Shown here one piece after another: positions 1-64,000 of a stretch of DNA of 64,000 nt. Source of the DNA: Solwaraspora sp. WMMD792 (GTDB taxonomy: Bacteria; Actinomycetota; Actinomycetes; Mycobacteriales; Micromonosporaceae); assembly GCF_029626105.1 (NCBI RefSeq), contig NZ_JARUBH010000009.1, positions 806,001 through 870,000 on the forward strand. Direction: 5' to 3'. Below the pieces are notes generated by a model. That model was not told where the DNA came from. It ran no database searches and worked only from the letters and a program-made list of their open reading frames with translations. How positions within the stretch are numbered: position 1 is the stretch's first letter; the number at the start of each line of letters is the position of its first letter. The position numbers and the translations under genes were made by a program.

Positions 1-200
1 CGATGAACGGAGCCCGGTCACTCGCATGGATCCCGCCCAGTCTGGCATGGTGCCGGCGGGCGCGGCATCGCGACCCCGCCGTGGGATCCGGGCAGGCAGC
101 GCCGGGAGCCAGCGGATCCGGACGTCGCCAGCCGGGGCGACTGCTGCCTCCGGTAGCGTTTCCGGCGTACACATCGCTTGTGACCGAGGGGGTCTGTACG

Positions 201-1793
201 GTGCGACTGACGGGAACCGGGCACGCCAGTATGCGGATCGACACGGCTGCGGGCAGCATCCTGTGCGACCCTTGGGTCAACCCGGCCTACTTCGCCTCAT
301 GGTTTCCCTTTCCGGACAACTCCCAGCTGGACTGGGAATCCCTCGGACAGGTCGACTATCTGTACGTCTCCCACCTGCACCGGGACCACTTCGACGCGGC
401 CCACCTCAAGCGCTTCGTGTCGAAAAAGGCGACCGTGCTGCTGCCCGAGTACCCCACCTCGGAGCTGGAGAACGAGCTGCGTGAGCTCGGCTTCACCAGC
501 TTCCTGCGGACGAAGACCAACGAGGTGGTCGAGCTGGACGGCGGCCTCAACGTCATGATCCAGGCGTTGACCAGCCCGACCGACGGCCCGATCGGTGACT
601 CGTCGTTGTGGGTCGAACACGACGGCATCCGCCTGCTCAACCAGAACGACGCCCGTCCCACCGATCTGTCGGTCTTCGCCGCGCTCGGCCACGTGCACGC
701 CCACCTGCTGCAGTTCTCCGGCGCCATCTGGTACCCGATGGTCTACGAGCTGCCCACCAACGCCAAGACCGCGTTCGGCAAGCAGAAACGGGAGCGCCAG
801 TTCGATCGCACCTGGCGGTACATCGACGATCTGAAGGCGTCGTACGTCTTCCCGATCGCCGGGCCGCCCTGCTTCCTCGACGACGCGCTGTGGCAGTTCA
901 ACGACATCCACGGCGACGAGGGCAACATCTTCCCCGACCAGCAGGTCTTCCTGTCCGAGTACGCCAAGGTCGGCGGCACCAACGGAGTGGTGCTGCTGCC
1001 CGGTTCGGTCGCCGAGGTCACCGCCGACGACTGCCGCACCACGCACCCGCAGCCGGTCGACGAGTTCTTCGCCAACAAGCAGGCCCACCTGGTCGAGATG
1101 CGGGAGCGCAAGCGCCCGGTCATCGAGGCCGAGAAGGCCTCCTGGCGGCACCCGGAGATCGACGTACTGGGCGAGATGAAACGTCGTATCGAGCCGTTGC
1201 TGGAGGAGTCGGTCTACCTGGCCAAAGGGGTCGGCGGCCCGGTCCGGTTCGACCTGGTCGACTACGACGGCGAGTCGGTCGAGTCGATCGTGGTGGACTT
1301 CCCCGGCAAGCAGGTGCGGCCGTACGCCGACGAGAAGGTCCGCTACCGGTTCCGCACCGACCGGGCCCTGGTGGAGCACCTGCTGCACACCGGCGAGGTC
1401 GACTGGGTCAACTCGCTCTTCCTGTCCTGCCGGTTCTCCGCCGCGCGGATCGGCCAGTACAACGAGTTCGTCTACGCCTTCTTCAAGTGCCTGTCCACGG
1501 AGCGGCTGCAGTACGCCGAGGGCTGGTACGCCGAGCAACGCCCGGACGCCGAGGACGTCAAGATCGGTGACTGGATCGTGCAGCGCCGCTGCCCGCACCT
1601 GAAGGCCGACCTGACCCGGTTCGGCATCATCGACGGCGACCAGCTCACCTGCCAGCTGCACGGCTGGCGGTTCGACCTGACCAGCGGGCGGTGTCTGACC
1701 AGCGTCGGGCACGAGATCCGGGCCCGCCGGGCCGGCACCCCGGCACCGGCGGAGTCCCAGACCCCGGCCGGCGAGCCGGCGGCGCAGGCCTAG
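201..1793 (+). CDS. MBL-fold metallohydrolase fused to a C-terminal Rieske [2Fe-2S] domain
   Basis: 530 residues. The N-terminal half is a metallo-beta-lactamase fold of the UlaG-like type with the metal motif H58-x-H60-x-D62-H63 (VSHLHRDHFD). The C-terminus carries a complete Rieske cluster site, C464-x-H466 and C484-x2-H487, with 17 residues between the halves as in the family. This architecture resembles the CMP-N-acetylneuraminate hydroxylase-like group, but a sialic acid role in an actinomycete is not implied; substrate unknown. GTG at 201 is chosen because GAGGGGG at 186-192 gives 8-nt spacing and the protein then begins directly with the MBL strand; GTG at 180 is an in-frame alternative. 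The open frame upstream to position 3 looks non-coding. The first 200 bases otherwise hold nothing I can support. Confidence 0.85.
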   Translation: MRLTGTGHASMRIDTAAGSILCDPWVNPAYFASWFPFPDNSQLDWESLGQVDYLYVSHLHRDHFDAAHLKRFVSKKATVLLPEYPTSELENELRELGFTSFLRTKTNEVVELDGGLNVMIQALTSPTDGPIGDSSLWVEHDGIRLLNQNDARPTDLSVFAALGHVHAHLLQFSGAIWYPMVYELPTNAKTAFGKQKRERQFDRTWRYIDDLKASYVFPIAGPPCFLDDALWQFNDIHGDEGNIFPDQQVFLSEYAKVGGTNGVVLLPGSVAEVTADDCRTTHPQPVDEFFANKQAHLVEMRERKRPVIEAEKASWRHPEIDVLGEMKRRIEPLLEESVYLAKGVGGPVRFDLVDYDGESVESIVVDFPGKQVRPYADEKVRYRFRTDRALVEHLLHTGEVDWVNSLFLSCRFSAARIGQYNEFVYAFFKCLSTERLQYAEGWYAEQRPDAEDVKIGDWIVQRRCPHLKADLTRFGIIDGDQLTCQLHGWRFDLTSGRCLTSVGHEIRARRAGTPAPAESQTPAGEPAAQA

Positions 1794-1830
1794 CGCCTGC
1801 CTGGCGCCGGGGGCCTGGGGACCGGCGCGC

Positions 1831-3441
1831 CTAACGTCCGCCGCGCCCCAGGTCGGTGAGGATCCGCCGGGCGGCGTTGTGCCCGGCGGCGCCGATCACA
1901 CTGCCCGCCGGGTGACAGCCGGCGCTGCCCGCGTACAGGCCGGGCAGCCCGGTGGCGTACGGCATCCGGTCGGTGAACGACACGGTGTTGTCCATGTGGT
2001 GGATGTGCCCGCCGGTGATGCCGAAGTGCGCCTCGATGCCGGGTGGGGCGAGCGGCACCGCGTCGGCGACCAGCGCGCTGGTGCCCGGCGCGTACCGGTC
2101 GCAGACGGCCAGCAGTTGTTCGACGTACCCGGGCAGCTCGGTCGACCACGACGAACCCGCCGGCTGCCACGGCACCGACTGGACGAACAACGCCGACGAG
2201 TGATGCCCGGCGGCGTCGCGCAGCGACGGGTCGACGGTGGTGTGCAGGTACCACTCGATGGTCGGCTCGGCCGGCAGCCGGCCGGCCCGCACATCGGCCC
2301 ACATCGCCCGCAGTGCGGTCATCGGCGACTCGCCGCCGCCGGGCAGCAGCGACGCCGACCCGGGCAGCAGATGGATCGTGGCCCCGAACGGGCTGGGCGC
2401 GGCGTCCGGCAGGCAGCTGAACCGGGGCAGCCCGGTCAGCGCCAGGTTGACCTTCAACGTGCTGCCCGGCCGGCGGGTGGCGGCCATCCGGTCGGTCAAC
2501 TCGGCCGGCAGCGCGCCGTCGGGGGCCAGCTCCAGCAGCCGGTACGGGTCGCAGGCGCCGAGCACCACCTCGGCGGCGACCGACCGGCCGTCGGCGACGA
2601 CGACGCCGCTGGCGTTGCCGGCGTCCACGGTGATCCCGGTGACCGGTGTGTCGGTGACGATCCGCGCCCCGGCGGCCCGGGCGGCGTCGGCGAAGGTCCG
2701 CGACACGGTGCCCATCCCGCCGGCGGCGATCATCCAGGTGCCGTCCGAGCCGGGCAGCCGGCACATGTTGTGGGCCAGGAAGTTGTGGCCGGTGCCCGGG
2801 TCGTCCGGCCCGGCGGTCAGCCCGCTCAGCCCGTCGGTGACGGCGTACATGGCGACCAGCAGCTCGGAGCGGAACTCGAAGCGGGCCAGGTAGTCGGCGA
2901 CCGAGCCGCGGACCAGGTCGACGAAGACCTGCCGCAGCGCCGGGCGGACGTAGCGCTGCGCGGTCTGCTCGACCGGCAGCGGCTCGGCCAGCCAGGCCGG
3001 CGCCAGGTCGTCGCGTAGCGCCGCCAGTTCGGCCTGCATGGCGTCGTCGGCGGCCACGTCGGCGGCGGAGAAAGTCGCCGCCATCTGCGCCCGGGTCGCG
3101 GCCCGGTCGGTGCCGAACAGCAGGTACGGCGACCCCGGCCCGCCCGGGGTGGGCAGGAAGTAGTGCGGGTCGCGGCGCAGCACCGGGATGGTCACGTCGA
3201 GGGTGGCCAGCAGTTCCGGCGGCATCAGCCCGAGCAGGTACGACCCGGTCGAGTGGCGCAGCCCTGGCACCCGGGTGAACGGCTGCTCGGTGCGGGTGGC
3301 GCCGCCGATCACCTCGGCCGCCTCCAGCACCAGCACGTCCAGCCCGGCCCGGGCCAGCAGGACCGCCGCGACCAGACCGTTGTGCCCGGACCCGATGACG
3401 ACCACGTCGGCCCGGGCCGGCAGAGAATGTGACGTACCCAT
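1831..3441 (-). CDS. FAD-dependent oxidoreductase, phytoene desaturase-like (COG1233 type)
   Basis: 536 residues. The N-terminus has the dinucleotide-binding Rossmann motif VVVIGSGHNGLVAA followed by an acidic strand end (VLVLEA) and the GGATRT loop typical of the CrtI/amine-oxidase-like NAD(P)/FAD oxidoreductases. A second conserved FAD segment lies near the C-terminus (GLYAGSAGCHPAGSVIGAAG). No carotenoid genes are nearby, so it is probably one of the PYROXD2-like members of the family with unknown substrate. The start is supported by a -10-like TAGGGT exactly 6 nt before the ATG (3448-3453 on the minus strand), suggesting a leaderless transcript, back to back with the promoter of the MMPL gene. 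Confidence 0.85.
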   Translation of the reverse strand: MGTSHSLPARADVVVIGSGHNGLVAAVLLARAGLDVLVLEAAEVIGGATRTEQPFTRVPGLRHSTGSYLLGLMPPELLATLDVTIPVLRRDPHYFLPTPGGPGSPYLLFGTDRAATRAQMAATFSAADVAADDAMQAELAALRDDLAPAWLAEPLPVEQTAQRYVRPALRQVFVDLVRGSVADYLARFEFRSELLVAMYAVTDGLSGLTAGPDDPGTGHNFLAHNMCRLPGSDGTWMIAAGGMGTVSRTFADAARAAGARIVTDTPVTGITVDAGNASGVVVADGRSVAAEVVLGACDPYRLLELAPDGALPAELTDRMAATRRPGSTLKVNLALTGLPRFSCLPDAAPSPFGATIHLLPGSASLLPGGGESPMTALRAMWADVRAGRLPAEPTIEWYLHTTVDPSLRDAAGHHSSALFVQSVPWQPAGSSWSTELPGYVEQLLAVCDRYAPGTSALVADAVPLAPPGIEAHFGITGGHIHHMDNTVSFTDRMPYATGLPGLYAGSAGCHPAGSVIGAAGHNAARRILTDLGRGGR

Positions 3442-3447
3442 GTCCCG

Positions 3448-3489
3448 ACCCTAGTCGCCGTGCGGCGTCCAAGATGGGCCTGCGATAGT
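3448..3489. promoter_or_regulatory. Back-to-back leaderless promoters
   Basis: Two -10-like hexamers face outward in the 54-bp gap. On the minus strand TAGGGT (3453-3448) is followed by 6 nt and the ATG of the FAD oxidoreductase. On the plus strand GATAGT (3484-3489) is followed by 6 nt and the GTG of the MMPL gene. Neither start has a good Shine-Dalgarno sequence. Leaderless starts of this geometry are common in actinomycetes; no -35 is obvious. Confidence 0.45.
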
Positions 3490-3495
3490 CGAGAC

Positions 3496-5691
3496 GTGTT
3501 CGCATGGTGGGGACGGACCGTGGTCCGGTTGCGATGGGTGGTGCTGGCCGCAGCCGCGTTGCTGGTCGTCGTCGGAGTGACCTGGGGGACCGGCCTGTTC
3601 GGGGCGGTCTCCGGTGGCGGTTTCGCCGACCCGGCGGCCGAGTCGACGCAGGCCCGGGAGCGGATCAACGCCGAGCTGGGCAACCAGAACGTCGACGTGC
3701 TGGTGCTGTACCGCAGCGACGCGGCCACCGTCGACGACCCGGCGTTCCGCGAGCCGGTCACCCAGACCCTGGAGTCGCTGGCCACCCGGCCGGAGGTGAC
3801 CAGTGTCACCAGCTACTACGACACCGAGTCGCCGGCGCTGGTCGCCACCGACCGGCGGGCCACCTACGCCCTGGTCCAGCTCGCCGGCGACGACGAGGAC
3901 GCCAAGACCGCCGCCTTCGAGCAGATCCGGCCGCTGCTGGACGCACCGGGGCTGGTCACCCGGGCCGGCGGTGCCGTGCCGTTCCTCGACCAGGCCAACG
4001 AGCAGACCATCCGGGACATCACCCGGGCCGAGCTGATCGCCCTGCCGATCCTGCTGGTGCTGCTGGTGCTGATCTTCGGTGGGCTGGTCGCGGCGTCGAT
4101 GCCGCTGCTGGTCGGCGTGCTCGCCATCCTCGGTGCGTTCGTCGCGGTCCGGGCGCTGACCCTGGTCACCGAGGTCTCGGTGTTCGCGATCAACGTGATC
4201 ACCCTGATCGGGCTGGGCATGGCGATCGACTACGCGCTGTTCGTGGTCAGCCGGTTCCGGGAGGAGTTGGCCGCCGGCCACCCGACCCCGGAAGCGCTGG
4301 TGCGCACGGTCGCCACCGCCGGGCGTACCGTCGCTGTCTCCGGTCTGATCATCGGCACCTCGCTGATCAGCCTGCTGATCTTTCCGCAGCCGTTCCTGAC
4401 CGGGATCGGCTTCGGCGGGATGGCCGCGGTGCTGGTCGCCATGCTCGCCTCGGTGACCGCGCTACCCGCCCTGTTGGCGGTGCTCGGCCCGCGGATCAAC
4501 GCGCTCACCGTACCGTTGCCGTGGCGGCGCCGGGCGGTGCCGCCACCGCCGGGGGAGGCCGCCCGGGCCGGCGCCTGGGCCCGGATCGCCCGCAGCGTGA
4601 TGCGGCGTCCGGTGCGGTACGCCACCGTCGTGGTGGTCGGGCTGCTGCTGCTGGCCACCCCGTTCCTGCGGGCCGAGTTCGGCGGCTTCGACGAGCGGGT
4701 GTTGCCGGCCGGTGCGCAGTCGCGGGTGGTGGCCGAGACGATCGCCGAGGAGTTCCCCGACGGCGCCAGCATCGGCCCGATCGAAGTTCTGGTCTCCGGC
4801 GCCGGCCCCGACCTGGCGCAAGCCTTCGCCGAGGACATCGCCGGGCTGCCGGGCGCCACCGGTGCCCAGATCGCGGCGGTACGCGACGCCTCGGCGTTGA
4901 TCCGGGTCAGCTACGTCGGCGAGCCGACCGGCGACGAGGCCGAAGCACTGGTGCGGGCCATCCGGGACCTGCCGCCCCCGGCCGGCGCCGAGGTCCTCGT
5001 CGGCGGCCGCACCGCCGCCGACATCGACATGCTGGACAGCCTCGGCAGCTACCTGCCGTGGATGGCGCTGCTGATGGCCACCGCCACCATGGTGCTGCTG
5101 TTCCTGGCGTTCGGCTCGGTGGTGCTGCCGGTCAAGGCGGTGCTGATGAACCTGGTGTCGATCGGCGCCTCGTTCGGCGTGGTGGTCTGGGTGTTCCAGG
5201 ACGGGCACTTCGCCGACTGGCTCGGCTTCACCCCGACCGGGTTCATCGATCCGACCAACCCGATCCTGATGCTGGCGGTGCTGTTCGGCCTGGCCACCGA
5301 CTACGAGGTGTTCCTGCTGTCGCGGGTGCGGGAGGAGTGGGACCGCACCGGCGACAACACCGCGTCGGTCGCCGCCGGGCTGCAGCACACCGGGCGGATC
5401 ATCACTGCCGCCGCGTTGCTGCTGATCGTGGTGGTGGCCGGCTTCGCCACCGGCGGCATCTCGTTCATCAAGCTGATCGGGGTCGGGATGATCGTGGCGA
5501 TCGTCGTCGACGCGACCCTGGTGCGGGTACTGCTGGTGCCGGCGACGATGCGGCTGCTGGGTCGGTGGAACTGGTGGGCGCCGGGTCCGTTGGGCCGGCT
5601 GTACCGCCGGTTCGGCCTGCACGAGACCCCGGCGCAGCCGCAGTTGGCGTCGGTCGGCTCCGGCCCCGGTGCCGACGGCGCCACCGGCTGA
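3496..5691 (+). CDS. MMPL/RND-type membrane transporter
   Basis: 731 residues. One N-terminal membrane segment (LRWVVLAAAALLVVVGVTW), an extracytoplasmic domain, a block of membrane helices around residues 180-340 containing GMAIDYALFVVSRFREE, a second extracytoplasmic domain, then a second helix block with GLATDYEVFLLSRVREEW. The paired G-x-x-x-D-Y-x-x-F motifs are the hallmark of MmpL-type proton-driven transporters. Length matches the shorter actinomycete MMPL proteins. Substrate (lipid or hydrophobic compound) cannot be told from sequence. GTG 3496 was preferred over GTG 3460 because the protein then starts just before the first helix and a -10-like GATAGT lies 6 nt upstream. The 3' end overlaps the convergent YihY-like gene by 224 bp. 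Confidence 0.85.
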   Translation: MFAWWGRTVVRLRWVVLAAAALLVVVGVTWGTGLFGAVSGGGFADPAAESTQARERINAELGNQNVDVLVLYRSDAATVDDPAFREPVTQTLESLATRPEVTSVTSYYDTESPALVATDRRATYALVQLAGDDEDAKTAAFEQIRPLLDAPGLVTRAGGAVPFLDQANEQTIRDITRAELIALPILLVLLVLIFGGLVAASMPLLVGVLAILGAFVAVRALTLVTEVSVFAINVITLIGLGMAIDYALFVVSRFREELAAGHPTPEALVRTVATAGRTVAVSGLIIGTSLISLLIFPQPFLTGIGFGGMAAVLVAMLASVTALPALLAVLGPRINALTVPLPWRRRAVPPPPGEAARAGAWARIARSVMRRPVRYATVVVVGLLLLATPFLRAEFGGFDERVLPAGAQSRVVAETIAEEFPDGASIGPIEVLVSGAGPDLAQAFAEDIAGLPGATGAQIAAVRDASALIRVSYVGEPTGDEAEALVRAIRDLPPPAGAEVLVGGRTAADIDMLDSLGSYLPWMALLMATATMVLLFLAFGSVVLPVKAVLMNLVSIGASFGVVVWVFQDGHFADWLGFTPTGFIDPTNPILMLAVLFGLATDYEVFLLSRVREEWDRTGDNTASVAAGLQHTGRIITAAALLLIVVVAGFATGGISFIKLIGVGMIVAIVVDATLVRVLLVPATMRLLGRWNWWAPGPLGRLYRRFGLHETPAQPQLASVGSGPGADGATG

Positions 5692-6505
5692 ACGCCAGCG
5701 TGGCGGAGTAGCCGGCTAGCACGATCACGTGCAGCAGGTAGAGCCAGAGCAGCACCGCGACCGCCGCGCCGACCTGGTCGAGCCCGCCGAACGGCACCCC
5801 GAGGTCCAGCGGCAGGGAACAGAACAGGATGAACCCGTGCAGGAATCCGGACAGGTTGGCGGCGGTGAACGAGCCGACCGCGACGGTGGCCAGCCAGTCC
5901 GGTTTGCCCGGCCCGACCACCCGGAAGACCCAGACCAGCACCGGGCTCAGCCCCAGCCAGACGGCCAGGAACGACACCACCACCCCGAGCGCGCCGGCCC
6001 AGCCGCCCCGGGCGAACAGCCCAGCGGCCGACGGTAGGGCCAGCAGCACCAGCAGCATCAGCGCCGGTGCCGCGCCGAGCAGCGGCAGCAGCAGCACCCG
6101 GCCCCGCCAGCCGACCATCGACTCGGCCGGCTCCGGCGGTGGCGCCACCGACACGAACGCCCGGCGCAGCCCTTCACCGTACAGCGAGGCGGGCAGCAGC
6201 GCGGCCAGCGCCAGCACCGGGGTGAGGTGCAGGCCGGCGTCGATCAGGGCGGCGGCGGCCCGGTCGGCGCCGATCTGTCCGGGCAGGGTGTCGATCGCTG
6301 GGTCGGTGAGCCGGCGGATCCGGCCCGCACCGGCGAACAGCCCGGTCAGCCAGATCGCCAGCAGCACCACCGGGACGACCGCGATCGCGCCGAAGAAGGT
6401 GATCGAGGCGGCGTGCAACGACAGGTCCCGCCCGCGCAGCGGCCGGAACGCTGCCCGGACCAGCCGGGACGCTGCCCGGACGAGCCGGCGACCTCGGGAG
6501 ACCAT
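5468..6505 (-). CDS. YihY/BrkB-like integral membrane protein
   Basis: 345 residues. Residues 1-270 hold about six hydrophobic segments with the YihY-type layout, including the SITFFGAIAVVPVVLL first helix and DQVGAAVAVLLWLYLL near the end of the core. Function of the family is not settled. The last 75 residues are a Pro/Thr/Ala/Arg-rich low-complexity tail encoded antisense to the end of the convergent MMPL gene, so the two genes overlap by 224 bp; the tail may simply be read-through sequence kept open by high GC. ATG 6505 has a purine-rich upstream stretch (GGGGAAAG) at usable distance. Confidence 0.7.
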   Translation of the reverse strand: MVSRGRRLVRAASRLVRAAFRPLRGRDLSLHAASITFFGAIAVVPVVLLAIWLTGLFAGAGRIRRLTDPAIDTLPGQIGADRAAAALIDAGLHLTPVLALAALLPASLYGEGLRRAFVSVAPPPEPAESMVGWRGRVLLLPLLGAAPALMLLVLLALPSAAGLFARGGWAGALGVVVSFLAVWLGLSPVLVWVFRVVGPGKPDWLATVAVGSFTAANLSGFLHGFILFCSLPLDLGVPFGGLDQVGAAVAVLLWLYLLHVIVLAGYSATLAFSRWRRRHRGRSRPTPTAAAPGSRAGRTGGTAGPTDPAPTSSTDPAAASSPAPAVPAPGSRRRRSPRSSRPRSA

Positions 6506-6668
6506 GTCCCCTAGCTTTCCCCACCGGGGCGGTCACCACTCCCGTACGGCGGTGGCCCCGTACGGTCCGGCGCAGTCGGCTAGCCGACATGGCCCGGTGC
6601 GCCGCCGTGGCGGGGCGGCGCGGCTAGTCTGGTCGGTGCATCATGTCCCGCGGAAAGGGGTGAGCACG

Positions 6669-7292
6669 TTGGCACAGCCGGCATTCGTGCCCGATCCGGA
6701 GCCGCCGCGTGAGCCGTCGTTCGACGTACTCGGCGATTTCGACGAGCCGTGGACCGCGCAGCTCGCCCTTGACCTGTTGCCGGAGACCAATGGTCCCAAG
6801 GTCGAGGTTCTCAGCGGGAGCGTGATCGTGACACCACATGCCGGGTACGACCATCAGACGATCGAGCTGGATCTGGCGTACCTGTTGAAGCAGGCAGCGC
6901 GCCGGGCGAAGCTCTGGCTGTACCACGAGGTCAACGTCGTCTCGGGCGACGACCTGTACATCCCCGACATCGTGGTGCTCCGCTCACCTGGTGGAGGACA
7001 CGTATCGATGCCGATCTCGGAAGCCGTGCTGCTCGGCGAGATCGTCTCCAAGGGCAACCGGCGCAAGGACGTGATCGACCGGCCCCGGCAGTACGCCGCA
7101 GCCGGTGTGCCCTTCTTTCTCCGGGCGGACTTCCGGAACCGGGTGCCGGCGCTGGCGTTGCACGAGCTGAGCGACGGGGAGTACCGGCCGGTGGCGGCGG
7201 CCGCGGCCGGAACCACGTTCGTGATGAAGGAGCCGTTCGAGTTCACCATCGATCCGGCTGATCTGCTCGACGAGGCCGACGACGCACGGTGA
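6669..7292 (+). CDS. Uma2-family (DUF820) putative endonuclease
   Basis: About 207 residues. The core matches the Uma2 restriction-endonuclease-like fold: ELDLAYLLKQAARRAKLWLYHEVNVV followed by the conserved PDIVVL strand (acidic active-site region), then DVIDRPRQYAAAGVPFFLRAD, the usual Y-x-x-x-G-V-x-x-F/Y-W/L signature. Such proteins are abundant in actinomycetes and their biological target is unknown. Start choice is uncertain: TTG 6669 has AAGGGG at 6655-6660 with 8-nt spacing; GTG 6660 and GTG 6636 are in frame, and TAGTCT at 6625-6630 could be the -10 for a transcript starting near 6637. Confidence 0.75.
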   Translation: MAQPAFVPDPEPPREPSFDVLGDFDEPWTAQLALDLLPETNGPKVEVLSGSVIVTPHAGYDHQTIELDLAYLLKQAARRAKLWLYHEVNVVSGDDLYIPDIVVLRSPGGGHVSMPISEAVLLGEIVSKGNRRKDVIDRPRQYAAAGVPFFLRADFRNRVPALALHELSDGEYRPVAAAAAGTTFVMKEPFEFTIDPADLLDEADDAR

Positions 7293-7352
7293 CGCGGTGT
7301 GCCCCGGTGACCCGGCGGCGCGCCCGGCGGCCGGGCGGCTGCGGCGCTGCGG

Positions 7353-7358
7353 GACAAT
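7353..7358 (+). promoter_or_regulatory. Likely -10 of the dxr operon (leaderless)
   Basis: GACAAT followed by 6 nt and the GTG of dxr. Same geometry as other starts in this window that lack a ribosome-binding site. No convincing -35 hexamer was found. Confidence 0.4.
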
Positions 7359-7364
7359 GGGTCG

Positions 7365-8579
7365 GTGACTTCCTCCCCACGGGATATCGTCCTGCTCGGC
7401 TCCACCGGCTCGATCGGCACCCAGGCGGTCGACATCGTCACCCGCAACCCTGACCGGTTCCGCATCGTCGGGCTCGGCGCCGGCGGCGGCAACGTCGAGT
7501 TGCTCGCCGTACAGGCACTGCAGTTGCAGGTCGAGGTGGTGGCGGTGGCCCGGGCCTCGGCGGCGCAGGACCTGCAGCTCGCCTTCTACGCCGAGGCGTC
7601 CCGGCGCGGCTACCCGACCGGTGGGTTCCGGATCCCGAAGATCCTGGCCGGCCCGTCGGCGATGGCCGAACTCGCCGAGTGGCCGTGCGACGTGGTGCTC
7701 AACGGGGTGGACGGCTCCCGAGGGCTGGCCCCGACGTTGGCGGCGTTGCGGGCCGGCCGGACCCTGGCGCTGGCCAACAAGGAGTCGCTGATCGCCGGCG
7801 GTTCGATCGTGCGGGCCGCGATTCAGCGCCCGGACCAGATCGTGCCGGTGGACTCCGAGCACTCGGCGCTCGCCCAGTGCCTGCGCTCCGGCACCGCCGA
7901 CGAGGTGCGCAAACTGGTGGTGACGGCGAGCGGCGGTCCGTTCCGGGGGCGGCCGCGTGCCGAGCTGACCGAGGTCACCCCGGAGCAGGCGATGGCCCAC
8001 CCCACCTGGAACATGGGCCCGGTCATCACGATTAACTCGGCGACGCTGGTGAACAAGGGCCTGGAGATCATCGAGGCGCACGAACTGTTCGGCATCCCGT
8101 ACCCGCGTATCGAGGTGGTGGTCCACCCGCAGTCGGTGATCCACTCGATGGTGGAGTTCGTGGACGGTTCGACGGTCGCCCAGGCCAGTCCGCCGGACAT
8201 GCGGCTGCCGATCGCGCTGGCCCTGGGCTGGCCGGCCCGGGTGCCGGCGGCGGCCGCCCCGGTCGACTGGACCCGGGCGCACAGTTGGGAGTTCGCCCCG
8301 CTCGACGAGACGGCGTTCCCGGCGGTGGCGCTGGCCAAGCAGGCCGGCGCGGACGGCCGCTGCCGGCCGGCGGTCTACAACGCGGCGAACGAGGAGTGCG
8401 TGGCGGCGTTCGTCGCCGGCAGGCTACCGTTCCTCGGCATCGTCGACACGGTGGACCGGGTGCTGCAGTCGGCACCGGACTTCGGCGAACCGGGTACGGT
8501 CGACGATGTGCTCGCTGCGGAATCCTGGGCGCGGGCCCGGGCGCAGGAGCTGATCGGTGCGTCGGCGGAGGGAGCTTGA
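7365..8579 (+). CDS. dxr: 1-deoxy-D-xylulose 5-phosphate reductoisomerase
   Basis: 404 residues, the usual length. DXR converts DOXP to 2-C-methyl-D-erythritol 4-phosphate using NADPH, the second step of the MEP isoprenoid pathway, in the cytoplasm. N-terminal NADPH site [16 protein letters not shown], middle segment [11 protein letters not shown], metal/substrate site [13 protein letters not shown], the flexible-loop region [29 protein letters not shown], all canonical. GTG 7365 lacks a Shine-Dalgarno sequence but GACAAT (7353-7358) sits exactly 6 nt upstream, pointing to a leaderless mRNA. Its TGA overlaps the ATG of the downstream protease gene, so the three genes dxr, site-2 protease and ispG form one operon. 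Confidence 0.95.
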
Positions 8580-9826
8580 TGGCGTACCTGCTCGGGGTGG
8601 TTCTCTTCGCCCTCGCGATTCTCATCTCGGTCAGCCTGCACGAGGCCGGTCACATGGTGACGGCGAAGAAGTTCGGGATGAAGGTGACCCGGTACTTCGT
8701 CGGTTTCGGCCCGACCATCTGGTCGTTCCGCCGCGGCGAGACCGAGTACGGTCTCAAGGCCATCCCGCTGGGTGGCTTCTGCAAGATCGTCGGCATGACC
8801 CCGCAGGACGACGACGTGGCACCCGCCGACGAGTCCCGGGTGATGTGGCGCTTCCCGGTGTGGAAGCGGACGGTGGTGATGTCCGCCGGGTCGGTGACCC
8901 ACTTCGGGTTGGCGATCGTCGCGCTCTGGCTGGCGGCGGTCTTCATGGGCCTGCCGAACCCGGATTTCCCCGCCACCGAGGAGCAGGCCCGCCAGGAGCC
9001 GGCGGTGGTCGCGGTCACCGACTGCGTGGTCGTCGAGTACGTGGCCCGCGCCTGCGAGGCTGGCGACCCGGCCAGCCCGGCCGCGCAGGCAGGCCTGCGC
9101 GACGGCGACCGGATCCTCGCGGTGAGCGGCACCCCGGTCGACACCTGGGGTGACATGCTGGAGGCGATCCGGGGTGCCGATCCGGGGCCGGCGACCGTCC
9201 GGTACGAGCGGGACGGGACGACCGGCACGGTCGAGGCGGAGCTCGCCGCGGTGCAGCGCCCCGAGCTGGGCACCGACGAAGGCCCGCTGAGCACGGTCGC
9301 CGCGCTCGGCGTCGGGCTGCGGATCGAGAAGCCGGGCATGGTGACGTACGGGCCGATCGAGGCATTCGGCGCGACCGGCGACTACCTGCGCCAGATGGCG
9401 GTCGGCACCGTCGAGGCGATGATGCGGATCCCGGAGAAGATCCCGGCGCTGTGGGCGTCGATCACTGGCGCGGAGCGCGACATCGACACCCCGATCAGCG
9501 TGGTCGGTGCCAGCCGGCTCGGCGGGGAGGCGGTGGCCAACGACGCCTGGGAGCTGTTCGTGCTGCTGTTCATCTCGCTGAATTTCTTCGTCGGGGTGTT
9601 CAATCTGCTGCCGCTGCTGCCGCTGGACGGCGGGCACATCGCGATCGCCTGGTTCGAGAAGGCCAGGTCCTGGCTGTACGCGGTGCTCGGCCGGCCCGAT
9701 CCGGGCCGGGTCGACTATTTCAAACTGATGCCACTCACGTACGCGGTTCTGCTGATTGGTGGCGCGTTCACGCTGCTGACCATCACCGCGGACGTGGTCA
9801 ACCCGATCACGCTGTTCTCGAGGTGA
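8579..9826 (+). CDS. Site-2 intramembrane zinc metalloprotease (M50, RseP/Rip1 type)
   Basis: 415 residues. Intramembrane protease expected to cleave membrane substrates such as anti-sigma factors. The first helix carries the zinc motif H-E-x-x-H (SLHEAGHMV), a PDZ domain follows around residues 160-230 (LRDGDRILAVSGTPVDTW), and the third zinc ligand is in LPLLPLDGGHIA near residue 345. Overall layout and length match mycobacterial Rip1. GGAGGGAG lies just before the ATG, which overlaps the dxr stop by one base (TGATG), showing translational coupling. The placement between dxr and ispG is a conserved actinobacterial arrangement; whether it has a functional link to isoprenoids is not known from sequence. 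Confidence 0.93.
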   Translation: MAYLLGVVLFALAILISVSLHEAGHMVTAKKFGMKVTRYFVGFGPTIWSFRRGETEYGLKAIPLGGFCKIVGMTPQDDDVAPADESRVMWRFPVWKRTVVMSAGSVTHFGLAIVALWLAAVFMGLPNPDFPATEEQARQEPAVVAVTDCVVVEYVARACEAGDPASPAAQAGLRDGDRILAVSGTPVDTWGDMLEAIRGADPGPATVRYERDGTTGTVEAELAAVQRPELGTDEGPLSTVAALGVGLRIEKPGMVTYGPIEAFGATGDYLRQMAVGTVEAMMRIPEKIPALWASITGAERDIDTPISVVGASRLGGEAVANDAWELFVLLFISLNFFVGVFNLLPLLPLDGGHIAIAWFEKARSWLYAVLGRPDPGRVDYFKLMPLTYAVLLIGGAFTLLTITADVVNPITLFSR

Positions 9827-9832
9827 GTTGAA

Positions 9833-11005
9833 GTGACCGCAGTCAGTCTGGGCATGCCCGTGGTGCCGCCGCCGCCGTTGGCGCCGCGCCGGGCCAGCCG
9901 GCAGATCATGGTCGGTCCGGTGCCGGTGGGTGGCGGTGCGCCGGTGTCCGTACAGTCGATGACCACCACGGTGACCTCGGACATCAACGCCACCCTGCAG
10001 CAGATCGCCGAGCTGACCGCGTCCGGTTGCCAGATCGTGCGGGTCGCCGTGCCGTCGCAGGACGACGCGGACGCGTTGCCGACGATCGCCCGCAAGTCGC
10101 AGATCCCGGTGATCGCCGACATCCACTTCCAGCCGAAGTACGTCTTCGCGGCGATCGACGCCGGCTGCGCGGCGGTACGGGTCAACCCGGGCAACATTCG
10201 GCAGTTCGACGACAAGGTGGCCGAGATCGCCAAGGCGGCGTCGGCGGCCGGGACCCCGATCCGGATCGGCGTCAACGCCGGTTCACTGGACAAGCGGTTG
10301 CTGGCCAAGCACGGCAAGGCGACCGCCGAGGCGCTGGTCGAGTCGGCGCTGTGGGAGTGCTCGCTGTTCGAGGAGCACGACTTCCGGGACATCAAGATCT
10401 CGGTCAAGCACAACGACCCGGTGGTGATGATCCGGGCGTACCGGCTGCTGGCCGAGCAGTGCGACTACCCGCTGCACCTCGGGGTGACTGAGGCCGGCCC
10501 GGCGTTCCAGGGCACGGTGAAGTCGGCGGTGGCGTTCGGCGCCCTGCTGGCCGAGGGGATCGGCGACACGATCCGGGTGTCACTGTCCGCGCCGCCGGTG
10601 GAGGAGATCAAGGTCGGTACGGCGATCCTGGAGTCGCTCGGGTTGCGTGAGCGTGGTCTGGAGATTGTCTCCTGCCCGTCCTGTGGCCGGGCGCAGGTGG
10701 ACGTGTACACCCTGGCCGACCAGGTGACCGCCGCGCTGGACGGGTTCCCGGCGCCGCTGCGGGTGGCGGTGATGGGTTGCGTGGTGAACGGGCCGGGTGA
10801 GGCTCGGGAAGCCGACCTCGGGGTGGCGTCCGGCAACGGTAAGGGCCAGATCTTCGTCAAGGGCGAAGTGATCAAGACGGTGCCGGAGTCGCAGATCGTG
10901 GAGACCCTGGTGGAGGAGGCGCTGCGGATCGCCGACGAGATGGGTGCCGAGTTGCCGGCGGAGATGCGTGAGCTTCTTCCCGGGCCGACGGTCACGGTGC
11001 ACTGA
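9833..11005 (+). CDS. ispG: 4-hydroxy-3-methylbut-2-enyl diphosphate synthase (flavodoxin/ferredoxin type)
   Basis: 390 residues. IspG (GcpE) makes HMBPP from ME-cPP with a [4Fe-4S] cluster, the penultimate MEP step. N-terminal barrel segments ([48 protein letters not shown]) and the C-terminal cluster ligands [10 protein letters not shown] and [11 protein letters not shown] are all present, as in bacterial short-form IspG. GTG start with AGGTGAG about 5 nt upstream, 6 nt after the protease stop. A strong hairpin at 11045-11080 ends the operon. Confidence 0.95.
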
Positions 11006-11044
11006 GGCGTACCGCATACCGGCCCGGGGCCGGCTGTCGTTTCT

Positions 11045-11080
11045 GATCCCGTTGGCGGACGTCGGTCCGCCAACGGGATC
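11045..11080 (+). terminator. Intrinsic terminator of the dxr-rip-ispG operon
   Basis: Perfect inverted repeat with 16-bp arms (GATCCCGTTGGCGGAC and its complement) and a GTCG loop, 39 bases after the ispG stop. Followed by only a short T tract (GTCTTTG), as is normal in high-GC actinomycetes. Confidence 0.8.
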
Positions 11081-11168
11081 GTCTTTGTGCCGGTCAGGGG
11101 GCGTTTGCCGGCAGCGGCGGATTGGTCGGGGTGCACCTCCGGCGGCCGTCAACATCGGCGTACGCCGA

Positions 11169-11198
11169 TTGACAAAGTTTAGACTCCCGACTTAGTCT
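11169..11198 (+). promoter_or_regulatory. Candidate promoter and inverted repeat upstream of the cellulase gene
   Basis: TTGACA at 11169-11174, a 17-nt spacer, and TTAGTC at 11192-11197. The spacer and -10 contain AGACT and AGTCT as inverted arms separated by 8 nt (11181-11185 and 11194-11198), which could be an operator. This AT-rich patch stands out in the GC-rich gap. It is not the classical CebR box (TGGGAGCGCTCCCA). Confidence 0.35.
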
Positions 11199-11290
11199 GC
11201 GGCCACTTCGCTGGTGCTGGCTGCTCGTTGCGACCGCCGGTGCCCGTCCCTCCGTGCCTGACCCGCAGGCACCCCACGGCGAGGAGCGAC

Positions 11291-13435
11291 ATGACTCAAC
11301 AGACAACGACGGCTCGCGGCAGACGGTGGCGTGCCGGCCTGATCGCCGGCGGTGTGACCGCCGCACTGGTCGGCGGTAGCGTCGCCGTCGCGGCCAGCGC
11401 GCACGCGGCCGCCGGCTGCCGGGTGGTCTACTCGGCACCCGCCCAGTGGCCCGGCGGCTTCACCGCCAGCGTGAACGTCACCAACCTGGGCGACCCGCTC
11501 AACGGCTGGCAGCTGACCTGGGCCTTCCCGTCCGGACAGCAGGTCACCCAGGCCTGGAACGCCACCGTCACTAGCTCGGGCAGCCAGGTAACCGCGACCA
11601 ACGTCAGCTACAACGCCAACCTCGGCACCAACGCGACCGTCTCGTTCGGCTTCAACGGCTCATGGTCGGGTAGCAACACCGCGCCGAGCTCGTTCGCGCT
11701 CAACGGCGTCACCTGCACCGGCAGCGTGGGCCCGACCACGCCCCCACCGACCGACCCACCGTCGCCGACGGTACCGCCGACCACCGCGCCGCCGTCCCCG
11801 ACGCCGACCACCACCCCGCGTCCGCCGGGTGACCCGCAGGACGTCGTCGACGCGATGCAGCCGGGCTGGAACCTGGGCAACACCCTCGACGCGACCGGCG
11901 ACAACGTCGGCGGCAGCGGCGAGACCTCCTGGGGCAACCCGCTGGTCACCCAGGACCTGATCCGCACCATCAAGTCGCAGGGCTTCAACAGCATCCGGAT
12001 CCCGACGACCTGGACGCACCACCACGGCGGCGCGCCCAACTACACGATCGATCCCACCCGGCTCGCCCGGGTGAAGCAGATCGTCGACTGGGCCCTCGCC
12101 GAGGACCTGTACGTGATGATCAACCTGCACCACGACTCGTGGCAGTGGATCAACACGATGCCGAGCAACCGCACCGGCGTCCTGGCCCGCTACTCGGCGC
12201 TGTGGACCCAGCTGGCGAACACCTTCCGCGACTCGTCGCCGAAGCTGCACTTCGAGAGCGTCAACGAGCCGCAGTTCAGCAACAGCTCCGGCGATGCCCA
12301 GAACGCCCAGCTGCTCGACGAGCTGAACCGCAGGTTCCACCAGATCGTCCGCAACTCCGGCGGCAACAACGCCACCCGGCTGCTCATCCTGCCGACCCTG
12401 CACACCTCGTCCGACCAGGCCCGGCTCGACGAGCTCGCCAGCACCTTCACCGCACTCGACGACCCCAACCTGATCGCCACGGTGCACTACTACGGCTACT
12501 GGCCGTTCAGCGTCAACGTCGCCGGCGGCTACCGTTTCGACGCCACCGCCCAGCAGGACGTGATCGACTCGCTCAACCGGGTGCAGAACACCTTCGTCTC
12601 CCGGGGCATCCCGGTCGTCATCGGCGAGTTCGGTCTGCTCGGCTTCGACCGGCACACCGGCACCATCCAGCAGGGCGAGAAACTGAAGTTCTTCGAGTTC
12701 TTCGGCTACCACACCCGGACCCGCGGCATCGCCACCCAGCTGTGGGACAACGGCCAGCACCTCGGCCGGACCAGCTTCCAGTGGAGCGACCCGGAGCTGA
12801 TCGCCCAGATCAAGTCGGCCTGGACCACCCGCTCCGGCACTGCCGCCAGCGACATGATCTTCGTGCCGCGGACCGGCGGCGTCACCGCGAAGACCCTCGC
12901 GTTGAACCTCAACGGGCTGACCTTCCAGGGGCTGCGGCAGGGCAACACCGACCTGGTCCGGGGGACCGACTACACGGTCAGCGGCAATCAGTTGACGCTG
13001 CCCGCGTCCACCGTCACCCGCCTGGTCGGCAACCGGGCGTACGGGGTGAACGCCACCCTGCACGCCCGCTTTTCGTCCGGCGTACCGTGGCGGATCAACA
13101 TCATCTCGTCGGATCCGCCGGTACTGGCCAACGCGAGCGGCACCACCTCGTCGTTCAACATTCCGACGACCTTCCGCGGTGACCAGCTGGCCACCATGGA
13201 AGCCCGGTACGCCGACGGTTCCAACGCCGGCCCGCACAACTGGACGTCGTACAAGGAGTTCGACGTCACCTTCCGGCCGAACTACGCCGCGAACACCATC
13301 ACCCTGACGTCGGAGTTCTTCGCCGAGGTCAACGACGGTGCCCCGGTGACGCTCACCTTCCATTTCTGGAGCGGCACGACGATCACCTACACCGTCGTAC
13401 GTAACGGTTCGTCGGTGACCGGCACCACCTCGTAA
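11291..13435 (+). CDS. Secreted modular cellulase/endoglucanase: CBM2-GH5-X2-CBM46
   Basis: 714 residues. Signal peptide to about residue 40 (hydrophobic core then SAHAAAG). CBM2 at 41-142 with conserved Trp and N/C-terminal Cys. Pro/Thr linker 145-177. GH5 catalytic domain about 180-510: GWNLGNTLDAT, INLHHDSW, acid/base Glu in FESVNEPQF, nucleophile Glu in VVIGEFGLLGF, and LWDNGQH. C-terminal X2/Ig-like module about 520-605 and a CBM46-like beta module to the end. The GH5-X2-CBM46 order is that of subfamily GH5_4 endoglucanases/xyloglucanases such as Bacillus BhCel5B. Export and binding to plant cell wall glucans is the likely role. ATG 11291 has GAGGAG 5 nt upstream. Confidence 0.92.
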   Translation: MTQQTTTARGRRWRAGLIAGGVTAALVGGSVAVAASAHAAAGCRVVYSAPAQWPGGFTASVNVTNLGDPLNGWQLTWAFPSGQQVTQAWNATVTSSGSQVTATNVSYNANLGTNATVSFGFNGSWSGSNTAPSSFALNGVTCTGSVGPTTPPPTDPPSPTVPPTTAPPSPTPTTTPRPPGDPQDVVDAMQPGWNLGNTLDATGDNVGGSGETSWGNPLVTQDLIRTIKSQGFNSIRIPTTWTHHHGGAPNYTIDPTRLARVKQIVDWALAEDLYVMINLHHDSWQWINTMPSNRTGVLARYSALWTQLANTFRDSSPKLHFESVNEPQFSNSSGDAQNAQLLDELNRRFHQIVRNSGGNNATRLLILPTLHTSSDQARLDELASTFTALDDPNLIATVHYYGYWPFSVNVAGGYRFDATAQQDVIDSLNRVQNTFVSRGIPVVIGEFGLLGFDRHTGTIQQGEKLKFFEFFGYHTRTRGIATQLWDNGQHLGRTSFQWSDPELIAQIKSAWTTRSGTAASDMIFVPRTGGVTAKTLALNLNGLTFQGLRQGNTDLVRGTDYTVSGNQLTLPASTVTRLVGNRAYGVNATLHARFSSGVPWRINIISSDPPVLANASGTTSSFNIPTTFRGDQLATMEARYADGSNAGPHNWTSYKEFDVTFRPNYAANTITLTSEFFAEVNDGAPVTLTFHFWSGTTITYTVVRNGSSVTGTTS

Positions 13436-13448
13436 CATCTTCCCAGCA

Positions 13449-13487
13449 CCGGTGGGTGCCGCCGACACACCCGGCGGCACCCACCGG
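13449..13487 (+). terminator. Terminator of the cellulase gene
   Basis: Perfect hairpin with 16-bp arms (CCGGTGGGTGCCGCCG and complement) and a 7-nt loop, beginning 14 nt after the cellulase stop. It lies between this gene and the convergent MerR/cysteine peptide unit and could serve both. Confidence 0.8.
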
Positions 13488-13520
13488 CCCGGTACCCACC
13501 CGGCCCTGAGGGCCGACTGG

Positions 13521-13583
13521 TCAGCAGCAGTCCGGCCCGCAGCAGTCCGGCTCGCAGTCGCAGCGCGTGGTCAGCTCCAGCAT
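13521..13583 (-). CDS. Cysteine-rich 20-residue peptide, metallothionein-like, coupled to merR
   Basis: The full product is MLELTTRCDCEPDCCGPDCC, 20 residues with six cysteines (8, 10, 14, 15, 19, 20) and five acidic residues. It is preceded by a near-perfect Shine-Dalgarno sequence GGGAGGTGATC ending 3 nt before the ATG; this sequence overlaps the stop codon of the MerR gene, so the two should be translationally coupled. C-x-C and C-C-G-P-D-C-C resemble metal-thiolate ligands of small metallothioneins. Inference: a metal-buffering or metal-sensing microprotein made under MerR control. I know no named family for it; it could instead be an unselected ORF, but the strong ribosome site argues against that. 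Confidence 0.6.
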   Translation of the reverse strand: MLELTTRCDCEPDCCGPDCC

Positions 13584-13588
13584 CGTGA

Positions 13589-14098
13589 TCACCTCCCGTC
13601 CCCATCCGGTGGGCACCATCGCCCCGGTTCCGGCGGCGGGCAGGCCGCCGTCGGCAGCTTCTCGGCCATCTCCGCCATCTCCGCCCGTAGCGCGGTCAGC
13701 CGGGCCAGCTCCACGTCGACCTCGGCGATTCGGCGGCGCAGTAGCTGCTCCGCCGGCTCACACGGGCAGACACCGGTGTCCCGGACGGCGAGCAGATCGG
13801 CGATCTCCCGCAGCCGGAGCCCGAGCCGCTGACAGCCCCGGATGAACCGGAGCCGGTCGACCGCAGCGGTGCCGTACACCCGGTAACCGGTGGGGGTCCG
13901 CTCCGGCGGGTGCAGCAGCCCGGCCCGTTCGTAGTAGCGGACGGTGTCCGGCGACACGCCGACAGCGGCGGCGAGCGCGGCGACCCGCAGGCCGTTCCGC
14001 TCGGCAGCGGCCCCGGATCCACCGGTCCCGGACGCGTCGCCCGCCCCGGCGGCGCAGCTGGTGCGGTCGAGAATCTCGACTCTGGTGCCCGTGGTCAT
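13589..14098 (-). CDS. MerR-family transcriptional regulator (metal/thiol-responsive type)
   Basis: 169 residues. An Ala/Gly-rich N-terminal extension of about 30 residues precedes the MerR winged HTH (LRVAALAAAVGVSPDTVRYYERAGLLHPP, GYRVYGTAAVDRLRFI). A dimerisation helix follows (LLRRRIAEVDVELARLTALRAEM). Cysteines in VCPCEPAEQ, at the start of that helix, and two more near the C-terminus sit where metal ligands occur in MerR, CadR and ZntR. Effector unknown, probably a soft metal or thiol stress. Its operator-promoter at 14107-14137 lies immediately upstream, so it is likely autoregulated and may also control the divergent DinB-like gene and the downstream cysteine-rich peptide. ATG 14098 begins the ORF just inside the operator. 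Confidence 0.85.
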   Translation of the reverse strand: MTTGTRVEILDRTSCAAGAGDASGTGGSGAAAERNGLRVAALAAAVGVSPDTVRYYERAGLLHPPERTPTGYRVYGTAAVDRLRFIRGCQRLGLRLREIADLLAVRDTGVCPCEPAEQLLRRRIAEVDVELARLTALRAEMAEMAEKLPTAACPPPEPGRWCPPDGDGR

Positions 14099-14106
14099 GA
14101 TGACGA

Positions 14107-14137
14107 CGGTAGACCTCGGAGTGCACTCCAAGGTCAA
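14107..14137 (-). promoter_or_regulatory. MerR-type operator/promoter with long spacer
   Basis: Read on the minus strand: -35 TTGACC (14137-14132), then an 18-19-nt spacer containing a near-perfect dyad ACCTTGGAGTG/CACTCCGAGGT (14134-14113, one mismatched pair), then -10 TCTACC/CTACCG (14113-14107). An over-long spacer filled by the dyad is the signature of promoters activated by MerR-family proteins. It sits between the MerR gene and the divergent DinB-like gene. Confidence 0.7.
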
Positions 14138-14173
14138 GCCGAAATTTGCTGGCCGTGCCGGAGCGGCCCGTCG

Positions 14174-14722
14174 ATGATGGCCGACATGACGATCGACATG
14201 TTTACCGACCCGGACGCCGATCCGCGTGCCATTCCGCCCCGGCTCGGCGACGAGCGGGCCACCCTCGCCGGGTTTCTCGACTGGCACCGCCGGACCCTGG
14301 AGCTCAAGTGCGGCGGACTCGACCCGCAGCAGTTGGCCCGCCGGTCGGTGCAGCCGTCGGGGCTGTCGCTGCTCGGGCTGGTGCGGCACCTCGCCGACGT
14401 GGAACGTTACTGGTTCCGACAGGTGATGGCCGGCGAGGACGCCCCGCCCCGCTTCTACTCCCAGACCGCACCCAATGACGACTTCGACGGTTCCGTCGCC
14501 GACCCGGCGGCCGTCACCCGGGCGTGGGCGGCATGGCGGGAGGAGGTCGAGTACGCCGAGCGCTTCGTCGCCGACGCCGCCGGACTGGACGTCACCGGCT
14601 CCGACCGGCGCGGCCCGATCTCGCTGCGCTGGGTGCTGACCCACATGATCGAGGAGTACGCCCGGCACAACGGCCACGCCGACCTGTTGCGGGAATGCAT
14701 CGACGGGGCGGTCGGCCAGTAG
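14174..14722 (+). CDS. DinB-like (DUF664) four-helix protein, putative thiol-dependent enzyme
   Basis: 182 residues. DinB/MDMPI fold markers: FLDWHRRTLELKCGGL, the first His ligand in LVRHLADVERYWF, and H-x-x-x-H-x-x-H near the end (RWVLTHMIEEYARHNGHADLL). Proteins of this actinobacterial family bind a divalent metal through three histidines, and several are mycothiol-dependent transferases; a detoxification role is therefore plausible, and the shared MerR-type operator region supports that. Substrate unknown. Three in-frame ATGs are possible; 14174 is chosen because GGAGCGG at 14159-14165 has 8-nt spacing. Confidence 0.8.
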   Translation: MMADMTIDMFTDPDADPRAIPPRLGDERATLAGFLDWHRRTLELKCGGLDPQQLARRSVQPSGLSLLGLVRHLADVERYWFRQVMAGEDAPPRFYSQTAPNDDFDGSVADPAAVTRAWAAWREEVEYAERFVADAAGLDVTGSDRRGPISLRWVLTHMIEEYARHNGHADLLRECIDGAVGQ

Positions 14723-14769
14723 AACGCGCCGATCCACCGCTGGCAGCCCGCCGGCCGCCCCGTCGAACG

Positions 14770-17214
14770 TCAGCGGGTCGGCTGAGGCGGCCGGGTCCGC
14801 AGGTCGCCGACCCGCAGGAACTCGGCCGCCGCGGAGATCAGCCCGAACACGGTCAGCGCCGGCAGCGTCCAGACGGCAGGCAGCGCGGCGGTCGGAAACG
14901 CCAGCACGATGACCACGACGGCGCTGACGATCCGGTACCAGCTGAGCGCACGCCAGGTCCGCCACCAGTACACCTGGTTGGCGAGCAGATAGAACCCCAC
15001 ACCCCAGTAGAAGGCGTAGTGGCCGAACCGGATGCCGGTCTCATCGTGCGGCACGACGGCCTGGTGCAGGCCGTACGCGATCAGGATGATGCAGGCGACC
15101 ATCGGCAGATGCAGGTAGGTGAACCCGTCGCGGGCGAGTTTGGCCCGGTCGACGCCGGTCCGCGCCTCCAGAGCGAGCCGGGCCGAGTCGATCGTGGTGA
15201 AGTATGGCCACCAGAGAGCCCCGACGGCGACCGCCGCCGTGACGACGATGACCATGACTGTGGTGGAGACCGGCTGGTCCGCGACGGCCAGACCAACCGA
15301 GATGATCGCCTCGCCGAACGCGATGAGCATGATCAGGGCGTACCGGTCCACCCAGTGCCGGGTGGAGCGGGGCCGCCAGGATTTGACCCCGGTGGGGTAG
15401 CTGCCGACGAGTTGGATGGTGAGCGCGGCGACCCAGAGCAGCGTGACAGCCGGGATCCCGGCGAGTCGGTCGGGCGTCGCCAACTCCACCACCGCGAACC
15501 CGGCGAGCAGCAGCAGTGCGGTGGTGGACGGGACGGCGTTCTGCCGGGCGAGCGCTCGGAGCACCGGTTCGGTACGCGACGCCTGCAGGATCAGTACCGT
15601 CTGGATGAGCTGGGTGGTGAGGTAGGCGGCGACGATGATCAGCGAGCCGGGCAGACTGCCCGGGGCCGGCTCGAACGCCTGCGGGGTGGCGATGCCGATC
15701 ACCAGGATCGAGGCGGCGATGCCGATCGTGGTGAACCGGACCAGGACCGTCTCGGTGCGGACCGCGTTGGTGAGCCAGGAGAAGGAGGTCCAGGCCCACC
15801 ACAGCAGCGCTAGCAAGGTCAGCCCGCGGACGATGCCCCAGATCGAGGCGTGGCGGGTCATCAGGGTAGTGACCTGGATGAACGCGAAGACGAAGACCAG
15901 GTCGAGGAAGAGTTCCCGGGGGGTGACCCCGTGCAGCCGGGACGTCTCGGATTCGGTCAGCCGGTGCAGTTGGGTGTGCCGGCGGTGGAACAGGGTCCGG
16001 TCGGCGATCAGCATCGCCACGACGCCGACGGCCAGCAGCGCCAACGCGCCCAGCGCCGGGACCTGAGTGGCCACCGGGAGCAGACCCAGCAGTAGGGCGA
16101 TGCCGAGGATCGGGCTGCGGCCGAGCAGACGTCCGGACAGCCATTCGAAGGCGACCAGCGCCAGCAGGTAGAGCAGCACCCCGCCGTACATGATGACCAC
16201 CTCGGCGGTGGTCCAGGGATGTTCGGAGCCGCCAGGCATGGTGATGATCGCATGCTTGAGACCGAGGGCGAAGAAGATCAGCCCACCGATCATCGGCAGG
16301 TGCAGCCCGCTGTACACGTCTCGGGCCATCCGGGTCTGGTCGACGCCGGAGCGCCGGGAAAGGGCGTGTTCGGCGAGGATCTTGGCGAGGTCGAAGTAGG
16401 TCCACCACAGGGCGGAAACGACGACCAGGCCGAGCGTGGCGGCGGCGAGCAACTGCCAGGTGACCGGGATGTCGGCACCGACCCCACCGCCGGTGCCGAT
16501 CGAAATGATCGTTTCGCCCAACGCGATCAGGACGATCAGCGCGTGCCGTTCGGACAGGTGCCACGGCGAGACGATCTGCCAGCTGCCCCGGCCGACCGCG
16601 GTCAGCACCACGAAGTCGATGGCCAGGGCCAGGGCGAACAGCACCAGCCGTACCAGGTCGGCGTCGAACCGGGCCGGCAGGTGCGGCGGCAGCAGCGCGG
16701 CGGTCAGCAGCGCCGACGCGGACGCGGCGAGCGTCAACCAGGCGATCGCGGCCGGCCGGCGGCCGGCCGGCCCTTCCGACCACCGGGACCGGGTGAGGAC
16801 CGCGAGCACGCTGACCCGGATCGCCAGGTAGCCGACCACCACGATGACCGGTCCCGGCAGCCTGCCCGGCGTGTCGACGAACGTCTCGGGCACGGACACG
16901 CCGATCACCAGCAGGACGGTGGCGATGCCGGCCATCATCAGCGGCATACCGCCCCGGTCCAGGTGGACGACGTTGCCGAGCCAGACGCACGGGGTCCAGC
17001 AGTGCCACAGCAGCAGGATCACCAAGACCCCGCGGAGCATGCCGACCGCAGTCAGATCGGCCGCCATCAAGGTGGTGATCTTCAGGAACGCGAACACGAA
17101 GAACAGGTCGACGAACAGCTCCATCCAGCTGACATCGCCGGTGACCAGCGGATTCCGGCGCACCAGGCGGAGGCCGCCGGCGGTCGGATGCGGGTGCGGG
17201 CTGTCGTCGTGCAC
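14770..17214 (-). CDS. Tandem-duplicated LtrA-family membrane protein
   Basis: 814 residues, about twice a single LtrA protein. Two homologous halves: half 1 begins at WMELFVDLFFVFAFLKITTLM and half 2 at RELFLDLVFVFAFIQVTTLM near residue 420. Each half repeats further landmarks, e.g. ALIVLIALGETIISIG and ALIMLIAFGEAIISVG, and YSGLHLPMIGGLI and FTYLHLPMVACII. Each half has about ten hydrophobic segments. LtrA (low temperature requirement A) was named from Listeria cold growth; its molecular role is unknown. GTG 17214 is preferred: it comes shortly before the first LtrA segment and CAGAGT lies 6 nt upstream. A longer reading to 17397 would run into the GntR gene. Confidence 0.85.
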   Translation of the reverse strand: MHDDSPHPHPTAGGLRLVRRNPLVTGDVSWMELFVDLFFVFAFLKITTLMAADLTAVGMLRGVLVILLLWHCWTPCVWLGNVVHLDRGGMPLMMAGIATVLLVIGVSVPETFVDTPGRLPGPVIVVVGYLAIRVSVLAVLTRSRWSEGPAGRRPAAIAWLTLAASASALLTAALLPPHLPARFDADLVRLVLFALALAIDFVVLTAVGRGSWQIVSPWHLSERHALIVLIALGETIISIGTGGGVGADIPVTWQLLAAATLGLVVVSALWWTYFDLAKILAEHALSRRSGVDQTRMARDVYSGLHLPMIGGLIFFALGLKHAIITMPGGSEHPWTTAEVVIMYGGVLLYLLALVAFEWLSGRLLGRSPILGIALLLGLLPVATQVPALGALALLAVGVVAMLIADRTLFHRRHTQLHRLTESETSRLHGVTPRELFLDLVFVFAFIQVTTLMTRHASIWGIVRGLTLLALLWWAWTSFSWLTNAVRTETVLVRFTTIGIAASILVIGIATPQAFEPAPGSLPGSLIIVAAYLTTQLIQTVLILQASRTEPVLRALARQNAVPSTTALLLLAGFAVVELATPDRLAGIPAVTLLWVAALTIQLVGSYPTGVKSWRPRSTRHWVDRYALIMLIAFGEAIISVGLAVADQPVSTTVMVIVVTAAVAVGALWWPYFTTIDSARLALEARTGVDRAKLARDGFTYLHLPMVACIILIAYGLHQAVVPHDETGIRFGHYAFYWGVGFYLLANQVYWWRTWRALSWYRIVSAVVVIVLAFPTAALPAVWTLPALTVFGLISAAAEFLRVGDLRTRPPQPTR

Positions 17215-17296
17215 ACCCCAACTCTGGCAACCATCGCCTCGCACCGGAGCGGATCGCCGGAACCTCGACCGCCGGGCGGGTCCCGCCCGGCGGTCG

Positions 17297-18019
17297 TCAG
17301 CCGGGTGCCGTAGCGGGGTCGCCGCGTAGCGCCCGGAGCACGTCAGCGCGGGTGTGGAAAACGTGTTCGTGGGCGATACGACCGGCGGTGGCCGCATCGC
17401 GCCGCCGGATCGCGTCGATCATCTCGCCGTGTTCACGCAGCGAGTCGTCCCGGCGTTGCGGGGCGACGGTGGCGAAGTAGAACCGGGTCCGGATGCTGAG
17501 GGTCCGGACGAAGTCGATCAGGAACTGGTTCTGGGCACACTCGGCGACCGTTACGTGGAAAACGGCGTTGATCTCGCCGAGAGCGAACGGATCGACGGCC
17601 GCCCGCTGCCGGCTGAGGATGCCGTCGAGCTGGTCCAACTGGGCGGTGGTACGTCGTTCCGCGGCCAGCACGGCGGCGTGTGACTCCAGTTGCAGACGTA
17701 GCTCGAACAGGTCGGCGAGTTCCTGCTCGGTGCGTGCCCGAACGAATGCGCCGAGGTGGGGGCGGGTGTCGATCCAGCCGGCGGCGTGCAGCGACCGTAG
17801 TGCCTCGCGGACCGGGATGTGGCTGACGCCGAGCTGTTTGGCCAGCGCCTCGGCGTTCAGATGGGTGCCGGGTGCCAGGACGCCGGCCAGGATCGCTTCT
17901 TCCAGCAGGTCCCGCACCTGGTCACCGGTGTGTCCGGCCCGCTCGGTGCGGCGCAACCGCGGCAACGCGGCTATTCCGCCCGGCTCCGGGTGTCCGCCCG
18001 GTTCCACGTCAACGGTCAC
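17297..18019 (-). CDS. GntR-family transcriptional regulator, FadR/FCD subfamily
   Basis: 240 residues. N-terminal winged HTH about residues 30-95 (LLEEAILAGVLAPGTHLNAEALAKQLGVSHIPVREALRSL) and an all-helical FCD ligand domain (FELRLQLESHAAVLAAERRT, INAVFHVTVAECAQN, EHGEMIDAIRRRDA, IAHEHVFHTR) with His/Asp positions typical of the metal-dependent ligand pocket. It is divergent from the ABC uptake operon at 18258-20958. Two copies of the palindrome TCCTATAGGA lie in the shared region, one 51 bp before this start, so it probably represses itself and the transporter until a carboxylate-type ligand binds. GTG start with AGGAG 5 nt upstream. Confidence 0.88.
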   Translation of the reverse strand: MTVDVEPGGHPEPGGIAALPRLRRTERAGHTGDQVRDLLEEAILAGVLAPGTHLNAEALAKQLGVSHIPVREALRSLHAAGWIDTRPHLGAFVRARTEQELADLFELRLQLESHAAVLAAERRTTAQLDQLDGILSRQRAAVDPFALGEINAVFHVTVAECAQNQFLIDFVRTLSIRTRFYFATVAPQRRDDSLREHGEMIDAIRRRDAATAGRIAHEHVFHTRADVLRALRGDPATAPG

Positions 18020-18069
18020 GGATGCTCCTCACGGCTGTGGGCCCCGTCGGGCGCCCGGTGCTGCCCAGA

Positions 18070-18079
18070 TCCTATAGGA
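18070..18079. promoter_or_regulatory. GntR operator, copy 1
   Basis: Perfect 10-bp palindrome TCCTATAGGA, 51 bp upstream of the GntR start. Repeated once at 18215-18224. AT-rich core in a GC-rich context. Probable binding site of the adjacent GntR/FCD regulator. Confidence 0.65.
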
Positions 18080-18213
18080 ACGTCCGAGGCTTCTTCCTTC
18101 TGCTCGGTCCGGTACCGGCCCCGATCTCCGGTCATTGTCGCGCCTTCTGGCCCCTCGAAACGAGGTCTGACCGGCCCGTAATGGGGTCGATACCTTGCGG
18201 AAACACCTCGGTC

Positions 18214-18225
18214 GTCCTATAGGAC
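18214..18225. promoter_or_regulatory. GntR operator, copy 2
   Basis: Perfect 12-bp palindrome GTCCTATAGGAC containing the same core as copy 1, 32 bp upstream of the ATG of the substrate-binding protein. Copies are 145 bp apart centre to centre. Confidence 0.7.
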
Positions 18226-18257
18226 GCAACAAGTTGCCTCATGATTGGGGAGCCGAT

Positions 18258-19262
18258 ATGCGCCTCTGGACACCCGTACCCCGGCGACTGGCGTTGGTCG
18301 CGGCGGCCCTGCTCGCGCTCACCGCCTGTGGCGACGGCGGCGGTACGGCCGGCGGGCCGGTCGATCCGGCCGACCTTGTCGCGCTCGAGGGCGAACAACG
18401 AAGCGTCACGGTCGGGGTGCTGCGCCAGCCGCACCTGTCCCACCCGCTGTTCTACGACCGGTTCCTCCCGGAGAACGTCACCCTGGACATCGTCCCGTTC
18501 GCCAACTCCACCGAGATCAAGAACGCGGTGGTCAGTGGGGATCTCACCTTCGGTGTCACCGGCATCACCGCTGCGCTGCAGGGGGCGGCGAACGCCGAAC
18601 CGGTCGTGGTGGTCGCCGCGGCGGCCGACGGTGGCTCGGCGATCGTCGCGGGCGAGGAGTCCGGCATCGGCGACGTCGCCGACCTGCGCGGCAAGCGGAT
18701 CGGCTACGTACCCGGATCGGCCCAGGACATCCTGCTTCGGCTCACTCTCACCGACGCCGGCATCGACCCGGCGACCGACGTCGACCTGGTCAACGTGCAG
18801 TTCGCCGACATGCCGGCGGCGCTGGCCCGGGGCGACATCGACGCGTTCTCCGGTGCCGAGACCGGTCCGTCGGACGCCCTGGTACGGGGCGGATCAGTGG
18901 TGGTGACCAAGCCGTACGACACCGCCATGGGCAAGATCAACATCATCATGGCGACCAGTGAATCGGTGATCGCCGCCGATCCCGAGCTGGTTCAGGCCAT
19001 GGTCGAGGTGCACGCCAGGGCCACCGACTACATGCGTGACAACCCGGACGTCTGGGCTGAGGCCGTCGTCGACAAGTACGGATTCAGCGCCGAGTCCCTC
19101 GAACTCGCCGTGCCCAACATCGAACTGCGCTGGCAGATCGACGACGACTACCAGGCACAGACCCGGGTCCTCGGTGAGCAGCAGCTCCAGCTCGACCAGA
19201 TCCAGGACGAGCCCGACTACGACCGCTTCATCGACCCGTCGTTCGTCCAGGAGCTGATGTGA
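18258..19262 (+). CDS. ABC transporter substrate-binding lipoprotein (SsuA/TauA/NMT1-like)
   Basis: 334 residues. Signal peptide with lipobox LTAC (RLALVAAALLALTACG), so lipid-anchored outside the membrane. Periplasmic-binding-protein fold of the nitrate/sulfonate/taurine class: VTVGVLRQPHLSHPLFYDRF, IVPFANSTEIKNAVVSGDLTFGVTGITAAL, LRGKRIGYVPGSAQDILLRLTL, GDIDAFSGAE. Substrate unknown; such proteins also bind aromatic and aliphatic carboxylates or thiamine precursors. ATG 18258 has GGGGAG 5 nt upstream. First gene of a three-gene operon behind the GntR operator. Confidence 0.88.
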   Translation: MRLWTPVPRRLALVAAALLALTACGDGGGTAGGPVDPADLVALEGEQRSVTVGVLRQPHLSHPLFYDRFLPENVTLDIVPFANSTEIKNAVVSGDLTFGVTGITAALQGAANAEPVVVVAAAADGGSAIVAGEESGIGDVADLRGKRIGYVPGSAQDILLRLTLTDAGIDPATDVDLVNVQFADMPAALARGDIDAFSGAETGPSDALVRGGSVVVTKPYDTAMGKINIIMATSESVIAADPELVQAMVEVHARATDYMRDNPDVWAEAVVDKYGFSAESLELAVPNIELRWQIDDDYQAQTRVLGEQQLQLDQIQDEPDYDRFIDPSFVQELM

Positions 19263-19299
19263 GTACCGGGCAACGACCGAACAGCACTGGAGGCAACCC

Positions 19300-20082
19300 G
19301 TGAACCAGCTGCGGAACTGGCGCACCGTCGCGCTGGCGATCCCCGTACCGGTGCTGTTGCTGATCCTGTGGGAACTCGTGGTGCGCGGTGATCTGGTGGC
19401 CAACCTGCCCGGCCCGGTCGAGGTCTTCACCCAGTTCGGCGAACTTCTCGGTGGCCGACTCGCCTTCGATGCCCCGCTGGGTGAGCACATCTGGCAGAGC
19501 GCCCGCCGAGTCCTTACCGGCTTCGGCATCGCCTGCCTGATCGCCGTACCGCTGGGTGTGCTGATGGGACGGTCACCGCGACTGTCGTCGCTGCTCGACC
19601 CCACCGTCAACCTGCTACGACCGATCCCGGTCACCGCGTGGGCGCCGCTGATGGTGGTGATCGTCGGCATCGGTTCGAAGAGCGCCATCGTCCTGATCGT
19701 GATCGCGACGTTCTACCCGGTGCTGCTGAACACGATCGCCGGGGTACGGAACGTGCCGCCGCGACTGTTGGAGGCCGCCGCGATGCTCGGCACCGCCCGA
19801 CACCGGGTGCTCTGGCAGGTGGTACTTCCGGCGGCCCTGCCCAGCGTCTTCGCCGGCATGCGGATCGGGCTCGGGTTCGCCTGGGTGATCGTGGTCGTCG
19901 GTGAGACCGTCGGCGTCCAGACCGGACTCGGCGCCCTGATCACCCAGGCATGGCAGGTCAGCCGGACCGATCTGATCATCACCGGGATGCTGGTGATCGG
20001 ACTCGCCGGGTTCCTGTCCGACAAGGGCATGTCCGCACTGTGGCGGCTGGCCCTGCGCAACCGGCCGCTGGGTAGCAGCTGA
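19300..20082 (+). CDS. ABC transporter permease (SsuC/TauC-like)
   Basis: 260 residues, six predicted membrane helices. The cytoplasmic coupling loop has the EAA motif (LLEAAAMLGTARHRVLWQVVLPAALP). Forms the membrane channel with the neighbouring binding protein and ATPase. GTG start with GGAGG 7 nt upstream, 37 bp after the upstream gene. Confidence 0.9.
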   Translation: MNQLRNWRTVALAIPVPVLLLILWELVVRGDLVANLPGPVEVFTQFGELLGGRLAFDAPLGEHIWQSARRVLTGFGIACLIAVPLGVLMGRSPRLSSLLDPTVNLLRPIPVTAWAPLMVVIVGIGSKSAIVLIVIATFYPVLLNTIAGVRNVPPRLLEAAAMLGTARHRVLWQVVLPAALPSVFAGMRIGLGFAWVIVVVGETVGVQTGLGALITQAWQVSRTDLIITGMLVIGLAGFLSDKGMSALWRLALRNRPLGSS

Positions 20083-20133
20083 GCCGGCCATCCACCAGCG
20101 ACGCCGGCCATCCACCAGCAACGAGGAGGAATC

Positions 20134-20958
20134 ATGCCGACAGCCACCGACCCGGTGACCGCGCCGGTCACCACGGCGGTCTCCTGCCGGGGACTCGGCA
20201 AGACGTACCCCGGTAGCCGCGGCCGGACGGTCGAAGCCCTGCGGGACATCGACCTGGATATCGCCGAGGGTGAGTTCGTCTGCATCGTCGGTGCCAGCGG
20301 CTGTGGCAAGAGCACGCTGCTGCGGCTGGTCGCTGGCTTCGAGCCGGTCACCGCCGGGTCACTCACCGTGCGCGACCGGCCGGTCCGGGCTCCGGGACCC
20401 GACCGGGGAGTGGTCTTCCAGGACTACGGGCTGTTCCCCTGGCTGACAGTAGCCGGCAACATCGGGTACGGCCCTCGGCAACGCGGCGTCAGTCGCACCG
20501 AGACGCGCCGCGTCGTCGAACGCTACTTGGAGCTGGTGCAGCTGGGAAAGTTCGCCGACCGATTCCCCCACCAGCTCTCCGGCGGGATGCAGCAGCGGGT
20601 GGCGATCGCCCGGGTGCTCGCCAACGATCCGGCCGTGCTGCTGATGGACGAGCCGTTCGGCGCGCTCGACTCGCTCACCCGGGAGAAGCTTCAGCTGTCG
20701 CTGCTGCAGATCTGGCAACAGGTCCGGTCGACCGTGCTGTTCATCACCCACAGTGTTGAGGAAGCGGTACTGCTCGCCGACCGGGTGGTGGTGATGAGCG
20801 GCGGCCCCAACCACGGCGTACCCGGCCATGTCGCCGAAATCAGCTCGATCGACCTGCCGCAACCGCGGGACGTCACCTCACCGGAGTTCAACCAGATGAA
20901 GCGGCACCTGCTCGACGTGGTGCATCGGGAGGTCGCGGCCGGCGCCGCCGAAACCTGA
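20134..20958 (+). CDS. ABC transporter ATP-binding protein (SsuB/TauB-like)
   Basis: 274 residues. Walker [11 protein letters not shown]-loop in [11 protein letters not shown], signature LSGGMQQR, Walker [13 protein letters not shown] and switch His in [10 protein letters not shown]. Energises uptake by the preceding permease. ATG with GAGGAGG upstream. The last 42 codons (20833-20958) fall inside a 222-bp segment duplicated on the far side of the adjacent insertion element, so the gene itself is intact while its original terminator was split. Confidence 0.92.
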
Positions 20959-21054
20959 CGTCCGCACCGGAACTGACGGCCAGATCGGCCGGAGGGCCGG
21001 CCACCCGCCCTCCGGTCGGGTCTGGCCGCAGGGCGGGCCCCGACGTCGTTGTCG
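20833..21054 (+). repeat. 222-bp direct repeat, left copy (target duplication of the IS1634-type element)
   Basis: Identical base for base to 22704-22925. It contains the last 42 codons of the ABC ATPase, its stop, and the left arm of the operon terminator up to GTTGTCG. Immediately followed by the left end of the insertion element. Long variable direct repeats are documented for the IS1634 family (IS1634 of Mycoplasma mycoides, IS1549 of Mycobacterium smegmatis). Confidence 0.9.
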
Positions 21055-22703
21055 CCCGAGTCTTATCAAATTAGTGCGCACCTGGGTGGGCGTGGATGGT
21101 CTTGAGGGCGTGGCGGAGGTCGTCGGGTAGGGGGTCTGCTGCGGTGAGGGTGTGGTCGCCGGCCTGGATGCGGATGGTGCGGTAGCGGCGGGCGGTCCGG
21201 ACGAACTTCCTGATCGACCAGCCGGTGCGGTCCTCGATCCATCTGGCGACGGCCAGGGCGGCGAACACGATCGTCAGGTGCGCCTCGATGGACTCGCGTT
21301 TGTGGTGGTAGATCGGCCGGGCAGCGAGGTCGTGCTTGGACATCCGGAACGACTTCTCGATCTGGAACAGCCGGTGGTAGGCGTCGATCACGAACCCAGC
21401 GGTGACCGGTGCCCCGTCAGGGCTGGTCGTGAGGTTGGTGGCATAGCCTTTCAGCCCGGCCAGGGCGCGGGCCTTCGCCTCCAGGGTCCGGTTGACGGTC
21501 CTGGTCTCCCCGGCCAGGTGGATGAACCGGTTGCGTTTCACCGGGGCCTTGCCCGCCACCGCCTTGACGGCCTTCGCGACCTGCTCGTCGATGCCGCGCA
21601 GGGTGCGTCGGGCCCGGTCCGCCTTGTACTGGTAGTAGATGACCTGGTCGCGGCGTCGGTCGCCGGGGCCGGCGGGCCACGGCTGGCAGAACACGTGCCC
21701 GTCACCGATCTCCTGGCCGGGGTGCTCACGCCGCCACTCGGACACCACGTAGGGAACCTCGGCGATACGGGCGCCGAGGATGAACGACAACCCGGCGTCC
21801 TCGATCGCGCGCTGGTTCGCCGCCGAGATCATCCCCGCGTCGGCCACGACCGTGACATCGGGCAGCCGGTGCGCGTCCATGAACGACCGGATGGTCGGCA
21901 CCATCGTCAACGTCTCGGCCTTGTTGCCCTCGAACGCCTCGACCATCAGCGGGAACCCGCCCGCGTCGGTCAGCAGCCCGATCGTGATCTGCGGTTCGAG
22001 GCGGCGTTCCTTGGAGAACCCGGACTCGCGGAACCCGTCACCGGTGTCGGTCTCGAAGTACAGGGTCGACACGTCGTACAGCACCAACGACGCCGGTCCC
22101 AGCCGGGCGTGCGCCGCGCACGCCGCCGACAGGCGTTGACGCCAGCCGGCCTTGGCGTACTGCGGCAGGCGGCGGTTCACCGTCGGATACGACACCGCGT
22201 CGACGCCGACCTCGTCCAGGACCCGCAGGCTGTCCTGCTTACTGGTCGGCTCGATGATCCGGGCCAGGACCAGCTGCCGGAACACCTCGTCACCGCCGGT
22301 CGCCTCGGCGAACCCGAGCTGGTCGTAGCCGCGGCACAACGCGTCCCACAGGTGCCCCATCCGCGAACTCGTGATCTCCAACGGACCGCCCGCGTCCGAA
22401 CTGTCGTCCAGCCCCAGGTCGAGCTCGCCCTGACCCGCCGCCAACCGCTGCCGCGCGACCGACTTCAACACCGCGAGCTGCGTCTCGTCGTGCGCCGACC
22501 CGATGTGCTCGATATCGCGTGACCCCCGCCGCGAGGAGTGCACGATCTGCACGGCCCTCGCACCCGAAGCCGTCTTCACAGTCCGGACGTACGGCGACAC
22601 ACCCGACAGCCTAGACGCCACGGTTTAGTGCACATCCACCACACCAAAACCCCAGGTCAGCGAACTACGGTCCGCCAAAACCCAGCCCCGTGATAAGAGT
22701 CAG
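21055..22703 (-). mobile_element. IS1634-family insertion sequence, about 1.65 kb
   Basis: Bounded exactly by the two 222-bp repeats. Ends are inverted: the left begins with CCGAGTCTTATCA (21056-21068) and the complement of the right end reads CTGACTCTTATCA (22703-22691), 11 of 13 matching. It holds one transposase gene read on the minus strand. The repeats are still identical and the transposase is intact, so insertion looks recent. Confidence 0.85.
21071..22621 (-). CDS. IS1634-family transposase
   Basis: 516 residues, intact. DDE-type IS4/IS1634-like core: LVLYDVSTLYFETD (first Asp region), VTVVADAGMISAANQRAIEDAGLSFILG (second Asp), and the C-terminal Y-x(2)-R-x(3)-I-E-x-S-F-R motif (DAYHRLFQIEKSFRMSKHDL) carrying the Glu, then YHHKRESIEAHLTIVFAALAVARWIE. 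The start is ATG at 22621, near the right end of the element. Catalyses element transposition. Confidence 0.9.
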   Translation of the reverse strand: MASRLSGVSPYVRTVKTASGARAVQIVHSSRRGSRDIEHIGSAHDETQLAVLKSVARQRLAAGQGELDLGLDDSSDAGGPLEITSSRMGHLWDALCRGYDQLGFAEATGGDEVFRQLVLARIIEPTSKQDSLRVLDEVGVDAVSYPTVNRRLPQYAKAGWRQRLSAACAAHARLGPASLVLYDVSTLYFETDTGDGFRESGFSKERRLEPQITIGLLTDAGGFPLMVEAFEGNKAETLTMVPTIRSFMDAHRLPDVTVVADAGMISAANQRAIEDAGLSFILGARIAEVPYVVSEWRREHPGQEIGDGHVFCQPWPAGPGDRRRDQVIYYQYKADRARRTLRGIDEQVAKAVKAVAGKAPVKRNRFIHLAGETRTVNRTLEAKARALAGLKGYATNLTTSPDGAPVTAGFVIDAYHRLFQIEKSFRMSKHDLAARPIYHHKRESIEAHLTIVFAALAVARWIEDRTGWSIRKFVRTARRYRTIRIQAGDHTLTAADPLPDDLRHALKTIHAHPGAH

Positions 22704-22829
22704 GCCGAAATCAGCTCGATCGACCTGCCGCAACCGCGGGACGTCACCTCACCGGAGTTCAACCAGATGAAGCGGCACCTGCTCGACGTGGTGCATCGGG
22801 AGGTCGCGGCCGGCGCCGCCGAAACCTGA
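22704..22829 (+). pseudogene. Duplicated 3' fragment of the ABC ATPase gene
   Basis: Last 41 residues plus stop of the ATPase at 20134-20958, created by the element's long target duplication. No start, not functional. Confidence 0.85.
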
Positions 22830-22925
22830 CGTCCGCACCGGAACTGACGGCCAGATCGGCCGGAGGGCCGGCCACCCGCCCTCCGGTCGGGTCTGGCCGC
22901 AGGGCGGGCCCCGACGTCGTTGTCG
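22704..22925 (+). repeat. 222-bp direct repeat, right copy
   Basis: Identical to 20833-21054. It restores the left arm of the ABC operon terminator next to its original right arm, so a complete hairpin is present only on this side of the insertion. Confidence 0.9.
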
Positions 22926-22938
22926 GGGCCCGCCCTGC
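22899..22938. terminator. Bidirectional terminator between the ABC operon/IS and the symporter
   Basis: Perfect hairpin with 17-bp arms (GCAGGGCGGGCCCCGAC and complement) around a GTCGTT loop. It was the terminator of the ABC operon before the element inserted at the loop side of the stem; only this copy is complete. It lies 32 bp from the end of the convergent symporter gene. Confidence 0.85.
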
Positions 22939-22970
22939 GGGGCGGTCCGGGATCGGAAAGACGGTCCGGA

Positions 22971-24656
22971 TCAGGCCGAGTCGCCGGTGGAGCCGGCCGG
23001 CACGGCGCGGCGGGCCGCCGGGTAACGGATGCTCTCCACCATCTCGGAGATCTCCTCCGGAGGCGGTGCCGTCATCTTCGACACGACGATCGTGACGATG
23101 AAGTTGACGATCGCACCGATGGTGCCGATGGCCTCCGGGCTGATGTCGAAGATGTGCGGGTTCGCCGAAGTGCCGAACACCTCCAACGTGTAGATCATGT
23201 ACGCGGCGGTGAACGCCATGCCGGACACCATGCCGGCGGCGGCGCCGGTGGCGTTACATCGTTTCCAGAAGATGCCGAGCACGATGATCGGGAAGAAGCT
23301 CGCTGCGGCGAGACCGAACGCGAACGCCACCACCTGGGCCACGAACGCCGGCGGGTTGATGCCGGCGTACACCGAGATCAGTACCGCCAGGCCCATGGCG
23401 ATCCGGCCGGCGAGCAGCCGCTGCTTGTCCGTCGAGTCCCGCTTGACCCGGCGGAAGTACAGGTCGTGCGAGAACGACGAGGAGATGACCAGCAGCAGAC
23501 CGGCGGCGGTCGACATCGCGGCCGCCATGCCGCCGGCGGCCACCAGGCCGACGATCGGTGCCGGCAGGCCGGCGATCTCCGGACTGGCCAGCACCAGGAT
23601 GTCGTTGTTGACGATCAGATCGGCCCCGGACGTCGGACTGTTGCTGACCGTCTGGATCGTCTGCGCGTTCTCGTTGACCGTGACCAGCCCGGTCGCCGCC
23701 CAGTTCTCGATCCATCGGGGCAGCGAGTCCGCCGCCACCCCGTTGACGTCCTGCAGCAGGTTCAGCTTGGTGAACGCGCCCACCGCCGGAGCGGTGGTGT
23801 AGAGCAGCGCGATGAAGAACAGCGCCCAGAACGCCGAGTAGCGGGCGCCCCGGACCGTCTTCGTCGTGTAGAACCGGATGATGACGTGCGGCAGACCGGC
23901 GGTACCGATCATCAGTGACATCGTCACCAGGAACACGTCGATCTGCGGTCGGGCGGAGAACGCCTCGGTGAACTGACTCAGCCCCATCTGGGTGCTGAGT
24001 GCGTTGAGTTCTCCGAGGATCTGCCCGAAGGTGACCTGCGGGATCGGCAGCCCGGTCATCTGCTGCGCCACCGCGATCGCCGGGATCAGGTAGGCGATGA
24101 TGAGCACGGTGTACTGCGACACCTGAGTCCAGGTGATGCCCTTCATGCCACCGAGCACCGCGTACGCGAAGATGATCAGCGCCGCGACGATGACACCGCC
24201 GGTGATGTCCAGCCCGAGGAACCGGCTGAACACGATGCCGCCGCCGCGCATCTGTCCGACCACGTACGTGAAGGAGATGATGATCGCGGCCACGGCGGCG
24301 ATCGTCCGTACCGTCTCCGAGTAGCGGTCGCCGACGAACTCCGGGACCGTGAACTTGCCCCACTTACGCAGGTACGGGGCGATGAGCAGAGCCAGCAGCA
24401 CGTAGCCGCCGGTCCAGCCCATCAGGTAGATGGAGCCGTCCGAACCGAGGAACGCGATCAGACCGGCCATCGAGATGAACGACGCGGCCGACATCCAGTC
24501 GGCGGCGACGGCCGCACCGTTGGCGACGGTCGGGATTCCCTGACCGGCCACGTAGAAGCCGGTTGTTTCCTTTACCCGGCTGCGCCAGGCGATGCCGAGG
24601 TAGAGGGCGAAGGTGAGGATGATGAAGCCGAGCGTCCAGCCCTGGATCTGGGTCAC
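22971..24656 (-). CDS. Sodium/solute symporter, SSS family (acetate symporter/VC_2705-like)
   Basis: 561 residues with about 13 membrane helices. N-terminal SSS signatures ATGFYVAGQG-like (TTGFYVAGQGIPTVANGAAVAADWMSAASF), VPEFVGDRY, and the sodium-site region GGMAAAMSTAAGLLLVISSS. Most like the cation/acetate symporter-related group that is encoded with a small DUF4212 protein, as here: the two genes overlap by 4 bp (ATGA). Likely takes up a short monocarboxylate with Na+. Ends near the shared terminator at 22899-22938. Confidence 0.9.
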   Translation of the reverse strand: MTQIQGWTLGFIILTFALYLGIAWRSRVKETTGFYVAGQGIPTVANGAAVAADWMSAASFISMAGLIAFLGSDGSIYLMGWTGGYVLLALLIAPYLRKWGKFTVPEFVGDRYSETVRTIAAVAAIIISFTYVVGQMRGGGIVFSRFLGLDITGGVIVAALIIFAYAVLGGMKGITWTQVSQYTVLIIAYLIPAIAVAQQMTGLPIPQVTFGQILGELNALSTQMGLSQFTEAFSARPQIDVFLVTMSLMIGTAGLPHVIIRFYTTKTVRGARYSAFWALFFIALLYTTAPAVGAFTKLNLLQDVNGVAADSLPRWIENWAATGLVTVNENAQTIQTVSNSPTSGADLIVNNDILVLASPEIAGLPAPIVGLVAAGGMAAAMSTAAGLLLVISSSFSHDLYFRRVKRDSTDKQRLLAGRIAMGLAVLISVYAGINPPAFVAQVVAFAFGLAAASFFPIIVLGIFWKRCNATGAAAGMVSGMAFTAAYMIYTLEVFGTSANPHIFDISPEAIGTIGAIVNFIVTIVVSKMTAPPPEEISEMVESIRYPAARRAVPAGSTGDSA

Positions 24657-24994
24657 TTCTCTCCCCCTTCCGCCGGTCGCTCACTGACACCGAACTGGTC
24701 GTCCATCCGGTCCATCATCTTCGCGTAGACCAGAATCAGGATCACAAAGGTGTAGATCGATCCCTGCTGGGCGAACCAGAACCCCAGTGGGAACCCGAGA
24801 ATCTCGATGTTGTTCAACGGCTGGATCAGCAGGATTCCGCAGACGAACGAGACGACGAACCAGATGGCGAGCAGGATCACCATGAGGCGCAGGTTCTTGC
24901 GCCAGTACTCCTGGCGCCAACCGTTGTCCGGTGGTGACGTCGTCGGTGGCGGTTCCCCGCCACCGACGTTCTTATCGGGGGTTACGTCAGTCAC
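24653..24994 (-). CDS. DUF4212 small subunit of the sodium/solute symporter
   Basis: 113 residues. A proline-rich cytoplasmic N-terminus, then WRKNLRLMVILLAIWFVVSFVCGILL and FWFAQQGSIYTFVILILVYAKMMDRMD, the two-helix layout of the DUF4212 proteins that accompany VC_2705-type symporters. Probably a stability or regulatory subunit. GTG start with AGGAGG 7 nt upstream; overlaps the symporter start by 4 bp. Confidence 0.88.
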   Translation of the reverse strand: MTDVTPDKNVGGGEPPPTTSPPDNGWRQEYWRKNLRLMVILLAIWFVVSFVCGILLIQPLNNIEILGFPLGFWFAQQGSIYTFVILILVYAKMMDRMDDQFGVSERPAEGGEK

Positions 24995-25384
24995 TGTGGG
25001 GCCTCCTAGTCGTTATGGGAACGGCAGGTGACGGGCCGTGGCGCGGCGACCGGCAGGCCACCGTGCCGCGACTGTGCCGCTGTCCGATCCGCACCTCCGC
25101 TGGTCAGTCGGGACCGCCCGACGGCTTGTGCGGTCGGTCACACCCTTAATCTGGGAAGAGAACGTGACCCGGCCCGGACAGGCAATAGTTGATCTGCCTT
25201 ACGCCGGGTTGGGGCGGTGAACGGTCTACCCGGGCCTGTGAGCGGTCGGCGGTGGTGGACAAGCGGAGGGGCGTCGCCCGGTTCGTGCGTTTTGTGGTGA
25301 CTATCTGGCCGTCCAGCGGCCCCGCCCGACCACTCACCGATTGCCGGCTGGGTCACACCAGGGATCCCGGCCTAGCATCCGGAC
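24995..25384. other. 390-bp divergent intergenic region
   Basis: Promoter region for the symporter pair (left) and a small membrane protein (right). On the right TAGCAT (25373-25378) is followed by 6 nt and the ATG at 25385, a leaderless arrangement. On the left only the AGGAGG ribosome site is clear. No repeat, RNA gene or further ORF that I can support. Confidence 0.5.
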
Positions 25385-25798
25385 ATGGCTGACACCGCAT
25401 CCACCGCCGCCCCTGCCCGTCGGCGCATCCTGCACGCCGGCAGCCTCGGCATGATCATCGGCGGCCTGCTCGCGCTGGTCGGCTCGTTGCTCCCCTGGGT
25501 GATCACCCCGTTCGGGTCGCTCTCCGGCACCGCCGGTCCCGGGCTGTGGACGCTGTCCGCCGGCTTCATCGCCGTCGCCGGCGCGCTGCTGCCGTACCGC
25601 AAGGTAGCCATCGCCCACGCCCTGCTACCCGGGCTCGCGGTCGCCGTCATCATCGGCTGGCAGGCTGCCCGGCTGGTCTACCTCAGCTCGACCACCGGCA
25701 GTTGGGGGCAGCTGATGCCCGGGATCGGGATGGTCATGGTGGCTGGCGCCGCGGTCGTCCTGCTGCGTACCGCGATCCGGCTGATCTCGATCCGCTGA
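25385..25798 (+). CDS. Small integral membrane protein, function unknown
   Basis: 137 residues with four hydrophobic segments (LGMIIGGLLALVGSLLPWVI, LWTLSAGFIAVAGALLPY, ALLPGLAVAVIIGWQAARLVYL, LMPGIGMVMVAGAAVVLL). No family recognised with confidence; similar to short actinobacterial four-helix proteins. Start supported by the leaderless -10 TAGCAT. Confidence 0.65.
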   Translation: MADTASTAAPARRRILHAGSLGMIIGGLLALVGSLLPWVITPFGSLSGTAGPGLWTLSAGFIAVAGALLPYRKVAIAHALLPGLAVAVIIGWQAARLVYLSSTTGSWGQLMPGIGMVMVAGAAVVLLRTAIRLISIR

Positions 25799-25906
25799 CG
25801 ACCCGGTCTGCCGGCCGCCGGCTGGCCGCTGAGCAGCGACGGAAGACCGGCGGCGGACGACCGAACGTACGGTGTTGATCTCTGCGGGAGCTGGGAGACT
25901 GAGCCG

Positions 25907-26308
25907 GTGACCTACCAGAACCCCTACCAGTCGGGGCCGCAGCAGCCGATGCCCACGTCGGGGCAGCCGTACCAGGGGCAGCCGTACCAACCGGGCGGCT
26001 ACGCCCCCGTCCCGGGCCAGGGCCCGGCGGTGCCGAAGTCTGCCGGCGCGGCGGTCGCCCTGGAACTGGTGCCCGGCCTGTTCGGGATCTTCGGGATCGG
26101 CAACATCTACGCCGGCAAGATGGCGACCGGCATCGTGCTGATGGTCTCGTTCTGGGTGTTCTTCTGGATCAACGTCCTGCTCACGTTCATCGTCATCGGC
26201 TGGATCACCCTGCCGATGACCTGGGTGGCCTATCTGGTGGCCGGCCCGGTCCTGGCGCTGCGGGCGACCGAGAGGTACAACTCGCGGCTGCTGTCCGGCC
26301 ACCACTGA
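25907..26308 (+). CDS. TM2-like domain membrane protein
   Basis: 133 residues. A Pro/Gln/Tyr-rich cytoplasmic tail with repeats of GQPYQ (residues 1-45), then two membrane hairpins: LELVPGLFGIFGIGNIYAGKMATGIVLMVSFWVFFWI resembles the TM2 domain (G-x-x-G-I/H-x-F-Y-x-G). Role unknown. GTG start; GAGACT lies 6 nt upstream, another possible leaderless promoter. The stop codon lies inside the terminator stem at 26302-26339. Confidence 0.7.
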   Translation: MTYQNPYQSGPQQPMPTSGQPYQGQPYQPGGYAPVPGQGPAVPKSAGAAVALELVPGLFGIFGIGNIYAGKMATGIVLMVSFWVFFWINVLLTFIVIGWITLPMTWVAYLVAGPVLALRATERYNSRLLSGHH

Positions 26309-26339
26309 CCGGCGGCGGGAAACCGCCGCCGGTCAGTGG
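26302..26339 (+). terminator. Terminator of the TM2-like gene
   Basis: Perfect hairpin with 17-bp arms (CCACTGACCGGCGGCGG and complement) and a GAAA tetraloop. Its left arm overlaps the last codon and stop of the gene. Confidence 0.8.
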
Positions 26340-26390
26340 CCGGTCGCTCGCTGGTCGAGCCGCCCGTCCGTCGTTGGTAGACGCTGCCGG

Positions 26391-27005
26391 TCAGTGGTCC
26401 GGCAGCGTCTCCGCTGCCGGCCGCAGCGGGCAGCCACGCACCGTGTACGCCACCAGCCCGGCCACCGCCAGCAGCGTCGCGCAGACCGTGGCGGCGGTGG
26501 TCCCGGCCGGCTGGATCAGCCAGGCGCCCACCTGCATCCGCAGCTGCCCACTCGGCCCCATCCACGGCATGATCGAGATCAGGGTCCAGGTCAGCGGCGC
26601 GATCCAGGACAGCGCCGCGCCGAACAGCGTGGCGCCGAGCGCGGTCAACCCGACCAGACCGGCCGTGTTGCGTACCACCACGTCGAGCGGCTCGAACCGG
26701 GCCTCGGTCACCGTGGTGACCAGGAGCAGCGCGATGAGCGTGGCAGCGGTGAGCAGCAGGTGAACGGCGCGGCGGACCGGCCAGCGGGCCGAGGCGGAGT
26801 GGTCCAGGGCGTCGTCGGCGCCGCTGAGCGTGGTGCCGAGCGCGACCGCCGCGATCAGCACGACGACACTGATCATCCGGGTGTTGACGGTCTGTCCGTC
26901 GGAGAAGTACGGCCAGGCGACCCAGGTCAGCGCGACGGCGCCGATCGCGATGACCGCGGCGAGGGGTAACCGGCGCGACCGCAGGTAGAGACTGACGAAC
27001 CTCAC
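26391..27005 (-). CDS. Integral membrane protein, probable partner of the upstream ABC permease
   Basis: 204 residues with about six hydrophobic segments (PLAAVIAIGAVALTWVAW, ISVVVLIAAVALGTTLSG, LLLTAATLIALLLV, VGLTALGATLFGAALSWIAPLTWTLI and a C-terminal helix). No recognised family. GTG 27005 overlaps the stop of the upstream membrane protein by 4 bp (GTGA), so it is the last gene of the sigma-factor operon. A longer open frame reaching 27989 exists but overlaps the upstream gene and is a GC artefact. Confidence 0.65.
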   Translation of the reverse strand: MRFVSLYLRSRRLPLAAVIAIGAVALTWVAWPYFSDGQTVNTRMISVVVLIAAVALGTTLSGADDALDHSASARWPVRRAVHLLLTAATLIALLLVTTVTEARFEPLDVVVRNTAGLVGLTALGATLFGAALSWIAPLTWTLISIMPWMGPSGQLRMQVGAWLIQPAGTTAATVCATLLAVAGLVAYTVRGCPLRPAAETLPDH

Positions 27006-28414
27006 TGGTCGCCCGCCATCAGGAGCGCTTCGAACTGGTCGTAGTCGCAGGCGAGGGCCGCCGCGTAGGCCTGCCCGACGAGCTGGCGCTGCTGATCCGC
27101 CGGCAGCGCGGTCAGCGCCTGGTACGCCGCATCGATTTTCTGCTGGTCTTGGGGCCGCCACCAGTCCTGCGGCTGCGGCGGCCCGCCGGTCAGCCAGGCC
27201 GTCGCCACCGCCTCCGGCTGGAAGGGCGCATAGTCGATAGCGAAAGCCACCTGGCCGGTTGCGCCGCCGCTGTCGCGGCACTCCTGCGACCATAACGACG
27301 CCAGCAAGTCCGTCCGGAAGTCTCCGTCGCTGAGATCGGCCTTCCCACTCGAGGTGATGCTGGGGAACCTGAAGACCAGGGTGTCCGCGTCGTGCCGCAC
27401 CGCTGGCTGCTCCGGTGCCGCGTACGCGTCCATTCGCGCGGTCTCCTCCGCGCGTACCGGCGGGTTGGGCAGCTTGGCCGCCGCGAGCGCGAGCACCTCG
27501 CGGACCGGCCCGACGATGTCGGGTAGCAGCGCCGCATGCACCTTCCGGACACATACCGGTGGGCCGTCGTCGTCGCAGACCAGCTCGGCGGCGGCGGGGT
27601 CGACGACAGCCGCGCCGTAGTAGCCGCCGGTGGGCAGCAGCGGCACCGCCACCGTGGCGGCGAGGACCGCGGGCAGCACCGCTACGGCGAGCACGCTGCG
27701 GCGTACCGCGCCGATCAGCAGCAGCGCGGTGCCGGCCAGCGCCGCCAACCACACAGCCTGCAGCATGCTGACCGAGGCCGGGAGGGTCTGCAGGTCGTCG
27801 AAGCCGCCAGGAAAGGCGGGAGTGAGCAGCAACGCGGAGGGATCCGGGCGGGCCTTGACGAAGTTGGCGTCGTAGCCCGACATCGAGACGAAATCCGGCA
27901 GCAGCGCCACTACGGCGAACCCGACGACGGCGAGCACCGGCGCGGTGACGATCCGGGGCACGGCCCGACCCGCGGCCATGCCGAGCCAACTGGCGGCGAC
28001 CATGCCCAGCGCACCGACCGCAATCATGCCGAACACGGTGGGGGAGAGGTAGGCCGCGGTCGGTGCCACCCAGATCGCCCCAACCGCGGCGGCCAGCAGG
28101 TACACCACCACCATGGTGGCGGCGAACCCGACGGTGAGCGGAAGGATCCGCTGCCAGCGCGGGCGCACCGTGGTGGCGAACAACTCACCGACGCGACTGC
28201 GCCGGTCGCGGCGGCCGAGCCAGGCGCCGCCGGCCAACGCCAGCGGGATCAGCAACAGCAGCGATCCCCGGCTGTAGAGGGCCAGCTGGGTCCACCGTCC
28301 CGCGAAGAACTCGGTCGACGTCAGCGTGAACACCGCGCCGACCACCAGGAGCAGGAGAGCGATGCCGGGTACCGCCGACCGGCGTAGCTCCGTCTTCATG
28401 ATTCGCCCGGTCAT
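27002..28414 (-). CDS. ABC-type multidomain membrane protein (putative permease)
   Basis: 470 residues. Six to seven hydrophobic segments in residues 15-275, then a soluble C-terminal half (about residues 280-470) with a Cys pair in LVCDDDGPPVCVR. The N-terminal part has the look of ABC-2 type permeases (short cytoplasmic MKTELRRS leader, helices with RRDRRSRVGELFATTVRPRW loop). Expected to work with the ATPase at 28761-29564, from which it is now separated by a small mobile element. Start is 28414 or the Met five codons later. Confidence 0.65.
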   Translation of the reverse strand: MTGRIMKTELRRSAVPGIALLLLVVGAVFTLTSTEFFAGRWTQLALYSRGSLLLLIPLALAGGAWLGRRDRRSRVGELFATTVRPRWQRILPLTVGFAATMVVVYLLAAAVGAIWVAPTAAYLSPTVFGMIAVGALGMVAASWLGMAAGRAVPRIVTAPVLAVVGFAVVALLPDFVSMSGYDANFVKARPDPSALLLTPAFPGGFDDLQTLPASVSMLQAVWLAALAGTALLLIGAVRRSVLAVAVLPAVLAATVAVPLLPTGGYYGAAVVDPAAAELVCDDDGPPVCVRKVHAALLPDIVGPVREVLALAAAKLPNPPVRAEETARMDAYAAPEQPAVRHDADTLVFRFPSITSSGKADLSDGDFRTDLLASLWSQECRDSGGATGQVAFAIDYAPFQPEAVATAWLTGGPPQPQDWWRPQDQQKIDAAYQALTALPADQQRQLVGQAYAAALACDYDQFEALLMAGDQ

Positions 28415-28432
28415 CAGATGCCTTCCGTTGAT

Positions 28433-28764
28433 ACTCCGGCCTTCCGGCCGGGGAGGAAACGGACTCCTGCGAAGCAGGACAGGGAAAGTCGATTCGCCGC
28501 CGAGGCGGATCGACGTCCACTACCCGCACGCCGGGACATCCGGCGTACGGACAGGTGTGCTAACGTGGTGTTGCCTTTCCGGTGACAACCAAGCCGGTCG
28601 GGCCTACCGCCGGGCTGGTGGGAAGTGACGTCTGTGGAGACTGTGTAAGACCGATGGGCGGTACTCCGTCCCTTGCCGTTGATTCGGGTCGGCTGTGGTC
28701 GGCGAAGCAGAAAACTCGACCCGTGAGGGTCGAGTCTCCCTGCTTCAGCAGGGGGAGATGTCAA
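28433..28764. mobile_element. Non-autonomous IS200/IS605-type element (PATE/MITE-like), about 332 bp
   Basis: Left end starts right after TTGAT (28428-28432) with a hairpin CTCCGGCC-ttcc-GGCCGGGGAG (28434-28455) and a second small hairpin TCCTGC-gaa-GCAGGA (28465-28479). Right end has ACTCGACCC-gtga-GGGTCGAGT (28714-28735) and CTCCCTGC-ttca-GCAGGGGGAG (28736-28757), then TCAA (28761-28764). Subterminal imperfect palindromes, a TTGAT-like target and a TCAA end match IS608/ISDra2-type single-strand transposons. No intact tnpA or tnpB. It lies between the ATPase and permease genes and seems to supply the ATPase stop codon. Confidence 0.6.
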
Positions 28765-29564
28765 GCTGGCACCTTCCCTCGGTACGCGCGCAGCAGCGCC
28801 GAGTAGCCGCGTTCGGTGGCGCTGTCCCCGGCGTCGTCGGCACTGCCCTGCGCGGCCAGTTCGCCGCTGGCGCCCTGCCAGACCAGCTGGCCCTCGTTGA
28901 CCAGCACCACGTCGGTGCAGGCTGCGGCGACGTCCTCGACCAGGTGGGTGGAGACCAGCACACAGCTGTCCGAGCCGATCTCGCGCAGCAGCTCCCGGAA
29001 GTCCAGGCGCTGTTCCGGGTCGAGCCCGACGGTCGGCTCGTCGAGCAGCAGCACCTCCGGGTCGTTGACGATCGCCTGGGCGATCCCGGCCCGGCGCAGC
29101 ATCCCGCCGGAGAGCGTCTTCAACTTGGAGTCGGCCCGGCTGGTCAGCCCGACCCGGTCGACGGCCCGCTGCACGGCACCGGGAACGGCGGCCTTCGGCA
29201 TCTCCTTCAGCCAGGCCATGTACTCGACGAACTCCCGCACCGTGAAGCGCGGGTAGAAGCCGAAATGCTGCGGCAGGTAGCCCAGCCGCTGCCGAACCCG
29301 ACGCAGGTCCGCCCGACCGGTCACGTCCTCGCCGAGCAGGGTCAGCCGGCCGCCGGCCGGCTTCAGCACCGTCGCGAGGGCCCGCATCAGGGTCGTCTTC
29401 CCGGCGCCGTTCGGGCCGAGCAGGCCGTGCACGCCGGTGCCCAACGCCAGGTCCAGCCCGTTGACGGCAAGGTGCCGGCCGGCCCGGACGACCAGACGTT
29501 CGGCGTGCACCGCCCACGCGTACGTGGGGGGTGCGGTCTCTGCCGCGCTGACCGCACGCATCAT
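28761..29564 (-). CDS. ABC transporter ATP-binding protein
   Basis: 267 residues. Walker A LLGPNGAGKTTLM, Q-loop region YLPQHFGFYP, signature LSGGMLRR, Walker B VLLLDEPTVGLDPEQ, and switch His in VLVSTHLVEDV. The GFYPRFTV stretch is characteristic of exporters of the CcmA/NatA (ABC-2) group. Third gene of the operon sigma - anti-sigma - ATPase - membrane proteins. AAGGAGAG upstream of tandem ATGs (29564, 29561). The TGA stop coincides with the TCAA end of the small mobile element, so the native C-terminus may have been altered. Confidence 0.88.
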   Translation of the reverse strand: MMRAVSAAETAPPTYAWAVHAERLVVRAGRHLAVNGLDLALGTGVHGLLGPNGAGKTTLMRALATVLKPAGGRLTLLGEDVTGRADLRRVRQRLGYLPQHFGFYPRFTVREFVEYMAWLKEMPKAAVPGAVQRAVDRVGLTSRADSKLKTLSGGMLRRAGIAQAIVNDPEVLLLDEPTVGLDPEQRLDFRELLREIGSDSCVLVSTHLVEDVAAACTDVVLVNEGQLVWQGASGELAAQGSADDAGDSATERGYSALLRAYRGKVPA

Positions 29565-29671
29565 CAATCTCTCCTTCGGTGGAAACTCATGGCGCCTGGC
29601 GGACCACCGCCAGGTGGGGAAGATGTGAGCCGACCGGCCGACCGTGTGTCCGACCGGCCGGCGTCGCGGAG

Positions 29672-30481
29672 TCAGGACCGGTCGGACGAGATCCGGCCGA
29701 GGCGCAGCCGGTTGTGGTCGCTGGCCCGTACGGCCGTAACGGCCACCAACGCCACGGTGGCCACCGCCCAGCCGGGCCAGCTGCCGGACTCCAGGATGAC
29801 CGGGAGTTGCCGGCCGACCAGACTGGGCAGGATCACCCCTATCGACCAGAGGACCGTCAACCCGAGCGCGGCCCGGTCCACTCCGACCAGCCCGCCCAGT
29901 GCCAGCGCGCCAGCGGTGAAGGCCAGACCGGGCAGGAGCCACAGCGCGGGGGACTGCCCGGTCGACCAGCCGGCCGCCGCGAGCACCGGCACGACCGTGG
30001 TCAGCACCGCGAGGGTGCGGCGCAGCAGCAACGGCAACCCGGTCCGGGGCATCGTCGCCATCAGTTCCCAGGCCGGGTCGGTACGGCGGCTCCACGCAGC
30101 GGCCACCGGCAGCAGGGGAGCCACCGGAGCGACCAGCAGGACCAGCGAGGGCAGGCTGGCGAAGGTGGTCTCGAACAGGACCGCGATCAGCATCAACGCG
30201 ACCGCCGTGGCCAGCCAGGGGAGGATCCGGGCGGCGACCCCGGAACGCCGCAGCCGGCGGCGGCGTACCGGTGCCGGGCCGGCCTCGATCCCGGCTGCGA
30301 CACCGACGGCCACCCGGTCCAGCAGTTGCCGGTCGGCCGGGCCGACGCTGTCGGACAGCTGCATCCGGCAGGGCGCGCAGGACTCCAGGTGGGCTTCGAC
30401 TGCCCAGACGGTCGCGTCGTCGACCCGGGGGTCACCGGACGCGTAGCGGGAGATCAGGGTCGGGGTGGGGTGGGTGGTCAT
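29672..30481 (-). CDS. Membrane-anchored zinc-finger anti-sigma factor
   Basis: 269 residues. Cytoplasmic N-terminus with the ZAS zinc motif H-x-x-x-C-x-x-C (HLESCAPCR, near residue 33-40), followed by about six hydrophobic segments from residue 85 on (WLATAVALMLIAVLF, LVLLVAPVAPLLPVAAAW, LALGGLVGVDRAALGL). It should bind and inhibit the ECF sigma factor encoded immediately upstream, whose stop overlaps this ATG by 4 bp. Multi-helix anti-sigma proteins are less common than single-helix ones. Confidence 0.82.
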   Translation of the reverse strand: MTTHPTPTLISRYASGDPRVDDATVWAVEAHLESCAPCRMQLSDSVGPADRQLLDRVAVGVAAGIEAGPAPVRRRRLRRSGVAARILPWLATAVALMLIAVLFETTFASLPSLVLLVAPVAPLLPVAAAWSRRTDPAWELMATMPRTGLPLLLRRTLAVLTTVVPVLAAAGWSTGQSPALWLLPGLAFTAGALALGGLVGVDRAALGLTVLWSIGVILPSLVGRQLPVILESGSWPGWAVATVALVAVTAVRASDHNRLRLGRISSDRS

Positions 30482-31056
30482 GACAACGCCTCCCGTAGCG
30501 CGATCCGGGCCCGCCGCGCGTACGTCTTCACGGTTCCTTCCGGCATGCCGAGCAGCACCGACGTCTCCCGGGTGGTCAGACCGTCGAGCACCATGGCGCG
30601 CAGTACCTGCCGCAGGTTGGCCGGCAGGGCCAGCAGCGCCTGTTCCAGGTCGGCGTTCATCCGGCCGGCCAGCGCCTCGTCCTCGGCGGCCGGGGCGACG
30701 GTGGCGGCGGTCTGCACCGCCGGGACCCGTTCCCGGCGGGCCCGGGCGCGGAACGCGTCGACCAGCCGGCGGGCGGCGATGGTCCACAGCCAGCCGACCG
30801 CGCTGCCCTTCGCCGCGTCCTGGGCCTGGCTGCCGGCCGAGCGCCATACCGCCAGGTAGGTGTCCTGCAGCACTTCGGCGACCATGTCGTCGTCGGCGCA
30901 CCTGCGGCGTAGCCGCGCGGTCAACCAGGGCGACGTCCGGCGGTACAGCTCGTCGAAGGCCCGCCGATCGCCCCGGGCGATGCGGCGCAGCAGCTCACCC
31001 TCGTCGAGTGCGTCCAAGCTCCGTCTCACAACAGGCAAGACGATCCGCGCCCCCAC
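30478..31056 (-). CDS. ECF-type RNA polymerase sigma factor
   Basis: 192 residues. Sigma region 2 (DELYRRTSPWLTARLRRRCADDDMVAEVLQDTYLAVWRSA; WLWTIAARRLVDAFR) and region 4 (ALLALPANLRQVLRAMVLDGLTTRETSVLLGMPEGTVKTYARRARIALRE). Directs transcription in response to a signal relayed by the coupled zinc-finger anti-sigma. Probably controls the ABC transporter genes that follow in the same operon. GTG start at 31056; upstream promoter not recognised. Confidence 0.92.
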   Translation of the reverse strand: MGARIVLPVVRRSLDALDEGELLRRIARGDRRAFDELYRRTSPWLTARLRRRCADDDMVAEVLQDTYLAVWRSAGSQAQDAAKGSAVGWLWTIAARRLVDAFRARARRERVPAVQTAATVAPAAEDEALAGRMNADLEQALLALPANLRQVLRAMVLDGLTTRETSVLLGMPEGTVKTYARRARIALREALS

Positions 31057-31230
31057 GATGGTTTTCCATCTCGAGTGACCTGGGTCACGTGACGCGTCGA
31101 TGCCGGACCGAACGGCGCACGGGAACGTCTGTTGCCGTCACCCGGTGCAGCGCTCTCGCGGCAAAGGCGGCCCGGTGCGTAGAGTTTCAGGTCGCATCGG
31201 TGGCGATCCAGGGACGAGACGGGTACGGAC

Positions 31231-32700
31231 ATGACGGTGGACGACGTACGGCCGCTTGGTGAGTCGGCCCCGGCCGGGGTCGACCCGGCGCAGCTGGCGG
31301 TCTGCCTCGATGTCATCGAGGCGCTGTCGGCGCTGCCGTCCGATCATCCGGACGTGGTACGGGTGCAGCGGGCCACCGCGAAGCTGTACAAGTCGGTGAA
31401 GCGCCAGCGGCGGGCCGAGCGCCGCGACGCCGTCCTCTCCGCCGACCGGGCCGTCACCGCCGCGACCGCGACCGGGGCACCCGGGCGCATCGACGACGAG
31501 ACCAGGGGCATCCCGCTGGTGTCGTCGACCGTCGGCGCCACCGCCGGCATCCTGCGCCAGCCCCGCGCCTGCTACATCTGCAAGGAGCGTTACCGCGAGG
31601 TGGACGCGTTCTACCACCAGCTCTGCCCGCCGTGCGCCAAGCTCAACCACGAGCGCCGGGACGCCCGTACCGACCTGACCGGCCGCCGGGCGCTGCTCAC
31701 CGGCGGCCGGGCCAAGATCGGCATGTACATCGCGCTGCGGCTGCTGCGCGACGGCGCGCACACCACGATCACCACCCGGTTCCCGCAGGACGCCGCCCGC
31801 CGGTTCGCCGCCATGGACGACAGCGACCAGTGGCTGCACCGGCTGCGGATCGTCGGCGTCGACCTGCGCGACCCGGCCCAGGTGATCGCGGTCGCCGATT
31901 CGGTGGCCGCGCAGGGTCCGCTGGACATCCTGATCAACAACGCGGCGCAGACCGTCCGGCGCAGCGCCGGCGCGTACGCCCAACTGGTCGCCGCGGAGTC
32001 GGCGCCGCTGCCCGACGGGCCGCTGCCGGAGATCGTCAGTTTCGCCTCGGTCGGTGGCCGGGGCACCGCCGCGACGGCGATCGCCGGACCGTCGCAGCCG
32101 TCGGCGATCACCCCGCAGGCGCTCACCGCGTTGGCGTTGACCAGTGGCTCGGCCACCCCGGACCGGATCGCCCTGGCCACCGCGATCGACGCCGGTGGGC
32201 TGGTGCCGGACCTCGACCCGGTGAACAGCTGGGTGCAGCGGGTGCACGAGGTCGACGCGGTGGAGCTGCTGGAGGTGCAGCTGTGCAACTCCGTCGCCCC
32301 GTTCATCCTGATCAGCCGGCTACGTCCGGCGATGGCCGCCGCGCCGGCCCGGCGCAAATACGTGGTGAACGTGTCGGCGATGGAGGGAGTGTTCAGCCGC
32401 GGCTACAAAGGGCCCGGTCACCCGCACACCAACATGGCCAAGGCCGCGCTGAACATGCTGACCCGCACCAGCGCGCGGGAGATGCTGACCGATGGCATCC
32501 TGATGACCGCCGTCGACACCGGCTGGATCACCGACGAACGGCCGCACCCGACGAAGATGCGGCTGGCCGACGAGGGCTTCCACGCGCCGCTGGACCTGGT
32601 CGACGGCGCGGCCCGGGTGTACGACCCGATCGTCCGTGGTGAGCAGGGCGAGGACCTGTTCGGCTGCTTCCTGAAGGACTACGCGCCGGCCGCCTGGTAG
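31231..32700 (+). CDS. Zinc-ribbon SDR-family protein with atypical active site
   Basis: 489 residues. Residues about 113-137 form a C-x2-C...C-x2-C zinc ribbon (CYICKERYREVD, CPPCAKLNH). A short-chain dehydrogenase domain follows: cofactor loop LLTGGRAKIGMYIALRLL (TGxxxGIG with Lys for the middle Gly), NNAAQT for NNAG, and the catalytic region VVNVSAMEGVFSRGYK then HTNMAKAALNML. In the Y-x-x-x-K slot the Tyr is replaced (T-N-M-A-K), so ordinary SDR chemistry is doubtful. Substrate unknown; it may bind nucleotide for another purpose. The 3' end overlaps the convergent GT-C-like gene by 22 bp. Confidence 0.8.
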   Translation: MTVDDVRPLGESAPAGVDPAQLAVCLDVIEALSALPSDHPDVVRVQRATAKLYKSVKRQRRAERRDAVLSADRAVTAATATGAPGRIDDETRGIPLVSSTVGATAGILRQPRACYICKERYREVDAFYHQLCPPCAKLNHERRDARTDLTGRRALLTGGRAKIGMYIALRLLRDGAHTTITTRFPQDAARRFAAMDDSDQWLHRLRIVGVDLRDPAQVIAVADSVAAQGPLDILINNAAQTVRRSAGAYAQLVAAESAPLPDGPLPEIVSFASVGGRGTAATAIAGPSQPSAITPQALTALALTSGSATPDRIALATAIDAGGLVPDLDPVNSWVQRVHEVDAVELLEVQLCNSVAPFILISRLRPAMAAAPARRKYVVNVSAMEGVFSRGYKGPGHPHTNMAKAALNMLTRTSAREMLTDGILMTAVDTGWITDERPHPTKMRLADEGFHAPLDLVDGAARVYDPIVRGEQGEDLFGCFLKDYAPAAW

Positions 32701-34109
32701 GCCGCAGCCGCAGGCGGGTGGTCACCGGCCGAGGACTCTCCCGACCGCTCCGGCGTACCGGCCGGCCCGTCGCGGTCGCTCACGGCTGCCAGCAGCCACG
32801 ACACGGCGCTCAGACAGGCGAGCATGGCGATCGGGACGGTGACCCGGTCCGCCGACGCGCCCAGCCACCAGTCGACGTCCGACGGCCCGGTCACATAGGT
32901 GGCCACCAACGTCGTCGCGTACCCGCAGCTGAGCAGCCAGATCCAAAGGTCCGACCCGGTTCCGAGCGCGGCACGTCGCCGACGGACCAGCATGGCCCCG
33001 GCCAGCGAACCGCAGGCGGCCACGGCCACCAGCGGACCGACCGTTTCCCACATCGCGTCGAGGGTGGGGGGCAGGCGGCTGGTCAGGCGGGCGGTGTCGC
33101 CGAACAGGCTGCCCAGCGGCTCGGCCTGCTCGATGTCCGATGTCGAACCCACCAGGCGGGACAGCCCGACCCAGGCCAGGCCCGACCCGACCGGCAGCCA
33201 GACCAGCCACGCCCGGCCGAGGTCACGGCGTTCCCGGACCGTCACCAGGGCGGCGAGGATGCCGCCGGCCACCAGCCCTTCGTTCTTGCTGAGGACGGCG
33301 GCGGTCAGCAGCACCAGCCCGAGAGCGGGACGGACGAACGGATCGCGGCCGAGTAGCAGAGCCGCAGCGGCACCGACCAGACACGCCGACCACAGGGCGT
33401 CGGCGTAGCCGGCGGCCACGTACTCCGCTCCGGTCGCCCAGGTCGCCAGTCCGACCGCGACCCCGGCGGACCAGGCGAGCCAGGGCCGGCTCCGGGCGAA
33501 GGCGCTCGCGACCGCCACGACGGTGGCGGCGACCGCCGAGAACGTGGTCACGGCCGACACCAACTGCGCGGTCCGGTAGCCCTGGCCGAACAGGGTCCAG
33601 GCCGCGGCGACCGGGGCGGAGGCCAGCGGCGGGTAGTCGGTGTGCGAGAAGGCGAAGCCGGGGCTGGCCATCGCCGCTCGGGCGATCTCGCCGTCGTAGG
33701 TGAAGTACCCGGCGTGCAGCCACCAGATCGAGTGTGCGTCCCAACTTGTCGGCGGGTGCAGGACAAGAAGGAACGGTACGGCGAGAACGCCGGCCGTGAC
33801 GCCGAAGGCCAGCCACGGTGCGCCGGCCGGCCATGGTACGGCGGGCGGAGCCGGCTGTTTCCGGCACAGCCACCAGGTCCGGCGTAGCCACCAGCCGCAG
33901 ACCGCCCAGGTGATCATGAAGGCTACCGCCAGCCAGCTGCGGAAGCTGGCGCCGAAGACCAGCATCAGTACCACCGCGACCGTGCTGACCAGCGCCGTGG
34001 CGAGCGGAGCGAGCAGCAGGGCGACAGGAACGGACCGGACGATCGCGAACGCCAGCGGCAGTCCGGCCGCCACGATGAGCGCGACCGTCAGCAGGTGAAC
34101 GACGGACAT
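32679..34109 (-). CDS. Multi-pass membrane protein, GT-C glycosyltransferase-like
   Basis: 476 residues with 11-12 hydrophobic segments. An extracytoplasmic loop after the fourth helix contains PTSWDAHSIWWLHAGYF and FSHTDYPPLASAP; a D-x-H/D-rich first loop and a Y-P-P-L segment are typical of polyprenyl-phosphate-sugar GT-C enzymes (ArnT/PMT group). Donor and acceptor unknown. Translationally coupled (stop/start overlap at 34109) to the small upstream protein. Confidence 0.6.
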   Translation of the reverse strand: MSVVHLLTVALIVAAGLPLAFAIVRSVPVALLLAPLATALVSTVAVVLMLVFGASFRSWLAVAFMITWAVCGWWLRRTWWLCRKQPAPPAVPWPAGAPWLAFGVTAGVLAVPFLLVLHPPTSWDAHSIWWLHAGYFTYDGEIARAAMASPGFAFSHTDYPPLASAPVAAAWTLFGQGYRTAQLVSAVTTFSAVAATVVAVASAFARSRPWLAWSAGVAVGLATWATGAEYVAAGYADALWSACLVGAAAALLLGRDPFVRPALGLVLLTAAVLSKNEGLVAGGILAALVTVRERRDLGRAWLVWLPVGSGLAWVGLSRLVGSTSDIEQAEPLGSLFGDTARLTSRLPPTLDAMWETVGPLVAVAACGSLAGAMLVRRRRAALGTGSDLWIWLLSCGYATTLVATYVTGPSDVDWWLGASADRVTVPIAMLACLSAVSWLLAAVSDRDGPAGTPERSGESSAGDHPPAAAAYQAAGA

Positions 34110-34540
34110 CAGTCGAGCACCGTCGGCAGTGGCACCATCGGCTGGAGCACCGTCAGCTCGACGTCGAACCGGCGTCCCACCGTGGTGTCCCGGTGGACGA
34201 GGCTGGCCCGGTAGTCGGCGTCCCGGCGGTTGGTGACCACGGTGCCGCCGGCCAGCGCGGTGAACTCACTGAACCGCTGCAGCCAGAGATGCTTGAGCGG
34301 CGGATCGATGAGCACCCGACTGCCCGGCGGCACGGTCGCGACGAACTCGCGGCGGATCTTCTCGAAGTCGTGGTGCAGACGTCGGTCCGGCGCCAGTTGA
34401 CCCGGTGACCGGGCGTATCCGACACCAGTGACCCCGGCGTCGTAGGCACCTCGGCCGGCGAGCACCACACACAGCAGGGCGAGCATGACCACGAGCACCT
34501 GAGCCAGCTGCCGGCTCGGGCGTGATCGTCGTAGTTCCAC
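34109..34540 (-). CDS. Single-helix anchored extracytoplasmic protein, function unknown
   Basis: 143 residues: basic N-terminus, one helix (QLAQVLVVMLALLCVVLAGRG), then a small soluble domain (FEKIRREFVATVPPGSRVLIDPPLKHLWLQRFSEFTAL). Probably faces outside and works with the coupled GT-C-like protein; in that family separate soluble domains often hold an active-site loop. GTG 34540 is preferred over ATG 34627 because AGGAG lies 5 nt upstream. Confidence 0.5.
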   Translation of the reverse strand: MELRRSRPSRQLAQVLVVMLALLCVVLAGRGAYDAGVTGVGYARSPGQLAPDRRLHHDFEKIRREFVATVPPGSRVLIDPPLKHLWLQRFSEFTALAGGTVVTNRRDADYRASLVHRDTTVGRRFDVELTVLQPMVPLPTVLD

Positions 34541-34656
34541 CGGTGCTCCTGTTCCTGGTCCGCGAGGCAGGCGACAGGTAGGTAAACGCTCAGCCGGGCC
34601 GACGGGTAACTCGGTCGGCGTGATCATGGGCGGGCGAGGTCAGGGCACCGTGCCGG

Positions 34657-34839
34657 ATGAGGACGCGCCTCACGAGGATCGCCGTCGGGCTGCTGGCGGT
34701 CGCCGCCCTGACCTTCGGCCTGCCACCGAACCCAGCCATGGCCGTCAACCAGGTCGGCTGCGGAAACCGGACCGACTTCCTGCTTCGCCGGGGCCCGGGT
34801 CCGGGTGTACGAGGTGCGGATCTGGTGACCAGCGACTGA
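34657..34839 (+). pseudogene. Broken secreted beta/gamma-crystallin-like gene
   Basis: The first 42 residues are a signal peptide and a mature start AVNQVGCGNRTDFL, as in small actinomycete beta/gamma-crystallin proteins. After that the expected continuation appears in another frame: CFAGARVRVYEVRIW then stop, resembling the crystallin core C-F-A-x-A-G-x-V-x-V-x-x-Y-x-V. An internal deletion with frame change explains this. As written the ORF ends after 60 residues. Confidence 0.4.
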
Positions 34840-35066
34840 CCGCCTGCCGCCGGCCCGCCCTGCCGCGTCCTGCCTCCCCGTGGTGGGTGGGCCCCACGGC
34901 GACGGAGCCGGGCGTTTCCGACGGACAGGTGGGTGATCCCCGAGGGATTCCTGGCGGTCGATCAACGCGGTGGTAATACTCCGTTTACAAGGGGCGGCGC
35001 CCTGGACGAGACAGCGGGTGCTGGGGTCGGAGGCTGCCCAAAGTAGAAGATCAAAGGAGACTCGTC

Positions 35067-35534
35067 GTGAGATCGATGTCCCGTACCGTCCGACTGATGC
35101 TCGCCGTGGCGACCGGGCTGGCGCTGATGGCGACCGCCAGCCCGGCGGCCGCAGCACCCACCGACACCGCCGCGTCGGGGTCCGTCACCGCCGGCGCGGC
35201 GGCGACCTGGGACCTGTCGGACTACCAGCAGCGGGCCTGCATTCCGGCGAATGCTCCGTACTGGACGTACTTCGTCGGCTTCATCGCCGGCAGTTGGTCG
35301 ACGCCGCTGCAGGTCGACGTGCAGGGTCTGCCCGAGGGCACCGTCACCAGCCTGCCGCACCCGCCGATCGCCCCGAGGGACAACGGCGACCGGTACATCG
35401 GCACGGCCTGGGTCAGCGTGGACCTGCCGCCACTGGACTACGGCGACTACCCGGCCGTGATGACGGTGACCGACGGGTCAAGCACCCAGACCATGCCGAT
35501 CCTGATCCGGGCGCAGGAGCGCTGGGGCTGCTGA
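35067..35534 (+). CDS. Small secreted protein, DUF5980-like
   Basis: 155 residues. Signal peptide (VRLMLAVATGLALMATASPAAAA), mature domain of about 125 residues starting TWDLSDYQQRACIPANAPYWTYFVGFIAGSWSTPL with an all-beta look and two cysteines. Similar to what I recall of DUF5980; function unknown. GTG start with AAAGGAGA 8 nt upstream. The first 30 bases of its coding region recur almost unchanged at 49175. Confidence 0.7.
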   Translation: MRSMSRTVRLMLAVATGLALMATASPAAAAPTDTAASGSVTAGAAATWDLSDYQQRACIPANAPYWTYFVGFIAGSWSTPLQVDVQGLPEGTVTSLPHPPIAPRDNGDRYIGTAWVSVDLPPLDYGDYPAVMTVTDGSSTQTMPILIRAQERWGC

Positions 35535-35544
35535 GCCGACATCC

Positions 35545-35586
35545 GCTGCCCGCCCGCCACGGGTGGTGACCCACCGGGCGGGCAGC
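35545..35586 (+). terminator. Terminator after the small secreted protein
   Basis: Outer arms of 12 bp (GCTGCCCGCCCG and CGGGCGGGCAGC, perfect) enclosing a small inner hairpin; begins 10 nt after the stop. Confidence 0.7.
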
Positions 35587-35711
35587 GACTCGGCGATCGC
35601 GGTCGCGATCCGGCCCCGCCGGGGCCAATGTCAGTCCCCTAGGGACCGTGTGCGGGGTTTGCGCTGGCCCGGCTACGTGGGGTCTCCGGAGCCGCTGCGC
35701 GGGCCGGCCAG

Positions 35712-36554
35712 CTACGGCACGGTGTCGGCGAGCAGGTTCGGGTCGGGCACCACCGACTTGCTGGCGACGTTGGCGAGCATCTGGTGCGCCATGTGGAAAC
35801 CGAAGTCCTCGGTGACCGCCTTCTTCCAGTGCCGCGACACGATGTTGTGGGTGGCCCATCGGGTGTAGCGGGGCCGCTTCATGATGAACCGGGCCAACTC
35901 CCAGGCGCGGTCGAGGAGCTGGTCACGGGGGAGAACGTCGCTGACGATCCCCCATTCGAGGGCCTTGTCCGCAGGGATCGATTTGGCTGCATAGATGTGG
36001 TACGCCGCACGCTTGGCGCCCATCAGCGCCTCCAGCGCCATGCCCTGACCGTCGCCGGGCGGGGAACCCAGCCAGAAGTGCGGGTCCAGGAAATCGGCGT
36101 CCGGCGCGGCGAAGGTGACATCGCTCATCATCGCGAACTCGGTGTGTACACCCGGACCGTTGACTGCGGCGATCGTCGGGATGTCGATGCTGTTGACGAA
36201 GCTCTCGATGAGCTTCCAACCGTCGTACATCCGCTGGTAGATGTGGTCGGGGTCCAGGTCGGCGGCGGGGACGGGGTTGAGCCCCTTCGGGTTGCCGGTC
36301 ATCCACTTGTCGCCGGTCCCGGTGATGATGAGCACCTGGTTGGCGGGATCGTTGCCGACGTCCTGCCACACTCGTTGCCACACGTTGTGTGCCGCGTGGG
36401 AGTGCTGGTACGGCCCGTCGTCGGTGTGTAGCCGGACCTCGATGATGCCGTCCTCGCGCCGCATCCGGAAGAAGTCCGCGTAGCGCGCCGAGTACTCGGC
36501 GAATGTGGGCGGCGCGAGGTAGCCCTGCCAGTGCTCGGCCGGATCGAATGCCAT
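35712..36554 (-). CDS. Crotonase-superfamily enzyme, 6-oxocamphor hydrolase-like
   Basis: 280 residues. Enoyl-CoA hydratase/isomerase fold: VLIITGTGDKWMTG (oxyanion hole strand), IPTIAAVNGPGVHTEFAMMSDVTFAA, then DPHFWLGSPPGDGQGMALEAL. The His and Asp of PHF...GDG correspond to the active-site His145/Asp154 region of 6-oxocamphor hydrolase, a crotonase that hydrolyses a C-C bond in a 1,3-diketone, and the C-terminal RAWELARFIMKRP also matches. A retro-Claisen or hydratase role is thus possible; substrate unknown. Same strand as and 83 bp after the Lrp-type regulator gene. Confidence 0.8.
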   Translation of the reverse strand: MAFDPAEHWQGYLAPPTFAEYSARYADFFRMRREDGIIEVRLHTDDGPYQHSHAAHNVWQRVWQDVGNDPANQVLIITGTGDKWMTGNPKGLNPVPAADLDPDHIYQRMYDGWKLIESFVNSIDIPTIAAVNGPGVHTEFAMMSDVTFAAPDADFLDPHFWLGSPPGDGQGMALEALMGAKRAAYHIYAAKSIPADKALEWGIVSDVLPRDQLLDRAWELARFIMKRPRYTRWATHNIVSRHWKKAVTEDFGFHMAHQMLANVASKSVVPDPNLLADTVP

Positions 36555-36637
36555 CTGCCCGTACCTCCGTGTGTCGTGGGGATGACCTGGGCCCGTAAGC
36601 TACACCACTCGGTGTGCTTTTGAGGAGGGGTGTCGAC

Positions 36638-37654
36638 CTACCGGGTGGCCGCCGCGTCCGGGTAGAGGGGCACCGAGCGGACCGACCGGCCCTCGGAGTC
36701 CAGGACCCGGCCGAGCAGTTTGGTCATGTTCAGCACGACCGAGCGGTCCTGGACGCGCAGTGCCGGCAGTTGTTGACCCATCCGCCACTCCAGGTCGTGC
36801 ACCTCCGCGATCGACCGTAGCGACGCGTCGACGATCACGTTGAACGGCCCGGCGACGAACGTCGAGGCACGGACCCCCGGCAGGGTGCGGATGCGCTCCT
36901 CGGCGGCCCGCAGATCCTGCACGTCGAGCGACCCGAAGTACACCGCCGAGACCGAGCGGCCGGACAGGTGGCGGGAGACGTCGCACCGGAAGGTGATCAG
37001 GCCGGCCTCCTGCAGCCGGGACAACCGTCGGCGGACGGCCACCGGCCCGACGCCGGCGTGCCCGGCGAGCTGTTCGAACGACATCCGGCCGTCGGACTGC
37101 AGCGCCCGGATGATCCGGATGTCGGCGGCGGCGAGGACCTCGGCGTCGTCGGAGCGCTGTGCCGTCCGTACGTCGAGCCGGCTCCGCTGCTCCGACGTCA
37201 GCGCGCCCTCCCGCCACCGGCTCGCCTCCAGCGTCGAACGGGTGACGACGTGGCTGCGGACCCGGACGATCCCGCTGGTGCCCCGGACCAGGTTCAGCAG
37301 GTAACCCGACAGTGAGTCGAGATCCGGGGCCTGCGCCAGCATCAGCACGTCCCGGGCGCCGCTGGTCACCTTCACGGTCGCCGCCTGGTTGTCCTCGGCG
37401 AGGATCCGCGCGACCTCGGTCGACCGTCCCGGGGCACAGTCGATCTCCACCAGAGCGCAGGCCGGGGTCGCGGGCCCCGAGGGATGCGCGGTCACCCAGG
37501 CGACGCCCTCGGACTCCATCCGCGCCCAGCGCCGGCTCACCGTCGCCGGGTCGACGTTGAGTACGTCGCCGAGGTCCCGCCAACTGGCCCGGGGAGCCGA
37601 CCGCACCGCGTCGACGATTGCGACATCGAGCTCGTCGAGGGGCGAATGCGCCAT
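36638..37654 (-). CDS. Double-module Lrp/AsnC-family transcriptional regulator
   Basis: 338 residues, twice a normal Lrp. Module 1: HTH (LDELDVAIVDAVRSAPRASWRDLGDVLNVDPATVSRRWARME) and RAM-like domain. Module 2: HTH from about residue 178 (DIRIIRALQSDGRMSFEQLAGHAGVGPVAVRRRLSRLQEAGLI) and a second RAM domain. Tandem Lrp proteins usually sense amino acids or related compounds. It is divergent from the amidohydrolase-aminotransferase operon, which it probably controls. ATG 37654 chosen; a start nine codons upstream (37681) is possible. Confidence 0.85.
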   Translation of the reverse strand: MAHSPLDELDVAIVDAVRSAPRASWRDLGDVLNVDPATVSRRWARMESEGVAWVTAHPSGPATPACALVEIDCAPGRSTEVARILAEDNQAATVKVTSGARDVLMLAQAPDLDSLSGYLLNLVRGTSGIVRVRSHVVTRSTLEASRWREGALTSEQRSRLDVRTAQRSDDAEVLAAADIRIIRALQSDGRMSFEQLAGHAGVGPVAVRRRLSRLQEAGLITFRCDVSRHLSGRSVSAVYFGSLDVQDLRAAEERIRTLPGVRASTFVAGPFNVIVDASLRSIAEVHDLEWRMGQQLPALRVQDRSVVLNMTKLLGRVLDSEGRSVRSVPLYPDAAATR

Positions 37655-37808
37655 TGTCCACCGATCCTTTCTTGCAACCAAGAGATGGGAGATGGAGATT
37701 TCATGCAGTTCGGAGGCGAGAAGGAAGGATCAACCTATCTTGGCGATGGTCACACGAAACGAACGGTCACTCGGCAGCTAACGAGAGACGAACGAGGAAG
37801 GTCGGCGG

Positions 37809-39113
37809 GTGGGACTCCACGACGGCGCGGCACTGCGGGTGCACAACGTACGGCTCATCGACGGCATCAGCCCGGGAGCCGTGGACGACGCGGTGCTGGA
37901 AGCCGGCGACGACGGCCGGATCACCTACGCCGGACCGGCGGCAGGCGCCCCTGCTGCCCGCCCCGGCGTACGCAGCGTCGACGGCCGGGGCGGGACGCTA
38001 CTGCCCGGACTTTTCGACTGCCACACCCACCTCGGTGTCGCCTCCGACCGGTCACTTGTCGATGTGGCGATGCTGACCGACCCGGTCCTCGGCGTTCTGC
38101 GCACGAGCGAGCGGCTCCGTCGCACGCTCGACGCCGGGATCACCTCCGCACGCGACCTCGGCGGCCTGCCCGCCGGCTTCCGCGACGCTGTCGCGGCCGG
38201 GCTCATCGCCGGTCCCCGGCTGCAGACGTCGGTCGGCGTGATCAGCCACACCGGCGGCCACGCCGACGGAACCTTGCCGAGCGGCCGGGATCTCGCGCTC
38301 GACTACTGCGAGATCGCCGACGACGTGACCGGCGTACGCAAGGCCGCGCGCCGGGTGCTGCGGGCCGGTGCCGACCTCATCAAGATCTGTACGAGTGGCG
38401 GGATGAGCAGTGCCCACGACGATCCCGACGATCAGGACCTGCTCGACGAGGAGATCGCCGCAGCCGTCGACGAAGGGCGCCGGCACCGTGGGCGCCCGGT
38501 CGCCGCCCATGCTCAGGGACGCGCCGGCGTGCTCGCCGCCATCCGCGGCGGAGTCCGGTCGGTCGAGCACGGCTACGGCATCGACGACGAGGGGTGCGAC
38601 CTGCTCGGCGAGTATGGCGCGTTCCTCGTACCCACCCTGTCCACCGTCTTCCAGCCACTGGATCCGGGCCGGACCGTGCCGTGGCGGTACCAGAAGAAGC
38701 TGCGCTGGAACGAGCAGACCAAGGCCAACATCGCGCAGGCGATCGCGCGGAAGGTGACCATCGCCGTCGGGACGGACGCCGGTATCAGTCCGCACGGGCA
38801 GAACCCCTTCGAGCTGTGGTGTCTCGTCCAGCTCGGTATGTCACCGATGGACGCCATCCGGTCGGCGACGTCCACCAGCGCCCAACTCCTCGGCGTCGGC
38901 GACTCCCTCGGCGCACTACGACCCGGGTACGTCGCCGATCTGGTCCTGTGCACGCAGGACCCGCTGCGGGAGATCGCCTGCCTGTCGACGCCCGAGAACA
39001 TCGCGCTGGTCGCCCAGCAAGGGGTCATCCGCAAGCTCACGCTATCCGATCATTCCGTGTCCGAGGAGGGGACCACACCCGGTCCGAGGAGCGAGACGAC
39101 AGAGGAGACATAG
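37809..39113 (+). CDS. Amidohydrolase-family metal hydrolase
   Basis: 434 residues. Complete binuclear-type amidohydrolase set: H-x-H in LFDCHTHLG, Lys in ADLIKICTSGG (the carboxylated Lys position), His in VAAHAQG, His in VEHGYG, and Asp in VGTDAG. Closest to the imidazolonepropionase/Xaa-Pro dipeptidase/phenylurea hydrolase group, which cleave amides, carbamates or peptides. Predicted to release an amino acid or amine that enters the pathway encoded downstream. GTG start with GAGGAAGG 8 nt upstream; the next gene's ATG follows the stop with no gap. Confidence 0.85.
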   Translation: MGLHDGAALRVHNVRLIDGISPGAVDDAVLEAGDDGRITYAGPAAGAPAARPGVRSVDGRGGTLLPGLFDCHTHLGVASDRSLVDVAMLTDPVLGVLRTSERLRRTLDAGITSARDLGGLPAGFRDAVAAGLIAGPRLQTSVGVISHTGGHADGTLPSGRDLALDYCEIADDVTGVRKAARRVLRAGADLIKICTSGGMSSAHDDPDDQDLLDEEIAAAVDEGRRHRGRPVAAHAQGRAGVLAAIRGGVRSVEHGYGIDDEGCDLLGEYGAFLVPTLSTVFQPLDPGRTVPWRYQKKLRWNEQTKANIAQAIARKVTIAVGTDAGISPHGQNPFELWCLVQLGMSPMDAIRSATSTSAQLLGVGDSLGALRPGYVADLVLCTQDPLREIACLSTPENIALVAQQGVIRKLTLSDHSVSEEGTTPGPRSETTEET

Positions 39114-40589
39114 ATGCAAGACACCGCCACCGACACAGACACCGACACAGACAGACCGAGAACCGATCTGCACACCGGCTGGACCGGGCGGGTCGTCGGC
39201 TACGTCGTGATCCTCATTCTGGTGAACGTCATGGTCGACAGCGTGATCGCGTCGCCGACATTCGTCCTGCCGCAGCTGAGCGCCGCTTTCGACACCACGC
39301 AGTTCGCCTGGCTCGGCTCCAGCGCGTTGCTCGCCGGGGCGATGTGGGCGCCGCTGCTCGGCAAGAGCGCCGACATCTACGGTAAGCGCAAGGTCCTGGT
39401 GATCACCCTGCTGGTCGCCGGTGCTGGCGGTGTCGTATGCCTGTTCGCGCCGCACATCAGCGTCTTCGTCCTCGGACGGGTCCTGCAGGGCGCCGCAGTC
39501 GGCGCGCTGTTTCTCACGGTCGCGCTGATCCGCGACATCTGCGCGTCGAAGTTCGCGATGGTGGTGACCGGCATCGTCACCTCCGGTTCGGCCGTCTTCG
39601 GCATCGTCACCCCGTTCATCCTGGAACCGGCGCTGCATGTCTTCGGCTGGCGGGTGGTGTTCGTCATCTCCGCGACATTCGCCGGCCTGGCCACGGTGCT
39701 GGTACGCACGGTGCTGCCGAAGACCCCGAGCACCACTCCGGGCACGGTGGACATCGTCGGCGCACTCGTGCTCGGTGGCGGCATCGCGGGCGTTCTCGTC
39801 TACGTCAGCCTCGGGCAGGTGTTCGGATGGCTGGGTATCTTCCCGCTGGCCGTCCTCACCGCCGGTATCGTCGCGCTGTTGACCTGGTTCTTCGTCCTGA
39901 GCCGCAAGCCGGAACCGGTGATCGACATCCGGGGCATCTCGCTGCCGCTCGGGCTCGGCCTGCTGGTGGTCGTCATGGGCACGGGCGCGTACCAGAGCAT
40001 GCTGCAGCTGTTCAGCCTGCTGATCGAGGTCTCCCCGGACGAGGGTCTCGGTTACGGGATCTCCGCGCCCGCCGCCCTCGGCCTGATGTTCGGCATCCCG
40101 TCGATCGGCATCATGCTCGGCGGCATCCTGGCCGGCTCGATCGCCACCCGCGTCGGCCCGGCCTGGACCCTGGCGGCCGGGGTGGTGACGGGTACGACAG
40201 CGACGGTGATCATGTTCCTCGCCGGTGCGGCGAACCTGCCGATCGCGGTGGTCTGCTCGTTCATGCTGAGCTTGACCGCAGGGTCGCTGGTCACCTCCGG
40301 ATTCAACCTCGGGTCGATCCTCGCGCCGCCGCAGCGGCAGGGCACCGTGTCGAGCATGGTCATGGTGATGGTCGCGGTCGGCGCGGTGACGATGAACTTC
40401 ATCGGCTCCGCGATTCTCGGCGCGACCCGCATCGTCGTCGACGGTGAATCCGTCAACTCCTCGCTCGGCGTGCACTCCTACATCGCCGTCGCGGCCGGGG
40501 CGTTCGTCCTGGCCGGCATCCCGACCGTTTTCCTTGTCCGCCGGCTGCGCGGCCATGTCGTCAGTGGCGTCCCGGTCAGTCACATCTGA
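39114..40589 (+). CDS. MFS transporter, drug/H+ antiporter-like (14-helix type)
   Basis: 491 residues, about 14 hydrophobic segments. Motif A region between helices 2 and 3: LLGKSADIYGKRKVL; first helix VVGYVVILILVNVMVDSVIASPTFVLPQL as in DHA2 proteins. The N-terminus contains an Asp-Thr repeat (DTATDTDTDTD) coded by a short tandem DNA repeat. In this operon it could import the substrate or export a product. The ATG directly abuts the amidohydrolase stop. Confidence 0.85.
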   Translation: MQDTATDTDTDTDRPRTDLHTGWTGRVVGYVVILILVNVMVDSVIASPTFVLPQLSAAFDTTQFAWLGSSALLAGAMWAPLLGKSADIYGKRKVLVITLLVAGAGGVVCLFAPHISVFVLGRVLQGAAVGALFLTVALIRDICASKFAMVVTGIVTSGSAVFGIVTPFILEPALHVFGWRVVFVISATFAGLATVLVRTVLPKTPSTTPGTVDIVGALVLGGGIAGVLVYVSLGQVFGWLGIFPLAVLTAGIVALLTWFFVLSRKPEPVIDIRGISLPLGLGLLVVVMGTGAYQSMLQLFSLLIEVSPDEGLGYGISAPAALGLMFGIPSIGIMLGGILAGSIATRVGPAWTLAAGVVTGTTATVIMFLAGAANLPIAVVCSFMLSLTAGSLVTSGFNLGSILAPPQRQGTVSSMVMVMVAVGAVTMNFIGSAILGATRIVVDGESVNSSLGVHSYIAVAAGAFVLAGIPTVFLVRRLRGHVVSGVPVSHI

Positions 40590-40620
40590 CGACCGACCGG
40601 CTACATCGAGGAGGACGACG

Positions 40621-41991
40621 GTGACCGACACCGCACCCACCAGCCCCGCCCAGGCGCGGCACCCGTACAGCCCGGTGCGGCAGACCCCGGCCGGACTCGT
40701 CTTCGTCTCCGGCCAGCTGGGGATCGCCGACGGTGCACTCGCCCCAGGGGGCATCGCCGCCGAGACCCGGCAGGCCTTGGCGAACCTGCGGGACAAGCTG
40801 GCCTCCGCCGGGCTGGACTTCAGCCACCTTGTCAAGGTCACCGTCTACCTGGCGTCGATGGACGACCGCAACGCCATGGACGCGATCTACCACGAGACGC
40901 TGCCCGAACCACGCCCGGCCCGTACCTGCATCGCCGTCGCGGAGCTGCCGTACCGGGCCCGGGTCGAACTCGACGCGATCGCCGTGCGGGACGGACAGCG
41001 GCCGGGCGCCGCGTCCCGCACAGCGGTCGAGACGGCGTCGGGTCTCGCGGTGACGATCGGCGACGTCGTCGCCGCGCGGACCCGGATCGCCGGCGACGTC
41101 GTGCGGACACCGCTGCTCCAGGCCACCTGGGCACCCGGCGACCTCTGGCTCAAGGCCGAGAACCTGCAGCCGACCGGGGCGTTCAAGTTGCGCGGCGCGC
41201 TGAACGCGATCGGTCGGCACGATCCGCAGGTACGGGCCCGGGGCGTGCTCACCCACTCCAGCGGCAACCACGGCCAGGCCGTGGCCTGGGCCGCCCGGGC
41301 GGCCGGCGTGCCCGCCGTGATCGTCATGCCGCGAACCGCCACCGAGGTCAAGGTGGCGGCGACCCGGGCGTTGGGCGCCGAGATCATCTCGGTCGCCGCC
41401 GACCAGCGCGACCTGACGACCGCCGACCTGCGGGCGCGGCGCGGCTTGACGGTCATCCCGCCGTACGACCACGTCGACGTGATCGCCGGGCAGGGCACCC
41501 TCGCCATCGAGATACTCGACGACCTGGCCGACATCGACACGGTGCTCGTCCCGGTCGGCGGAGGCGGGCTGATCTCCGGGGTGGGCGTCGTGGTCCGGGC
41601 GCGCTCGCCGCGCACCCGGGTGGTCGGGGTGGAACCCGAGCTGGCGGCCGATGCCCGCGATTCGCTCGCCAGCCGGCGTCGAGTCGAGTGGGACGCCGGG
41701 GCCACCAGCCGTTCGGTCGCTGACGGGACTCGCGCGTCCGTCCTCGGCGAAGTCACCTTCCCGCTGATCCAGGCGACGGTCGACGAGATCGTCACGGTGA
41801 GCGAGGACCAGATCTTGGACGCGGTGGCGACCCTGGCGTGTCGGGGTCACCTGGTCGCCGAACCCAGCGGTGCGCTGAGCACCGCCGCCTACCTCGCCGA
41901 CCCGCACCGGTACGGCCGCACGGTCGCCATCGTCTCCGGCGGCAACATCGACCCGGCCCTGCTCTCCCGTGCGCTCGCCCGCTCACCCTGA
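40621..41991 (+). CDS. RidA domain fused to a PLP-dependent serine/threonine dehydratase-like enzyme
   Basis: 456 residues. Residues about 10-125 are a RidA/YjgF enamine-imine deaminase (TPAGLVFVSGQLGI, RQALANLRDKLASAGLDFSHLVKVTVYLASM, catalytic Arg101 in PARTCIAVAELP). Residues about 135-456 are a fold-type II PLP enzyme: Lys189 in GAFKLRGA, SSGNHGQ, the phosphate loop GGGGLISG, and a Ser near the C-terminus (VSGGN). A dehydratase of this type releases an aminoacrylate/aminocrotonate-like enamine and RidA hydrolyses such products to 2-oxo acids, so the fusion couples two successive steps. Which hydroxy amino acid is used is unknown. GTG start with GAGGAGG upstream. Confidence 0.88.
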   Translation: MTDTAPTSPAQARHPYSPVRQTPAGLVFVSGQLGIADGALAPGGIAAETRQALANLRDKLASAGLDFSHLVKVTVYLASMDDRNAMDAIYHETLPEPRPARTCIAVAELPYRARVELDAIAVRDGQRPGAASRTAVETASGLAVTIGDVVAARTRIAGDVVRTPLLQATWAPGDLWLKAENLQPTGAFKLRGALNAIGRHDPQVRARGVLTHSSGNHGQAVAWAARAAGVPAVIVMPRTATEVKVAATRALGAEIISVAADQRDLTTADLRARRGLTVIPPYDHVDVIAGQGTLAIEILDDLADIDTVLVPVGGGGLISGVGVVVRARSPRTRVVGVEPELAADARDSLASRRRVEWDAGATSRSVADGTRASVLGEVTFPLIQATVDEIVTVSEDQILDAVATLACRGHLVAEPSGALSTAAYLADPHRYGRTVAIVSGGNIDPALLSRALARSP

Positions 41992-42059
41992 ACCCGCTCA
42001 CCTCCCGATCCGCTGTCCACACTAGATCACCCAACCGTCCTGGAAGGAACAATCATCAG

Positions 42060-42593
42060 ATGTCATACGCAGCAGCCGTCGCCGAGGGCATCTGGGCGGC
42101 GGGCGCGACGCGGGTCGGCTACGTCCCCTCGGTGACCGTGGCGCCGATCATCGGCGCGCTGGTCGCCACCGACGGCGGGGCGGACGGGATCTCCCCGCGC
42201 GTCACGCCACTGTCCCGGGAAGAGGAGGCGATGGGGGTGCTGGGCGCCGTTGCCCTCACCGGCGGGCTCGGCGCGGTCGTGATGCAGGACAACGGCTTCG
42301 GCAACGCGCTCACCGCCCTCACCACGTTCCCACTGGCCTACCACCTGCCGCTGCTCGTCTTCGCGAACACCCGGGGCAGCCTCGGCGAGTACAACTCGAT
42401 GATCCACGCCATCAGCCAGCCGGTGCCGGCGATCCTGCGCGCGGTCGGCGTACCCGTGATCGAACTGGACCGGCGCAGTGGCGCCGACGACTGGCGCGAC
42501 ACCGTGCGGGAGGCCGGGGTGCTCGCCGTCATGACGTATCGACCCGTGGTGGTCCTCGGGTCCTTCTGGAACACCGACGGGAAGGTCGCCTGA
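42060..42593 (+). CDS. TPP-dependent 2-oxo acid decarboxylase, alpha (PYR-domain) subunit
   Basis: 177 residues. Resembles the alpha subunit of sulfopyruvate decarboxylase/phosphonopyruvate decarboxylase (ComD type): PSVTVAPIIGAL, the Glu that activates TPP in PLSREEEAMGVLGAVALTGG, VVMQDNGFGNALTALTTF, and PLLVFANTRGSLGEYN. Works with the beta subunit encoded next; gene overlap TGATG. The family decarboxylates 3-substituted pyruvates to aldehydes. GGAAGGA lies about 11 nt before the ATG. Confidence 0.82.
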   Translation: MSYAAAVAEGIWAAGATRVGYVPSVTVAPIIGALVATDGGADGISPRVTPLSREEEAMGVLGAVALTGGLGAVVMQDNGFGNALTALTTFPLAYHLPLLVFANTRGSLGEYNSMIHAISQPVPAILRAVGVPVIELDRRSGADDWRDTVREAGVLAVMTYRPVVVLGSFWNTDGKVA

Positions 42594-43183
42594 TGAGACG
42601 GATCGACGCACTCGACGCACTCGCGGAGCTGACCGACCGGCATCCGGTCGTCGTGACGTGCGCGGCGACCAGCCGCGAGTTGGCCGCGGTGAAGGACAGC
42701 GACAACCACCTCTACCTGCTCGACGCGATGGGCCTCGTCGGGTCGGTGGCGACCGGGCTGGCACTCAGCCTGGCTCCGGCGGCGCCGAAGGTCGTCGGCA
42801 TCGAGGGGGACGGCTCGCTGCTGATGAACCCGAACGTGCTCGCCACCGGCGGTTACCTCGCCCCTGCCAACCTGCTGCTGGTGCTGCTCGACAACGGCGT
42901 GTACGGGTCGACCGGCGCGCTGCCGACGTACTCAGCCAAGATCGATCTCGAGCGGCTGGCCGCCGCCGCGGGATGGACCACCCGTACGGCGGACACCGTC
43001 GCCGGGATGACGGCCGCCTTCGCCGAACTGCTCGCGGTGCCCGGACCGGGATTCCTGTACGCCCGGATCGAGCCGGGCAACGCCCAGGGTGTCGCCAAAC
43101 TGCTGATCGATCCGGTGTCGATCACCAATCGGTTCACTCGCTGGCTGCGCGAGACGTACCCAGCCGCCGAGGTCGCGGCGTGA
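42593..43183 (+). CDS. TPP-dependent 2-oxo acid decarboxylase, beta (TPP-binding) subunit
   Basis: 196 residues. TPP-binding motif GDGSLLMNPNVLATGG with NxG (LLDNGVYGSTG) about 26 residues later; MGLVGSVATGLALSLAP precedes it, as in ComE-type sulfopyruvate decarboxylase. With the alpha subunit it completes a two-subunit decarboxylase giving an aldehyde. The ATG overlaps the alpha stop by 1 bp and its own TGA overlaps the GTG of the dehydrogenase. Confidence 0.84.
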   Translation: MRRIDALDALAELTDRHPVVVTCAATSRELAAVKDSDNHLYLLDAMGLVGSVATGLALSLAPAAPKVVGIEGDGSLLMNPNVLATGGYLAPANLLLVLLDNGVYGSTGALPTYSAKIDLERLAAAAGWTTRTADTVAGMTAAFAELLAVPGPGFLYARIEPGNAQGVAKLLIDPVSITNRFTRWLRETYPAAEVAA

Positions 43184-44586
43184 CCGGCATGACCGGCATG
43201 ACCGGCGCGGACGCCGGCGTCGTCACGGTGAATCCGGCAACCGGCGAGGAGTTGGACCGCTATCCGTACACCAGGCCTGAGGACATCGACCGGGTACTCG
43301 ACACCGCCGCCGGCTCGCCCTGGGGCCGGTCGAGTGTCGAGCGGCGGTGTGCGGCGATCCATCGGCTGGGCGACATCCTGGCGCACCGGCGGGAGTCCCT
43401 TGCCGCGCTCGTCACCCTTGAGACGGGCAAGCCCATCCGGCAGGCGAGAGCCGAGATCGACAAGTGTGTCGGCGCCTGCCGCTTCTACGCCGACCAGCTG
43501 CCCGAAATGCTCCGGCCGGAGACCTTCGACATCGACGGCGACACCGCCGTCGTGCGGGTCGCGCCGATCGGCGTCGTGCTCAGCATCCTGCCCTGGAACT
43601 ACCCGTGGTGGCAGGTGATCCGGGCGATGCTGCCGGCGATCGGGGCGGGCGACACGGTCGTGCTCAAGCACGCGGAGTCGGTCACCGGCAGCGCGATGGC
43701 GGTCGCGCAGGTGTTCCAGGATGCCTTCGGCGCCGGCGTCCTGCAGACCGTCGTCGTCGACCCGGCGACCGCGTCGGAGCTGATCGCCGACCGGCGAATC
43801 GCCGCCGTCACCTTCACCGGCAGCGACCGGGTCGGGGCGTTGGTCGCTGCCCGCGCCGGTGCCGCGATCAAGAAGTGCGTGCTCGAACTCGGCGGATCCG
43901 ACCCGTTCATCGTCCTCGCCGACGCCGACATCCCGGCGGCGGCAGCGGCGGCGGTCGAGTCGCGGTTTCTCAACAACGGCCAGAGCTGCATCGCGGCGAA
44001 GCGGATCCTCGTCCACCGCGACGTGTACGACGAGTTCGTGGCCGCGCTGGTGCCGCAGGTCATGCGGTTGGTCGTCGGGGATCCGGCCGACGAGCGGACC
44101 GACGTCGGTCCGCTCGCCCGGAACGACCTGCGCGACCTGCTGCGCGAGCAGCGCGGCCGGGCGCTGGCGGCCGGCGGCCGGATCCTCGCCGAGGTCGCCG
44201 CGCCGGAGACTGCTGCGGGCGCCTGGTTCTCGCCGTCGGTGATCGAGGTGGACAGCGACTCGGTCCTGCTGAGCGAGGAGACATTCGGGCCGCTGGGCGC
44301 GCTCACCGCCGGCGCGGACGACGACGAGCTCGTCGCCTGCGCGAACTCCTCCCGGTACGGGCTCAGCAGCAGCGTGTGGAGCGCCGACGACGACCACGCC
44401 GGGGCCGTGAGCGCCCGGATCCAGGCCGGCGCGGTCTTCGTCAACACGATCTCCGCGACCCACCCGCGGCTGCCCACCGGCGGTGTCAAGGCCAGCGGGT
44501 ACGGACGCGAGCTCGGCCGGTGGGGGGTGCACGAACTGGCGAACGTGCAGGCGCTGCGTATCCGTACCGGGGGAGGTACGCGGTGA
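43180..44586 (+). CDS. NAD(P)-dependent aldehyde dehydrogenase
   Basis: 468 residues. Conserved PWNYPWWQ, KHAESVTGSA cofactor region, FTGSDRVGALVA, general-base Glu236 in LELGGSDP, nucleophile Cys270 in NNGQSCIAAKR, and ETFGPLGAL near the end; succinate-semialdehyde dehydrogenase-like. Expected to oxidise the aldehyde made by the neighbouring TPP decarboxylase. GTG 43180 overlaps the preceding stop (GTGA); the N-terminus repeats M-T-G three times, so later Met starts (43189, 43198) are possible. Confidence 0.92.
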   Translation: MTGMTGMTGADAGVVTVNPATGEELDRYPYTRPEDIDRVLDTAAGSPWGRSSVERRCAAIHRLGDILAHRRESLAALVTLETGKPIRQARAEIDKCVGACRFYADQLPEMLRPETFDIDGDTAVVRVAPIGVVLSILPWNYPWWQVIRAMLPAIGAGDTVVLKHAESVTGSAMAVAQVFQDAFGAGVLQTVVVDPATASELIADRRIAAVTFTGSDRVGALVAARAGAAIKKCVLELGGSDPFIVLADADIPAAAAAAVESRFLNNGQSCIAAKRILVHRDVYDEFVAALVPQVMRLVVGDPADERTDVGPLARNDLRDLLREQRGRALAAGGRILAEVAAPETAAGAWFSPSVIEVDSDSVLLSEETFGPLGALTAGADDDELVACANSSRYGLSSSVWSADDDHAGAVSARIQAGAVFVNTISATHPRLPTGGVKASGYGRELGRWGVHELANVQALRIRTGGGTR

Positions 44587-45803
44587 CGGCGCCACTCGCC
44601 GCGACCTCGTCGCTCACCCGGCCGGCCGACCGGTTGGCGGGGATCGTTCCATCGCGTATCCGGGTGGTGTTCGACCTGGCCGCGGAGCTGGAGGCGCGCG
44701 GGCACCGCGTCATCCACCTCGAGATCGGCCGGCCCGACTTCGACACCCCGCAGGTGGTGAAGGACGCCACGGGCGCGGCGCTCGCCGCCGGGCGGGTGCA
44801 CTACGGACCGAACGCCGGTTCGTGGCAACTGCGTGCGGCGGTTGCGGCGACGCTGGCAGCCTCCGGTGGCCCACGCTACGACCCTGGGTCGGAGATCCTG
44901 GTCACCATCGGCGCGAGTGAGGCGGTGTTCCTCGCCGTCATGGCGTTCTGCGAACCGGGTGACGAGGTCATCGTGCCTGTTCCGGCGTGGCCGGCGTACG
45001 AGGCATGCGTGCGCCTGGCCGGAGCGACGCCGGTGTTCCTCCCGCTCGACCCGGACGACGACCACGTCCTCGACCCGGCGCGGGTGCGCCGGCTGCTGAC
45101 GTCCCGGACCCGGATGGTGGTGGCGTGCACGCCGCACAACCCGACCGGCGCGGTCGTCGACCCCGGTCGGCTCGCGCACCTCGCCGGCATCCTGCGTGGG
45201 AGCCGGGTGCTGGTCCTGGCTGACGAGATCTACCGCGAGCTCGTTTACGACGGCACCCGGCACGTTCCCGTCGCGACGGTGGCCGACCTGGCCGAGCGGA
45301 CGATCACCGTCGGCGGGTTCGCGAAGGCGTACGCGATGGACGGGTGGCGGCTCGGCTGGCTCGCCGGGCCGTCGGGGCTGGTGGCGCCGGCGCTGCGGGT
45401 CCGGCAGTTCACGACGACCTGCCCGCCGACCTTCCTGCAGGACGCGGCGATCGTCGCGTTGCGCGATACCGCGACCGAACGCGAGCAGATGCGCCGGGCG
45501 TTCGCGGTCCGTCGCGCGGGCGCCCTGGAGCTGCTGGGGCGGCAGCGAATCCTGCGGGTCGGGCGGCCGTCGGGGGCGTTCTACCTGTATCTCACCTATC
45601 CGGAACAGCTCGGCCCGGCCGACGAGTTCACTCTGCGGCTGCTCGAAGACGAGCACGTGGCGGTCGTGCCGGGGACCGCCTTCGACCCGACCGGGCGGGG
45701 CAGGCACGCTATCCGGGTGTCGTACGCGGCGTCGCTGGACGACGTACAGGAGGGGATCCGGCGTCTGATCGACTACGCGACCGTGCGCGCCGACGGTGCG
45801 TGA
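44583..45803 (+). CDS. PLP-dependent class I/II aminotransferase
   Basis: 406 residues. Fold-type I aminotransferase (AspC/AlaT/kynurenine-like): VIHLEIGRPDFDTP, VHYGPNAGSWQLRAAVA, CTPHNPTGAVV, LADEIYRELVYDG, PLP Lys248 in GGFAKAYAMDGWRLGW, and Arg for the substrate carboxylate in HAIRVSYA. Would interconvert an amino acid and the 2-oxo acid fed to the decarboxylase. GTG overlaps the dehydrogenase stop by 3 bases; GGGGGAGG lies upstream. Confidence 0.92.
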   Translation: MTAPLAATSSLTRPADRLAGIVPSRIRVVFDLAAELEARGHRVIHLEIGRPDFDTPQVVKDATGAALAAGRVHYGPNAGSWQLRAAVAATLAASGGPRYDPGSEILVTIGASEAVFLAVMAFCEPGDEVIVPVPAWPAYEACVRLAGATPVFLPLDPDDDHVLDPARVRRLLTSRTRMVVACTPHNPTGAVVDPGRLAHLAGILRGSRVLVLADEIYRELVYDGTRHVPVATVADLAERTITVGGFAKAYAMDGWRLGWLAGPSGLVAPALRVRQFTTTCPPTFLQDAAIVALRDTATEREQMRRAFAVRRAGALELLGRQRILRVGRPSGAFYLYLTYPEQLGPADEFTLRLLEDEHVAVVPGTAFDPTGRGRHAIRVSYAASLDDVQEGIRRLIDYATVRADGA

Positions 45804-45828
45804 CCGGCGATCGGTCAGCGGGCGTCGG

Positions 45829-46476
45829 TCAGCGGTAGGCGCGCAGGAAGGCGTCGACCCCGTCGGTGATGATCGCCGACAGCTCCGCCGATTCGGCCGC
45901 CTGCGCCTGCTGCCACCGGTCCGCGACCATCTCCAGCGCAAGGCTGACGGTGAGGGCGGTGAAGTGCCGCGCCGCGAGGCGGGGGTCCGGGGCCCGGATT
46001 TCGCCCGTGGCGGCGAGCCCGGCGAACCGATCCTCGAGCATCCGTTCGGGGCGGTCACGCACCGTCTCCGGGAGGCGCGGAACCGACCGCTGTTGGGAGA
46101 CCAACCGGCGGAAGGCGACATAGTCGGACGAGGGGAAGGTCTGGTTGACGATGCGGTGCCCGAAGGCGGTCAGTGCCTCACGCAGGTCGCGCCCAACCGT
46201 CAGCTCCTCGTCGATCGCGGCACGAACGGTGCTCACCAGCGCGTCGCTCACCCGTTCGAGCACCCGCAGGAAGACGGTCTCCTTGTCGCCGAAGTGGTCG
46301 TAGACGGTCCGCTTGGACACCTGGGCGCGCGCCGCGACCGCGTCCACGCTGGTGCGCTCGTACCCCTCGGTGATGAACAGGGTCTCGGCCGCGTCCAGGA
46401 TCGCGGCCTTCTTGCCCTCGGACCGCCGCCGGCGGCCGGGGGTCTGCACGTCCGCGATAGCCCTCGACACGGTCAC
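45829..46476 (-). CDS. TetR-family transcriptional regulator
   Basis: 215 residues from the preferred GTG 46476. N-terminal TetR HTH: KKAAILDAAETLFITEGYERTSVDAVAARAQVSKRTVYDHFGDKETVFLRVL; C-terminal ligand domain of the AcrR/TetR_C type. Convergent with the aminotransferase gene and divergent from the gene at 46572. Palindromic sites at 46532-46548 and 47399-47420 suggest that it controls the unrecognised gene and the ABC exporter. The GTG at 46518 is an in-frame alternative start. Confidence 0.85.
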   Translation of the reverse strand: MTVSRAIADVQTPGRRRRSEGKKAAILDAAETLFITEGYERTSVDAVAARAQVSKRTVYDHFGDKETVFLRVLERVSDALVSTVRAAIDEELTVGRDLREALTAFGHRIVNQTFPSSDYVAFRRLVSQQRSVPRLPETVRDRPERMLEDRFAGLAATGEIRAPDPRLAARHFTALTVSLALEMVADRWQQAQAAESAELSAIITDGVDAFLRAYR

Positions 46477-46531
46477 AGCGTACGCCCAGCCGGGCGCTAT
46501 CCACACCGGCAGGTGCACTTGCCGGGCAATA

Positions 46532-46548
46532 AGTAAACTATTTAGTGT
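46532..46548. promoter_or_regulatory. Putative TetR operator, site 1
   Basis: AT-rich segment AGTAAACTATTTAGTGT with the inverted arms ACTA-TT-TAGT. Its complement begins ACACTAAATAGTTTA and matches 12 of 15 bases of the site upstream of the ABC exporter (ACACTAAACGGTGTA). Lies between the TetR gene and the divergent gene at 46572. Confidence 0.5.
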
Positions 46549-46571
46549 GTTTTGTCTCAGGGGGTGGGGCT

Positions 46572-47366
46572 ATGGACAACAGGTTCAGGCGCGTGGCGTG
46601 CCTGGTCGACAGCATGCCGGCGGAGGTCGCCGCGGACGAGCCCTGGATCGTCGTGGCGACGGCGCCCGCGACATCCGGCGGCGGGTCACCGCGCCCCGTC
46701 GCCCTGACCGGCGACGAGCTGCAAGTTTGGGTGCGACGCCAGGTGGCGGTCTGGCCGGCACCCATTCCGATCGGCGTCGACCAGCCGCAGTCGCGGTCCG
46801 GAGGTGTCACCTTCGCGTCGGCACACCTGACGGCGGGACCAGCGGGCCGGTACCACTGCGCGTTGGAGGCGGACGGCTCGTCGCTGTTCGCGCTCGCGGT
46901 GGGCGCGCTGCGCGACAGTCCAGATGACGGCGCACAGGTCTGGGCGCTCGGGGAGGGCGCGGTGGCCTGGCTCACCGTCGCGACGCTGCGGCTGGCGGCA
47001 GCTTACGCCGAGTACGTGGGCGCCCTCGGCAACGCCGTGGTCCAGCTGGGCATCGCCTCGGGCAGGCCGGGCGGCGGCGCCGTGCCGTACGAGGTGTGGC
47101 GCCACGGCGATCACGGTTACGCGCCGGCGGGGCGTCGGCTGGTCCGCGTCGAGCCCGCCAGCCGGCCGGTCGACCTCGCCGCCTGCCTGTCCGCCGACCT
47201 GACGAAGGTCTCCCGGGCGTTCGTGGTCGAGGTGCTGCGGCAGTTCGGGCTCGCCGGATCCCGGCACTTCACGCCGGCTGGAGCGCTTCGCTGCCGCAAC
47301 TTCACCGGGTACGACGAGCGGATCCGGGCCTGGGCCGAGGCGATCGGGGTGCCGTTCGAGTCCTGA
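46572..47366 (+). CDS. Unrecognised protein, 264 residues
   Basis: No family recognised. Soluble, no signal peptide or membrane helix. Features: ALTGDELQVWVRRQVAVWPAPIPIGVD near the N-terminus, AWLTVATLRLAAAYAEYVGALGNAVVQLGIASG in the middle, FTGYDERIRAWAEAIGVPFES at the end. Starts at ATG 46572 with GGGGGTGG 5 nt upstream. Located between a TetR regulator and an ABC exporter, with related operator-like sites before this gene and before the exporter, so it probably belongs to the same regulon. Confidence 0.6.
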   Translation: MDNRFRRVACLVDSMPAEVAADEPWIVVATAPATSGGGSPRPVALTGDELQVWVRRQVAVWPAPIPIGVDQPQSRSGGVTFASAHLTAGPAGRYHCALEADGSSLFALAVGALRDSPDDGAQVWALGEGAVAWLTVATLRLAAAYAEYVGALGNAVVQLGIASGRPGGGAVPYEVWRHGDHGYAPAGRRLVRVEPASRPVDLAACLSADLTKVSRAFVVEVLRQFGLAGSRHFTPAGALRCRNFTGYDERIRAWAEAIGVPFES

Positions 47367-47398
47367 GTCCGACCGAATTCGCCGTCGCCGCCCCGACT

Positions 47399-47420
47399 TA
47401 CTACACTAAACGGTGTAGTT
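47399..47420. promoter_or_regulatory. Putative TetR operator, site 2
   Basis: Perfect inverted repeat ACTACAC-TAAACG-GTGTAGT (47400-47419), 23 bp before the ATG of the ABC exporter ATPase. A second overlapping dyad ACTAAAC...GTTTAGT (47405-47424) is also present. Shares a core with site 1. Confidence 0.6.
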
Positions 47421-47442
47421 TAGTTTTCGGAGGGGGAGGCAC

Positions 47443-48393
47443 ATGCCAGCGAACAGGTCGAGATCCCGAGAGACGCCGGCCGTCGGCATCCGGGCGTACC
47501 GACTGACAAAGAGGTACGGCACCAGGGTCGCGGTGGACCAGTTGTCCTTCACCGCCCAGCCCGGGGTCGTCACCGGGTTCCTCGGCCCCAACGGGGCGGG
47601 CAAGAGCACGACGATGCGCATGCTGCTCGGCCTGACCGCGCCGACCGCCGGCACCATCACCATCGGCGGCCGGCACATCACCGACCTCGACGACCCGGCG
47701 CGCACCGTCGGCGCGCTGCTGGACGCCCGGGCGGTGCATCCGCACCGCACCGCGTCCGACCACCTGCTGGCCTTCGCCCAGACCATGGGCCTGCGCCGCG
47801 AGCGGGTCGACGAGGTGCTCGACCTGGTGGGGCTGACGCATGCCGCCGGGCGCCGGACCGGCGAGTTCTCCCTGGGCATGAACCAACGGCTCGGCATCGC
47901 CACGGCTCTGCTCGGCGACCCCGGCGTCCTGGTGCTCGACGAGCCGCTCAACGGCCTCGACCCGGAAGGAATCCGCTGGATCCGTACCTTGATGCGCGAT
48001 CTCGCCGGGGAGGGACGTACCGTCCTGTTCTCCAGCCACCTCATGTCGGAGATGGAGCTCACCGCCGACAACCTCGTCGTCGTCGGGCAGGGCCGCCTGA
48101 TCGCCGAGGCAGCCCTCGACGACTTCGTCCGGGCCAACACGACGCAGGCGGTCACCGTCCGGGCCGTGTCACCGGCCGAGCTCGCCCGAGCGCTGGACCG
48201 GGTCGGGATCAGCTACACCCCCGGGCCGGCGTCCTCGTTCGTCGTCACCGGGGCGGACACCGCGACGGTCGGCAAGGTCGCTGCGGCGGAAGGGATCGTC
48301 CTCGACGAACTCACCCGGGTGCGCGAATCGCTGGAAGACGTCTTCCTCCGGCTCACCCACGACGTCACCGAGTACGAAGGACATGCGGCATGA
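47443..48393 (+). CDS. ABC exporter ATP-binding protein
   Basis: 316 residues. Walker A FLGPNGAGKSTTM, signature FSLGMNQR (variant of LSGGQ), Walker B VLVLDEPLNGLDPEGI, switch His in LFSSHLMSEME; C-terminal extension of the DUF4162-like type after residue 220. Typical of ABC-2 exporters for antibiotics or lipids. ATG with GGAGGGGGAGG upstream, behind the TetR-like operator. Overlaps the permease gene by 4 bp. Confidence 0.92.
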   Translation: MPANRSRSRETPAVGIRAYRLTKRYGTRVAVDQLSFTAQPGVVTGFLGPNGAGKSTTMRMLLGLTAPTAGTITIGGRHITDLDDPARTVGALLDARAVHPHRTASDHLLAFAQTMGLRRERVDEVLDLVGLTHAAGRRTGEFSLGMNQRLGIATALLGDPGVLVLDEPLNGLDPEGIRWIRTLMRDLAGEGRTVLFSSHLMSEMELTADNLVVVGQGRLIAEAALDDFVRANTTQAVTVRAVSPAELARALDRVGISYTPGPASSFVVTGADTATVGKVAAAEGIVLDELTRVRESLEDVFLRLTHDVTEYEGHAA

Positions 48394-49145
48394 ACCTGCT
48401 CCGCTCCGAATGGACCAAGCTCCGTAGCGTCCGCGGCACCTGGATCGCGGCGGTGAGCACCGTTGCCTCCGCAGCGGTCCTCGGCGTTCTCGGGATCTCC
48501 GATCTGCTCGGCGGGTCGCCGGCCGACCTGCCCGACGGCTGGGACCCGACCGCGACGAGCCTGCGGGGCTTCCTCTTCGCGCAGCTGATCATCGGCATGC
48601 TGGGCGCGCTCAGCGTCACACCCGAGTACGGCACCGGCATGATCGGAACCAGCCTCGTCTTCGTCCCCGCCCGGTCGCGCCTGCTCGCCGCCAAGGCCAC
48701 CGTGGTGGCTGCGGTCGCGCTCGTCGTCGGATTCCTCACGACGGTGCTCAGCTTCGGCGTCGTGCAGGTGGTACTCATCGGTGCGAGCCTCCCGGCGGCA
48801 GGTCCCGGCGACCCGGGTGTCGTCCGCGCACTCGTCGCCGGCACGCTCTATCTGACGCTGATCAGCCTGCTCGGGGTCGCCGTGGGCAGCCTGACCCGGT
48901 CGACCACCGCCAGTCTCGCGGCGCTCGTCGGCGCACTCCTGCTCGTGCCGGCGCTCGGGCCGGGACTGCCGGGGGCCCTCGGAGACTTGTTCGCGCGGTA
49001 CTGGCCGGTCACCGCCGGGCAGGCGGCGTACGCCGTCGTCCCGGTCGACGGCGTCGCCCCCGGACTCGGACTGGGGCTGCTGGCACTCGCCGCTGCCGGC
49101 ACCGGCGTCGCCAGCCACGTGGCGCTACGCGTCCGCGACATCTGA
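48390..49145 (+). CDS. ABC-2 type exporter permease
   Basis: 251 residues, six hydrophobic segments. Starts MNLLRSEWTKLRSVRGTW, the common beginning of actinomycete ABC-2 permeases (S-E-W-T-K-L-R-S). Partner of the ATPase just upstream (ATGA overlap). Substrate unknown; TetR control suggests a toxic or signalling small molecule. Confidence 0.88.
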   Translation: MNLLRSEWTKLRSVRGTWIAAVSTVASAAVLGVLGISDLLGGSPADLPDGWDPTATSLRGFLFAQLIIGMLGALSVTPEYGTGMIGTSLVFVPARSRLLAAKATVVAAVALVVGFLTTVLSFGVVQVVLIGASLPAAGPGDPGVVRALVAGTLYLTLISLLGVAVGSLTRSTTASLAALVGALLLVPALGPGLPGALGDLFARYWPVTAGQAAYAVVPVDGVAPGLGLGLLALAAAGTGVASHVALRVRDI

Positions 49146-49174
49146 CGGCGCCGGTGCCGTGGTCGCGGGCCGCC

Positions 49175-49204
49175 GTGAGATCGACGTCCCGTACCGTCCG
49201 GCTG
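49175..49204 (+). repeat. 30-bp near copy of a secreted-protein gene start
   Basis: 28 of 30 bases match the start of the coding region at 35067 (GTGAGATCGA..GTCCCGTACCGTCCG). Here the frame does not lead to a secreted protein. Looks like a remnant of a related gene whose body was lost. The rest of the 49146-49304 gap shows nothing else. Confidence 0.45.
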
Positions 49205-49304
49205 CCATTGCCTGCGGCTCGGACCTGACCGGGCAACGGATTACCCGTCAGCCGGAGATACTTGAGTCGTCACCGATGGTCCTGACGGTCTGGGAGCGCC
49301 CAAC

Positions 49305-49967
49305 ATGTCCGTTCCACCTCGGGTGTGGTCAGCCACGCTGCTCAGCGCAGTGGTCATCGCCGCCCTCGTCGCCTGCTCTGCTCCGGGCGACGACGACCTG
49401 GACGACGGTCCGTCTGAGCCCACCAGGAAGGCCCTTTCGTTCGCTGCCGTCGAGGACCTCGGTCCGGCGTGTGAAGACATCGAGGGCGGCTATCCCGACG
49501 CGCCCGAGTACGTCGGCGACGGCCCACATCCCATGGCGGTCCTGGTCAACGAGTTCGACACCGACGTCCAGTTCAACGATCCGGACTATCGAGAGTGGAA
49601 GCTGATGAACAATGTGTCCACCGGTGACCCGCTGGACAAACCCGACTCGCCTTCAGAAGTCACACTGCTGGCCTGCGGCTTTACCCGACCGGGCGACGAT
49701 CTGATTGACAAGTGCTCATACAAGGCGCCCCTCGGCCTCACCGCGTCGATCGAGTACCCCTTGTACAACAAGCACTACACGATGGTCGTCTACGAGCTGC
49801 ACACCGGCCGGGAGGTCGCCAGGGCAGAGCTGGACGCGCGGTTCCGACAGTCGACCCCGACCTGCCCGTTCACGGTCGAAGGCAACTTCGAAAAGATCTA
49901 CGCGAGGTCACTGAACCTGCACCTGTACGAGCCCTTTCGCGACCTGGTGACGGAGCCCGCCACGTGA
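49305..49967 (+). CDS. Putative lipoprotein, function unknown
   Basis: 220 residues. Signal peptide with lipobox LVAC (TLLSAVVIAALVACSAPGDDD), an acidic linker, then a domain of about 170 residues with five Cys (CEDI, LLACGF, KCSYKAPL, TCPF), suggesting disulfides outside the cell. No family recognised. Start ATG 49305; no strong ribosome site. Confidence 0.6.
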   Translation: MSVPPRVWSATLLSAVVIAALVACSAPGDDDLDDGPSEPTRKALSFAAVEDLGPACEDIEGGYPDAPEYVGDGPHPMAVLVNEFDTDVQFNDPDYREWKLMNNVSTGDPLDKPDSPSEVTLLACGFTRPGDDLIDKCSYKAPLGLTASIEYPLYNKHYTMVVYELHTGREVARAELDARFRQSTPTCPFTVEGNFEKIYARSLNLHLYEPFRDLVTEPAT

Positions 49968-50101
49968 CAGCTGGCAGGCTGCGGCGGAGCGACTCCCGCG
50001 CCCGGCACCGCATCCGGTCAGCGCTCCAGCTTGGGGAGCCCCGGACCCGTGACGCGGTGGGCCGAGGGCTCCCCGCAGCGGTACGGCGGGTGCGGGCAGG
50101 G

Positions 50102-50299
50102 TCAGTGGGCCGGGGCGGGCGGGGCGGCGACGAACGCGTACCAGGCACCAGGGGAGAAGATCAGGGTCGGCCCGCCGGTGTCCTTGCTGTCACGGACCAG
50201 CACCCGCCCCGGCAGGTTGTCGGCGACCTCCACGCAGTTGCCGCCGTTGCTGCCGCTACGGCTCGACGTGCGCCACTGCGGCGCGCTCTTCATGCTCAT
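50102..50299 (-). CDS. DUF397 domain protein
   Basis: 65 residues. DUF397 hallmark WRTSSRSGSNGGNCVEVAD and VLVRDSKDTGGPTLIFSPGAWYAFV. In actinomycetes such small proteins usually sit next to a helix-turn-helix (DUF5753) regulator and act in an antitoxin-like or developmental pair; no such regulator is adjacent here. Its ATG overlaps the end of the truncated DUF488 gene by 4 bp. Confidence 0.88.
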   Translation of the reverse strand: MSMKSAPQWRTSSRSGSNGGNCVEVADNLPGRVLVRDSKDTGGPTLIFSPGAWYAFVAAPPAPAH

Positions 50300-50535
50300 C
50301 GATCACCCTTCAGTTCCCGCCGGTGCTCGTAGGCGATCCCGGCCGCGTTCAACGCCTTCGCCAGTGCCGATTTGCTGAACCCCGGCTTACGGGAGATCGG
50401 CGTCAGTCGTACATCCACCAGGCGACTGACCCCGGCCGCGCGCAACTCCGCGATCAGCCCGTCGACACTGCGGCCTTCGTACCCGATGCCGATCAGTCCG
50501 GCTGCTGGCGAGATCACTTCCTCACCCTGCCACAT
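50296..50535 (-). CDS. Truncated DUF488-family protein
   Basis: 79 residues. N-terminal half of DUF488: IGIGYEGRSVDGLIAELRAAGVSRLVDVR then SRKPGFSKSALAKALNAAGIAYEHRREL. Full-length members continue for 50-100 more residues with further conserved Arg/Cys positions; here the frame ends at KGDR and overlaps the DUF397 start. Either a remnant or a deliberately short form coupled to DUF397. Start 50535 (ATG) or 50517 (GTG preceded by GAGGAA). Confidence 0.55.
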   Translation of the reverse strand: MWQGEEVISPAAGLIGIGYEGRSVDGLIAELRAAGVSRLVDVRLTPISRKPGFSKSALAKALNAAGIAYEHRRELKGDR

Positions 50536-50561
50536 TCGGTGCTGCGGTAGGTGCCCAGCGT

Positions 50562-50603
50562 GCCGGTGTGCCGTCGAGGCGGGCGCCTCGACGGCACACC
50601 GGC
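50562..50603 (-). terminator. Terminator of the NucA/NucB-like gene
   Basis: Perfect hairpin, 19-bp arms (GCCGGTGTGCCGTCGAGGC and complement) with a 4-nt GGGC loop, 21 nt past the stop of the nuclease gene. Confidence 0.85.
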
Positions 50604-50624
50604 GAACGATCCGGCTCGACGTGG

Positions 50625-51884
50625 TCAGACCACCCGAACCTCGAACGTGTCCATGTCCAGCACGCGGAACTTGTAGTAGAAGTCGCCGAGGTCGCTGCCG
50701 CCAAGAGTGTTCTGGGCGGACGGGATCATGCAGGCACTGAACCCACCGGAATCGCCCTGTGCCCGGGTCGGCAACCAGTGTGCCTGGCAGCTGAAGCCCT
50801 GACCGGTGTTCCAGTTGATGAAGAAGAACTGCCGGCCGTACGGCTGCATCGACGCGCCCTGGTAGGTGGACGCGAACGGGTACTCGTCGCACTGCATGCC
50901 GGCCGGCCGGGGATAGTTGGCCCCGGTCGGACAGGCCGCCGCCCGGTTCGCCTCCCGCAACGCGTCGCTCTGGGTCCTGGTCAGGACCCGCGGCAGGCCG
51001 TAGTTCAGGGACAGCCGGATGTGGTAGGCGTAGTCCGGGTAGCGCGAGGACGGGATGTCCAGCACCGGGCGCACCGTGTCGTAGACGCAACCCGACGGGT
51101 AGCCGCCGAGCGCGATGTCGCAGCGGTGCGCTCCCGGCGTGGTGATCAGGGAATTGCTCGTCCCGTTGACCCACAACGAGTTGGCGAACCAGAACTTGAT
51201 CCCGCCCTGTGCGGCCCACCGGACACCACTCATCGGGCTGGAGAAGTAGCCGGCGGCCGAGTGGGTGACACCCGGCATCGCCGTCCCACCGATCGGGGTG
51301 CTGCCGGTCACCGTACAACTGGCCAGACACTGCGGTTCGGCGTACATGTAGGTGCCGGTCACGGCCGCGCCGGCGTTCTGCCCGGTGACGTAGTCGGCCC
51401 GGTAGTGGAACGACTGCGACCAGCGAAGCGACGAGTAGTCGAGCGTCGTCAGGCTCGACACGGTGTAGCCGATCGTGCCGATGATCTGGCCACTGGGCAC
51501 CAGGAAGATCAGCAGTACGCCGTCCTCGACGACGCACGAGGCGACCCGGGTCTTCGTGGTGCTCCCGCCACAGATGTCGACGGCGAGCGACCGGCCGCTT
51601 CCGTCCGTACGGTCGGCGGAGGCGTCCTTGCGTACGGTCGTCCTGCGCAGGCAGGTCGCTGGCCCGGACGCGCCGGCGGCCGCCAGCCGCGTCGCGGTGC
51701 GCACGATGTCGTCGCCGCACTCCGACGTGCCCGCGTCGACCGTCCCGGCCGCCGCGACGGTCGACGCCGACGGCACGGCCCCGCCCGTCTCCGACACCGG
51801 TACCGCCGACGCCGATGTCACCGGCAGGACCGCCGCCACCAGCCCCAGTACCACCCCGGCGATCCCGATCCTTCTTTTGTCCAC
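50625..51884 (-). CDS. Secreted NucA/NucB-type deoxyribonuclease domain protein
   Basis: 419 residues. Signal peptide (RIGIAGVVLGLVAAVLPVTSASA). A long N-terminal beta-rich region (residues 50-290) precedes a C-terminal NucA/NucB domain, recognised by the active-site motif CDEYPFAST (residues about 330-340) with surrounding cysteines. Likely degrades extracellular DNA or acts in competition; the large N-terminal part is unassigned. GTG 51884 has GAGGGAG 8 nt upstream. Divergent from the SARP regulator with a 97-bp gap. Confidence 0.82.
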   Translation of the reverse strand: MDKRRIGIAGVVLGLVAAVLPVTSASAVPVSETGGAVPSASTVAAAGTVDAGTSECGDDIVRTATRLAAAGASGPATCLRRTTVRKDASADRTDGSGRSLAVDICGGSTTKTRVASCVVEDGVLLIFLVPSGQIIGTIGYTVSSLTTLDYSSLRWSQSFHYRADYVTGQNAGAAVTGTYMYAEPQCLASCTVTGSTPIGGTAMPGVTHSAAGYFSSPMSGVRWAAQGGIKFWFANSLWVNGTSNSLITTPGAHRCDIALGGYPSGCVYDTVRPVLDIPSSRYPDYAYHIRLSLNYGLPRVLTRTQSDALREANRAAACPTGANYPRPAGMQCDEYPFASTYQGASMQPYGRQFFFINWNTGQGFSCQAHWLPTRAQGDSGGFSACMIPSAQNTLGGSDLGDFYYKFRVLDMDTFEVRVV

Positions 51885-51969
51885 CTTAGATTCTCCCTCC
51901 ACCACGGCGTTGGGTGAGGATAGGCGCACATCTCTGGACATTCTCTGGTCAATCGATGGCCGGCATCCC

Positions 51970-51975
51970 TACACT
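51970..51975 (+). promoter_or_regulatory. Likely -10 of the SARP gene (leaderless)
   Basis: TACACT, 6 nt, then the GTG at 51982. No ribosome-binding site is present, and the same -10/start spacing recurs elsewhere in the window. Confidence 0.4.
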
Positions 51976-51981
51976 TCCGGC

Positions 51982-54873
51982 GTGCTGGTGGTCCGGGTGC
52001 TCGGCCGACTACGCGTGTGGCACGGCGCAAGCGAGCTGGACATCGGCCCACCGGCCCGCCGCCACATGCTCGGCCTGCTGGCGCTCAACGCCGGCCGGCT
52101 GACCACCCGGCGTGAACTGGTCGAGTCGATGTGGGGCGAGCGGCCACCGTCCAGTGCGATCAACGTGCTGCACACCCAGGCCAAGCACCTGCGGCGGCTG
52201 CTCGACCCGCAGCGCGTCCCGCGTGACCAGGACGGCGTGCTGTCGACCGTCGGCGACGGATATCTGCTGCGTCTGCCGGAGGACGCCCTGGACCTGCACC
52301 GATTCCGACGCGCGGTGCGGGCCGCGCAGGCGGCGGCCGACCAGGGTGATCCGGGGCGCGCGGTGACGCTGCTGCGCGACGCGCTGCGGCTGTGGGAGGA
52401 CGATCCGCTCTGCGACGTGCCGGCGCTCGACGACCATCCGACCGTCTGGGGAATCAAATCGGAACGCCGCCAGGCCCAACTGTCCTACTGGGAGCTGTCG
52501 CTCCGGTCGGGCGGCGCGGCAGAGGTGGTCGCCGCACTGACCGCCGAGGCCGCCGCACATCCACTCGACGAGGCGGTGCAGGCGATGCTGATCCGGGCGT
52601 ACCAGGCCACCGGTCAGCGGACACTCGCGTTCGAACGCTACGCGGCGACCCGGCACGCGCTCGCCGAGGAACTGGGCGTCGAACCCGGGGCGGAGCTGAC
52701 GCAGGCACACCGGCACCTGCTCGACGGGTCCGGCGACAGTCCGACGCTGACCGTTCCGCGCCAGCTGCCGGCGCCGGTGCCGGACTTCGTCGGCAGGACC
52801 GGCGAGCTCGGCCAGCTCGACGCCGTGCACGCCGCCGGCACCTGCGGTGTCGTGGTGATCTGCGGTACGGCGGGGGTGGGCAAGACCGCGTTCGCCGTGC
52901 ACTGGGGCCACCGGCGCCGGGCCCGGTTTCCCGACGGCTGGATCCACCTCGACCTGCGGGGCGACGAGGCGGAACACGCGGTGACTGCACACGAGGCGCT
53001 GGGGCGGCTGCTCGCCGCGCTCGCGGTGCCCGACGCCGAGATCCCGTCCGACACCGGCGCGCGGGCCGCCCGCTGGCGGACCGCGACCGACGGCCGCCGC
53101 CTGTTCGTGCTGCTGGACAACGTCGCCTCGGCCGACCAGGTCCGACCGTTGCTGCCCGGTAGCCGCGCCGCCCTGGTGGTGGTCACCAGCCGGGACCGGC
53201 AGGCCGCACTGGTCGCCCTGCACGGGGCGTACCGGATCGAGCTCGACCTGCTGCCGCCGTCGGACGCCGCCGGGCTGCTCACCAGGCTGCTGGACGACCG
53301 TGCCGGCACCGATCCGGCCAGCGTCGACTCGCTCGCCGCGATCTGCGCCCGACTGCCGCTCGCGTTGCGGCTGGCCGCCGAGTACGCCGCGGCGCAGGCG
53401 CACCTGCCGCTGGCCGGGATCGTGTCGCAGCTGCGTCAGGCCAGCCCGCTGGACCTGCTGGACGCGGGCGGTAGCGCGGCGATCCGGCACGTCTTCGGCT
53501 GGTCGTACCAGCGGCTGGACGCTGCGACACAGCGCCTGTTCCGGCTGCTGAGCCTGCACCCCGCACCGTACTGCACGCTCGCCTGCGCGGCTGCCCTGTC
53601 CGGTGCCGACGAGGTCGCCACCGGACAGCTGATGCGCCGACTGACCAGCGCCCACCTGATGCGGTGCGATCCGCTGGGCCGCTACGCCTTCCACGACCTG
53701 CTTCGGGCGTACGCCGCCGAACTGAGCCTCACCGCCGATGAGCCGGCGGACCGCGACGCGGCGGTCGACCGGCTGCTGACCCGCTACGTCGACACCGCCG
53801 TGGCCGCGAGCGACGCACTGCACCCGGAGTGGAGCGCGAACTGGCAGCGCGCCGGGCTCGCGCTCAAGCCCGGTGGCGAGCGGCTCTCCCCGGACGCCGC
53901 GTTGGCCTGGTTGGACGGCGAACTGCTGTCGTTCGCCGCGATCTGCCGGTTCGCCCGCCGGCACGGGCGGCCGGAGTACGCGGTGAAGCTGGCCGCCGCC
54001 GTGTACCGCTACCTGGAGGCGGGGTACGGCGTCGAGGCGACGGCGATCCACGAGCAGGCCATCGACGCCGCCCGCGAGCTCGGCGACCTGGCAGCGGAGG
54101 CGCATCTGCGGACCAACGCGGCCGTCGTCGAACGGCTGCTCAGCCGCTATGCATCGGCGGCCGCTGAGCTCGGTCGGGCGTTGGAGCTGTGTCGCCGGAC
54201 CGGCAACCGGCACAGCGAGGCACGGATCCTGTCCAACCTGGGCATCGTCGAGGAGCGGTTGGGTGAGCTGGCCTCGTCGGCTGCCCGGCACCACGAGGCG
54301 GTCGCGATCTACCAGGAGATCAACGACGCGCACGGCCAGGCCTCGGCGCTGACGAACCTCGGCAACCTCGAGTCCGCCGCTGGCGATCATGCCTCGGCAG
54401 CGGAGCGGTTCCTGGCCGCGCACGACATCTTCGCCGCCCTCGGCGCGCGGACCGGTCAGGCCATCGCGTTGACCAACCTCGGTGACGTCCACATCGCGCT
54501 CGGCGAGGACGTCCACGCCGCCGGCCGGCTATGGGAAGCACTCGTCCTGTTCCGGGAGATCGGGCACCGTGACGGCGAGGCGACCGCCCTGAGCAACCTC
54601 GGGACCGCGCTCAGCCGGCAAGGGCTGCACCAGGAGTCGATCGGATCCCTTCAGGAAGCGCTGGGGATCTTCCGTGACACCGGGAACCGGTACGGCGAGG
54701 CGAGCGTGCTGAACGCGATGGGCGACGCCCTGTCCGCCCTGGGGCGCGACGACGACGCGGTCGAGCGGTACCGGTCGGCGTTGGCGATCGCCGGCGAGAC
54801 CGGCGACTCCGACGAGCGGAACCGGGCGGTCGCCGCGCTCGACAGGATCGGCACGGACCGACCGACGGCCTAG
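51982..54873 (+). CDS. AfsR/SARP-family regulator: winged helix-BTAD-NB-ARC-TPR
   Basis: 963 residues. OmpR-like DNA-binding domain 1-90 (VVRVLGRLRVWHGASELDIGPPARRHMLGLLALNAGRLTTRRELVESMWG), BTAD 95-240 (LDLHRFRRAVRAAQAA; EELGVEPGAELTQAH), NB-ARC ATPase from about 265 with P-loop CGTAGVGKTAFAVHW and LFVLLDNVASADQV, and TPR repeats from about 690 to the end (repeated alternation such as ALTNLGNLESAAGDHASAAERFLAA). Large SARPs activate secondary metabolism or secreted functions. The divergent nuclease gene is an obvious candidate target. Start chosen at GTG 51982 by the leaderless -10. Confidence 0.9.
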   Translation: MLVVRVLGRLRVWHGASELDIGPPARRHMLGLLALNAGRLTTRRELVESMWGERPPSSAINVLHTQAKHLRRLLDPQRVPRDQDGVLSTVGDGYLLRLPEDALDLHRFRRAVRAAQAAADQGDPGRAVTLLRDALRLWEDDPLCDVPALDDHPTVWGIKSERRQAQLSYWELSLRSGGAAEVVAALTAEAAAHPLDEAVQAMLIRAYQATGQRTLAFERYAATRHALAEELGVEPGAELTQAHRHLLDGSGDSPTLTVPRQLPAPVPDFVGRTGELGQLDAVHAAGTCGVVVICGTAGVGKTAFAVHWGHRRRARFPDGWIHLDLRGDEAEHAVTAHEALGRLLAALAVPDAEIPSDTGARAARWRTATDGRRLFVLLDNVASADQVRPLLPGSRAALVVVTSRDRQAALVALHGAYRIELDLLPPSDAAGLLTRLLDDRAGTDPASVDSLAAICARLPLALRLAAEYAAAQAHLPLAGIVSQLRQASPLDLLDAGGSAAIRHVFGWSYQRLDAATQRLFRLLSLHPAPYCTLACAAALSGADEVATGQLMRRLTSAHLMRCDPLGRYAFHDLLRAYAAELSLTADEPADRDAAVDRLLTRYVDTAVAASDALHPEWSANWQRAGLALKPGGERLSPDAALAWLDGELLSFAAICRFARRHGRPEYAVKLAAAVYRYLEAGYGVEATAIHEQAIDAARELGDLAAEAHLRTNAAVVERLLSRYASAAAELGRALELCRRTGNRHSEARILSNLGIVEERLGELASSAARHHEAVAIYQEINDAHGQASALTNLGNLESAAGDHASAAERFLAAHDIFAALGARTGQAIALTNLGDVHIALGEDVHAAGRLWEALVLFREIGHRDGEATALSNLGTALSRQGLHQESIGSLQEALGIFRDTGNRYGEASVLNAMGDALSALGRDDDAVERYRSALAIAGETGDSDERNRAVAALDRIGTDRPTA

Positions 54874-54913
54874 TCGGGCCCGGCGAACGTCGCGCCTGTT
54901 CAATCCGGCCCGG

Positions 54914-55978
54914 TCAAGGAGCGGACTGGAACGCCCGTCCGATCGCGGTCGGCTGGCTGCCGCTGCTGAACAGTCCCGTGCGGTCCCGGTCGGTGGCGGG
55001 CAGCCCGAACCACGCGTACCGCTGCAGGTAGGGCAGGCCGGCGAGCATCTCGGTCGCTGCGCTCAGGAACGCGGCCTGCTGCTGCTCGCTCGGAAACTGC
55101 GCACCGCCAGCGGCGAACCGGATCAACGCGAACTCGGTCAGCCAGATCGGCTTGCCGTACCGCCGGTGCACCGCCTCGATGTACTGCCGCAGCTGGTTCA
55201 CCGCGTTGGCGGTGGTGAAGTCGCCGCCGTACCAGTGCAGGGCGATGAAGTCGACCCGCAGCCCGCGCTGGCGCGCGCCGGACATGAACCGGTCCAGCCA
55301 TCCGCCAGCGTCGGCACCGCCCCACGCCACCGCCGGGCTGCCCAGAACGGCGCCGGTGGCCTCCAACTGCGGCCACAGGTCGAGCGCCTGCTCGACGTCC
55401 ATGTTCGACTGCTCGGCCAGGTCCGGCTCGTTGAAGCCGAGCAGGTAAGGCCCAGCCGCCTTGGCCCGGGCCAGCTCGGTCGGGGTGACGCTGCCAGGAC
55501 CCCAGATCATCGGTACGAAGGTGACGCCGGGTGAGGTCTTGATTCCGGGGTGCTGCGTACTCCAGGTGTAGTACCAGCCGGCGTTCGAGCTGGCCAGCGC
55601 CTTGCTGACCCCGGCGAAGTTCCACACCCCGACGCCCTTGCGCGCCGACGACACCGCGGTCGCCGGCCCGGCCGATGCCTGCCGGCCCGGGTCGCGGGTG
55701 CTTCCAACTGGCGCCGCCGGGTCCGGTGCGCCCGGCTGCGCCGAACCGTCCTGGCCCGTTGGCGAGCCGGAGGCAGACGGTGCAGCCGGGGCCGGCCCGA
55801 GCTGACCGGCACCGTCCGGTGTGACCACGTCGTCCGAGGATTCGCTGGTCGGCCCCGGCGCGCCAGCTGCCGGATCCTGCCCGGCGGGCTGGCCGGCGCA
55901 GCCGCCGAGCAGCAGCGCGCCGGACAGCAGGAGCGCGATGACCGACCGGAAATCCGTACGGCTGGCGGACAGTGCCAT
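54914..55978 (-). CDS. Lipoprotein glycoside hydrolase, GH128-like
   Basis: 354 residues. Signal peptide with lipobox LLGGC; Pro/Ala/Ser-rich linker to about residue 105; catalytic barrel then follows: GVGVWNFAG, WYYTWSTQ, FVPMIWG, the acid/base Glu in LLGFNEPDLAEQSNM, IALHWYGGDF, and the nucleophile Glu in IWLTEFALI. This is the Glyco_hydro_cc/GH128 pattern of beta-1,3-glucanases. Anchored to the membrane, likely acting on fungal or cereal beta-glucan. ATG 55978 with GAGGAGG 6 nt upstream. Confidence 0.87.
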   Translation of the reverse strand: MALSASRTDFRSVIALLLSGALLLGGCAGQPAGQDPAAGAPGPTSESSDDVVTPDGAGQLGPAPAAPSASGSPTGQDGSAQPGAPDPAAPVGSTRDPGRQASAGPATAVSSARKGVGVWNFAGVSKALASSNAGWYYTWSTQHPGIKTSPGVTFVPMIWGPGSVTPTELARAKAAGPYLLGFNEPDLAEQSNMDVEQALDLWPQLEATGAVLGSPAVAWGGADAGGWLDRFMSGARQRGLRVDFIALHWYGGDFTTANAVNQLRQYIEAVHRRYGKPIWLTEFALIRFAAGGAQFPSEQQQAAFLSAATEMLAGLPYLQRYAWFGLPATDRDRTGLFSSGSQPTAIGRAFQSAP

Positions 55979-56043
55979 TGGCGACCTCCTCGTACCGCGA
56001 CGCACCTTACGCGAGGTCGTGCCCGAACGGCACCCGTGATGCG

Positions 56044-57165
56044 TCAGTCGGTGACCGGCGGGGCGGTCCGGGCCGCCTCGGCCAAGGCGGCCGCCGCGCT
56101 GGCGTACGGGTTGTGGGTGTACGCGCGGGCCAGCCCACCGGGGACGGTGAAGTACTCGGCCGACAGCTTCGCCGGATCGGTGGCGATCTCGCCGCGGCCC
56201 GGCAGGTCGTCGCTGTCGTCCCAGCCCCACGGGGCGTTCGCCGAGTTCGTCGAGCAGGCCCAAGTGCCCCGCCCGCAGTCGCCGGACGCGTCTCCGGCGA
56301 AGGTGCCCAGCTGGGCGAAGAGCTGTGGGTTGTCACGTTGGGCCCACAGGCCACCCGGCTCGAACAGGTCGATCAGCCGGTAGCGTACATCCCGGTCGTT
56401 CGGGTGCTCCGGGGTCTCGGCCACTGTGGTCGACGGGTAGTAGGTCACCCCGTCGCCGACGATCCGGTACTGCGGGTGGGCCTTGAACCCGTGGCCCTTC
56501 GCCTCCTGAGCGGTCACCGGTCGCGGCAACGAGTCGTGCGGTGACGGCTGCAACTGCAGCGTCCCGTCGACCGTCTCGCGCCCCGTCGACCAGGTGCTGC
56601 CAGTCGGGACGTACGAGAAGTAGTCGCTGTGCGCGACGGTGACCGCCGCCCGCAGGATCCCGTACGTCGACCCGTCCCGCTCGACGGCGAGCAGCATCCC
56701 TTCGCCGTCGTTCTCGTGCTCGGTCTCGAAGAACGGGTGGTCCGTCCAGTCCCGGGGGTGGAAGAAGAAGTAGGTGATGAACCAGTGACTGGCCGTCTCC
56801 AGCACGCTGTAGTAGGCGTACGCGTCGAACGACACCCCGGCCCGGGCGGCGTTGTCCCAGTTGTTGCGCCCGTCGAGGTCTGCGTCGAAGTCGACCCGGG
56901 TGATGTAGTCGGAGCGTCCGCCGAGGGCGTGGCTGCCGGTGACGTCGACATCCTGGTGGTGGATGGGCGCCCAGCGGAAGGCGAGCTCGGCCCGGCTGGC
57001 CGCAGCCGCAGCCGGCGTGGCGGTCGCCGTTACCGCGAGGCCGGCGGCGGCCGGAATGAGCAGGGCTGCCGCTAGGCGACGGACGGCCCGACGGACGGGC
57101 CGGTGGACGATGCGGTCGACCTGGCTGTCGACGAGGTGACCGTGGCGGGTGTCGAGATCGGACAT
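56044..57165 (-). CDS. Secreted protein of unknown function
   Basis: 373 residues. Long basic N-region then a signal helix (RLAAALLIPAAAGLAVTATATPAAAAA). The mature part has an unusual acidic-aromatic stretch HWFITYFFFHPRDWTDHPFFETEHENDGEGML reminiscent of metal sites in NLP/VPS62-like secreted proteins, and two Cys late in the chain (CGRGTWAC). I cannot assign a family. ATG with GGGAG 6 nt upstream. Confidence 0.65.
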   Translation of the reverse strand: MSDLDTRHGHLVDSQVDRIVHRPVRRAVRRLAAALLIPAAAGLAVTATATPAAAAASRAELAFRWAPIHHQDVDVTGSHALGGRSDYITRVDFDADLDGRNNWDNAARAGVSFDAYAYYSVLETASHWFITYFFFHPRDWTDHPFFETEHENDGEGMLLAVERDGSTYGILRAAVTVAHSDYFSYVPTGSTWSTGRETVDGTLQLQPSPHDSLPRPVTAQEAKGHGFKAHPQYRIVGDGVTYYPSTTVAETPEHPNDRDVRYRLIDLFEPGGLWAQRDNPQLFAQLGTFAGDASGDCGRGTWACSTNSANAPWGWDDSDDLPGRGEIATDPAKLSAEYFTVPGGLARAYTHNPYASAAAALAEAARTAPPVTD

Positions 57166-57449
57166 GTGTGCTCCCGATGCCGAGCGGCAATAGATGTCGG
57201 CAAATGTACGTGATCAACCGGACGTTGTGGGTGTCCAGTGGGCGAAGCGGGGCTTGCCGACAGCTGAAACCGCACCCGCCGCACCGGCAGTTCCCCCGCG
57301 TCAGCCGCCACGATCGCCCGCTGGAGTGCCCGCGCCCACCGGCGCTGCTCGGCAGTGGCAGCATCCGCCGGGCGACGTGCGCCGGCCTGCCGGCAGCGGC
57401 CACCACAACGGCACGTCCAGGCATTGCCCGGGATGCGTACTGTCGCCGC

Positions 57450-58907
57450 GTGGTCAAAGCACAACCACTGCACTGGCTGACGCGGCCGGGCAACGAACGG
57501 TGGCTGCTGCCGGCCACCGCCGCCGCGATCATCGCCGTGGTCATCGTCGCCGTACCGGACCCACCCTGCAGCGAAACGTCGCCGTGCGGCCCGGACGCGC
57601 CCGCGAACCTGCTGCTCGGGATGTTCACTGTGCTGCCGCTGCTGCACCGGATCCAGCCGGGCTTCGCCTCGGCGGTGACGGTCGGTGCCCCGGTGGCGCT
57701 GTTCGCGTACGACCTGTCCCGGCCGGACGGGGACATCGCGCTCTGGGGCTACCTGCTGCTCGTCGCTCTCGTCGCCGGCTACCTGCGGCTCGCCGCTGCC
57801 GCCGCCGGCCACGTACGGCTGCCCGGGAGCGCACGACGGCCCCGGCCGACGGGATGGCGTCGGCCGGCGCCGTCGGCGGTGTTCGTCGTCATCGTGCTGA
57901 TCGGCGCTGCCGTGGCGTGCGTGGCCTTCAGCGTCGAACGTCAGGCACGGGCCGACGCGCAGCAGCGCGCCGCCCAGATCGTGTCGGCGACCGTACGGTC
58001 GCATCTCAGCTCCACCGAGATCGAGCTCGACCTGCCCGGCGACCGGCCGTCGGTCCTGGTCATGGTCTACGACGCCGATGACTTTCCGGTGGGCTCGACC
58101 ACGCGGATCGCGGTCGACGATCGCGGGCTGCGCCAGCTGGTCGCCGAGCCGTACGACGCGAGCCCGTGGTTCGCGTTGGCCTCGATGCTGGCGATCGTCG
58201 GTGTCGGCCTCGGCTGGCGCGCCGTCCGCCCGGCGGAGCCGCCCGTGGGTCGCCACAGCGGTCCCGGGCGTCGGCGAGCCGATCGGGACGACGCCGACCG
58301 GGACGGCATCTGGGCCATCCTGTCGTCGCGGTCGGCCCGACACGCGTGGGGGGATCTGGGCCGCTGGGAGCCGGCCGTCTTCGCGGCGCTCATCGTCGGG
58401 GCGCTGCTCGTCGGGATCAGCCGACGCGAGGCGCTGCTCGTCGGCCTGCTCGACCTCGGCTGCTCCGACACCGGCTGCCGGCCCACGGTCCTGGCGGCGC
58501 TCGGCTGGGCGATCGTCGGAGGGCCGATGCTGGTGATGGTCACCGCCTACCTGCTGGGCGACGTCAGCCGGGTCACCGTCCGGGTGTGCGTCGCCGCGCT
58601 CACTGTCCTCACCGGCGGGCTGACCGTCATGCTCGCCGAGACCGACGGGTCGGCCGACCAGGCCGGCGTCGACGCCATCGGTCCGGGGCTGGAGTTGCTG
58701 CACCCGGGGTTCGGCGCGGCGCTGTTCGCGTTGATCCTCGGCTCGTCGTTGGCACGGTTCGGCACCGACCGGGACGGACGTCTCGCCCGGCTGCTGCGGG
58801 TCGACAGCGGCCGGCTCGGCCAGGCCGGGTTCACCTTCCTGGCCATCGCCGGCTGCCAGGTGGCGGCACTGCTTGTCGCGCTCGGCGGGGTGGCCCTGGC
58901 CGGCTGA
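57450..58907 (+). CDS. Multi-pass membrane protein, function unknown
   Basis: 485 residues with nine or so hydrophobic segments. A soluble extracytoplasmic loop after helix 5 (residues about 170-240) looks like a small sensor-type domain (ERQARADAQQRAAQIVSATVRSHLSSTEIELDLPGDRPSVLVMVYD). No kinase or transporter motif. GTG 57450 is supported by TACTGT (57438-57443) 6 nt upstream; the open frame extends further 5' but that part has no coding character. The 57166-57449 gap shows nothing else. Confidence 0.6.
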   Translation: MVKAQPLHWLTRPGNERWLLPATAAAIIAVVIVAVPDPPCSETSPCGPDAPANLLLGMFTVLPLLHRIQPGFASAVTVGAPVALFAYDLSRPDGDIALWGYLLLVALVAGYLRLAAAAAGHVRLPGSARRPRPTGWRRPAPSAVFVVIVLIGAAVACVAFSVERQARADAQQRAAQIVSATVRSHLSSTEIELDLPGDRPSVLVMVYDADDFPVGSTTRIAVDDRGLRQLVAEPYDASPWFALASMLAIVGVGLGWRAVRPAEPPVGRHSGPGRRRADRDDADRDGIWAILSSRSARHAWGDLGRWEPAVFAALIVGALLVGISRREALLVGLLDLGCSDTGCRPTVLAALGWAIVGGPMLVMVTAYLLGDVSRVTVRVCVAALTVLTGGLTVMLAETDGSADQAGVDAIGPGLELLHPGFGAALFALILGSSLARFGTDRDGRLARLLRVDSGRLGQAGFTFLAIAGCQVAALLVALGGVALAG

Positions 58908-58935
58908 TCCGGATGGTGCTTCTGTTGCTGTGGGC

Positions 58936-58967
58936 TACCGGGGCGGTGCCTCGGCACCGCCCCGGTA
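58936..58967. terminator. Bidirectional terminator
   Basis: Perfect hairpin, 14-bp arms (TACCGGGGCGGTGC and complement), CTCG loop, between the convergent membrane-protein and CBM2-esterase genes. Confidence 0.8.
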
Positions 58968-58997
58968 TGTGTGCCGAGGCACCGCTGTGGCCGCCGA

Positions 58998-60062
58998 CTA
59001 ACCCCAGTACGCCAGTGCCTGCCGGCCGAGGGACTGCTGGCCGGCGGTGTTGGCGTGGCAGCCGTCGGAGACCTCGTTGCTGCGTAGGTGGAAGGTCCCG
59101 ACGTAGTCCACGTTCTGCGACGCGTCGTTGCCGGCCTGCCGGGCCAGGCTGTCGGTCAGCTCCGGGCCGTTGGCGCCGGCCAGGAAACAGGTCTGGCCGG
59201 GGTCGTAGAGCGGCTGCCCGGAGATGTAGATCGTTGCGCCGGGGGCCGCGTGCTGACGGGCGTTGGTGATGAGCTGGCGCACCTCGTTGTAGGTCGCCCC
59301 GGCCTGGGCGAAGATGCAGATCTGCACCCATACGGCGGTCGGCTGGCCGTACTGGGCGGCCTGCCGGTCGAACGCCTGCCACGAGCTGGAGTTGGTGTTG
59401 GTCCAGGACTGCACGACCGCGCCGCCGGTGCCGTATGGGCCCCACATGCGTTGGCCGCCGATCGCGACGTAGCCCTGCGATACGTTCTCCGCCATCGAGC
59501 AGCCGATGAAGCCCATCGAGCGGGCCGCCGGTGGCCCGCCGGTCGGGCTGACGCTGGGGCTGGGCGTCGGGCTGGCGCTCGGGCTCGGGCTGGGTGTCGG
59601 GCTGCCCGTCGGACCGACAGTGGGCGACGGCTGGGTGGTGCCGTTGCAGACGGTGCCGTTGAGCGCGAAGTTCGTAGGTGCCGGGTTGCTGCCGGTCCAC
59701 GAGCCGTTGAAGCCCATGTTCGTGCTTGCGTTGGTGCCGAGGCTGCCGTTCCATGCCGCGTTGCGGGCGGTGACCTGGGATCCGCTCTGCGAAACGGTCG
59801 AGTTCCACGCCTGGGTCACCTGCTGACCCGCGCTGAACGTCCAGGTAAGGGACCAGCTGCTGAGTGGGTCGCCGATGTTGGCGATGTCGATGCTGCCGGT
59901 GAAGCCGCCGGGCCACTGTGAGCTGACGGAGTAGGTGACGCGGCAGCCGGGGGCGGCAGCTGCCGGTGCCGCCACGGCCGCGCTGACGGCGGCGGTGACC
60001 GCTATGGACATGGCGACCGCGACGAACAGGCGGACTCCTGCTCTGTGGGGGTGCGAACGCAC
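58998..60062 (-). CDS. Secreted CBM2-SGNH hydrolase (carbohydrate esterase-like)
   Basis: 354 residues. Signal peptide to about residue 37, CBM2 at 38-140 (GCRVTYSVSSQWPGGFTGSIDIAN ... NFALNGTVCNG), a linker of S-P-T-P repeats, then an SGNH/GDSL-type domain: block I GFIGCSMAENVSQGY with Ser nucleophile and the Asp-x-x-His pair in DGCHANTAG. Probably deacetylates plant polysaccharides such as xylan while bound to cellulose. GTG 60062 with AGGAGG 7 nt upstream; palindrome CATCAATTGATG lies 20 bp upstream. Confidence 0.85.
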   Translation of the reverse strand: MRSHPHRAGVRLFVAVAMSIAVTAAVSAAVAAPAAAAPGCRVTYSVSSQWPGGFTGSIDIANIGDPLSSWSLTWTFSAGQQVTQAWNSTVSQSGSQVTARNAAWNGSLGTNASTNMGFNGSWTGSNPAPTNFALNGTVCNGTTQPSPTVGPTGSPTPSPSPSASPTPSPSVSPTGGPPAARSMGFIGCSMAENVSQGYVAIGGQRMWGPYGTGGAVVQSWTNTNSSSWQAFDRQAAQYGQPTAVWVQICIFAQAGATYNEVRQLITNARQHAAPGATIYISGQPLYDPGQTCFLAGANGPELTDSLARQAGNDASQNVDYVGTFHLRSNEVSDGCHANTAGQQSLGRQALAYWG

Positions 60063-60081
60063 AGCTAGCCTCCTGGGAACT

Positions 60082-60093
60082 CATCAATTGATG
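60082..60093. promoter_or_regulatory. 12-bp palindrome CATCAATTGATG upstream of the CBM2 esterase
   Basis: Perfect AT-rich palindrome 20 bp before the GTG start and its AGGAGG. A possible operator for a carbohydrate-responsive repressor; only one copy seen here. Confidence 0.35.
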
Positions 60094-60212
60094 GATGCCT
60101 GTCGATGTAAGCATGTGACAGATGTGTGCCGTAGGTCAATGGCTTTGTCAAATGACGCCGGGTTGGGCGGGTGCCGGTGCGGCCGCCCAGCCGGCCCCGA
60201 CCGGGCCGGCCA

Positions 60213-60218
60213 TACAAT
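60213..60218 (+). promoter_or_regulatory. -10 TACAAT of the PaaX-like gene and its leader ORF
   Basis: TACAAT, 6 nt, then ATG 60225. Best match to the actinomycete -10 consensus in this part of the window. Confidence 0.5.
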
Positions 60219-60224
60219 CGCCCG

Positions 60225-60281
60225 ATGCGAAGCGCCGTCGGCCGCCGCTGGATCAGCGAATCACGATTCAGGCATGACTGA
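60225..60281 (+). CDS. Leaderless 18-residue upstream ORF overlapping the PaaX-like gene
   Basis: MRSAVGRRWISESRFRHD, starting 6 nt after the -10 TACAAT and ending inside the start region of the next gene (8-bp overlap, different frame). The PaaX-like ATG has no good ribosome site, so translation of the short ORF probably delivers ribosomes to it. Product may have no function of its own. Confidence 0.45.
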   Translation: MRSAVGRRWISESRFRHD

Positions 60282-61158
60282 ACCGGGAGCGGACGACGCC
60301 ACACCCAGTCCGTTCGGCAGCGCGTCCCGGGAGCGGTTCGTGCTCTCCCGCCGGTACGCCGCCGGCACCGGTGGGGTCCGGGGACTGCTGATCACCGTGC
60401 TCGGCGACTACGTCCGTCCGACCCGGCACGCCGCACCGACGTCGGCCTTCATCGACGTGCTCAGTCGGCTCGGCGTCGCCGAGGCCGCCTGTCGGCAGTC
60501 GCTGGTGCGGGCGGCGGCGGACGGTTGGCTGACCTCCCACCGCGATGGCAGATACACCTGGTGGCGACTCAGCCCGGCGTTCGCACGGTTCCTCGACATC
60601 GGTGCCGGCCGGATCCTCGGGTTCACCGGTGCCCAGGACGACTGGGACCGCCGCTGGCTGCTCCTGCTGGCCCGCGTTCCGGAAGGCGACCGGCCGGTGC
60701 GGCACCTGCTGCACACCAGGCTCGGCTGGCTGGGCTTCGGACGGCCCGCACCCGGGGCATGGATCAGTACGCACACCGGACGGGTCAAGGAGGTCGAGCT
60801 CCTCCTACGCGAGGCCGGTGCCTACGAGCAGGCGCAGATTTTCCTCTCCGAGCATCTCGGCGGGGGCGACCTGCCGAGTCTGGTCCGCCAGTCGTGGGAC
60901 CTCGCCGGCATCGAACGGGCCTATCAGGAGTTCATCGACGAGTTCACCGACCCGCCGGCGGACGACCCGATCGTGCGGTTCACCCGGCTCGTCCACACCT
61001 GGCGTCGGCTGCCGTTGATCGACCCGGTGTTGCCGGCGGAACTGCTGCCCGCACCGTGGATCGGCGAACGCGCCGTGCGGTTGTTCCACGATCGGCACGG
61101 CAGATGGGAACCCACGGCGATCCACGAGTGGGAACGGATCAGCCAGGAAGCGTCGTAG
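60274..61158 (+). CDS. PaaX-family transcriptional regulator
   Basis: 294 residues. PaaX layout: N-terminal winged helix (RGLLITVLGDYVRPTRHAAPTSAFIDVLSRLGVAEAACRQSLVRAAADGWLTSHR), central PaaX domain (DDWDRRWLLLLARVPEGDRPVRHLLHTRLGWLGFGRPAPGAWIS) and C-terminal domain ending in H-x-R-x-L-P-L-x-DP-V-L-P-A-E-L-L-P. PaaX itself represses phenylacetyl-CoA degradation, but no such genes are in the window; target unknown. Confidence 0.88.
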   Translation: MTEPGADDATPSPFGSASRERFVLSRRYAAGTGGVRGLLITVLGDYVRPTRHAAPTSAFIDVLSRLGVAEAACRQSLVRAAADGWLTSHRDGRYTWWRLSPAFARFLDIGAGRILGFTGAQDDWDRRWLLLLARVPEGDRPVRHLLHTRLGWLGFGRPAPGAWISTHTGRVKEVELLLREAGAYEQAQIFLSEHLGGGDLPSLVRQSWDLAGIERAYQEFIDEFTDPPADDPIVRFTRLVHTWRRLPLIDPVLPAELLPAPWIGERAVRLFHDRHGRWEPTAIHEWERISQEAS

Positions 61159-61176
61159 CGTCGGACGTCGCTTGGC

Positions 61177-61216
61177 GGTCCGGGTCCCGGACAGTCGAGC
61201 GGCCGGGACCCGGACC
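61177..61216. terminator. Terminator between PaaX-like and GH53 genes
   Basis: 14-bp perfect arms (GGTCCGGGTCCCGG and complement) with a 12-nt loop, flanked by outer complementary GACGTCGC/GCGACGTC segments. Serves two convergent genes. Confidence 0.7.
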
Positions 61217-61260
61217 GGTGCGGCGACGTCGGCCCGACGAAACAGTCGGACCGGTGCGGG

Positions 61261-62871
61261 TCAGACCTGGCCGAACACGGCCAGCGCCGGCAACGCCCGA
61301 CCGGAGTAGTCGAACACCGCCTGGTTCTCCCAGCCGTTGCCCGACGACGGGTCATCCGGATCCCAGCCGGCACCGGATACCGCCGTCCAGGTCGGCTCCC
61401 AGTAGAAGACGCCCAGCCCGCGCCCGTTCGGCACCGCCTGCACCGCGTCGAAGACGGCCCGCAGCGCGTCGGCCTGGCCCTGCGAGCTTGCCGGATAACC
61501 GCCGGCCGAGGCGAGCGACGCGTTGAAGATGTTCGGCTCGTGGTCGTGCTGCGCCGTGGTGAACCCGTACGCGGTCTCCACCACCACGACCGGCCGCTGG
61601 TAGCGCGACGCCAGGTCGTTGAGGTTGGTGCGCAGGCTGGTGGTCGAGCCGTGCCAGTACAGGTAGTGCGACACCCCGATCACGTCGAACGGCACCCCGC
61701 GCGAGGTGGCCTGGTCGAACCACCAGCGGTGCTGACTGTTGTTGCCACCCTCGGCCAGGTGCAGCATCACCTGAGTGGAGCCGTCCACCGCCTTGACCGC
61801 CTGCGCCCCGGCGGTCAGGAACGTCGCCAGGTTGGCCCAGTTGTTGCTGCGCCCCTCCGGCCACAGCATGCCGTCGTTGATCTCGTTGCCGACCTGCACC
61901 ATGTCGGCGGTGGTGCCCTGCGCCTGCAGCGCGCTCAACACGTCGTACGTGTGGCTGTAGACCGCGTCGCGCAGTTGGTTGACGCTGTAGTTCGCCCAGG
62001 CCCGTGGTTTGTACTGCTTGCCCGGGTCGGCCCAGGTGTCGGAGTAGTGGAAGTCGACCAGCAGCCGCATCCCCTGCGCCTTCGCCCGAGCGGCCATGGT
62101 CAGCACCCGGGCCTTGTTGTTGTAGCCGTCGGTCGGGTTCACCCACACCTTCAGCCGGGCGTAGTTGACGCCGGCCGAGCGCAGCAACTGCACCGCGTCG
62201 CGCTGGTTGCCGGCCGCGTCGCGGTAGACAGCACCCCGGTCCTCGTTCTTGGCCAGCGTCGAGAAGTCGGCGCCGACCATGAAACCGCCGGGTACGCCCG
62301 GATTGCCGGTAGACCCGCCGGTGAACTCCACATCGTCCACATTGATCCAGTTCCCGGCGCGGGCGTTGGAGACGAAACTGACCGTGCACTGCCCGTTGGT
62401 CACCGTCGTGGAGACCGAGATCTGCGTCCAGTTGCCGGTGGTCGGGATGGCGACCCGGGCCTCGGCGCCGCCGCAGTTGCGCAGCGCCATGAACGCCTCG
62501 TACTGCCCGCCGCCGGAGCGCACCCAGGCCCGTGCCGTGTAGGTGCCGTTGGCCAGCCCGGACAGATACTGGTACGTCTCGACCTGGTAGGCGCCCGACG
62601 CCCAGTGTGCCAGCCGGTAGTTGCCGGAGCGTCCGCCCCACTCGGTGTAGCTGGCGCTGGTGTGCCCGGACCACGAGTACTCGCCCCAGCCGGACGGGGT
62701 CTGGGTGCCGCCGGTTGCCTCGAATCCGCCGTTGGTCAACGTCGCGGCGGCGTGCGCGGCTCCGTGCGTACCGCCAGCCAGGCCGACGCCGAACGCGGCC
62801 GCGCCGGTCGCGGCCACCGTGAGCAGCGCGAGCGCCGCGCGTCCCAAGAATCCACGGGTACGGATGGTCAT
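61261..62871 (-). CDS. Secreted arabinogalactan endo-beta-1,4-galactanase, GH53 with N-terminal CBM
   Basis: 536 residues. Signal peptide to about residue 41; carbohydrate-binding beta-sandwich 42-187 (TLTNGGFEATGGTQTPSGW; INVDDVEF); GH53 barrel 195-536 with GADFSTLAKNEDRGAVY, VNYARLKVWVNP, DFHYSDTWADPGKQ, acid/base Glu in VQVGNEINDGMLWP, HLAEGG, and nucleophile Glu in VVVETAYGFT. Degrades pectic galactan outside the cell. Its ATG overlaps the stop of a second GH53 gene by 4 bp. Confidence 0.92.
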   Translation of the reverse strand: MTIRTRGFLGRAALALLTVAATGAAAFGVGLAGGTHGAAHAAATLTNGGFEATGGTQTPSGWGEYSWSGHTSASYTEWGGRSGNYRLAHWASGAYQVETYQYLSGLANGTYTARAWVRSGGGQYEAFMALRNCGGAEARVAIPTTGNWTQISVSTTVTNGQCTVSFVSNARAGNWINVDDVEFTGGSTGNPGVPGGFMVGADFSTLAKNEDRGAVYRDAAGNQRDAVQLLRSAGVNYARLKVWVNPTDGYNNKARVLTMAARAKAQGMRLLVDFHYSDTWADPGKQYKPRAWANYSVNQLRDAVYSHTYDVLSALQAQGTTADMVQVGNEINDGMLWPEGRSNNWANLATFLTAGAQAVKAVDGSTQVMLHLAEGGNNSQHRWWFDQATSRGVPFDVIGVSHYLYWHGSTTSLRTNLNDLASRYQRPVVVVETAYGFTTAQHDHEPNIFNASLASAGGYPASSQGQADALRAVFDAVQAVPNGRGLGVFYWEPTWTAVSGAGWDPDDPSSGNGWENQAVFDYSGRALPALAVFGQV

Positions 62872-64000
62872 CGGTTGCCTCCCTTGTCACGTGCCACGAC
62901 GTCGGCGAAGACCCGTAGCCCGGGCAGCGCCGTGCCTGAGTAGTCGAACAGTGCCTGGTTCTCCCAGCCGTCGCCGGAGGTCGGGTCGGCCGGGTCCCAG
63001 CCGGCGCCGTCGACCGCGGTCCAGGTCGGTTCCCAGTAGAAGACGCCCAGCCCTCGGCCGCCCGGTACGGCGGCGACCACGTTGGTGATGTCGCGCAGCG
63101 CCTCGGCCTGGCCCTGCGGGGTGGCCGGGTAGCCGCCGGCCGAGGCCAGGTCGGCGGTGAAGATATTCGTTTCGTGGTCGTGCTCGTCGAGGGTGAAGCC
63201 GTACGCGGTCTCTACCACCATGACCGGCCGGTTGTAGCGGGCGGTCAGGTCGAACAGGTTGGCCTGCAGGTAGCCCAGCGGCCCGTGCCAGTAGGTGTAG
63301 TGCGACACGGCGATGACGTCGAACGGCACCCCGTACGCGACGGCGTTGTCGAACCACCAGCGGTGCCCGCCGTTGTTGCCGCCCTCGGCCAGGTGCAACG
63401 CCACCTTGGTACGGGGTGAGGCGTCGGTGACGGCGGTCGAACCGGCGGTCAGCAACTGCGCCAGGCCCGGCCAGTTGTCCCAGCGGCCGTCCGGCCAGAG
63501 CATGCCGCCGTTGATCTCGTTGCCGACCTGCACCATCGCCGGCGGGGTGCCCTGGCGGTGCAGCGCGGCGACCACGTCGTAGGTGTGGTCGTAGACGGCC
63601 TGCCGCAGTTCGTCGAAGGCCAGCCCTTCCCAGGCGGCCGGTTTGAACTGCTTGCCCGGGTCGGCCCAGGTGTCCGAGTAGTGGAAGCCGATCAGCAACC
63701 GCATGCCCTGCGCTCGGGCCCGTTTCGCTTTGGCGAGCACGTCGGCTTTGTCGCTGAACCCGTCGGCCGGGTCGACCCACACCTTCAGCCGGGCGTAGTT
63801 GACGCCGTTGTCGGCGAGGATCCGCAGCGCGTCGCCTGGGCGGCCCCGGGCGTCGCGGTAGACGGCGCCGGACGCCTCGTTCTTGGTCAGGTGCGACACG
63901 TCGGCGCCGCCGATCGCCACCGGCAGTCCTTCGCTGCCGTCGGTACGGGTGAAGCTGACGTCGTCGACGTTGGCCCATTGGCCGGCGGCCGCGTCCGAGA
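62868..64000 (-). CDS. Second GH53 endo-galactanase, partial (5' end outside window)
   Basis: 377 codons visible. Same GH53 landmarks as its neighbour (GADVSHLTKNEASGAVY, GFHYSDTWADPGKQ, VQVGNEINGGMLWP, VVETAYGFT), and the end of an N-terminal CBM (WANVDDVSFTRTDGSEGLP) just before. The frame is open to the window edge, so the true start lies beyond 64000. Coupled to the downstream paralogue by an ATGA overlap. Confidence 0.9.
   Translation of the reverse strand, partial: SDAAAGQWANVDDVSFTRTDGSEGLPVAIGGADVSHLTKNEASGAVYRDARGRPGDALRILADNGVNYARLKVWVDPADGFSDKADVLAKAKRARAQGMRLLIGFHYSDTWADPGKQFKPAAWEGLAFDELRQAVYDHTYDVVAALHRQGTPPAMVQVGNEINGGMLWPDGRWDNWPGLAQLLTAGSTAVTDASPRTKVALHLAEGGNNGGHRWWFDNAVAYGVPFDVIAVSHYTYWHGPLGYLQANLFDLTARYNRPVMVVETAYGFTLDEHDHETNIFTADLASAGGYPATPQGQAEALRDITNVVAAVPGGRGLGVFYWEPTWTAVDGAGWDPADPTSGDGWENQALFDYSGTALPGLRVFADVVARDKGGNR

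Follow-up and report, generated by a model that had tools for sequence, protein, structure and literature searches.

A gene for a MerR-family regulator and, directly behind it, a reading frame for a very short cysteine-rich peptide make up a compact unit that is kept together in relatives of the organism sequenced here. We think it probable that this unit is a self-contained, metal-activated sensor-plus-sink operon, in which the peptide serves as a metallothionein-like buffer and feeds back on the sensor by removing metal. The recurrence of the pair across the phylum, in differing neighborhoods, suggests a tiny metal sponge that is switched on by its sensor.

Layout of the unit in the window

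The window (the whole 64-kb stretch of DNA analyzed here) carries the unit on its minus strand, from 14138 down to 13449, as a MerR-type promoter, merR, a 20-codon Cys-rich ORF and a strong hairpin. The features are listed in Table 1.

Table 1. Features of the merR-micropeptide locus and its flanks, with positions in the window
Feature	Position	Strand	Basis
MerR-type operator/promoter facing merR	14106..14138	-	lone site in own genome at <=3 mismatches; scores at least 20/29
MerR-family regulator, 169 aa plus stop, with CPCEPA (C111, C113) and CPPPEPGRWC (C153, C162)	13589..14098	-	profile, structure-sequence and alignment comparisons
Shine-Dalgarno-like GGGAGGTGATC over the MerR stop codon	13587..13597	-	sequence; also loci of relatives
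Cys-rich micro-ORF MLELTTRCDCEPDCCGPDCC, stop included	13521..13583	-	sequence, conservation and codon analysis
Strong hairpin between micro-ORF and convergent gene	13449..13488	-	-39.5 kcal/mol, z -5.7 against mononucleotide shuffles
Convergent gene, partial match to exoglucanase CbhB	11228-13435	+	profile search
Divergent neighbor, PF04978 mycothiol-S-transferase-like; outside the conserved unit	14174..14722	+	profile search and neighborhood comparison

The promoter consists of a -35 element, TTGACC (14132-14137), and a -10 element, TACCGT (14106-14111), separated by a 20-bp spacer, TTGGAGTGCACTCCGAGGTC, that contains the palindrome TTGGAGTGCACTCCGAGG. This is the arrangement of MerR operators, in which the palindrome lies within a promoter spacer of 19-20 bp. 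The ATG of merR lies 7 nt past the -10 box; its codons run from 14098 to 13592 and end in a TGA at 13591-13589. The micro-ORF follows with an ATG at 13583-13581 and a TGA at 13523-13521, and 6 of its 20 residues are Cys. Through the Shine-Dalgarno (SD) sequence that overlaps the MerR stop, translation of the micro-ORF would be coupled to that of merR. An earlier note on this DNA had pointed to a six-Cys, 20-codon ORF directly after merR with a ribosome site over the MerR stop, and its coordinates and sequence agree with those given here. It had also combined the MerR identity, the long-spacer promoter and the coupled Cys peptide into a single module; all three are present and are conserved together among relatives.

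With the convergent gene lying beyond it, the micro-ORF closes the run of genes on its strand in the window. The hairpin between the two is a probable terminator. Scans of 13400-14300 for T-tract terminators and sigma-70 promoters gave no match, and an Rfam scan of eight loci gave none at gathering score.

Pairing of CPC-type merR genes with the micro-ORF

Relatives were gathered on MerR similarity alone. The source sets, which overlap, were 33 of 300 genomes of the family, 33 loci from genome contigs, 16 of 394 genomes of the class, 2 of 22, 7 of 297 and 2 of 297 genomes of three orders, 5 of 7 genomes of the window's own genus, 17 of 22 of a second genus, and four plasmid records. L014, from a genome of the same family, is a duplicate of L042 from Phytohabitans maris, which makes Micromonosporaceae the probable family. 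After some rows were removed, 97 distinct loci were left, 59 of them with a C[PA]CEPA motif and 38 without. The region behind each MerR stop was then judged by a strict rule: an SD (AGGAGG-like, at least 5/6 matching, 3-12 nt ahead of the start), a start near the MerR stop, and at least 4 Cys amounting to at least 22% Cys.

An ORF of this description was found in 53 of the 59 C[PA]CEPA loci, whereas mononucleotide shuffling of the 200 nt behind the MerR stop gave one in 33 of 11,800 cases. Three of the six misses carry the peptide anyway: L050 has a GTG start and an SD that is too close, L075 has less than 22% Cys, and L072 (genome G329) encodes it as an in-frame extension of the MerR C-terminus that still has the SD and the ATG. 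A fourth, L030, has a disrupted micro-ORF within 80 nt of the MerR stop, with a start like that of its relatives and the Cys-rich tail gone; other members of its group retain an intact micro-ORF. The last two, L090 and L091, have no peptide ORF. Only L123, which has a CPCESA motif, passes the strict rule among the 38 remaining loci. A Cys-rich ORF of 11-32 codons thus stands at the MerR stop in 57 of 60 C[PA]CE[PS]A loci (the 53 strict matches, L050, L075, the L072 fusion and L123) and in none of the 37 other MerR loci. Elsewhere in these loci the same type of ORF with an SD was not found in 445,464 strand-bases. The position is also regular, with 52 of the 56 non-fused micro-ORFs starting within 15 nt of the MerR stop.

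By tblastx of their flanks the 60 loci fall into 30 neighborhood clusters, and the peptide is present in 29 of these. Neighboring genes are, with few exceptions, common to close relatives only, indicating that merR and the micro-ORF are themselves the unit. An explanation of the pair by a conserved neighbor was set aside, as the neighbors differ between clusters. By a crude ORF call from GC at codon positions, 37 of 56 loci, among them the window, have a convergent first gene downstream and 19 a co-directional one; in these 19 loci the operon may be longer. On a MerR tree built on 140 columns, the bootstrap of which had not settled, the peptide label needs three changes (3-4 in the bootstrap, against a mean of 14.8 for shuffled labels), and the controls are set apart by a branch whose support is weak to moderate (62/84).

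The peptides, 56 distinct ones in all, are 11-32 residues long and contain 5-10 Cys. Their overall composition is 33.7% Cys, 21.1% Asp plus Glu, 1.1% His and 0.4% Tyr plus Phe, and the gap between adjacent Cys is 0-4 residues in 350 of 352 cases. They resemble metallothioneins in composition, being short, with about 30% Cys, few aromatic residues and closely spaced Cys. No Pfam family was matched by seven peptides at E <=10 and no NCBIfam family by eight, which is weak evidence with queries this short; one 29-aa peptide had no match among PDB sequences.

Selection acts on the Cys codons. Over all codons, pN/pS in five groups of sequences was 0.37, 0.38, 0.25, 0.38 and 0.47. At Cys codons, pS and pN were 0.223 and 0.000 in one genus (12 sequences), 0.333 and 0.000 (3 sequences), 0.689 and 0.056 (6 sequences), and 0.462 and 0.058 (3 sequences), so that pN/pS was 0-0.12 in the four groups that vary at these codons. 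The own-genus group (5 sequences) gives no ratio because its Cys codons are invariant. The remaining codons are loosely constrained, with pN/pS of 0.52, 0.49, 0.34, 0.87 and 0.74 in the five groups. As Cys codons change almost only synonymously and the others are held less tightly, the constraint lies chiefly on the cysteines. The conservation that the earlier note had proposed as a check, that of the ORF and its Cys codons next to merR orthologs, is thus borne out, with the ORF in 57 of 60 loci and nearly all changes at Cys codons synonymous. The exact Cys spacing to which it drew attention is kept in the five loci of the window's genus. That spacing is not retained between distant groups, and distant relatives keep only the Cys richness, the acidity and the shortness.

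Sensor, operator and alternative outputs

The regulator scores above the gathering threshold for three MerR domains, PF13411 (68.3 bits), PF09278 (62.7) and PF00376 (58.1). Four named equivalogs gave scores below their cut-offs: MerR(Hg) (94.6 bits, cut-off 150.85), ZntR (80.6, 167.95), CadR-PbrR (84.1, 151.45) and CueR (66.3, 147.4). The best sequence matches among solved structures were 4ua1 (listed as Regulatory protein, which we take to be a MerR), 5crl (MerR) and CadR entries. Within the CPC family, C111 and C113 are present in 60 of 60 loci, C153 in 57 and C162 in 56, the last being lost in L089, L090, L091 and L095; offsets of +40 and +49 from the second Cys of the CPC motif occur in 47 of 60. 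C113 aligns with a Cys of all 13 control regulators and C162 is likewise found in 13 of 13, whereas C111 is special to the CPC family. In the biochemistry of MerR proteins, a Cys at the C113 position points to divalent soft metals over Cu(I). On this analogy, Zn, Cd, Pb or Hg would be a likelier ligand of the sensor than Cu(I). The protein shares with CadR, ZntR, PbrR and MerR the fold, the long-spacer promoter and Cys at conserved positions; it differs from them in the additional Cys of the CPC motif, in falling below the equivalog cut-offs, and in having an operator that appears to drive its own operon with a peptide.

An operator like that of the window scores at least 20/29 in 55 of the 60 loci, including L091, where the better side faces the other way. 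By this score L052 and L124 lack an operator within the part that was scanned, and L090, L096 and L097 miss 20/29 by one point. An in-frame start was found in 54 of the 55 scoring loci, and in 51 of these 54 it lies 6-7 nt after the -10 box. Given this short distance, merR probably has no leader and is probably driven by its own MerR-type promoter, while the micro-ORF has an SD. From its sequence, the pair of merR and micro-ORF looks like an auto-activated leaderless operon.

With up to 3 mismatches allowed, the genome of the window contains this operator only once. When 61 genomes were scanned more loosely, 23 match rows came up, spread over 17 genomes. Thirteen rows, from nine genomes, lie at the merR gene recovered by the family search, and of these nine genomes only G049 has an extra site. 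Genomes G002, G020 and G043 have the MerR and gave no operator match at the stringency of the looser scan. The other ten rows lie away from this merR. Of the six that were read, five have a MerR-like ORF of another kind or a membrane-protein-like ORF beside them. Such a MerR-like ORF, in divergent orientation, is found at L125, L127, L128 and L130, a small ORF that by eye resembles a membrane protein at L125, L126, L127 and L130, and neither type at L129. At L125 (about 1250), L127 and L130 (about 1200), all from the same family, a closely similar operator, CTTGACCTTGGAGC..ACTCCA, lies between the MerR-like and the small membrane-protein-like ORFs.

Two plasmids, Streptomyces pFRL4 (L090) and Mycobacteroides abscessus pGD22-1 (L091), carry a CPC-type MerR and no peptide, with a divergent gene for a heavy-metal P-type ATPase. 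Of a possible 33, their operators score higher on the side facing the ATPase (30 against 26 in L090, 29 against 27 in L091). A near copy of L090 on pFRL3 (L142) likewise lacks the peptide and has the better side of the operator towards the ATPase. The plasmid ATPases exceed the cut-offs of both the cadmium and the copper subfamily. A search for close orthologs of the plasmid ATPase in 29 cassette genomes gave matches at E <=1e-60 in 27, none with more than 47% identity, and a search of phages for the L091 MerR gave no match. Inspected by eye, the ATPases of L090 (1778-3787) and L091 (1797-3812) have CSCS in the membrane region, and their short Cys-rich N-termini (CGCDDAC and CGGCGDSC) recall the missing micropeptide. 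The peptide is present on the Rhodococcus plasmids pGA1 and pGS01; their gene tables, which may be incomplete, list no gene at the micro-ORF.

A phylum-wide search found such loci in 10 of 396 genomes. Eight loci were new, L132 with CPCEPA and seven with CPCGHT, and each has the better-scoring side of its operator towards merR. Under a slightly looser rule the peptide is present in six of them, L135 and L136 being without it. L138 and L140, from genomes outside the class of the window organism, have a tandem pair of Cys-rich micro-ORFs; the second micro-ORF starts 53 nt (L138) and 80 nt (L140) from the first base of the MerR stop. In L136 the place of the micro-ORF is taken by a thioredoxin/glutaredoxin-like gene (1941-2219) that overlaps the stop of a CPCGHT-type merR. 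The replacement of the peptide by an ATPase or a thioredoxin-like gene suggests that one operator type serves different outputs. With the same type of operator next to either a pump or a peptide, efflux and sequestration become directly comparable.

Function of the peptide and relation to known systems

If the known mechanism of MerR proteins applies, the sensor would bind a soft metal at its own long-spacer promoter and activate it, and the resulting mRNA would begin at or beside the merR ATG. Ribosomes ending merR could reinitiate at the overlapping SD and make the Cys-dense peptide, of 20 residues in the window and 11-32 in relatives. This peptide may chelate metal as a metallothionein-like thiolate cluster. 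Chelation would lower the free metal and so reset the sensor. A broader proposal, tentative and in its full extent doubtful, is that micro-metallothioneins of 11-32 aa act throughout the phylum as a removable metal-binding tail of their own MerR, supplied in trans and serving as both buffer and feedback. Such tails would occur in tandem in some loci and fused in one, and over evolutionary time an efflux ATPase or a thioredoxin-like protein could take their place under the same operator type.

Combinations of a metal sensor with a metallothionein are known. In the cyanobacterial SmtB-SmtA system, a metal sensor controls an adjacent gene whose product is Cys-rich and binds metal. The sensor, SmtB, is a repressor of the ArsR type, and SmtA, with about 56 aa, has a defined fold. 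The two systems are alike in having a sensor and an adjacent Cys-rich product, but here the sensor is of the MerR type, the peptides have only 11-32 aa and are encoded downstream of the sensor gene, and the seven micropeptides tried had no Pfam match. MymT, the metallothionein of Mycobacterium tuberculosis, has about 53 aa. Its gene is under the autoregulated sensor RicR, which is CsoR-like and has several targets (PMC10961391). Both are actinobacterial systems with a sensor and a metallothionein-like product, but the unit described here has a single operator in its own genome and much shorter peptides. A literature search covering titles and the openings of abstracts, with most subscription papers outside its reach, returned no description of a merR-micropeptide pair, nor of a layout in which a MerR-type activator has its own operon as sole detected target in its genome and a Cys peptide as the only other product of that operon.

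If translated, these peptides would rank among the smallest metal-binding proteins that are gene-encoded. Reading frames of this length are passed over by gene finders, which makes the class easy to miss; more members can be sought by taking CPC-type MerR genes and reading beyond the stop codon. The pairing would also be a simple system in which to study how sensor and sink jointly set a metal threshold.

The main rival to a buffering role is a partnership between peptide and sensor, in which the peptide gives metal to the Cys site of MerR, or strips it from there, and so sets the threshold or the switch-off, much like an extra Cys tail. The tight pairing with one MerR subfamily, the start of the micro-ORF at the MerR stop and the in-frame fusion to the MerR C-terminus in L072 are all consistent with it. 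The fusion, however, comes from one genome, and the MerRs of plasmid loci L090 and L091 exist without a peptide, though both have lost C162. Beyond Cys and acidity the peptide sequence is barely conserved, as would be expected of bulk chelation more than of a specific contact, and we judge a dedicated partner to be rather unlikely.

Alternatively, the peptide could be a sink for thiol-redox stress or electrophiles, with a MerR that senses thiol-reactive compounds instead of metal. The mycothiol-S-transferase-like gene divergent from the window's merR and the thioredoxin/glutaredoxin-like gene of L136 agree with such a role. Against it, neighboring genes are not common to the clusters, L090, L091 and L142 have a heavy-metal P-type ATPase as their alternative output, and the Cys positions of the sensor are like those of metal-thiolate MerRs; a thiol sink therefore seems improbable.

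Short polycysteine ORFs of mycobacteria are reported to be leaderless and to attenuate operonic genes (Canestrari 2020, as cited in PMC9094748), and the micro-ORF might similarly be a cysteine-responsive attenuator for which translation, and not the product, matters. The mycobacterial ORFs are likewise short, Cys-dense and actinobacterial. Dense Cys codons with constraint mostly upon them would also be expected of an attenuator, and a hairpin with z <= -2 lies downstream of the micro-ORF in 29 of 57 loci. Here, however, the micro-ORF lies after merR and not in a leader, it begins with an SD (53 strict matches) and is not leaderless, and in most loci the first downstream gene, as in the window, is convergent. 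Attenuation is very improbable on these grounds.

A chance ORF from GC-rich sequence, for which only the extreme shortness and the lack of a family match could speak, has practically no probability given the rarity of such ORFs in shuffles, their absence from the background and the conserved pairing.

Hairpins lie 3' of the micro-ORF in other loci too, and in several genera their loop region has the motif CCGAGCGCGCCGG. The motif occurs once in the window at 5985-5997, and at one mismatch it is not rare by chance in the window.
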